A stretch of DNA of 32,287 nucleotides from Candidatus Mediterraneibacter merdipullorum (lineage in GTDB: Bacteria; Bacillota; Clostridia; Lachnospirales; Lachnospiraceae): positions 1-32,287 of the forward strand of contig DXAL01000003.1 of assembly GCA_019117125.1 (NCBI GenBank), written 5' to 3'. This document shows positions 1 through 32,287 of the stretch, piece after piece (the first letter of the stretch is position 1; each line of letters opens with the position of its first letter). Both the position numbers and the translations under genes were made by a program. The notes under the pieces were generated by a model. It ran no database searches. It had not been told where the DNA came from and was given only the letters and a program-made list of their open reading frames with translations.

Positions 1-441
1 CCAAAAGCAAAAGTGATTGGTGTTGATTACTGGGGAGCTGTGTACAATTACAGCAAGGCGATCTGCGAGAAAAATGCTGCAAGTGAGGGCGTGGCTTCCC
101 GCTGTGTATTTCAGCACGGTGATGCGAAGCATCTGGATTTTCCCGATGAGAGCTTTGATGTAGTCATCAGCAACTATGTCTATCACAATGTTATGGGTGC
201 TGATATGCAGAAACTGCTGCTGGAAAGCCTGCGGGTATTGAAAAAAGGCGGTGTTTTTGCACTCAACGATGATATGAAGCCAAAGCTGTACGGTGATATG
301 GAAGATTTTGCGCAGAAACTGAGGGATATGGGGTATCAGGATGTTCGTCTCATTGATACTGCACAAGAGGCGTTCGGCTCACACCGCCGAGCAGCTATGA
401 TGATGCTAGGATCTTCCAGACTCCTGGTAGGCCGGAAATAA
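1..441 (+). CDS. Class I SAM-dependent methyltransferase, 5' end outside window
   Basis: The frame is open from base 1 and ends at TAA 439-441, so the start codon lies upstream. The visible part begins inside the SAM-binding Rossmann fold: 'VIGVDYW' is the strand ending in the acidic ribose-binding residue. 'GDAKHLDFPDESFDVVISNYV' spans the adenine-contacting acidic residue and the motif IV strand, as in Methyltransf_11/25 proteins. The glycine-rich motif I is therefore outside the window. The substrate cannot be told. The stop lies 24 bases before the next methyltransferase gene on the same strand, which has its own strong ribosome site, so the two are probably co-transcribed. The fold is confident; the role is not known. 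Confidence 0.8.
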   Translation, partial: PKAKVIGVDYWGAVYNYSKAICEKNAASEGVASRCVFQHGDAKHLDFPDESFDVVISNYVYHNVMGADMQKLLLESLRVLKKGGVFALNDDMKPKLYGDMEDFAQKLRDMGYQDVRLIDTAQEAFGSHRRAAMMMLGSSRLLVGRK

Positions 442-465
442 TCTCACTATAAAGGAGGACTGGTT

Positions 466-1272
466 ATGCAGAAATTAGGCGTTGTAAAAGATACCCTGTT
501 TGTCCCTATGCTGGGTAGAATCTATGCCAGTGAGTATTGTCCGCAAATTTTATATGATAAAAAAGCATTGGAATTGAAAAAGAAGCTGCCTTCAGACTTG
601 ATTGAAAAGAATATGCAGAACCAGTATACTCTCTTGGCCTCTGCTTCCCGGTCTGCCAATATGGATCGGTTTATTCGGTCTTTTCTGGAACGCAGACCGG
701 ACGGTGTGATTGCCCAACTGGGCTGTGGTCTGGAGACAACCTATCACCGATGTGATAACGGAAAGACACACTGGTATGCCGTGGATCTGCCTCATGTAAT
801 CGAATACCGGCGGGGACTTCTTCCCGAACCAGAGAGGGAATTATATATTTCAGGGGATGCCTTTGTGAAGGATTGGATCAAAAAAGTTCGCAATGATGTA
901 CTTGATGCTCCTATTCTCGTTACTGCAGGCGGGCTGTTTCATTATTTTGAGGAACATAAGGTCATTGCCCTTCTGCGTATGCTTGGGCAATTTGGAAATA
1001 TGGAAGTTGTTTTTGACACCGTGAACAAAAAAGGCATGGCTATGATGCAAAAGAAGTATATGAAGCAGGTAGGCCATGCCGATGCGCAGATGTTCTTTTT
1101 TGTGGATGCAGCAAAAGAACTGGCAGCAAAGATCGGGAGTAATGCGAAGGTGATTGCGGAGGAACCTTATTATCGTTACATTCCTAAAAACGGCTTAAAG
1201 CTCTCCACAAAGGTCAGTATGGCGGTTTCTGATCAATTCATAATGGTAAAGATGATACATCTAAAACTATAG
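466..1272 (+). CDS. LCM/PPM1-family O-methyltransferase (268 aa)
   Basis: The start ATG is preceded by AAAGGAGG with good spacing. The protein looks like the bacterial leucine-carboxyl-methyltransferase-like family (COG3315), SAM-dependent enzymes often found near polyketide or resistance-type transporter genes. Motif I is seen as 'IAQLGCGLETTYHR' near residue 87, followed by 'YAVDLPHVIEYRR', a typical LCM-family stretch, and 'APILVTAGGLFHYF' before the cap region. Length is normal for the family and no break is seen. It follows another methyltransferase and precedes a truncated ABC transporter gene, a grouping that suggests a small modification or export locus later damaged by an IS. The substrate is unknown. 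Confidence 0.8.
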   Translation: MQKLGVVKDTLFVPMLGRIYASEYCPQILYDKKALELKKKLPSDLIEKNMQNQYTLLASASRSANMDRFIRSFLERRPDGVIAQLGCGLETTYHRCDNGKTHWYAVDLPHVIEYRRGLLPEPERELYISGDAFVKDWIKKVRNDVLDAPILVTAGGLFHYFEEHKVIALLRMLGQFGNMEVVFDTVNKKGMAMMQKKYMKQVGHADAQMFFFVDAAKELAAKIGSNAKVIAEEPYYRYIPKNGLKLSTKVSMAVSDQFIMVKMIHLKL

Positions 1273-1363
1273 CGAATATACTGCAATGTTAGACAGATAG
1301 AAATCCATTGTCGAATGGAGTATTTTTACTGTTAAAGAGTTGGAGAAGAAGTAAATAAGAAAT

Positions 1364-1405
1364 ATAATAAATGGTGGTTAGTGATTGCTAACCACCATTT
1401 ATTAT
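1364..1405. promoter_or_regulatory. Perfect 18-bp inverted repeat before the ABC transporter gene
   Basis: The arms 1364-1381 and 1388-1405 are perfectly complementary around a 6-base centre (TGATTG). The inner part reads GGTTAG-N6-CTAACC. There is no T-run after it, so it is not a standard terminator on the plus strand. Its place just upstream of the ABC gene's ribosome site suggests an operator for a dimeric repressor (TetR or MarR type) or a leader hairpin. No such regulator gene lies in the visible part. Confidence 0.55.
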
Positions 1406-1424
1406 GAAAGAGAAGGTGATATCA

Positions 1425-1607
1425 ATGGCGAAAAAAGAAAGCCAAGACGGCAAGTCAAAAAAAGGCCTGTCACGCCTCATGGAGCTGGCTATGACGCAGA
1501 AAGCACCCATGGTGGGAGGAATGCTTCTTTCTGCTATGGCTACTATTGCGTCATTTCTGCCCTATCTGGCCATTTATTTTATCATTCAGGAAATCGTGGG
1601 GGCTTAA
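1425..1607 (+). pseudogene. ABC transporter (permease/ATPase fusion) N-terminal stub
   Basis: ATG 1425 follows GAAGGTGA at good spacing; an earlier in-frame ATG at 1404 lies in the palindrome and lacks a ribosome site. Only about 60 residues remain: a basic, lysine-rich start, then 'LLSAMATIASFLPYLAIYFII', the first membrane helix typical of ABC exporters with fused membrane and ATPase domains. Such proteins are normally about 580 residues. Similarity ends near 1602 ('QEIVG'), exactly where the oppositely oriented IS110 transposase remnant begins. The product cannot function. The rest of the gene is not found downstream, so this is not a simple insertion but insertion plus deletion or rearrangement. 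Confidence 0.7.
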
Positions 1608-2279
1608 GAATGCTTTTTGATGGTCGGAAAGAGTTCCATTTACAGACACGAGGATCTCATCCATCCGTTTTCTGGTTTGGGTTTTTAAGCAGGAATCTAA
1701 GGAGGTTCTGTCAATCTGTCCATGTTCAATTAGATGCAGAATAATATTTCTGCCAGAAGCGCCAAAAATATCAGATACAAAAGAGGACAGACGGAAACCG
1801 GAACTTTGTAAAAATTTTTCAATCCTGTTTTTCTGAGATGTAATATCACGGATGATGCTTTTGCGATAGCGGTTCAGATCACGGAACTCCCGAATTCTTT
1901 TTTCCGGGATAAAGCTTCCACTAAGTAATCCGGCACGAAGCAAAGTAGAAATCCATTCCGAGTCCCGCATATCTGTTTTTTTGCCGGGAACATTCTTCAT
2001 ATGGCGAGCATTTACAACCAGCAGGGTAATGTTCCCAGAAAAAGCGTCTTCTAATATTTCATAAATCGGCATCCAATAGATGCCAGTGCTTTCCATAGCG
2101 ACATGATGGCAGTTTCGAGAAACGATCCAATCACGTAAAGCAATCATATCCGGGATCAAAGTGGTAAATTCACGGATTTCAGAATGAGTGGGTTTGCCCA
2201 GTGATCCAGTCAGGATACATGCAACGATTTTATCTTTGTGGACATCCAGCCCACAAGAAATCTCCAGAAGATCTTTCAT
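1551..2279 (-). pseudogene. IS110-family transposase, C-terminal catalytic half missing
   Basis: The N-terminal DEDD (RuvC-like) domain is complete. D12 lies in 'GLDVHKDK', E63 in 'AMESTGIYW', and D103 and D106 in 'KKTDMRDSEW'. A coiled stretch follows ('RYRKSIIRDITSQKNRIEKFL'). Similarity stops around residue 225 ('NGTLSDHQKAF'), and the last 17 or so residues are antisense of the ABC transporter stub. IS110 transposases are normally about 330-420 residues, with a C-terminal Transposase_20 domain carrying the serine nucleophile; that domain is absent. The element cannot transpose by itself. Its start codon is preceded by AAAGGAG on the minus strand. Confidence 0.85.
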
Positions 2280-2475
2280 ACAGCTAAGCTCCTTTCAATA
2301 GAATTGGCAGGAGATTTGCCCGAGATAATACGGACTTTGCTACTCGTGCTATCCATAAAAGGTGCAACAATATGCTGTGCTCAAGGGCAAAACATTTACG
2401 TTGACAAACGGGGTGCAAATCCTCCAAGGTACGATCAAACTTGATCCTGCCTAAAACCATTATACAGCAAGAGCA
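2280..2475 (-). ncRNA. IS110 left-end non-coding region, candidate bridge RNA
   Basis: In IS110-group elements the non-coding end upstream of the transposase encodes the bridge RNA that pairs with target and donor DNA. This stretch of about 190 bases lies exactly there, has no ORF, and carries a TATAAT on the minus strand (ATTATA at 2459-2464) without a good -35 (TTTTTA at 17 bases). That fits the known arrangement in which the -35 comes from the other element end after circle formation. The RNA fold and the guide loops were not established. The outer element boundary near 2475 is a guess. Confidence 0.4.
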
Positions 2476-2479
2476 GAAG

Positions 2480-3030
2480 GTTAAAAAGTGGAGAAGCTGA
2501 TACCTATTTTCATTATAGGCTGTGATACTCTTTCATGATTCGTTGACAACCGAATAGTCATTCGCCAAATACTTCCTCTTTGTGATTGTGATGAGCATAA
2601 GCGTGCGGAGCAGTACGCCAAGACCTGCCAGCAAGCAAATAGTGATGAAAGGTGGTGAGCGAGCCTATACTGACTCCAAATATCGGGTAGCCCCCGGTTT
2701 CGCCATAACCCACAAAGAGCATAATGGTACTCCCGTCCAGTCACAGTCCGAGCGGTATCCAATCCGCCGCAGGCAATGAGGGCGGCTCTGGCAGACCGTC
2801 AGTTGGGGTGAAACTCCCGTGGAGTCAGTTCGCTGCTGACCGTTTGGCGACTTCCCTGCGCTTTTGCGCATTTGCATTTCGGGGTGTCGAGGACAAATAG
2901 AAATGCCGTGACCATAAAGCCAGTCACAAGGTTATCAATGAGAACAGAGCTTTGTTTTATATGCTCCCGACCTTAAAAAGCCTTTTGCCTGGCTTATTAC
3001 ATAGACAGAAACCGTATGTCAAATATAGAT
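2480..3030. other. About 550 bases without a recognisable gene
   Basis: Short open frames occur on both strands, but none shows a family motif, a ribosome site with a plausible start, or sensible composition. Given the IS remnant on one side and a toxin-integrase chimera on the other, it is probably decayed mobile-element DNA. One local hairpin-like stretch (GCGCTTTTGCGC, 2859-2870) is seen; nothing else stands out. Confidence 0.5.
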
Positions 3031-3044
3031 TGGAGGGCATTCAA

Positions 3045-3437
3045 ATGAAAAGAACTGTCAGGCGTGGAGATATTTACTACGCGAAACTTGATCCGCATAT
3101 CGGCTCTGAACAGGGCGGCACAAGACCTGTCCTCATTCTTTCCAATGATACAGGAAACAGGTTCAGCCCTACGGTCATTGTTGCTGCCATTACGAGCCGA
3201 GTACGAAAGAAAACAAAGCTGCCGACACATTACTATTTAGAAGATGTTGACGGGCTTCCCGAAAATTCCATTATTCTCTTTGAACAGGTGCGCACGATTG
3301 ACAAAAGCCGTCTCAAAGAGAAGGTAACACAGCTTGATAAACAATCTATTACCTATATGCTGAAATTGAATGGCGGCGATATGAAATCCGTGCAGGGCGA
3401 CTCTGGACATGCACAGATCAACATGGCGGCGTTATAG
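3045..3437 (+). CDS. MazF/PemK-family endoribonuclease toxin with foreign C-terminal tail
   Basis: ATG 3045 follows TGGAGGG at 8-base spacing; the frame is open back to 2952, but no earlier start has a ribosome site. Residues 1-100 match chromosomal MazF/PemK of Bacillota, sequence-specific mRNA interferases. '[12 protein letters not shown]', '[11 protein letters not shown]' (R27) and 'AAIT' (T50) hold the residues equivalent to the catalytic Arg and Thr of B. subtilis MazF. From about residue 101 the family similarity ends. The last 30 residues ('[11 protein letters not shown]', '[12 protein letters not shown]') resemble the C-terminus of clostridial tyrosine integrases just before the catalytic Tyr. 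No antitoxin gene is seen upstream. Toxicity of the chimera is unknown, since the true last helix is replaced. Confidence 0.75.
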
Positions 3438-3465
3438 AAATTACTGGCAAAAAATTTGTAATTGG

Positions 3466-3497
3466 GAAGGGCAGTCATAAGATTGCCCTTCTTCTTT
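3466..3497 (+). terminator. Intrinsic terminator after the mazF-like gene
   Basis: GAAGGGCA and TGCCCTTC form an 8-bp perfect stem with a 10-base loop, followed by the T-rich stretch CTTCTTTG. Confidence 0.65.
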
Positions 3498-3559
3498 GTG
3501 GATCAGTGTGGTAAAAACGCTGTCGCATGATATAATGGATTTATCGGGAAAAGGTGTTT

Positions 3560-3955
3560 GAAGTCACAGGTTGTTACCTCAAAGCAGACAGTACATAGAA
3601 CTTAGTATCGCAGTTTATAATTTCAAGTTTGTCATTATTTTGAGGTGCCAGGTTGGCACCTCAAAAAATAAAGGAGAATAACTATGGCAGAAGTAGAAAA
3701 GACAGATTTGGCAGATGCAAAAAATGATTTATCTGTATCGAATATTTAGAGTACAGGATATGATCTAAAAGGCATGATTTATGTCGTGCGTAATCAGCAA
3801 GTTATGATAGATAGTGATTTGGCTATGCTATATCAGGTTGAAACAAAGGTGTTAAACCGTGCTGTAAAAAGAAATATAAACCGCTTTCCAGAAGATTTTT
3901 GCTTTCAGCTTACAAAAGAGGAAGATAAAATTTTGAAGTGCCAGATTGGTACTTC
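3560..3955. repeat. Three copies of a 21-bp inverted-repeat motif
   Basis: Copies lie at 3560-3580, 3642-3662 and 3935-3955. Each has the layout 9-base arm, 3 bases (GGT or GAT), 9-base arm. The middle copy is a perfect inverted repeat (GAGGTGCCA / TGGCACCTC). The first (GAAGTCACA / TGTTACCTC) and third (GAAGTGCCA / TGGTACTTC) are imperfect. The third lies inside the ORF6N coding sequence, where it encodes 'KCQIGTS'. The second is directly upstream of that gene's ribosome site. Confidence 0.6.
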
Positions 3956-4085
3956 AAAAATATTAGATGCGGAAAGAACAGATGGGGGTGGTGGACGACG
4001 TACTTTACCTTATGTTTTTACCGAACAGGGAATATCCATGCTTGCAAGTGTACTCCGCATTAAGGGAAATAGTAAGAAATACTAA
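3684..4085 (+). pseudogene. ORF6N-domain protein gene, broken by a stop codon
   Basis: ATG 3684 has a strong ribosome site (AAAGGAG) and reads 21 codons to TAG 3747-3749. Beyond that stop the same frame continues without interruption into a clear ORF6N domain: 'VVRNQQVMIDSDLAMLYQVE', 'RFPEDFCFQLT', 'LPYVFTEQGISMLASVLR'. ORF6N (KilA-N-like) domains are DNA-binding modules of phages and mobile elements. The amber codon is therefore a nonsense mutation near the start. A second break follows near 4065, where the normal continuation after 'SVLR' is lost and the frame stops at 4085. A shortened product could start at ATG 3774. Confidence 0.75.
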
Positions 4086-4519
4086 TTTAGCGGGAAAAGG
4101 ATTTTTACAAAAATTTTTTAGTGGCAAAGATAAGTACGCACCATGTTTAATGACATTTCCTGTTAAAAGTATTCTTCAAGAAGAATATGCTTGCTATCTT
4201 GAAGGTAAAGCTTTTGAGTTTACTAATCAAATTGCCTATGCGTTTACTCCATATTTAGAGAAAGAAAGCTATAATTGTAAAAGCTTTTTCAATAATCTGA
4301 AAATATGATGTCCCTCAGAATGTCCCCCAGGATGTCCCCCAGAATGTCCCTCAGGATAATATGGAGGATCAGATTATTAGCTTAATTCAAAAAAACAACA
4401 AGATAAACACAGAAAAGATGGCTATGATTTTAGGCGTGAGTTCTAAGACGGTAAAACGCCGTATAAAACAAATGGATCACATAAATTGTATTGGACGGGG
4501 AGCGGACAGCTCCCGGTAA
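4086..4519 (+). pseudogene. Remnants of a mobile-element gene with VPQ repeats and wHTH tail
   Basis: Two further frames continue the decayed locus. Frame one (to 4308) reads 'FFSGKDKYAPCLMTFPVKSI' and similar sequence I cannot place. The other (4301-4519) starts with four 12-base units (4307-4354), alternating DVPQ and NVPQ. It ends in a small winged-helix-like segment ('EKMAMILGVSSKTVKRRIKQ'). Such 'NVPQ' linkers plus a winged helix are typical C-termini of AlbA_2/Schlafen-type ATP-binding or Fic-like proteins in gut Clostridia. No complete gene can be built from these pieces. The usual C-terminal end is replaced by 'GADSSR' and a stop at the border to the macro-domain gene. Confidence 0.5.
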
Positions 4520-4546
4520 ATCCAGATGAAAGAAGGACAGACAGAT

Positions 4547-5083
4547 ATGGAGACGAAAATCCAGACATCTTTGGGAGATATCACAGAGGTCGATGACATG
4601 GATGCGATTGTGAACGCAGCCAACAACAGCCTCCTGGGAGGCGGGGGCGTCGACGGGGCAATCCACCGGGCGGCAGGTCCGCAGCTGCTGGAAGAATGCC
4701 GCACGCTCCATGGCTGCCGGACGGGAGAGGCGAAGGTGACGTCCGCGTACCGGCTTCCCTGTAAATATGTGATACACACCGTCGGTCCCGTCTGGTACGG
4801 AGGGAATCACGGAGAAGAAAAACTGCTGGCAGATGCCTACCGCAGTTCCCTGCAGTGCGCGGTGGAGCACGGCGTCAGGAAGGTGGCGTTTCCATCTATT
4901 TCTACCGGCGTATACGGATACCCGGTGGAGAAGGCGGCTGAAGCTGCCGTGAGGACTGTCCGGGCATTCTGCACAGCTCATCCGGATAACATCGAGACGG
5001 TCCGGTTCGTGCTGTTCGACGCGCGTACAAAAAGCGCATATGACCGCGCCATTGACGCGATATGCGGCAGCGGACAGGAATAA
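4547..5083 (+). CDS. Macro-domain protein, probable O-acetyl-ADP-ribose deacetylase
   Basis: ATG 4547 has AAGGAC about 8 bases upstream. An in-frame ATG at 4526 would add seven residues but has no ribosome site. The protein is a single macro domain of the YmdB/MacroD type, which hydrolyses O-acetyl-ADP-ribose or removes ADP-ribose from acidic side chains. Key motifs are '[20 protein letters not shown]' with the ADP-ribose Asn/Asp residues, '[14 protein letters not shown]', and '[15 protein letters not shown]', the diphosphate-binding loop. Length (178 aa) is normal for a stand-alone macro domain. No ADP-ribosyltransferase or sirtuin partner is nearby. Base composition changes here to that of the following backbone, so it seems to be the first gene past the accessory segment. 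Confidence 0.88.
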
Positions 5084-5108
5084 AACGGAAGATATGAAAA
5101 GAGGAAAA

Positions 5109-5140
5109 GAAAAACCCCTGCTCTGTGGCAGGGATTTTTC
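5109..5140. terminator. Bidirectional intrinsic terminator
   Basis: GAAAAACCCCTGC pairs with GCAGGGATTTTTC (one mismatch) around a 6-base loop, with T-runs on both strands. It separates the convergent macro-domain gene and MFS transporter gene. Confidence 0.75.
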
Positions 5141-5165
5141 TTTTCAAGGAAGTTACATGGACTAT

Positions 5166-6395
5166 TTATTTTGCATTTCTTTTCTTGATGACTCTTCCAA
5201 GGATGATTGACAGGATGATACAGAGCACTGCCATAACAACGGCGTAAGCCCATGTCATATTGAATCCTGTTCTTCCGTAAGCGTCCATCCATCCGCCGAC
5301 TAATGTGTACATGAACACGTCGGGGAGATATCCGAGTGCGGAGGAGATACCGGATACACGTCCGCTGAGCTCGATCGGGATATCTGCCTCAGATGCAACG
5401 GAGAAGTACTGGCTTCTTACTGCGTACATGAAGATCAGTCCGAAGAAGAAGTTGCCGACGATTGCTGCGTACAGTGATACATCTGACGGAAGGAAGATGT
5501 AAAGCCCGAAGGAGATTGCAAGAGCGACACATCCCACAGCGATGACTTTCCAGCGGGAGTGGAGCTTATCTGCAAGGAATCCGCCGAACACACCGCCGAC
5601 ACCCTGAAGCAGGTATCTGACGCCGCCGAGTGTAGCTGCTGTCGTAGCGGTCATTCCGTAGAACTGCTGAGCATATGTTGTGACATAGCCGATGAGTCCG
5701 TATACGCTGTATGCCGTGAATACGATGCCTACCAGGAGCCATACCCTGGGAATCAGGAGACATTTGAACATACCGACGACTACCGTGCCGATAGATTCTG
5801 TCTGCTCAGCTTTCGTATCTTCGATAAAGAACCAGTTCAGGACACCGATGATGATAACGGTGATCGCGCAGACACGGATTGCAGCTGCAGCACCTGCGAC
5901 TTCATCCACATACATGGAGAAGACAGCGGTCATACCGAATACGAGGAGCGCGTTCATGATGCCGCGGAGACCTTCCTGGAGACCGAAGAGACGTCCCTGC
6001 TCTTCCTCCGGACCAAGGAGACGCGTTGCCTTGATGCATGCGGACCAGTATGTGATGATACTGGAGATTCCCATCAGGACGAAGATGACGCGGCTTACGG
6101 TAAAGCCGGGGAATGTGGAGAACCACAGTCCGAGGGCACCTGTCGCAATGAAGGAAAACGTCAGCAGTTTCCTTGCGGAGAACTTGTCCGCGATGATTCC
6201 GCCTACAAAGTAGGAGAATGTTGCCATTGTCGCATAGCCGGATGAGAGAAGACCCATCTGCTCATTTGTCAGACCCATGGCGTTCTGGATAGGTACATAG
6301 AATGTTTCACGGATGTAGGGCAGCTGGAAGATGATTCCTGCGCCGGTCGCCAGAAGCAGCAGTGTACCGTACTTTTTGATAAATGCTTTGTTCAT
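5166..6395 (-). CDS. MFS transporter (409 aa), YgcS-like role proposed
   Basis: A 12-helix Major Facilitator protein is predicted. The first helix is 'GTLLLLATGAGIIFQLPYI', and motif A variants lie in both halves: 'GGIIADKFSARK' near residue 65 and 'GGFLADKLHSRWK' near 275. The short cytoplasmic C-terminus is basic. It likely imports the organic substrate of the adjoining catabolic operon; the substrate itself cannot be read from sequence. The gene has its own promoter and an attenuator-type leader (6466-6560) closely resembling that of the SDR operon, so both are probably switched on by the same GlpP-like antiterminator. The ribosome site GGAGGT lies about 6 bases before ATG. It is related to the second MFS gene upstream and looks intact. 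Confidence 0.88.
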   Translation of the reverse strand: MNKAFIKKYGTLLLLATGAGIIFQLPYIRETFYVPIQNAMGLTNEQMGLLSSGYATMATFSYFVGGIIADKFSARKLLTFSFIATGALGLWFSTFPGFTVSRVIFVLMGISSIITYWSACIKATRLLGPEEEQGRLFGLQEGLRGIMNALLVFGMTAVFSMYVDEVAGAAAAIRVCAITVIIIGVLNWFFIEDTKAEQTESIGTVVVGMFKCLLIPRVWLLVGIVFTAYSVYGLIGYVTTYAQQFYGMTATTAATLGGVRYLLQGVGGVFGGFLADKLHSRWKVIAVGCVALAISFGLYIFLPSDVSLYAAIVGNFFFGLIFMYAVRSQYFSVASEADIPIELSGRVSGISSALGYLPDVFMYTLVGGWMDAYGRTGFNMTWAYAVVMAVLCIILSIILGRVIKKRNAK

Positions 6396-6465
6396 AAGTT
6401 AAACCTCCATAAAGAATAGTGATGGAAGGATTCCCCTTCTGCTGCAGTCAGAAAAGGAATCTGGA

Positions 6466-6560
6466 AAACAAAAAAGAGAGAAGTACTGCCTTGGGGGGCG
6501 TTACTTCTCTCTGTCTCTTGTAACTGGTTCGAGTATAAGATACTTGTTGCAAAAAGTCAA
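6466..6560 (-). promoter_or_regulatory. Promoter plus terminator/antiterminator leader for the MFS gene
   Basis: On the minus strand, -35 TTGACT (6555-6560), a 17-base spacer and -10 TATACT (6532-6537) give a good sigma-A promoter. The RNA would start with about ACCAGTTACAAGAGA. GTTAC (6520-6524 on plus as GTAAC) can pair with GTAAC (6500-6504), a weak 5-bp antiterminator-type hairpin. AGAGAGAAGTA can pair with TACTTCTCTCT (6475-6485 with 6502-6512, perfect 11 bp), followed by TTTTTGTTTT, an intrinsic terminator. The two hairpins overlap and exclude each other. The same order and motifs recur at 8676-8785. Control by the GlpP-like protein is inferred, not shown. Confidence 0.75.
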
Positions 6561-6627
6561 TTATCAAAGAAAAAAAAGATAAAAATTGTGAAAAGTATAT
6601 AAAAATCCCAGAAAAATTTGTAATAAA

Positions 6628-7845
6628 TCACTGTGTACGGTCGCTTTTTTCCAGAAAGCGCGACAGGATAAAGCCTGCCAGGGAGACCACAACGACAATC
6701 AGGAACACGATGCTGTACCCGTTTTCAGGGGACAGGTCGAGGATAGCGCCGCTCATGGAATAGTAAAATGCATCCGGCGAGTAGGCGCAGAAGGAGATGA
6801 AGCTCACGGCTATCCCGTAAAACGCGGGAGAGATGCCGGCTTCATCCACGGTGAGCAGCGCCATGCTCTTCCCCATATTGATGAACAGGCAGGAGAGCAG
6901 GATGCACAGGAGCATTATGATATAACTGAAGCGGCCGAGCAGGAGCATGACCTCTAGGACTGCCGCGTTCAGCAGGAAGCTGTATTTCATCAGGCGGGAA
7001 GCGGAGCGGAAACGGTCGGTGATTTTTCCGGCGATGGGTCCCGCGATGATGAAGATCAGGTAGGTACGCATGATGAGGAGCACATCCATAAATGCCGCAG
7101 GCACGGCGTACATGCTTTCCAGGAACAGCAGGATATAGTTGAGGCTGGAAAATGCGATGTAGTTTGTGAACACGATGGCGATGACGAGCCAGAGCCGCCG
7201 GTTCTTTGCAAGATGCCTGACGGACTCCAGGCGCACGGGCATCTGTTCCGCCGGGTCAATATCCAGCTTCCGCAGGATGACGGCGGCAAACAGGGCGATG
7301 ATGATATTGATGATTCCGAAGAAAAGGAAGAGGAGCCGCATCAGCGCGGGGTCCGGCGCGTCCAGTGCGGTCAGCCCCAGTCCCGCGGAGGCGAAGACGA
7401 TTCCCATAAGACCGTTGAATACATAGAACAGGCTGAACACGGTCCCCTGGCAGTAAGGCGCTCCGATATTGTGCAGGACCTGGAGATGGGCGGAGTAAAA
7501 TACCGCTCCCAGGAGAAAGCCGACGACGCCGAAGATGACCGCCATGACCGGGTACGGCGGCATCGCGGCAAGATACATGGTCAGGGCTCCGGTGATGAGA
7601 AGGGAGACGGATACCAGCTTCCAGCATTTGAACCGGCTCAGGAAATATGCCCCCAGGAGATAGGAGACCATGGAGGTCATCCCGAACACGCTGTAGAGCT
7701 GTCCCAGACGGAAATGTGTCAGTCCGAGCCCGTCCTGCATGAGCTGATAGTAGATGCTCTTCATGAAGACGAGGCTGTACACTGCATTGTAGGCGCCTGC
7801 CAGTATAAAAATCATAAGGATGTGGATTTTCTTTAAGCTGTTCAT
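6628..7845 (-). CDS. Second MFS transporter (405 aa)
   Basis: About 12 membrane helices are predicted, and the fold resembles the downstream MFS protein. Motif A is seen in degenerate form as 'GAYFLSRFKCWK' in the first half and as 'AGKITDRFRSAS' in the second. GGAGGA lies 6 bases before the ATG. The promoter on the minus strand is TTGACA-17-TAAAAT (TTGACA at 7930-7935, TAAAAT at 7907-7912 when read in reverse). It leaves a leader of about 60 bases without the terminator structure seen for the other MFS gene. It is divergent from the antiterminator gene. The low similarity of its signature loops to the first MFS suggests different substrates or a permease-like sensor. Substrate unknown. Confidence 0.85.
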   Translation of the reverse strand: MNSLKKIHILMIFILAGAYNAVYSLVFMKSIYYQLMQDGLGLTHFRLGQLYSVFGMTSMVSYLLGAYFLSRFKCWKLVSVSLLITGALTMYLAAMPPYPVMAVIFGVVGFLLGAVFYSAHLQVLHNIGAPYCQGTVFSLFYVFNGLMGIVFASAGLGLTALDAPDPALMRLLFLFFGIINIIIALFAAVILRKLDIDPAEQMPVRLESVRHLAKNRRLWLVIAIVFTNYIAFSSLNYILLFLESMYAVPAAFMDVLLIMRTYLIFIIAGPIAGKITDRFRSASRLMKYSFLLNAAVLEVMLLLGRFSYIIMLLCILLSCLFINMGKSMALLTVDEAGISPAFYGIAVSFISFCAYSPDAFYYSMSGAILDLSPENGYSIVFLIVVVVSLAGFILSRFLEKSDRTQ

Positions 7846-7906
7846 GATACATCCTCCCGGAAAGAGCTGCCGGTCCGACGGTCTGTCTGTTTTTTTGCGC
7901 TTTCAT

Positions 7907-7976
7907 TTTATGAGCAAAAAATCCGGTTGTCAATATCCTTGTTTGACCGGCACCTGTTTTCGTGCTAAAATTTTAT
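7907..7976. promoter_or_regulatory. Divergent sigma-A promoters between MFS2 and the glpP-like gene
   Basis: Minus strand: TTGACA, 17 bases, TAAAAT, pointing to the MFS gene. Plus strand: TTGACC (7944-7949), 17 bases, TAAAAT (7967-7972), pointing to the glpP-like gene. Neither is followed by the GTTAC/terminator leader found in front of the other two units, so the regulator itself is probably not under antitermination. Confidence 0.65.
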
Positions 7977-8041
7977 AAATGAAAACCGTGCCGTGAAAGC
8001 CTGATTTGGTGAATGAAAAACAGTAGAAAGAGGGATGAGAT

Positions 8042-8620
8042 GTGGAACGTTTGACGAAAGATGAATTTTTACTTGCAACAGAAAAGTGTCCGGTCATTCC
8101 GGAGATAAAGAACGATGAATGGCTGGAAGCACTGCCGGATTCAGACAGCGACCTTGCGTATATCCTGTACGGAGATATCTGCTCCATCGCTGATATTGTC
8201 ACCAGGGTCAGGGAGATGGGAAAGCTTCCCATCGTGCATGTGGACCTTATTGTGGGATTGTCTGCCAAAGAAATCAGCGTTGATTTCATAAAGAAATATA
8301 CAAAGGCAGCAGGCATCATCAGCATGAAGCCCGCGCTCATCAAGCGGGCGAACGAGCTGGGCATGTTTACCATCCAGAGATTCTACATGATAGACGGGCT
8401 GACCTATGCAAATGTGGCGAAGAACGTAAAGACGAGCAATCCGGACGTGGTGGAGTTCATGCCGGCGGGACTGTCAAAGCTGATCCGCTACCTGGTGGAG
8501 CTGATTGACAAGCCCATCGTCGCGAGCGGGCTGACCCAGGACCAGGAAGACATCATCCATGCGCTGAAGGCAGGAGCGCTCGCCATTGCCACGACGAACC
8601 GGGGATTATGGAACTGCTGA
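8042..8620 (+). CDS. GlpP-family RNA-binding antiterminator (YgcP-like)
   Basis: The start is GTG 8042 after AGAGGGATG; the overlapping ATG at 8040 is in a frame that closes at once. The 192-residue protein has the full GlpP fold, a small TIM-barrel-like domain: 'LYGDICSIADIVTRV', 'LPIVHVDLIVGLS', 'GIISMKPALIKRA', 'PDVVEFMPAG', 'KPIVASGLT' and a final 'ALAIATTNRGLW'. In Bacillus GlpP, with glycerol-3-phosphate bound, attaches to leader RNA and prevents termination. E. coli YgcP is a paralogue of unknown ligand encoded beside the same gene set as here. The inference is that it senses a phosphorylated intermediate made by the adjacent kinase and acts on the two matching leaders in this window. 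Confidence 0.88.
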   Translation: MERLTKDEFLLATEKCPVIPEIKNDEWLEALPDSDSDLAYILYGDICSIADIVTRVREMGKLPIVHVDLIVGLSAKEISVDFIKKYTKAAGIISMKPALIKRANELGMFTIQRFYMIDGLTYANVAKNVKTSNPDVVEFMPAGLSKLIRYLVELIDKPIVASGLTQDQEDIIHALKAGALAIATTNRGLWNC

Positions 8621-8675
8621 GTGATTGTGCAAAATGTATAAATATTTGCTCTGTCTTTTGTATTTAATCACCATA

Positions 8676-8785
8676 TTGACAATAAACTGCACGGGTCGTA
8701 TAATAAGGGCAGTTACAAAGAGAGCAAAAGAGAGAGTAACTTTTGTGCAGCAGTCTGCACAAAAGAAGCTCTCTTTTTTTTGTTC
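8676..8785 (+). promoter_or_regulatory. Promoter plus terminator/antiterminator leader of the SDR operon
   Basis: A consensus promoter is seen: TTGACA 8676-8681, 17 bases, TATAAT 8699-8704. The transcript would begin near GGGCAGTTACAAAGAGAG. AGTTAC (8711-8716) pairs with GTAACT (8736-8741). A long terminator stem pairs AGAGAG 8731-8736 and CTTTTGTGCAG 8740-8750 with CTGCACAAAAG 8755-8765 and CTCTCT 8769-8774, and is followed by a T-run. The two structures overlap at GTAACT. The CAGTTACAAxGAGA start is shared with the MFS leader at 6466-6560. Confidence 0.8.
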
Positions 8786-8830
8786 CCGTAAGCAGCTCTT
8801 AAAAATTTTAAAGTATGGAGGTTGAAAAAA

Positions 8831-9616
8831 ATGAGCGCAAACATTAACGATTTCTCAATGGATTTCTTCTCACTGAAAGGGAAAAAGGCAATCGTGACCG
8901 GGGGCAACAGCGGACTGGGACAGGCATTCGCTCTGGCGCTTGCGAAAGCAGGGGCTGACATCTTCGTATTTGCAAATATCGAAGACGACGGAACGACACA
9001 GAAGCTGATCGAGGGATGCGGCGTCAAATATGCGTTTATGAAAGGCGACATCACAGAGGACGGCATCTGCGACAAGATTGCGGACGCATGTGTTGAGACA
9101 TACGGCAAGATTGACATCCTCGTAAACTGCGCGGGCATCTGCATCTGCAAGGACGTTCTGGACTTCGGCAGAGCAGAGTGGGACCCGATGATCGCCATCA
9201 ACCTGACAGCAGCATTTGACTTAAGCCATGCAGTAGCAAGATACATGATTCCGCAGAAGAGCGGACGCATCATCAACATCTGCTCCCTGTTCTCATTCCT
9301 GGGCGGACTCCAGTCTCCGGCATACGCAGCAATGAAAGCTGGTCTGATGGGTCTGACAAAGGCATATGCAGACGAGCTCGGCAAATACGGCATCACCGTA
9401 AACGGCATTGCTCCGGGATACTTCCAGACAAGCATGACGACAGGCTCCGGAAGTGCGAACGATGAGAAATACATCAAGATTAAAGAGCATGTACCGGCTG
9501 ACCGCTGGGGCGAGAGACAGGACCTCATGGGCGCGATGGTATTCCTTGCGAGCAGGGCAGCAGACTATGTAAACGGAACACTCCTCGTAGTAGACGGCGG
9601 ATACCTTGTACGTTAA
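8831..9616 (+). CDS. SDR-family oxidoreductase (YgcW/KduD-like)
   Basis: ATG 8831 lies 10 bases after GGAGG; the in-frame TTG at 8822 is too close to that site. It is a classical short-chain dehydrogenase of about 261 residues. The NAD(P)-binding motif is 'VTGGNSGLGQAF', then 'NCAG' and the catalytic Ser, Tyr and Lys in 'ICSLFSFLGGLQSPAYAAMK'. The N-terminal 'FSMDFFSLKGKKAIVTGG' is typical of the 2-deoxy-gluconate/KduD-like group that includes E. coli YgcW. It is first gene of the operon and likely oxidises or reduces a sugar or polyol before or after phosphorylation. The cofactor preference was not determined. Confidence 0.88.
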   Translation: MSANINDFSMDFFSLKGKKAIVTGGNSGLGQAFALALAKAGADIFVFANIEDDGTTQKLIEGCGVKYAFMKGDITEDGICDKIADACVETYGKIDILVNCAGICICKDVLDFGRAEWDPMIAINLTAAFDLSHAVARYMIPQKSGRIINICSLFSFLGGLQSPAYAAMKAGLMGLTKAYADELGKYGITVNGIAPGYFQTSMTTGSGSANDEKYIKIKEHVPADRWGERQDLMGAMVFLASRAADYVNGTLLVVDGGYLVR

Positions 9617-9628
9617 TATGACGGCCTG

Positions 9629-9653
9629 GCCGCTGCGGACAGCCTGCAGCGGC
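9629..9653 (+). other. Intercistronic hairpin without T-run
   Basis: GCCGCTGC and GCAGCGGC form a perfect 8-bp stem with a 9-base loop between the SDR and kinase genes. No T-run follows, so it may be an mRNA stability or processing element rather than a terminator. Confidence 0.45.
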
Positions 9654-9689
9654 TGAACGGATAAAAAAGGAAAAGAGGTTTACAGAATC

Positions 9690-11120
9690 ATGGGTGAAAA
9701 ATACATTATCGGTATTGATGAAGGCTCCCAGAGCGCAAAGGTGACAATCTTTGACGTGACAGGACACATCGTATGCGAGGACAGAGCTCCTTTGAGACCT
9801 TACGACCTTCCCCGCCCGGGATATGTAGAGCATCCGGACGACGACTGGTGGGATGCCATCTGCAAGGGCGCGAAGAAGTGTATGGCGAAGTTCGAGGGCA
9901 ATGTGGAGGACATCATCGGAATCGGTCTCTGCACCATCCGCTGCTGCCGCGCATACTTAAAGAAAGACGGCTCGCTGGCACAGCCCGCGATGAGCTGGAT
10001 GGACGTGCGCGTATCACAGCCGTATGAGCATACGAACCCGGATGTGGCATATATCACGGCTTCTTCCGGATATATCACACACCGCCTGACAGGCGAGTTC
10101 AAAGACACCGTCGCAAACTATGAATACGGATGGCCCGTGGACGTGGACAACTGGAAATGGTCCGACGACCCGCAGGCGTATATTGATACGGGAATGCCGC
10201 GGGAGATGCTTTTCGACCTGGTAATGCCGGGCGACATCCTCGGCTATGTGACGAAAGAAGCGGCAGAGGCTACCGGACTTCCGGAAGGCGTCCCGGTAGT
10301 GGCAACGTCCAATGACAAGGCAGTGGAAGGACTGGGCACCGGGTGCATGGGCGACAAGACAGCCTGCATTTCCCTCGGCACATACACCACAGCCATGATG
10401 GAAGGCAAGGAGAATCTCAAAGGCACCTCTTATGCATGGCCGAAGTTCTCCTGCGTGCCGAACAAGTATTTCTACGACAGCAACGGAATCCGCAGAGGCA
10501 TGTGGACCATCAGCTGGTTCCGCGACATCCTCGGCGAGAGCTACATCAAGATGGCAGAAGAGAAGGGAATGTCCGCAGAGGAACTCTTGAGCATCGAGGC
10601 GGAGAAAGTTCCCGCAGGAAGTGACGGACTGATGACTGTCCTTGAGTGGCTGGCACCGGTTGACGCACGTTACAAGAAAGGCGTGATGATCGGATTCGAC
10701 GGCAGGCATACGAGAGGACACATCTACCGCTCACTGCTGGAGGCGGTGGCGATGACGCTGAAAAAACATGTGGACGATATGTGCAATGAAATCAACGTAT
10801 CCCTGGAGCGCCTCATCATCACAGGCGGCGGTTCCAACAGCGACCTTTTCATGCAGATACTTGCAGACGTGTTCAACCTTCCGACCGTGCGGAATGAAGT
10901 GAACGGCGCGGCAGGCATGGGTTCCGCAATCTGCGCGGCAGTTGCCACCGGCGTCTACGGAAGTTTTGAGGAAGCGGTGGAGAACATGGTGCGGTTCAGC
11001 GATACCTTCCAGCCGAATCCGGAGAACGTCGCCTTGTATGCGAAAGTGCTCCCCATCTACAGCGGAATCACGAAGCACACCGATGAAGTGCTGAAACAGA
11101 CCTACGAAATCTTTCATTAA
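9690..11120 (+). CDS. FGGY-family carbohydrate kinase (YgcE-like)
   Basis: The 476-residue protein has both FGGY halves. The N-terminal phosphate loop is 'GIDEGSQSAKVTIFD'. The central region is 'VVATSNDKAVEGLGTGCM' with 'CISLGTYT', and the C-terminal ATP-binding stretch is 'LIITGGGSNSDLFMQILADV'. FGGY kinases phosphorylate pentuloses, hexuloses, polyols or glycerol. The motifs here do not settle the substrate, but the gene set matches E. coli ygcE. It follows the SDR gene by 73 bases containing a hairpin; the ribosome site is AAGAGG about 12 bases upstream, somewhat far. Its phosphorylated product is the best candidate inducer for the GlpP-like antiterminator (inference). Confidence 0.87.
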   Translation: MGEKYIIGIDEGSQSAKVTIFDVTGHIVCEDRAPLRPYDLPRPGYVEHPDDDWWDAICKGAKKCMAKFEGNVEDIIGIGLCTIRCCRAYLKKDGSLAQPAMSWMDVRVSQPYEHTNPDVAYITASSGYITHRLTGEFKDTVANYEYGWPVDVDNWKWSDDPQAYIDTGMPREMLFDLVMPGDILGYVTKEAAEATGLPEGVPVVATSNDKAVEGLGTGCMGDKTACISLGTYTTAMMEGKENLKGTSYAWPKFSCVPNKYFYDSNGIRRGMWTISWFRDILGESYIKMAEEKGMSAEELLSIEAEKVPAGSDGLMTVLEWLAPVDARYKKGVMIGFDGRHTRGHIYRSLLEAVAMTLKKHVDDMCNEINVSLERLIITGGGSNSDLFMQILADVFNLPTVRNEVNGAAGMGSAICAAVATGVYGSFEEAVENMVRFSDTFQPNPENVALYAKVLPIYSGITKHTDEVLKQTYEIFH

Positions 11121-11151
11121 TCAATAAGTGGTAAGTAAAAGGAGAGGAACA

Positions 11152-12624
11152 ATGACAAAAACAGATATCCTGGAAAAACTTGGAACCATGCTGGAAGCGG
11201 ACCAGATTAATACAGACCCGGAAGATTTGTATGACGCTTCTGCAGACCGTTATAAAAAATATGCAAAAGCGAAAAAAGTGCTGGACAACCCGATTCCGGC
11301 GGCAATCGTATATCCGAAAGATACGGAAGAAGTAAAAGAACTCCTGATGTTCTGCAACGAGAACGGCATCAACGTTATCCCGAGAAGCGGCAAGACATCC
11401 ACAGAGGGTGGTCTTGAGAACTGGAAAGAGCTGGCTCTCGTAATTGACGGAAAGAACCTGAACAAAATCATCAACATCGATACATACAACATGCAGGCGA
11501 CGGTACAGTCAGGCGTAGCGCTCCAGCACCTGGAGGATGAGCTCCGCAAGATCGGCTATACGACAGGGCATTCTCCCCAGTCCAAACCGGTCGCTCAGTA
11601 TGGCGGACTGGTTGCGACGCGCAGCATCGGACAGTTCTCCACACTGTACGGCGGCATCGAGGACATGGTAGTCGGTCTGGAGTGCGTATTCCCGGACGGA
11701 CATGTATGCCGCATCAAGAACGTGCCGAGACGTGCGGCAGGTCCGGACATCCGTCACATTGCTATCGGAAACGAGGGTACGCTCTGCTACATCACAGAAG
11801 TTACGGTGAAGATATTCAAATATTTCCCGGAGAACAACCTCTTCTACGGATATCTCGTAAAAGATGTTGCCACAGGCATCAAAGTGCTCCGCGAAGTATT
11901 CGTAAACGGATACCGTCCGTCAGTTGCACGTGTATACTCTGAGGAAGACGCACGCCAGCATTTCTATCACTTCCACGAAGGAAAATGCGTGCTCATCTTC
12001 ATGGCTGAAGGTGCAAAACCCATCGCAGATGCATGCGGCAAAGGAATCGAGGAAGCAGTTGAGAAGTTCAGCGACGGCATTATCAAGAAAGTGGACAGCG
12101 CGCTCATCGAAGACTGGTTCAATCACCTGAACTGGTCACAGAAGGACATCGACGACGAAGTCCAGGAAATGATCAACAACGACCGCCACAGCGGATACAC
12201 GACAGAGATTTCTGCAAGCTGGGAGCTCATCCCGCAGATTTACGACAATGTCATCAACCGCATCCGCAAAGAGTTCAAGCAGGCGGACGACCTGGTAATG
12301 CTCGGCGGACATTCTTCACACAGCTACTTAAACGGAACCAATATGTACTTCGTATACCAGTACAACATCAACTGCGAGCCGGAGGATGAGTTCCGCATGT
12401 ACCATCATCCGCTGCAGACGATCATCGTTGAGGAGACGCTCAAACTGGGAGGCTCCATGTGCCACCACCACGGCGTCGGCAAATACCGCAACCAGTGGAT
12501 TAAAGAAGAGCACGGCTCCGCGTACTACATGCTTGAGAAGCTGAAAGAGACATTTGACCCGAACAAAGTCATGAACTTTGGAAGCATCTTCTATGAGGAA
12601 GAGGGAGCAAAATTCCAGAAATAA
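11152..12624 (+). CDS. FAD-linked oxidase, alkyl-DHAP-synthase/GlcD-like (YgcU-like)
   Basis: ATG 11152 follows AGGAGAGG; the open frame reaches back to 11128 but lacks a site there. The 490-residue protein has an N-terminal FAD_binding_4 (PCMH) domain: 'VIPRSGKTSTEGG', 'GGLVATRSIGQFSTLYGGIE', 'GNEGTLCYITEVTVKI'. The C-terminal oxidase domain ends in 'GGSMCHHHGVGKYR' and 'DPNKVMNFGSI'. The HHHGVG motif is characteristic of alkyldihydroxyacetonephosphate synthases and of YgcU-type oxidoreductases. With EtfBA directly downstream, it more likely acts as a dehydrogenase handing electrons to the flavoprotein, as in Ldh-Etf complexes. Substrate unknown; a phosphorylated polyol or hydroxy acid is plausible. 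Confidence 0.87.
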   Translation: MTKTDILEKLGTMLEADQINTDPEDLYDASADRYKKYAKAKKVLDNPIPAAIVYPKDTEEVKELLMFCNENGINVIPRSGKTSTEGGLENWKELALVIDGKNLNKIINIDTYNMQATVQSGVALQHLEDELRKIGYTTGHSPQSKPVAQYGGLVATRSIGQFSTLYGGIEDMVVGLECVFPDGHVCRIKNVPRRAAGPDIRHIAIGNEGTLCYITEVTVKIFKYFPENNLFYGYLVKDVATGIKVLREVFVNGYRPSVARVYSEEDARQHFYHFHEGKCVLIFMAEGAKPIADACGKGIEEAVEKFSDGIIKKVDSALIEDWFNHLNWSQKDIDDEVQEMINNDRHSGYTTEISASWELIPQIYDNVINRIRKEFKQADDLVMLGGHSSHSYLNGTNMYFVYQYNINCEPEDEFRMYHHPLQTIIVEETLKLGGSMCHHHGVGKYRNQWIKEEHGSAYYMLEKLKETFDPNKVMNFGSIFYEEEGAKFQK

Positions 12625-12659
12625 ATCTTTTTAATCAGAAGGAACAGCTGGAGGGAACT

Positions 12660-13457
12660 ATGAAAATCGTCTGCCTGTTGAAATTTACGCCGGATGTGGA
12701 CGCGTTTGAATATGACTACGAGAATAATGTGCTCATCCGCGAAAATATCAAACAGATTATCAATCTGGACGACGCGTGCGCGCTCGGTTATGCGCTGAAT
12801 CTGAAGAAGAAGCACCCGGAGATTGAGATTGAAGTCGTGACGATGGGACCGCTCAGCGTGAAGGGACTCATGGAAGACGTCCTGCGCAGGAGGGTGGACC
12901 GCGGAACGATACTCTCGGACCCGGTGTTCGCAGGAAGCGATACGCTGGCGACGAGCCTGATACTGGGTGAATATCTGAAGCGCACAGAGTACGACGTGAT
13001 ACTGACGGGCACACAGACACTGGATGGCGATACGGCTCATGTTCCCTCCCAGCTGGCCGGATATCTGGGAATCGGTCAGATGTCCGCCATCATGAAGATT
13101 GATGAGGCTTCCTTCCTGGAAGGCGCGCCTCTTGTCGAGGTGGACACGGAGAATCATACAGATACTTATAAAATCGCTTTCCCTGCGATCTTAAGTGTTC
13201 GCAGGGAGAGCAGATACAGACTTCCCTTTGTGCGCTATGCGGACCTGGAGATGGATGTCAGCGACAGGCTGCATATCATCGACAACAGCGTGCTCCAGGT
13301 GGACGAGAACATCATCGGCACCCATGGCTCTGCCACAAAGGTTGTGAAAACCTACATGCAGACCTATGAGCGCAAAGACCGGGTCGTTGTGCAGAACGAT
13401 GACGAGGGGATTGAGACAGTCTACAACTTCCTGAAAGAGAACGGGTATCTGAAATGA
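12660..13457 (+). CDS. Electron transfer flavoprotein beta subunit (YgcR-like)
   Basis: ATG follows GGAGGGAACT. The protein is 265 residues, normal for EtfB/FixA. Seen are the start 'MKIVCLLKFTPDVDAFEYD', 'INLDDACALGYAL', the nucleotide-binding 'FAGSDTLATSLILGEYL' and 'TGTQTLDGDTAHVPSQLAGYLG'. The subunit pairs with EtfA, whose start overlaps this stop by 4 bases (ATGA), so the two are translationally coupled. Whether the nucleotide site holds AMP (classical) or FAD (bifurcating type) cannot be decided by eye. The partner dehydrogenase is most likely the FAD oxidase encoded just upstream. Confidence 0.9.
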   Translation: MKIVCLLKFTPDVDAFEYDYENNVLIRENIKQIINLDDACALGYALNLKKKHPEIEIEVVTMGPLSVKGLMEDVLRRRVDRGTILSDPVFAGSDTLATSLILGEYLKRTEYDVILTGTQTLDGDTAHVPSQLAGYLGIGQMSAIMKIDEASFLEGAPLVEVDTENHTDTYKIAFPAILSVRRESRYRLPFVRYADLEMDVSDRLHIIDNSVLQVDENIIGTHGSATKVVKTYMQTYERKDRVVVQNDDEGIETVYNFLKENGYLK

Positions 13458-14392
13458 AGAAATGTTTGATTTTTCTGGAAAAGGAATATGAAAAATTCTG
13501 CGTGGACCTTTTAAAGACTGCGGAAGAGATATACGGGGACGCATATGAGAGCTGTGCTTTGTCGTTCGACGCTGATACAGAACCTGCGGAGGGCAGGTTC
13601 GATGAGCTTATCACAGTGACGGACGAGAGAGTACAGACGTATGATGTCTCTGTGCTTTCCGGCATCATAGGAGAGCTCCATCAGGAGCAGCAGTTTGACA
13701 GCATCCTGATACTGGCGACTCATTTCGGCAGGATGCTGGCGCCGTCGCTTGCCATGGAACTTGGCACGGGACTTGTGGCGGACATCACGAAGATCGGACA
13801 TCACAAAGACCAGATTGAGATGATACGTCCGGCATTCAGCGGGAAAATTCTTGCGGGAATTATCAACACCAGAGACAACGCCGTTATGATGAGCGTGCGT
13901 CCTGGTGTGTTCCTGTATGAGGATGTAAAAGAAAAAGACACCCGGATATGGGAATACAGCCCGAAAGAGGTCAGAAGCCCGAAGATTGAGCATGTTTCCA
14001 GACGGGAAAAGCCGAAGTCAAGGGATATCCGCGAGAGCGAAGTGCTCGTATCAGGCGGCGGCGGGATACTGGATGATTTTGACATGCTCGACGGACTCGC
14101 AGAGCGTCTGGGCGGGATGAAATCGGCGAGCAGGCGCGTGGTCGACAGCGGAAAAGCGGACCGCAGCATCCAGGTCGGTCAGTCCGGCAAGATTGTCCAT
14201 CCCAGACTGTATATGGCAATCGGCATCTGTGGAGTCCTGCAGCACATTGCAGGACTGAACCGCGTGGAGCATCTCATCGCGGTGAACACAAATAAAAACG
14301 CTCCCATCTGCAGCCTTGCAGATATTGTCGTGGAGGGAGATGCACGTACCTTTGTTGAAAAAATGATAAAACGGATCGACAGTGGAAACTAA
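13454..14392 (+). CDS. Electron transfer flavoprotein alpha subunit (YgcQ-like)
   Basis: The 312-residue protein has a divergent N-terminal domain with 'HFGRMLAPSLAMELGTGLVADI'. The well-conserved C-terminal FAD domain reads 'LVSGGGGILDDFDMLDGLAE', 'SRRVVDSGKADRSIQVGQSG', 'PRLYMAIGICGVLQHIAG', 'NTNKNAPICSLADIVVEGD'. No ferredoxin-like N-terminal extension with a cysteine cluster is present, unlike the EtfA of the Acetobacterium lactate dehydrogenase complex. The final electron acceptor is not encoded here: no FixC/FixX (YgcN/YgcO) homologue is seen in the window. Confidence 0.9.
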   Translation: MKKCLIFLEKEYEKFCVDLLKTAEEIYGDAYESCALSFDADTEPAEGRFDELITVTDERVQTYDVSVLSGIIGELHQEQQFDSILILATHFGRMLAPSLAMELGTGLVADITKIGHHKDQIEMIRPAFSGKILAGIINTRDNAVMMSVRPGVFLYEDVKEKDTRIWEYSPKEVRSPKIEHVSRREKPKSRDIRESEVLVSGGGGILDDFDMLDGLAERLGGMKSASRRVVDSGKADRSIQVGQSGKIVHPRLYMAIGICGVLQHIAGLNRVEHLIAVNTNKNAPICSLADIVVEGDARTFVEKMIKRIDSGN

Positions 14393-14422
14393 TTCTTTAA
14401 GAGTTTAAGAGGAGAGAAGAAT

Positions 14423-16009
14423 ATGGAGAAAACGAAGAAGATACGTTGGGCAGTTTTTCTGATTCCGTGGTTGTTGTCAATCGCGGCGATCGTACTGAAT
14501 TTTGTGAGCGGCGAAGCATTTAACGACATGGTCATGACCGTTACGAACTTTATCCTTGAGAAATTCTCATGGCTGTTTACAGTCGTGTCATTCCTCTGTG
14601 TTGTACTGGTCATTCTTGCCTATTTTACGCCTTTCGGCAATGTCAGGATTGGCGGAAGCAAGGCAAGACCCATGCTGAAACAGTCGAACTATGTGTGGAT
14701 CGTTCTGTGTACCATCATGGCGGCAGGCATCCTGCTGTGGGCGTGCGCGGAGCCGATGAACCACTACTATGCGCCGCCGGCGCACATTGAGCCGGAGTCG
14801 CCGGAAGCAATTACATTCCTGATGGAGAACATCTTCCTGGAGTGGACATTCACCCCGATGTGCATCTATGGAATGCCGGCAATCCTGTTCGCATTTCTTT
14901 TCTATAATGCGAAGAAAAACTACTCCATCGGCTCCATGCTCTACCCGGCTATCAAATATGAAAGAGCGCAGAAACTGTCCCCGGTTGTGGATATGCTCTG
15001 CCTCTTCGGTCTTGTCTGCGGCATGGCGGCAAGTATGGGTTCCGCCGTATTCCTTGTGGCGGACGGTCTGGACAGTGTGTCAAACGGAAAGATTGTTTCC
15101 AACAGCACCCTGTGGGTCATCATCGGCGTTGTCATTGTCGCGACTTTCGTGACATCTGCAGTGACCGGGGTGACGAAAGGAATTAAGGTACTGTCTACAT
15201 TTAACTCGAGGATTTACATGATACTCGGTCTTTTCGTATTTATCTTCGGACCGACAGTCTATATCCTCAGCCTGACATCGGAGACATTCGGCGCGTATAT
15301 CTCGGACTTTGTAAAGATTTCACTCCACATGTCCGCGGCGGACGGAGACGGCTGGGCATACTGGTGGCCGGTGTTCTACTGGTGCAACTGGCTGGCATGG
15401 ATGGCGGTTACATCGACATTCCTGGGACGTATCTCCAAGGGATACAGTGTCAAGGAAATCATCCGCGTGTGCGTGGTGATACCGTCACTCTTCTCCGTAG
15501 CGTGGCTGGGACTGTTCTCTTCTTCGAGTATGTACTATGAACTGAACGGCGTGGGCATCAACGACGCGATGCTGGAGATCGGGACAGCGGCTGCAACGTA
15601 CGAGACATTAAAGCAGATGCCGATTCCGGTGGTGACAATCTGCCTGTTCCTGCTCATCGTGCTCGTTTCCTTTGTGACCGCTTCGGACTCCAATACGAAT
15701 GCGATGTCCGGACTGTGTATGGGCGGTCTGACGGAAGACGACCAGGAAGCGCCGATGTGGCTGAAGGTTGTCTGGGGCGCGACGGTAGGCGTGATGTGCC
15801 TGATATTCATGCTGGCGTTCAAGTCCACGGACAGCCTGAAATATCTGTCCAACCTGGGCGGATTCCCCATCGTGTTCCTCGTCATCATCATCTCCATTTC
15901 CTTTGTAAAGGTGATGATGAACCCGAAGAAATACGATACCTTTAAAGAAGACTACGATGAGAACGGAAAACCCATCCCATCGGTAAGACTGGAAGCGGAT
16001 GAAAAATAA
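14423..16009 (+). CDS. BCCT-family transporter (528 aa) with altered substrate-site motif
   Basis: ATG follows AGGAGAG at 8 bases. Twelve membrane helices are predicted, beginning 'AVFLIPWLLSIAAIVLNFV'. Family landmarks are 'CAEPMNHYYAPP', the TM4 region, and 'VFYWCNWLAWMAVTSTFLGR', the TM8 signature followed by RISKG. BCCT proteins carry betaine, choline, carnitine or other zwitterions, either with Na+ or as antiporters (CaiT). In BetP and CaiT the TM8 signature has adjacent tryptophans in the aromatic box; here the first is Asn (WCNW rather than WAWW), so a non-standard substrate is likely. It is last gene of the SDR-kinase-ETF operon, with a terminator further down at 16577. Confidence 0.88.
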   Translation: MEKTKKIRWAVFLIPWLLSIAAIVLNFVSGEAFNDMVMTVTNFILEKFSWLFTVVSFLCVVLVILAYFTPFGNVRIGGSKARPMLKQSNYVWIVLCTIMAAGILLWACAEPMNHYYAPPAHIEPESPEAITFLMENIFLEWTFTPMCIYGMPAILFAFLFYNAKKNYSIGSMLYPAIKYERAQKLSPVVDMLCLFGLVCGMAASMGSAVFLVADGLDSVSNGKIVSNSTLWVIIGVVIVATFVTSAVTGVTKGIKVLSTFNSRIYMILGLFVFIFGPTVYILSLTSETFGAYISDFVKISLHMSAADGDGWAYWWPVFYWCNWLAWMAVTSTFLGRISKGYSVKEIIRVCVVIPSLFSVAWLGLFSSSSMYYELNGVGINDAMLEIGTAAATYETLKQMPIPVVTICLFLLIVLVSFVTASDSNTNAMSGLCMGGLTEDDQEAPMWLKVVWGATVGVMCLIFMLAFKSTDSLKYLSNLGGFPIVFLVIIISISFVKVMMNPKKYDTFKEDYDENGKPIPSVRLEADEK

Positions 16010-16048
16010 ACCTGCAGGATTACAGGAGCAGACAGGCGGGAAGACAGA

Positions 16049-16552
16049 GTGCAGAAAAAACTGGAATTTACATATCAACTGACCTATGAAGAGAGCTATG
16101 AGACGTTCCTTGTGCTGAGCATGAGGCAGAGCAGGCGCGTGCGGAATATCCTTGCCGCCGTGCTGACAGCGATCGCCGTAGTAATGCTCGTGCTGTATTA
16201 TCTCAACAGCAATGGGTTTCATTACTTTGTGATTGCAGTTCTGGATATCCTGCTCCTTGCGTATCTCATCTACGTGCCGGCGCTGAAGGCAAAAAAAGGC
16301 GCAAAGGCGGTGAGCAGGCAGAAGGGGACCTACAAGATGGAACTGACGGAGGGTGGAAATATCCGCTCCCAGGGAGGGACCATTCCGCTTGCCGGGGATA
16401 AAGATGCAAGGGCAGTGGAGACAGAGAAAGTCTTCGCTCTCAGACCGGACAGAGTACATACATTCTGTCTCCCGAAAAGGATACTGACCCCGGAGGAGAC
16501 AGACAGAGTGAGAGAGATTCTCCGGACAAAAACAAAATATGTGAAAATGTGA
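16049..16552 (+). CDS. Small membrane protein, YcxB-like
   Basis: The start is GTG 16049 with only a weak purine-rich stretch upstream. The 167 residues comprise a soluble N-terminus ('LEFTYQLTYEESYETFLVLS'), two closely spaced membrane helices ('VRNILAAVLTAIAVVMLVLY' and 'FHYFVIAVLDILLLAYLIYV') and a C-terminal cytoplasmic part with 'VFALRPDRVHTFCLPKRIL', as in YcxB-family proteins of Bacillota. Function is unknown in the family. It lies 39 bases after the BCCT gene and before the terminator, so it may be read as the tail of that operon. Confidence 0.65.
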   Translation: MQKKLEFTYQLTYEESYETFLVLSMRQSRRVRNILAAVLTAIAVVMLVLYYLNSNGFHYFVIAVLDILLLAYLIYVPALKAKKGAKAVSRQKGTYKMELTEGGNIRSQGGTIPLAGDKDARAVETEKVFALRPDRVHTFCLPKRILTPEETDRVREILRTKTKYVKM

Positions 16553-16576
16553 ACCTGACAGATATACAGTAGTGTA

Positions 16577-16623
16577 GAGGGTGCCTGTAAAGTCATGAAA
16601 TGGCTGGAAAGGCACTCTTTTTT
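16577..16623 (+). terminator. Intrinsic terminator of the catabolic operon
   Basis: GAGGGTGCCT pairs with AGGCACTC plus the following T (one wobble), with a 23-base loop, and is followed by TTTTTTT. It likely ends transcription from the SDR promoter. Confidence 0.65.
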
Positions 16624-16780
16624 ATTATGGAATGTAAGAGGTATTCCTGCGCTGCCGACATCAAAAAACCTTCATGTTCTTATCAGGAAAGCGCAGTTTA
16701 CACGCAGGGATTCTTCCGTTATAATGAAGGTAACCAGCCGGTGGAGGGAGCCGGCGCATCGCAGCCGATGTGGTACATGC

Positions 16781-17179
16781 ATGAAGAAAAAAACAAAAGA
16801 AAAGAAGAGCAGGGAGCACATACTTTCCCGGGAGGAGCGGATTCTGTTTTATATCAGTGAGAAGGATATCTGGAAGCAGGGAAAAACTGTAAATCCGGTG
16901 ATAAAGCGGCTTGGAGAAAAGGGGCCGGTCTATGATGACGGAGTGCATGTTATTTATGTAAATGCAGAAGTCAACGACGGGTCACGCATCGCAAAACTGA
17001 TGGAATATTTTAAAACAGCCGACCCGGAGGATGACAGCGAGGGCGAATTGTCGAAGCGGGTACATTATCTGAAACGGGAAAATCAGATGGGTATGTCCCC
17101 GGAACAGATTTCCCGTGCGGTAGGCGAGGACATCAGCGCAGTGAAAAAATGGCTGGCAGCAGGGCAGGAGGCGAGATGA
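16781..17179 (+). pseudogene. Rpn/PDDEXK-family nuclease, C-terminal remnant
   Basis: From ATG 16781 the frame gives about 132 residues. 'LFYISEKDIWKQGKTV' and 'DDGVHVIYVNAEVND', then 'IAKLMEYFKTADPED' and 'RVHYLKRENQ', resemble the second half of the PD-(D/E)XK Rpn-like putative transposase/nuclease family common in Lachnospiraceae ('DGxHIIYVNG...LMHDFxCxDPDDM'). The N-terminal catalytic half is missing; the frame is open back to 16595 but that part has no family features. It ends in a short helical DNA-binding-like stretch ('MSPEQISRAVGEDISAVKKW'). Probably an inactive fragment; the ribosome site is poor. Confidence 0.55.
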
Positions 17180-17235
17180 GGCTTACGCCTGCAGACCGTA
17201 TGTGACAAAGACAGGGAGCAGAAGGGAGGACAAAT

Positions 17236-18624
17236 ATGGCAAAGTACAGATGCACGATCTGCGGCTACATCTACGATGAAGAGCGCGAGGAAGCGCCGTT
17301 TTCCGGACTGAGGGAATGTCCGGTCTGTCATCAACCGGCGGACCGCTTTACGCTCTATGCGGATGAGCGCGGACAGGAAGAGCAGAAGGAAAAGAAACTG
17401 AAACTGGAATACCCGAAAGAGTTTGTCCGTCAGGATGACACCTGCCGTTACATGAAGGAAATCCATGAGATGGCAGTGACGGGCAGGAGCATTTCCGCTT
17501 CCATGGGAACAGAGATGCCCATGCCGTTATGGGACGACATCCTGATACTGGGCGCGCAGCTTGACCCCATGCCGCTGGACGAACACGCGGAAGTGGACAC
17601 GACGACTGTGATAGGGAAACATGCAGAGAAACCGCTGGTTCTTGAAAATCCGGTCTATATTTCCCACATGTCATTCGGCGCACTTTCCCGGGAGGCGAAG
17701 ATTTCGCTGGCGAAGGGGTCAGCGATGGCGCACAGCGCCATGTGTTCCGGTGAGGGCGGCATCCTTCCGGAGGAGATGGAGGCGGCGGATAAATATATCT
17801 TTGAATATGTAGGGAATCTCTACAGTGTGACGCCGGAGAATCTGAGAAATGCGGACGCCATCGAGATTAAGATCGGGCAGGGCACAAAACCCGGTATGGG
17901 CGGGCATCTGCCCGGCGAAAAGGTGACAAAGGAAATCAGTGAAGTCAGGAACAAGCCGATGGGAAAAGACGTCATCGCGCCTTCCAGATTTCCTGGAATC
18001 GAGACAAGGGACGACCTGAAAAATCTTATCACCCAGCTCCGGTACGCATCGGAAGGACGTCCCATCGGCGTGAAGATTGCTGCGGGGAGGATTGAAAGAG
18101 ATCTGGCATTCTGCGTCTATGCGGAACCGGATTTCATTACCATAGACGGGCGCGGCGGAGCGACCGGCTCCTCACCGAAACTGCTGCGGGATTCCTCCAG
18201 CGTCCCGACAATCTATGCGCTGCACCGTGCCAGGAAATATCTGGACAGCGTGGGGTCGGACATCAGTCTGGTCATTACAGGAGGGCTCCGGGTATCTTCT
18301 GATTTTGCGAAAGCGATCGCCATGGGTGCAGATGCCGTTGCCGTCGCTTCGGCGCCCTTGATTGCCATGGCGTGTCAGCAGTATAAGATATGCGGGACCG
18401 GGATGTGTCCGATGGGAATCGCGACTCAGGATGAGGACCTGCGGACCAGGCTCCAGACCGATGCCGCTGCGGCGCGGGTGGCAAACTTCCTCAATGTATC
18501 GCTGGAGGAACTTAAGATGTTTGCCCGCATCACCGGTCATGAGAGACTCCACGATCTCTCAGTGGACGACCTGTGCACGATAAACCGGGAAATCAGCGGA
18601 TACACGGACATCCGTCATGCATAG
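17236..18624 (+). CDS. Rubredoxin-FMN glutamate-synthase-like protein
   Basis: ATG has AGGGAGGA upstream. Residues 1-45 are a rubredoxin domain with Cys 6, 9, 28 and 31 ('CTICGYIYDEE', 'CPVC'). Residues 90-460 are the FMN-binding glutamate synthase domain (archaeal-type GltB2): 'SHMSFGALSREAKISLAKGS', 'EIKIGQGTKPGMGGHLPGEK', 'GRGGATGSSPKLLRDSSSVP', 'VITGGLRVSSDFAKAIAMGA'. The [3Fe-4S] cysteines are C380, C386 and C391 in 'CQQYKICGTGMCPMG'. The N-terminal glutamine amidotransferase domain of GltB is absent, so ammonia would have to be supplied by another protein, or the reaction differs. The next gene encodes a matching small subunit. The fused rubredoxin suggests an internal one-electron donor. 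Confidence 0.87.
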   Translation: MAKYRCTICGYIYDEEREEAPFSGLRECPVCHQPADRFTLYADERGQEEQKEKKLKLEYPKEFVRQDDTCRYMKEIHEMAVTGRSISASMGTEMPMPLWDDILILGAQLDPMPLDEHAEVDTTTVIGKHAEKPLVLENPVYISHMSFGALSREAKISLAKGSAMAHSAMCSGEGGILPEEMEAADKYIFEYVGNLYSVTPENLRNADAIEIKIGQGTKPGMGGHLPGEKVTKEISEVRNKPMGKDVIAPSRFPGIETRDDLKNLITQLRYASEGRPIGVKIAAGRIERDLAFCVYAEPDFITIDGRGGATGSSPKLLRDSSSVPTIYALHRARKYLDSVGSDISLVITGGLRVSSDFAKAIAMGADAVAVASAPLIAMACQQYKICGTGMCPMGIATQDEDLRTRLQTDAAAARVANFLNVSLEELKMFARITGHERLHDLSVDDLCTINREISGYTDIRHA

Positions 18625-18676
18625 GCGGCGCGCAGCCGGACTTGTTAAATTAAAATCAGTACAGGCAGAAAACAGA

Positions 18677-18717
18677 GCCGGAAATTGTATTTGTTCGGAT
18701 ACAATTTCCGGCTTTTT
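18677..18717 (+). terminator. Strong intrinsic terminator
   Basis: GCCGGAAATTGTAT pairs with ATACAATTTCCGGC around a short loop and is followed by TTTTT. It lies between the two glutamate-synthase-like genes, so the downstream gene must be reached by readthrough or its own promoter. A TTGACT at 18781 is a weak candidate -35. Confidence 0.8.
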
Positions 18718-18906
18718 CTGCAAATCAATCTCTCCGGGCGTGATACCGGCGTCAAAGCGGAGTTAATAAAATAACGATTGTTGACTTTTCCCGCTCCCGT
18801 GGCAAACTTAGAGAATAAGCGCGGCGCTCTTTGGCGGGATGCCGGGTGCAGCCCGGATGTGCGCGCGCCGGGCAGAAAGAAAAGAGAGATACAGGGAGGA
18901 AAAATC

Positions 18907-20133
18907 ATGGGATTACACGCAATCGATGAGGCAAAAAGATGCCTGAACTGCCGGAAACCGAAATGTATGGAGGGATGCCCCATCAGCACGCCCATCCCCC
19001 AAATGATACAGATGTTCCTGGGAGGGCAGATGACCGAAGCGGCGGAGATGGTATTTGAGAACAATCCGCTCTCCATTATCTGTTCCCTCGTCTGCGACCA
19101 TGAAAAACAGTGCGAAGGGCACTGCGTCAAGGGGATAAAAGGGGAACCGGTGCACATCTCTTCCATCGAAAACTATATATCAGATACCTGCTTTGACCGG
19201 ATGCGCCTGGAGAAAAAGGAGTGGAACGGGCACCGTATCGGCGTGGTGGGCGCAGGTCCGGCGGGCATCACCATTGCCATACGGATGGCGTGCCGGGGAT
19301 ATAAAGTGACGATATTTGAAGTCCGGGAGAAGATTGGAGGCATTATGCGGTACGGAATCCCGGAGTTCCGCCTCCCCAAATCCATACTCGACAGATATCA
19401 TGAGAAACTGAAAGAACTGGGCATCCTGTTCCGGCCGAATTTCGCGCTGGGCGGCTCCATCGGAGTACATGACCTGCTCCGGGACGGATACGACGCGGTG
19501 TTTATCGGGACCGGCACCTGGAGACCGAACCGGATGCACATTCCGGGAGAGACGCTGGGAAACGTCCATTACGGCATCAATTATCTGAACAATCCCGATG
19601 TGTATGACCTGGGCGAGCGCGTGGCGGTCATCGGTGCGGGAAATGCGGCGATGGACGTTGCGAGGACTGCGGTGCGAAAAGGCTCCCGGTATGTGACGGT
19701 CTACTCGGTCACGGAAATCCCGGCAGCTTCCCCGAAGGAAGTGGAGTACGCGAAGATTGATGGGGTGGAGTTTGAAGTGCTGCAGACGGCATCCGAGATT
19801 CGGGACGACGGACTTGTCATCTGCGATGTGGAGTGGGCGGATGACGGACAGATGACTGTGCTGGAGGAGACCGGAAGATTTGTCCCGGCGGACAGCATCA
19901 TCATTTCTATTTCCCAGGGACCGCAGGACCGCATCGTCAACCGGGACCGGGAGCTCCAGGTAGACGAGCGGGGACTGCTCAAGACGGACCGCCGGGGAGA
20001 GACAACAATGAAAGGCATCTTTGCGTCCGGCGATGTGGTGACCGGAGCGAAGACTGTGGTGGAAGCTGTGAAATATTCCAAGATGATCGCGGACGCCATG
20101 GATGAATATGTGAGGAATTGTGCGGGAGACTGA
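18907..20133 (+). CDS. GltD-like FeS/FAD NAD(P)H oxidoreductase, small subunit
   Basis: ATG 18907 follows GGGAGG at 9 bases; the frame extends upstream without a good start. The 408 residues match glutamate synthase small chain and NfnL-like proteins. An N-terminal double [4Fe-4S] domain reads 'CLNCRKPKCMEGCPISTPIP' and 'CSLVCDHEKQCEGHCVKG'. Then come FAD binding 'GVVGAGPAGITIA', NAD(P) binding 'AVIGAGNAAMDVARTAVRKG', and the final 'GIFASGDVVTGAKTVVEAVK'. It would oxidise NAD(P)H and feed the FMN subunit encoded just upstream. Alternative roles for stand-alone members (sulfide dehydrogenase, transhydrogenase) are possible, but the neighbour favours a glutamate-synthase-like complex. Confidence 0.87.
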   Translation: MGLHAIDEAKRCLNCRKPKCMEGCPISTPIPQMIQMFLGGQMTEAAEMVFENNPLSIICSLVCDHEKQCEGHCVKGIKGEPVHISSIENYISDTCFDRMRLEKKEWNGHRIGVVGAGPAGITIAIRMACRGYKVTIFEVREKIGGIMRYGIPEFRLPKSILDRYHEKLKELGILFRPNFALGGSIGVHDLLRDGYDAVFIGTGTWRPNRMHIPGETLGNVHYGINYLNNPDVYDLGERVAVIGAGNAAMDVARTAVRKGSRYVTVYSVTEIPAASPKEVEYAKIDGVEFEVLQTASEIRDDGLVICDVEWADDGQMTVLEETGRFVPADSIIISISQGPQDRIVNRDRELQVDERGLLKTDRRGETTMKGIFASGDVVTGAKTVVEAVKYSKMIADAMDEYVRNCAGD

Positions 20134-20136
20134 CGC

Positions 20137-20196
20137 CGCACGCACAGAAAACGAAATGCATGCACGGAAAACGGAACGCACGCACGGAAAAATGGT
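20137..20196. repeat. Three imperfect 20-bp tandem repeats
   Basis: Units start at 20137, 20157 and 20177 with consensus YGCAYGCACRGAAAACGRAA. The third unit is less conserved at its end. They follow the gltD-like stop codon and precede the promoter region of the carboxypeptidase gene. No function is evident. Confidence 0.6.
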
Positions 20197-20338
20197 GTAC
20201 AGAAAATGAAACGAAAACCCGTAGATTTATGGCGGTATAGTTGCTATAATAGTACCGGAGTGAAAATCGGTATTGAAAAGACCGATATCAGTAATCAACG
20301 CGTACATAGAAAAGGTACGCGCATCAGGGGTTGATAAA

Positions 20339-21886
20339 ATGGGGAGAATCCGAAGGTACATCATAACAGCGGTCCTGCTGTCCGCACTGATCCTGTCCGC
20401 GGCGCCTGTTTCCGTCTGTGCACAGCCGGAAACCGAAGAGGCTGGTCAGGCAGAGACGTCGGAAGAAGGAACGCAGGCAGGGACAGACGGGGAGGAGCTG
20501 GACGAAGCAGTCTTAAAGCTTGAGAAAGAGAAAAAGAAGTCTTACGAGACGGCTCCGGAGACCAATGAGGTCGACGGATGGCCGGAGGGACCGAAGATAT
20601 ACGGGAATTCCGGCATTGTGATGGATATGGACAGCGGCGCCGTGCTCTATGCCAAGCAGCCGGATGAAAAGCGTTATCCGGCAAGCATTACAAAACTCCT
20701 CACGGCGCTGGTCGCACTGGAGAACGGGGAGATGTCGGATGAGGTGGCGTTTTCCCAGGAGAGCATCGACATCCTGCGCTCCGATTATGCGAGCATCGGC
20801 ATGCGCCCGGGAGAAGTCATCTCCATGGAAGACGCCATGTATGCGCTCCTTCTGGCGTCCGCCAACGAGGTGGCATATGCCATCGCGGAAAGCACGGGCA
20901 CGAAGATGGGCGGCGGATATGAGACATTCATACAGGAGATGAACGACCGGAGCGCGGAACTCGGCTGCACCGGCTCTCACTGGACGAATGCCAACGGGCT
21001 TCACGATGAGGACCATTATACGACGGCAAGGGATATGGCGCTCATTACATCCGCCCTGTACCGGTACGGAGAATTCCAGACCATCGCCCAGACGCTGGAG
21101 TACACCATCGGGGCGACGAACCTGGAGGAAGAGACGCGGACATTCCAGCAGCACCATAAAATGCTCATGCCGGAAAATAAGAAATATTATAAATATGCTA
21201 CCGGAGGAAAGACCGGATACACGGACGATTCGCGGACAACACTTGTGACTACGGCAGAGAAGGGGGATATGCGCCTTGTCTGCGTGGTGCTCAAAGACGA
21301 TGGGGACGCCTATGATGACACAAAGGCGATGCTGGACTATGGCTTCGGGAACTTCACGAAACTTCCCCTTGCCGGGCAGAAACTGCCGGAGGAAGTCGTC
21401 TCCTGCAAGGACGGGGATGCGTACGTGGTCCTTCCAAAAGGTCTGGAGCTTAAGGACCTGGAATATGAGACAGAGGTGACCGATGAGAAAGAGCGCACCG
21501 GCGTGCTCACCTATTCCTACGGCGGACAGAAGCTTGGCGAAGCTCCGGTAATCCTGACGCCGGAATATGTTGAAGAGGCGACCGGATACAGCACAAGACC
21601 GAAGCTGTCGGAAGATACGCAGACCGGTCAGGACAAAGAAGGGGCAAAAAAGGATGGCACCTTCGCTGCATGGTGGGACAGACTCCCTGTGTGGGGAAAA
21701 GTGCTGGCAGCCGCCGCACTGGTCCTGCTTCTTGGGGCAGCGGTGCTCGTGCTCCGGGCGCGGCTGATCCGGCGGGCGAAAAAAGCGGCAAAGAGAAGGC
21801 GCCGGCGCGGAAGGAGAAGAGCAGGGCGAAACAAGAGCGGGGCGCAAAAAGAACGGTCAGGACAGAATAATTCAGGACATAAATGA
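20339..21886 (+). CDS. D-alanyl-D-alanine carboxypeptidase (DacF/PBP5 type)
   Basis: ATG 20339 (after AGGGG) starts a clear signal peptide, 'YIITAVLLSALILSAAPVSV', cut after about residue 28. The upstream TTG at 20273 would bury it. An acidic linker is followed by the peptidase S11 domain with S116-x-x-K119 ('ASITKLL'), S174-A-N176 and K291-T-G293. The enzyme trims the terminal D-Ala of peptidoglycan stem peptides outside the cell. A membrane anchor near the C-terminus ('VLAAAALVLLLGAAVLVL') is followed by about 45 very basic residues (RRRRRGRRR), unlike the usual amphipathic anchor of PBP5. A TATAAT lies at about 20244-20249 with a weak -35. Confidence 0.9.
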   Translation: MGRIRRYIITAVLLSALILSAAPVSVCAQPETEEAGQAETSEEGTQAGTDGEELDEAVLKLEKEKKKSYETAPETNEVDGWPEGPKIYGNSGIVMDMDSGAVLYAKQPDEKRYPASITKLLTALVALENGEMSDEVAFSQESIDILRSDYASIGMRPGEVISMEDAMYALLLASANEVAYAIAESTGTKMGGGYETFIQEMNDRSAELGCTGSHWTNANGLHDEDHYTTARDMALITSALYRYGEFQTIAQTLEYTIGATNLEEETRTFQQHHKMLMPENKKYYKYATGGKTGYTDDSRTTLVTTAEKGDMRLVCVVLKDDGDAYDDTKAMLDYGFGNFTKLPLAGQKLPEEVVSCKDGDAYVVLPKGLELKDLEYETEVTDEKERTGVLTYSYGGQKLGEAPVILTPEYVEEATGYSTRPKLSEDTQTGQDKEGAKKDGTFAAWWDRLPVWGKVLAAAALVLLLGAAVLVLRARLIRRAKKAAKRRRRRGRRRAGRNKSGAQKERSGQNNSGHK

Positions 21887-21925
21887 CGGATGACGGGAGG
21901 GAAAGCCTCCCTCATTGCTTCCGAT

Positions 21926-21957
21926 ACTGCCTGCGGTAATCCGCAGGCAGTATTTTA
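21926..21957 (+). terminator. Intrinsic terminator after the carboxypeptidase gene
   Basis: ACTGCCTGCGG pairs perfectly with CCGCAGGCAGT around TAAT, followed by ATTTTAT. It lies between convergent genes; the T-run favours the plus strand. Confidence 0.7.
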
Positions 21958-21961
21958 TGAA

Positions 21962-22333
21962 TTATTCGCCCGACGGGCAGGTGATCTTACCCAGCTTCTC
22001 AATCATGTGGTGCAGCATCTGCGCCAGCTCAGTGTCCGCTGTCTTATAATACATCTCTTTGCCTTCCCGCCGACTCACGATGAGCCCGCTGCTCTTTAAG
22101 ATGCGCAGATGGTGGGATACGGCAGGGCTGCTCATATTGACGATGGCGGCGATATTGAGCACACATTCCTCGCAGTGGCAGAGAAGCCAGAAGATGCGCA
22201 GGCGGCTGGGATCGCCGAGCTGCTTCATGGCATCCGCCACACCGGTAATCTCGGCTTCCGCTGGCAGGTGTCTGCGTATTTTTTCTTCTTTTACATGATT
22301 CCCGTGGTCGTGGGGGAGTCGTTGTTCATCCAT
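21962..22333 (-). CDS. ArsR/SmtB-family metal-responsive repressor
   Basis: The 123-residue protein has the winged-helix core 'KQLGDPSRLRIFWLLCHCEE', 'VNMSSPAVSHHLRILKSSGL', 'VSRREGKEMYYK'. Cys 52, 54 and 57 ('CHCEEC') sit at the alpha3 metal site of CadC/ArsR-type proteins. The N-terminus is His-rich ('LPHDHGNH') and the C-terminus carries a further His pair and a Cys. These suggest Cd/Pb/Zn sensing; the exact metal is not determined. It is divergent from the metallochaperone and P-type ATPase genes, and an operator overlaps its promoter, so it likely represses itself and the efflux genes. Confidence 0.88.
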   Translation of the reverse strand: MDEQRLPHDHGNHVKEEKIRRHLPAEAEITGVADAMKQLGDPSRLRIFWLLCHCEECVLNIAAIVNMSSPAVSHHLRILKSSGLIVSRREGKEMYYKTADTELAQMLHHMIEKLGKITCPSGE

Positions 22334-22393
22334 AGGTCATTGCTCCATTCAGAAATTATTTTCGCCAAAACGGAAAATTCTTCCGCAAAGTTC

Positions 22394-22454
22394 TTGACAT
22401 ATTATAAAATAAGAAGTACAGTATAGTCAACAATTAAATAATTGCTTAATTGTT
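22394..22454. promoter_or_regulatory. Overlapping divergent promoters and ArsR operator 1
   Basis: Plus strand: TTGACA 22394-22399, 17 bases, TACAGT 22417-22422. Minus strand: TTGACT (22425-22430), 18 bases, TATAAT (22401-22406), so the two promoters lie over each other. The operator candidate is the perfect inverted repeat AACAATTAA (22429-22437) / TTAATTGTT (22446-22454). It overlaps the minus-strand -35 and lies just past the plus-strand -10, well placed to block both. Confidence 0.75.
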
Positions 22455-22495
22455 ATATAACATATTGTAACCATATTTTAAAGGAGAAACAGGGA

Positions 22496-22714
22496 ATGAA
22501 AAAGAGTTATAAGATTGATGTGGACTGTGCAAACTGTGCAAATAAAATGGAGCAGGCTGCAAAGAATACGCCGGGCGTCAAAGATGCGGTGGTAAACTTC
22601 ATGACGCTGAAGATGAACGTGGAGTTTGAGGATGGACAGGACGCAAAGGCAGTGATGCAGGAAGTCCGCAAAAACTGCAGGAAAGTGGAAGACGACTGCG
22701 AGATTTTCCTGTAA
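22496..22714 (+). CDS. HMA-domain metal-binding protein (72 aa)
   Basis: ATG 22496 follows AAGGAG at 9 bases; the longer frame back to 22442 would run through the operator. It is a single ferredoxin-like heavy-metal-associated domain, with the metal motif C11-A-N-C14 in 'VDCANCANKMEQAAKNTPG' and 'AVVNFMTLKMNVEF'. It likely hands metal to the P-type ATPase encoded downstream, which lacks its own N-terminal HMA domain. An acidic CEIFL end is seen. The terminator-like hairpin and second operator after it suggest separate control of the ATPase gene. Confidence 0.88.
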   Translation: MKKSYKIDVDCANCANKMEQAAKNTPGVKDAVVNFMTLKMNVEFEDGQDAKAVMQEVRKNCRKVEDDCEIFL

Positions 22715-22722
22715 TCCCCAGG

Positions 22723-22749
22723 AGAGAGCTTTATATAGCTCTCTTTTTG
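22723..22749 (+). terminator. Intrinsic terminator between HMA and ATPase genes
   Basis: AGAGAGCT pairs perfectly with AGCTCTCT (6-base loop) and is followed by TTTTTG. Confidence 0.7.
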
Positions 22750-22755
22750 AAAATC

Positions 22756-22782
22756 AATAATTCAATAATTATTTAATCATTT
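22756..22782. promoter_or_regulatory. ArsR operator 2, before the P-type ATPase
   Basis: TTCAATAATTATTTAAT (22761-22777) matches TTAAATAATTGCTTAAT of operator 1 (22434-22450) at 14 of 17 positions, and lies 20-40 bases before the ATPase start. A repeated operator fits binding by the same ArsR repressor. Confidence 0.6.
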
Positions 22783-22802
22783 AAGATAAAAAGGTGATGA
22801 AC

Positions 22803-24704
22803 ATGAATAGGAAACAGAAAAAAATGCTCGTCCGCATCCTGCTCTCGGCAGCGATGCTGGTCGGATTCCACTTCCTTCCGGTGACCGGGCTGACCCGCTT
22901 TGTGCTTTATCTCGTTCCATATCTGCTGGTCGGCTACGACATCCTGCTCAAGGCGCTGAAAGGCATCCGGAACCGCCAGCCTTTTGACGAGTGCCTGCTG
23001 ATGGCTGCCGCCACCGTCGGAGCCATCGCGCTTGCGATTTACAGTGAAGTGACCGGGCGGGGGACCGGAGACTATGTGGAAGCGGTCGCCGTCATGCTCT
23101 TTTATCAGGTGGGTGAGTGGTTCCAGAGTTATGCGGTGGGAAAAAGCCGCAGGAATATCAGCGACCTGATGGATATCCGTCCGGACTATGCCAACGTGGA
23201 AAGAGACGGGAAACTGGAGCAGGTGGACCCGGATGAAGTGGAAGTCGGCTCGGAGATTATCGTGCAGCCGGGTGAGAAAGTGCCCATCGACGGCGTTATT
23301 GTATCCGGCACATCCACGCTCAATACGAGCGCGCTGACCGGGGAGAGTCTGCCGCGGGATGCGGGCGAGGGTGATGAGATTATCAGCGGATGCATCAATA
23401 TGACCGGCGTCCTGAAGATAAAGACGACAAAAGAATTCGGGGATTCCACGGTCTCCAGGATACTCGACCTGGTGGAGAATGCCAGTTCCAGGAAATCAAA
23501 GTCTGAGGCATTTATCAGCAGATTTGCAAGGATATACACCCCGGCGGTCGTCTACAGCGCAATCGCTTTGGCGGTCCTGCCGCCTCTGGTGCGGATGTTC
23601 GGCATGGGGCTTGCGGCGGAGTGGGGGACCTGGATTTACCGGGCGCTGACATTCCTTGTGATTAGCTGTCCCTGTGCACTTGTCATCAGCATCCCCTTGA
23701 GTTTCTTCGCCGGCATCGGCGGCGCCAGCAATGCCGGCGTGCTGGTGAAGGGTTCCAACTATCTGGAAGTATTGTCACAGACAAGATATGTGGTATTCGA
23801 TAAGACCGGTACGCTGACCCAGGGCGTGTTCGAGGTAAATGCGGTCCACCACAACAAATTGGAAGAAGAACGACTGCTGGAGTACGCGGCTCTGGCGGAG
23901 AGCGCGTCCTCCCATCCCATCAGCAGGAGCCTTCAGAGAGCCTGCGGAAAAGAGCCGGACCGCAGCCGCGTCACAGACATCGAGGAAATCAGCGGAAACG
24001 GTGTGACAGCAACGGTAGACGGCATCCGCGTGGCAGCGGGCAATGCGAAGCTGATGCAGAGGCTGGGCGTGGAGTGGATTGACTGCCATCACGCCGGGAC
24101 CATCATCCATATGGCACTCGACGGAGAGTATGCAGGACACATCGTCATCTCTGACGTCGAGAAGCCGCATGCAAAGGAAGCGGTCCGGGCGCTGAAGAAA
24201 GCCGGTGTGGAGAAGACGGTGATGCTCACAGGGGACTCCCGGAAAGTGGCGGAGCACGTGGCATCCGACCTGGGCATTGACGAAGTCCATGCCGAACTTC
24301 TGCCGGCAGACAAAGTGGCGAAAGTAGAAGAACTGCTCCAGCAAAAGCCGGAGAAGGCGAAGCTGGCATTTGTCGGAGACGGCATCAATGATGCGCCGGT
24401 CCTCTCGCGTGCCGATATCGGCATCGCCATGGGAGCCATGGGATCGGATGCGGCGATCGAGGCGGCGGATATCGTCCTGATGGACGATGACCCGATGAAG
24501 ATAGCAAAGGCGATACGGATATCCAGGAAATGCCTCCGCATCGTGTATGAGAATATCTGGTTTGCCATCGGTATCAAGCTCATCTGTCTCGCGCTCGGCG
24601 CGGTCGGCATCGCCAATATGTGGCTTGCTATCTTCGCGGATGTGGGCGTGATGATCATTGCGGTGCTCAATGCGGTACGGGCGCTGTTCGTGAAGAAACT
24701 GTAG
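22803..24704 (+). CDS. P1B-type heavy-metal ATPase (Zn/Cd/Pb, ZntA/CadA-like)
   Basis: ATG 22803 follows AAGGTG at 6 bases; GTG 22794 and ATG 22797 are in frame but overlap the site. About 633 residues. Key parts are the actuator loop 'TGESLPRD', the membrane metal site C289-P-C291 in 'VISCPCALVISIP', the phosphorylation site D333-KTGTLT, 'ASSHPIS' (HP locus), 'MLTGDSRK' and 'FVGDGINDAPVLSRADIGIA'. The last helix has Asp in 'IFADVGVMII', typical of the Zn/Cd/Pb group. There is no N-terminal HMA domain; the separate 72-residue protein upstream probably fills that role. Exports divalent soft metals across the membrane. Confidence 0.92.
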   Translation: MNRKQKKMLVRILLSAAMLVGFHFLPVTGLTRFVLYLVPYLLVGYDILLKALKGIRNRQPFDECLLMAAATVGAIALAIYSEVTGRGTGDYVEAVAVMLFYQVGEWFQSYAVGKSRRNISDLMDIRPDYANVERDGKLEQVDPDEVEVGSEIIVQPGEKVPIDGVIVSGTSTLNTSALTGESLPRDAGEGDEIISGCINMTGVLKIKTTKEFGDSTVSRILDLVENASSRKSKSEAFISRFARIYTPAVVYSAIALAVLPPLVRMFGMGLAAEWGTWIYRALTFLVISCPCALVISIPLSFFAGIGGASNAGVLVKGSNYLEVLSQTRYVVFDKTGTLTQGVFEVNAVHHNKLEEERLLEYAALAESASSHPISRSLQRACGKEPDRSRVTDIEEISGNGVTATVDGIRVAAGNAKLMQRLGVEWIDCHHAGTIIHMALDGEYAGHIVISDVEKPHAKEAVRALKKAGVEKTVMLTGDSRKVAEHVASDLGIDEVHAELLPADKVAKVEELLQQKPEKAKLAFVGDGINDAPVLSRADIGIAMGAMGSDAAIEAADIVLMDDDPMKIAKAIRISRKCLRIVYENIWFAIGIKLICLALGAVGIANMWLAIFADVGVMIIAVLNAVRALFVKKL

Positions 24705-24706
24705 CG

Positions 24707-24743
24707 TCAGTGCACAAGGGGCGTGTTGCCCCTTGTACACTGA
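24707..24743. repeat. 16-bp inverted repeat without T-run
   Basis: TCAGTGCACAAGGGGC pairs with GCCCCTTGTACACTGA (15 of 16) around GTGTT. It follows the ATPase stop at once. Lacking a T-run, it is not a typical terminator; it could be an mRNA 3' hairpin or the end of a lost element, given the shortened gene that follows. Confidence 0.6.
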
Positions 24744-24782
24744 TGCCAAGTAAGAATAAAGAAAAAAAGATTCCACGGGATC

Positions 24783-25442
24783 ATGACAAAGTATACGGTT
24801 GAAGAATCCGGTGATTTCCGTAAAAGAGAAGAGGGAGTTTTTGACGGGGATCAGTGTATTTTCATGGCGCCTCCGGCGCGGATGGTCCCGGAACTGATGT
24901 CGGCTCTCTTTGAGTGGATGGAACAGGAAAAAAACACGGTGCACCCGCTGATACTGGCTTCTGTTTTTCATTATGAATTTGTTTTTATCCATCCTTTTAC
25001 GGATGGGAACGGGCGAATGGCACGGCTGTGGCACACGGCGATGCTTGCGAAATGGAAACCGGTTTTTGCTTTTATCCCGGTTGAAAGCCAGATTGAAAAA
25101 TTTCAGGAAGAATACTACCGGACGATCTCGGGGTGTCATAAAGCCGGTAATTCAGATTTGTTTATTGAATTCATGCTGAAACAGATCGATGCTGCCCTGG
25201 ATGACGTTTCAAGGCAGGCGGCTGAGGATGACGAACGGGTGACAGAGTATATGAAAAAAATGCTGTCAGTAATGGAATACGGCGTGCCATATACATCAAA
25301 GGCGATCATGGATAAACTTGGACTGAAGTCAAAAGAGACTTTCAGAAAAAATTATCTGAACCCGGCGATGGAGATGCATATGGTGGAAATGACCATACCG
25401 GATAAACCGAGAAGCAGAAATCAGAGATATGTTAGAATATAG
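24783..25442 (+). CDS. Fic-family protein lacking the usual N-terminus
   Basis: The 219 residues carry the full Fic active-site motif HPFTDGNGRMAR (residues 70-81), with the flap region 'FMAPPARMVPELM' upstream. The C-terminal winged-helix-like part is 'AIMDKLGLKSKETFRKNYLN'. Fic enzymes transfer AMP or other phosphate-containing groups to proteins. Related clostridial proteins are about 330-370 residues; here the sequence starts inside the core ('TKYTVEESGDFRKREEGVF'), and the N-terminal part with the inhibitory helix is absent. No convincing ribosome site precedes ATG 24783. Either a truncated pseudogene or, if translated, an uninhibited short Fic. Confidence 0.7.
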   Translation: MTKYTVEESGDFRKREEGVFDGDQCIFMAPPARMVPELMSALFEWMEQEKNTVHPLILASVFHYEFVFIHPFTDGNGRMARLWHTAMLAKWKPVFAFIPVESQIEKFQEEYYRTISGCHKAGNSDLFIEFMLKQIDAALDDVSRQAAEDDERVTEYMKKMLSVMEYGVPYTSKAIMDKLGLKSKETFRKNYLNPAMEMHMVEMTIPDKPRSRNQRYVRI

Positions 25443-25545
25443 GGAAAAGACAGAGAGAAAAAAAGCACAGCAGTGCTGATTTATCACATCCCAAACTGCG
25501 TTACAGACCCGTTACAGAAAATGGCTGTGAAAACCGGCAACCCCC

Positions 25546-25574
25546 TTGACGAATCCCCGGTTTCTCTATATAAT
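25546..25574 (+). promoter_or_regulatory. Promoter of the T-box-ileS transcription unit
   Basis: TTGACG 25546-25551, 17 bases, TATAAT 25569-25574. The start would be near 25581, just upstream of the T-box stem I. Confidence 0.8.
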
Positions 25575-25584
25575 AGCATGTGCA

Positions 25585-25870
25585 TAAAGTCCAAAAGCAA
25601 AGGCTGTGACGGAGACAGTAGGTCCTACCCGAACATCCCAGCGAGCCGGGGGATGGTGCGAGCCCGGCATCAGTAGAGTATTACCGAAGATCACTCCCGA
25701 GCTGCAGTCCCGAAGGGGCGTCGGATATGCACGGCGAGAGTAGGGGCTGACGTGAGTTCCCGCGTTAGGGGAATCCGTATGAAAGGCGCATATGCGCCGG
25801 AGTATGCAGTAACAGGTGGTTGAAACGAGAGAGATGGCTTTCGTCCTTTTACGGACGGAAGCCTTTTTTT
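25585..25870 (+). ncRNA. Isoleucine T-box leader
   Basis: Stem I features are present: GTGACGGAGACAGTAGG, the distal loops AGCGA and GGATGGTGCGA, and the 3' strand GAAGATCACTCCCGAGC. There ATC (25690-25692) sits in the specifier position, an Ile codon matching the ileS gene downstream. The T-box loop AGGTGGTTGAAACGAG carries TGGT (25817-25820), complementary to the ACCA end of tRNA-Ile; its 3' half departs from the usual GGTACCGCG. The terminator is GGCTTTCGTCC / GGACGGAAGCC (25836-25863) plus a T-run. Uncharged tRNA-Ile would favour the antiterminator and raise ileS expression. Confidence 0.9.
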
Positions 25871-25898
25871 CTGCCGGTTTGGAAAAGTATCATATTCA

Positions 25899-26040
25899 GA
25901 GGCTGAGTGAACTATGCATCCGTTGCGGACGCGCTTTCGCTCGGGCCGTAACGCAGCGGACACATAAGGCTGCAAAGAACGCAGCCTAAGTGCCGGCGTT
26001 ACTCTACGGTCCTTAACGAATACATAGTTCACTCAATCTC
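25899..26040 (+). repeat. Structured repeat element, copy A (142 bp)
   Basis: The outer arms 25899-25916 and 26023-26040 pair over 18 bases (inner 13 perfect, TGAGTGAACTATG). Inside, 26 bases from each edge, lies a 90-bp core (25925-26014). It has an AACGC/GCGTT stem and an apical hairpin GGCTGC-AAAGAAC-GCAGCC. The core is 80% identical, ungapped, to the reverse complement of copy B. It lies in the transcribed leader between the T-box terminator and ileS. I do not recognise the family. Confidence 0.8.
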
Positions 26041-26172
26041 ATCCAATCCGCTACGGTTTCCAAACAGGCAGGAAAAAAGGGCTTCCACATTCCGTGAAAG
26101 ACGGAAAGTGCTCTGTTATCAGGAACAGAAGACCCCGCCTCTCCCCGTTTTGAATGAAGTTCCGTTCTGGAG
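26041..26172. other. Spacer between the two structured repeats
   Basis: It holds no gene. Its first 60-70 bases resemble, in inverted orientation, the T-box terminator region 25836-25885: TTTCCAAAC, GGCAGGAAAAAA and GGGCTTCC mirror GGAAGCC-T7-CTGCCGGTTTGGAAA. A small hairpin CTGTT/AACAG follows near 26112-26127. Confidence 0.5.
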
Positions 26173-26314
26173 CGGCCCTGCGCGGCGATGTGTCGACGAA
26201 GGACCGTAAAAGAACGCCGGCACTTAAAGCGCGTATTTTGCGCTTTTATGTGTCCGCTGCGTTCTGTCCCGAGCGAGAGCGTGTCCGCCGGCGATATATC
26301 GCCGCGCAGGACCG
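26173..26314 (-). repeat. Structured repeat element, copy B (142 bp, inverted)
   Basis: It has the same 142-bp length and 26-base margins as copy A, in opposite orientation. The outer arms 26177-26189 and 26298-26310 are a perfect 13-bp pair (CCTGCGCGGCGAT), extended to 23 bases with three G-U or mismatch positions. The outer arm sequence is unrelated to that of copy A although the core (26199-26288) is conserved. The apical hairpin is AAGCGC-AAAATAC-GCGCTT (element orientation), differing from copy A by compensatory changes. It ends about 8 bases before the ileS ribosome site. Confidence 0.8.
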
Positions 26315-26335
26315 GAGACAGAAAGGAAGTTAGAA

Positions 26336-29515
<3,180 letters not shown>

Positions 29516-29519
29516 AACA

Positions 29520-31994
29520 ATGTTCAGCAAAAGATTTGAGAAAGAAACATTCAAGCAGACGGTAAAGGACAATGTCAGAAACCTTTACAGAAAAACAATC
29601 GAGGAAGCGACTGAGCAGCAGGTATTCCAGGCGGTTTCTTATGCAGTAAAAGATGTTATCTTTGACGACTGGTTTGCAACTCAGAAAGCATATGATGAGG
29701 CGGACGCAAAGACAGTTTATTATATGTCCATGGAGTTCCTGATGGGGCGCGCGCTTGGAAATAACCTTATCAATATGACGGTATACAAGGAAGTAAAGGA
29801 GGCTCTCGACGAACTGGGACTTGATCTGAACGTGATCGAGGATCAGGAGCCGGATGCAGCGCTCGGAAACGGCGGTCTGGGAAGACTTGCAGCATGTTTC
29901 CTCGATTCACTAGCAACCCTGAATTATCCGGCATACGGCTGCGGCATCCGTTATCGCTACGGCATGTTCAAACAGAAGATTGAGAACGGATACCAGAAAG
30001 AGGTCCCGGACGACTGGTTAAGAGAGGGAAATCCGTTTGAGCTTCGCAGAGAAGAGTATGCGAAAGAAGTCCGTTTCGGCGGAAATATCCGTTTTGAGAA
30101 AGATCCTGCAACGGGAAAAGATATCTTTATCCAGGAAAATTATGAGTCCGTTCTCGCGATTCCCTATGATATGCCGATCGTAGGATACGGCAATCACGTG
30201 GTAAATACGCTGCGTGTATGGGATGCCAAGGCGATCACGGACTTTAAGCTGGATGAGTTTGACAGGGGTAATTATCACAAGGCAGTGGAGCAGGAGAATC
30301 TTGCAAAACTTATCGTCGATGTACTCTATCCGAATGATAACCATTATTCAGGAAAAGAGCTTCGTCTGAAACAGCAGTATTTCTTCATCTCTGCGAGCCT
30401 TCAGGCGCTGATCGCAAAATACAAAAAGAAACACAGCGATATTCGCAAGCTGTATGAAAAAGTAGTCATCCAGATGAACGATACTCACCCGACGGTGGCA
30501 GTTCCGGAGCTGATGAGGCTGCTCATTGATGAAGAGGGGCTGACATGGGAAGAGGCATGGGATGTGACCACAAAGACCTGTGCGTACACGAACCATACGA
30601 TCATGGCAGAGGCTCTTGAGAAATGGCCGATCGACCTGTTCTCACGTCTCCTGCCGCGTATCTACCAGATCGTTCAGGAGATCGACCGCCGGTTCCTTAT
30701 CAAAGTCCGCGAGATGTATCCGGGCAACGAGGATAAAGTGAAAAAGATGGCGATCCTCATGGACGGCCAGGTGCGCATGGCAAATATGGCGATCATTGCA
30801 GGATTCTCTGTAAACGGTGTGGCGAAGCTTCACACGGAAATCCTGAAACATCAGGAGCTGAAAGACTTCTATGAGATGATGCCGGAGAAGTTCAATAATA
30901 AGACAAACGGTATCACACAGACACGTTTCCTTGCACATGGAAATCCGCTGCTCGCTGACTGGATCACAGATAAGATCGGAGACGGATGGATCACCGACCT
31001 TTCCCAGATCGCGAAGCTGAAACCATATGTAGATGATGACAGTGCAAGACGCGAGTTTATGGAGATCAAGTATAAGAACAAAGTCCGCCTTGCGAAATAT
31101 ATCAAAGAGCACAACGGTATTGATGTTGACCCGCGCTCTATTTTCGATGTGCAGGTAAAACGTCTGCATGAGTATAAACGTCAGTTCCTCAACATCCTGC
31201 ATATCATGTATCTGTACAATCAGATCAAAGAGCACCCGGAGATGAGCTTCTATCCGAGAACATTTATCTTCGGCGCGAAAGCGGCAGCAGGATATTTAAG
31301 AGCCAAAGAGACGATCAAGCTGATCAATTCTGTGGCTGATGTGGTAAATAACGACCGCAGCATCAACGGAAAACTGAAAGTCGTGTTTATCGAAGACTAC
31401 CGCGTGTCCAACGCAGAGATCATTTTTGCGGCAGCAGATGTCAGCGAGCAGATATCCACAGCGTCTAAAGAGGCGTCAGGCACGGGTAACATGAAGTTCA
31501 TGCTGAACGGTGCTCCGACACTGGGAACAATGGACGGTGCGAACGTGGAGATCGTACAGGAAGTCGGCGAGGAGAATGCATTTATCTTCGGCCTGAGTTC
31601 GGAAGAAGTTATCAATTACGAGAACAACGGCGGCTACAATCCGCAGGATATCTACTTCAACGACTGGGAACTGAAACGTGTGGTAGACCAGCTTATGGAC
31701 GGTACTTATTCACACGGCGACCACAACATGTATAAGAACCTTTATAACTCACTTCTCAATACACAGTCTACGGACAAAGCGGATATGTATTTTATCCTGA
31801 AGGATTTCCGTTCCTACGCAGACACGCAGAAGAGAGTAGAAGAGGCTTACAGAGACCAGCAGAGATGGTCCAGGATGGCAATGATGCAGACGGCATGCAG
31901 CGGAAAGTTCTCATCTGACCGTACGATCGAGGAGTATGTAAATGATATCTGGCATCTTGAAAAAGTAGAGGTTCCGTCCGGAGAGGACGAATAG
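29520..31994 (+). CDS. glgP: Glycogen/starch/maltodextrin phosphorylase
   Basis: ATG 29520 follows AAGGAAGGAA, which lies within the end of ileS, and the stop-to-start gap is 4 bases; the frame open from 29475 runs inside ileS and is not a better start. The 824 residues match GT35 phosphorylases, which release glucose-1-phosphate from alpha-1,4-glucans using PLP. Seen are 'LGNGGLGRLAACFLDSLATL', 'YGIRY' as 'GCGIRYRYGMF', 'NDTHPTVAVPELMR', 'VKRLHEYKRQFLNILH' and the PLP site 'EASGTGNMKFMLNGAPTLGT' with the lysine at about residue 659. The tight spacing implies translational coupling with ileS, so T-box control may reach glycogen breakdown. Confidence 0.94.
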   Translation: MFSKRFEKETFKQTVKDNVRNLYRKTIEEATEQQVFQAVSYAVKDVIFDDWFATQKAYDEADAKTVYYMSMEFLMGRALGNNLINMTVYKEVKEALDELGLDLNVIEDQEPDAALGNGGLGRLAACFLDSLATLNYPAYGCGIRYRYGMFKQKIENGYQKEVPDDWLREGNPFELRREEYAKEVRFGGNIRFEKDPATGKDIFIQENYESVLAIPYDMPIVGYGNHVVNTLRVWDAKAITDFKLDEFDRGNYHKAVEQENLAKLIVDVLYPNDNHYSGKELRLKQQYFFISASLQALIAKYKKKHSDIRKLYEKVVIQMNDTHPTVAVPELMRLLIDEEGLTWEEAWDVTTKTCAYTNHTIMAEALEKWPIDLFSRLLPRIYQIVQEIDRRFLIKVREMYPGNEDKVKKMAILMDGQVRMANMAIIAGFSVNGVAKLHTEILKHQELKDFYEMMPEKFNNKTNGITQTRFLAHGNPLLADWITDKIGDGWITDLSQIAKLKPYVDDDSARREFMEIKYKNKVRLAKYIKEHNGIDVDPRSIFDVQVKRLHEYKRQFLNILHIMYLYNQIKEHPEMSFYPRTFIFGAKAAAGYLRAKETIKLINSVADVVNNDRSINGKLKVVFIEDYRVSNAEIIFAAADVSEQISTASKEASGTGNMKFMLNGAPTLGTMDGANVEIVQEVGEENAFIFGLSSEEVINYENNGGYNPQDIYFNDWELKRVVDQLMDGTYSHGDHNMYKNLYNSLLNTQSTDKADMYFILKDFRSYADTQKRVEEAYRDQQRWSRMAMMQTACSGKFSSDRTIEEYVNDIWHLEKVEVPSGEDE

Positions 31995-32004
31995 GAGGTA
32001 TCTT

Positions 32005-32287
32005 ATGGATTACGGATACGATTATATATACGAATATAATTATGATTATCCCGTTAGTCATGGAAACGGAGGAGATGCGGCGGTCACTATACTGCTGACA
32101 GTCTATCTGGTCGTGCTTGCACTGATCCTCGCCTTTGCCCTGGCAAGTTATATCTTTCATTCGATCGGGCTGTACACCATCGGTAAACGTATGGGAAGAG
32201 AGCACGCATGGCTTGCTTTCATTCCGTTTGCGAGAGATTATTTCCATGGTGAACTGGCCGGCGAGATTCCGTTGAAGAATAAGAGTA
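32005..32287 (+). CDS. Tyr-rich small membrane protein, 3' end outside window
   Basis: ATG 32005 follows AGGAGG; the stop is beyond the window. The first 20 residues are rich in Tyr and Asp (DYGYDYIYEYNYDYP). One hydrophobic helix follows ('AAVTILLTVYLVVLALILAF') running into 'ALASYIFHSIGLYTIGKRMG' and 'AWLAFIPFARDYFHGELAGE', a pattern seen in uncharacterised membrane proteins of gut Clostridia. It lies 10 bases after glgP, in the same direction, so it is probably co-transcribed. Function unknown. Confidence 0.75.
   Translation, partial: MDYGYDYIYEYNYDYPVSHGNGGDAAVTILLTVYLVVLALILAFALASYIFHSIGLYTIGKRMGREHAWLAFIPFARDYFHGELAGEIPLKNKS

Follow-up and report, generated by a model that had tools for sequence, protein, structure and literature searches.

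We analyzed a 32,287-nt stretch of DNA from Candidatus Mediterraneibacter merdipullorum (referred to here as the window), which is contig C7 of a draft genome of 2.3 Mb that is 94% complete. Two inverted copies of a structured element, A and B, lie between a T-box leader and an ORF that, from its protein sequence, we take to be the isoleucyl-tRNA synthetase gene ileS. The features of this region are given below together with matches to R2, a covariance model built from an alignment of 58 diverse cores of the element (A5); R2 is broader than R1, the model built from the four copies in the same genome.

25597..25851, plus: ileS T-box leader (RF00230, 71.7 bits, E 2.3e-15); context only, outside the element
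25862..25885: outer inverted-repeat arm beyond A, corresponding to the T-box terminator tail; 92% complementary to 26057..26080
25899..26040, minus (putative RNA-sense strand): copy A of the element, defined by arms, fold, and covariance models
25899-25930/26009-26040: arms of A, 32 nt each
25925..26014, minus: conserved 90-nt core of A (R2 match 25919-26020, minus, 103 bits)
25933..25940, minus: mini-hairpin of A, GC-GAAA-GC, with a GNRA loop (sequence; A5 columns 87-94 and 88-93)
26057..26080: partner arm beyond A, the start of an inverted terminator-like copy (minus-strand terminator-like match 26100-26082)
26173..26314, plus (putative RNA-sense strand): copy B, immediately upstream of the ileS start, defined by arms, fold, and covariance models
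26173-26204/26283-26314: arms of B, 32 nt each
26199..26288, plus: conserved 90-nt core of B (R2 match 26193-26294, plus, 101.5 bits)
26273..26280, plus: mini-hairpin of B, GC-GAGA-GC, with a GNRA loop (sequence; A5 alignment)
26336..29515, plus: presumed ileS (ORF; matches in 58/58 genomes of the genus); context

Along the plus strand, the T-box leader is followed by a terminator, A (minus), a minus-strand terminator-like hairpin, B (plus), and ileS, and the sole promoter-like site between 25400 and 26400 is upstream of the T-box. This clear ileS leader scores under the RF00230 gathering score (71.7 vs. 93). The draft also contains another ileS, truncated by the end of its contig (G000 C16:1-1314); its C-terminal 438 aa are 95% identical, and it reflects either a duplication or a mixed bin. 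Elsewhere in the window, positions 2721-2822 match the pemK RNA (RF02913) with 43.1 bits vs. a gathering score of 34.8.

Alignment confirmed the first-pass annotation in that A and B are inverted copies whose cores are 72/90 identical (80%) without gaps, and the compensatory pairs it described are visible there: the apical hairpin contains four double changes, and a further two adjoin the AACGC/GCGTT stem. Both copies end in 32-nt arms that are self-complementary, as had been proposed, with 81% complementarity; calling the arms unrelated in sequence was a slight overstatement, since by eye they keep a loose ATRTRTC-like stretch across orthologues. The sequence has no U tract after the arms of A or B, and a Rho-independent terminator was rejected on this ground. 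The proposed length of 142 bp fits B, as the 22 B copies at ileS are without a palindromic flank (scores 6-10 vs. a scrambled mean of 7.8), and is too short for A, as palindromy goes on outward of the 142 nt around 18 A copies at ileS (flank scores of 14-28, compared with a mean of 7.5, an sd of 1.3, and a maximum of 14 for 180 scrambled flanks), the two lowest-scoring flanks tying with the best scramble (14). By eye, the extension of A takes in the tail of the T-box terminator together with a second, inverted copy of this tail. Such outward growth would be expected of template switching at a palindrome.

The element is a nested palindrome. Its core of ~90 nt comprises an apical hairpin, a long stem, conserved internal loops, and a GNRA mini-hairpin that looks to be seated in a three-way junction. 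The core is closed by arms that change quickly in sequence while their complementarity is kept. Some genomes have additional nested inverted repeats outside the arms, ending in terminal repeats; some copies also carry structured inserts within internal loops. Compared with 200 dinucleotide shuffles, none of which folded as well, z-scores were -7.99 for B (plus) and -9.43 for A (minus), with folding energies of -80.9 and -76.4 kcal/mol and weaker values for the opposite strands (-77.2 and -66.7, respectively).

Covariation exceeds that seen with shuffles and with slid partners. Across the four copies in the own genome, 97.7% of cells are paired and 27/44 pairs changed on both sides (shuffled mean, 12.1; slid partners, 5-8). 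In A5, 89.9% of cells are paired, 32/34 pairs show both-side changes (shuffled, 68.4% paired and 23.6 pairs; slid, 36-46% and 17-20 pairs), and double-change cells number 472 vs. 140 in the control; the A5 rows are R1-placed copies picked for diversity, which tilts these counts toward structure, and the shuffles do not model relatedness. The two mini-hairpin column pairs of A5, 87-94 and 88-93, are paired in 58/58 rows with 2 and 5 double changes, respectively, and the loop fits GNRA by eye. Both this loop and the unpaired loops are conserved over many genera. RNAalifold, applied to a MAFFT alignment of A5 with no structure given, recovered the core helices and the mini-hairpin as well as two pairs compatible with the three-way junction, and it did not return the six arm pairs.

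Searching the own genome with the A core (blastn) yielded four full copies, i.e., A, B, one on C50, and one in an interval (L003) that, from reading the locus, we presume to lie between nrdG and the leuS T-box. R1 found the same four, and R2 added four partial matches (apical hairpin alone) and two weak ones. As proposed from the initial inspection, relatives were searched with covariance models, and this uncovered many further copies whose substitutions keep the stems paired. Within the genus, where 61 candidates were scored per genome, R1 matched 44 of the 58 Mediterraneibacter genomes, with 1 to 47 matches per carrier, and 14/58 were without a match. At the family level (one genome per genus), 102/299 genomes matched; since 12 candidates were scored per genome, these copy numbers are minima. 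R2 matched 34/295 genomes of the order and 13/391 of the class, of which 32 and 12, respectively, belong to the own family, leaving three weak matches outside it (E 7.5e-6 to 5e-4). When named genomes were scanned with a sequence pattern, 71 stretches were obtained, the majority in records titled Lachnospiraceae or a genus of that family, Mediterraneibacter species included. The element is spread through Lachnospiraceae and occurs almost nowhere else in class Clostridia. At one locus of genome G167 (L201, on C21), it is present in three tandem copies with a period of 187 bp.

In line with the earlier impression of an unrecognised element, Rfam contained no match inside A or B at E values up to 1, and five other loci searched at gathering thresholds gave no match for element copies and only a tRNA in L214. 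A known Rfam RNA family was ruled out on the grounds that no covariance model matched. Our searches of the PMC literature returned no description of this element family, which, within Rfam and the literature searched, is apparently undescribed. We also ruled out a phage or plasmid origin for lack of matches: neither B nor one G223 unit had a blastn match in phages or plasmids, and no viral contig matched any of three exact core patterns, both being searches that could miss diverged copies. A scan of viral contigs for the terminal repeat gave 43 stretches with a single match each.

The element has no fixed orientation to neighboring genes. In its own frame, the flanking gene directions of 120 copies (L058-L157) were -/- in 39, +/+ in 26, -/+ in 20, and +/- in 16, with one or both sides missing in 19. 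A conserved partner gene was rejected after 558 ORFs from the vicinity of copies had been clustered: the top 25 clusters by size were orthologous ileS neighbors, common transporters, other household genes, and thyA/folA. None of these 25 stood out as a protein carried by the element. The presumed thyA/folA cluster, named from reading the proteins, lies near copies at three loci, and thyA/folA-like genes, so named on the same basis, accompany copies in several genomes (L059, L101, L144, and L188). Candidate 'master' loci in four low-copy genomes showed no recognisable partner (ORFs listed for one). ORFs of at least 90 aa overlap 36/120 copies.

We compared 30 ileS loci, the best-matching of 58 genomes, and read 12 of them in detail. 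Both A and B are present at 17 loci, B alone at 5, A alone at 1, and neither at 7. B is half-deleted in L180 and L183, where its 3' part remains, and L178 retains a 3' remnant; no trace of the element is found upstream of ileS in L174, L181, and L184, and L173, also among the seven, cannot be judged because only coding sequence lies upstream. T-box leaders are still recognisable by eye at the element-less loci read, and the element has been lost at ileS without loss of ileS. Since species lacking the pair keep ileS and, by eye, the T-box, the A/B pair is probably a vertically inherited passenger. Regulation of ileS as the main role was rejected, given that A is antisense to ileS and that some relatives lack A or B or have it half-deleted.

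Evidence for mobility comes from other genomes. In G223 and G167 (other genera), the core is the center of a ~260-bp palindrome with ends of type GGTGTCAAAAGCCC (0 matches for the reversed-pattern control). Among 30 places in these genomes, taken from paired ends and model matches, 23 have a pair of ends spaced by more than 200 bp, 2 have a shorter spacing, and 5 are without a pair. Terminal inverted repeats are thus a feature of the G223/G167 units and are not established for A or B. Target duplications, scored as exact direct repeats of at least 7 bp (flank-swapped control, 8/506), flank 12/15 full copies in G223 and 0/8 in G167; all those found are 8-9 bp, and none was noticed around A or B. 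The core is present in all 15 G223 units, and the other 14 are at least 86.6% identical to the L204 core. By eye, bidirectional-terminator hairpins contain or adjoin several of the G223 insertions (L202, L203, and L205). Near-identical copies occur at different loci. The arms accompany the core in the S4_Bin4 and S32_Bin7 bins and in G052, where the outer repeats are of other types; indeed, the outer repeats differ from genome to genome. A separate palindrome at L003 691-855 has the ends TAACAGTTCAGC/GCTGAACTGTTA, and similar ends flank some S4_Bin4 copies. In the places listed for G223 and G167, we saw by eye no terminal-repeat pair at the distance of an insertion sequence (IS), and PF00872, the sole transposase profile run, was absent from both genomes (2/2).

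It had been suggested from the sequence of A and B that arm mismatches are mostly G·U when B is read on plus and A on minus, hinting at the RNA strand. This hint was borne out at orthologous loci, as the arms of 40 in-place copies at ileS (22 B and 18 A), each read on its own strand, contain 42 G·U, 1 A·C, and 8 other mismatches. The bias is alike in A and B despite their opposite orientation, and counting once per position and type gives 16 G·U vs. 1 A·C (29 distinct arm pairs). A wider arm set (66 non-redundant of 154 copies), restricted to copies of 112-130 nt that have the GNRA motif and do not touch a contig edge, contains 71 G·U, 31 A·C, and 99 other mismatches. The loci found by a core DNA pattern that is blind to the arms, with copies then placed by R1, account for 37 G·U, 12 A·C, and 44 other (29 non-redundant of 71 copies), and the remaining copies for 50, 23, and 79, respectively (48 non-redundant of 83). 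Other mismatches outnumber G·U in all three wider sets (99/71, 44/37, and 79/50). A version with a strict anchor pattern, which excluded 50/178 matches and is narrower than the 154-copy set, gave 50 G·U vs. 17 A·C (53 non-redundant copies).

The core shows no such excess in A5, where helices P2 and P3 hold 13 G·U vs. 20 A·C of 1154 cells; in the ileS copies, the same helices hold 9 G·U vs. 9 A·C, with P3 alone at 8 vs. 0. Among the closest ileS relatives (22 non-independent arm comparisons, aligned ileS identity of at least 93%), the arms differ by 60 double changes, 22 single G·U changes, and 2 single breaking changes. The ileS genes of L162/L163 and L160/L161 are ~97% identical, yet 4-7 double changes separate their 16 arm pairs, whereas L158 and L160, with ileS 92% identical, have nearly the same arms; leader recombination is therefore likely to contribute at ileS as well.

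Given that A and B are oppositely oriented, a bias tied to the element's own direction cannot be due to replication or to transcription of ileS, and because both copies share it, one particular strand appears to fold, as RNA or as single-stranded DNA. The strand-specific signal is no proof of RNA, since folded single-stranded DNA would leave the same signal. The first-pass annotation also saw selection on structure, and many copies do keep their stems paired; compensatory change alone, however, does not prove RNA selection, because core G·U does not exceed A·C, double changes outnumber single ones even among close relatives, and template switching can make such changes. The missing G·U excess in the core suggests either that the core tolerates Watson-Crick pairs only or that template switching repairs it fast.

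By their descriptions, the nearest known kinds appear to be MITEs and the bcr repeats. REP/BIME palindromes are intergenic too, and BIMEs are inverted pairs of palindromes, as with A and B. REPs, however, measure 20-40 bp (PMC3733652), whereas our element has a 90-nt core that folds into a branched structure. The attC sites of integrons are likewise structured and act as single-stranded DNA (PMC8632094), but in our element the conserved sequence lies inside and the variable arms outside, and no cassette array was noticed. The stem-loop catalogue in PMC2267715 includes families in Clostridium perfringens and C. tetani. bcr1-bcr18 of the Bacillus cereus group are also dispersed intergenic repeats, approximately half of whose copies are transcribed; as characterised in PMC3446304, bcr1-bcr3 are MITE-like and bcr10/bcr18 have a conserved secondary structure, i.e., these are different families, whereas both traits occur here in one element. 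The bcr repeats belong to another lineage and were compared by description, not sequence. MITEs, such as QMITE2 of Coxiella, are under 500 bp and non-coding and have inverted repeats, direct target repeats (7-9 bp for QMITE2), and a stable transcript fold (PMC10969869). Our element is below that size limit (142 nt in the window, ~260 bp in G223) and without coding capacity, and it has terminal repeats in other genera; unlike in MITEs, the conserved part is central, the arms covary, the outer repeats vary by genome, and no parent IS was found.

Taken together, our data lean toward A and B being copies of a small, non-coding, MITE-like mobile family of Lachnospiraceae whose folded strand is functional. 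This reading is supported by the covarying structure, the high copy number, the spread, the G223 duplications, the deletions at ileS, and the G·U tolerance of the arms. Against it stand the lack of a transposase with matching ends in the places examined, the duplication-free G167, the varying outer repeats, the surplus of other mismatches over G·U in the wider arm sets, the location of the sole promoter-like site upstream of the T-box, and the core without a G·U excess, which RNA selection alone would not predict. The first-pass annotation offered a structured RNA or a mobile palindrome, and there is evidence for both, the two options not being exclusive. We envisage that a transposase acting in trans would move the double-stranded form, that the B-plus/A-minus strand would function in its folded form, most likely as an RNA whose synthesis starts in the element or reads across it, and that selection on this strand would keep the arms paired, aided by template switching at the palindrome, which may cause part of the compensation. 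In view of the elaborate loops, the folded strand probably functions as RNA rather than single-stranded DNA. We suggest, more tentatively, that the selected unit could be the folded single strand, with a conserved branched RNA or single-stranded DNA core, freely exchangeable covarying arms, a transposase in trans, and a dedicated Lachnospiraceae protein or ribonucleoprotein as its reader.

Three other explanations seem unlikely to us, and we take them in descending order of probability. The element could be structural DNA only, a functionless dispersed palindrome in which template switching homogenises and lengthens the arms, so that compensation would be mutational and not selected. Template switching is a known source of compensatory change, described for RNA genes (PMC8794818), and such an origin would suit the few G·U and A·C intermediates in the core (13 and 20 of 1154 cells), the preponderance of double changes among the closest ileS relatives (60 vs. 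22 G·U and 2 breaks), and the extension of the A palindrome across the T-box terminator; it does not, however, predict a 42:1 G·U:A·C bias in both orientations or the conservation of unpaired loops and the GNRA loop over many genera. Folded single-stranded DNA as the functional form, recognised by a protein during movement as with attC or IS200/IS605-like ends, comes next. It would account for the mobility seen in the G223 duplications, strand-specific G·T tolerance in the arms, and the lack of a fixed orientation to genes, and the GCGAAAGC mini-hairpin is very stable as DNA too. The target duplications nevertheless point to a double-strand (DDE-type) transposase, and no shared neighbor gene appeared among the 25 largest clusters. 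Those duplications also speak against the last and most doubtful of the three, a host regulatory or housekeeping RNA family, acting in cis or trans, spread by duplication and serving neighboring genes. Strong covariation with strand bias and the A/B pair at 17/30 ileS loci would fit such a family, whereas its absence, half-deletion, or single occurrence at ileS in other species, the lack of a consistent neighbor gene (among the clusters seen) or orientation, and match counts that run from 1 to 47 among the carriers of a single genus, with 14/58 genomes lacking a match, would not.

With as many as 47 matches in a single genome, the element is abundant in one of the major gut bacterial families, and it is not in Rfam. 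It provides a natural test of how pairing is maintained in palindromes, as its oppositely oriented orthologous copies separate one-strand selection from replication effects and its core and arms differ in behavior. A binding partner should exist if the folded strand is RNA. In addition, short tandem or single hairpins with the apical motif only are present in the own genome (L260, L262, and L263 on G000 C19 and C39; L261 on C37), where they adjoin apparent tRNA genes. They have the form ACTTAGCG...CGCTTACGT and TTAGCGAGG...CGAGCTTA and match R2 at model positions 28-61 only.
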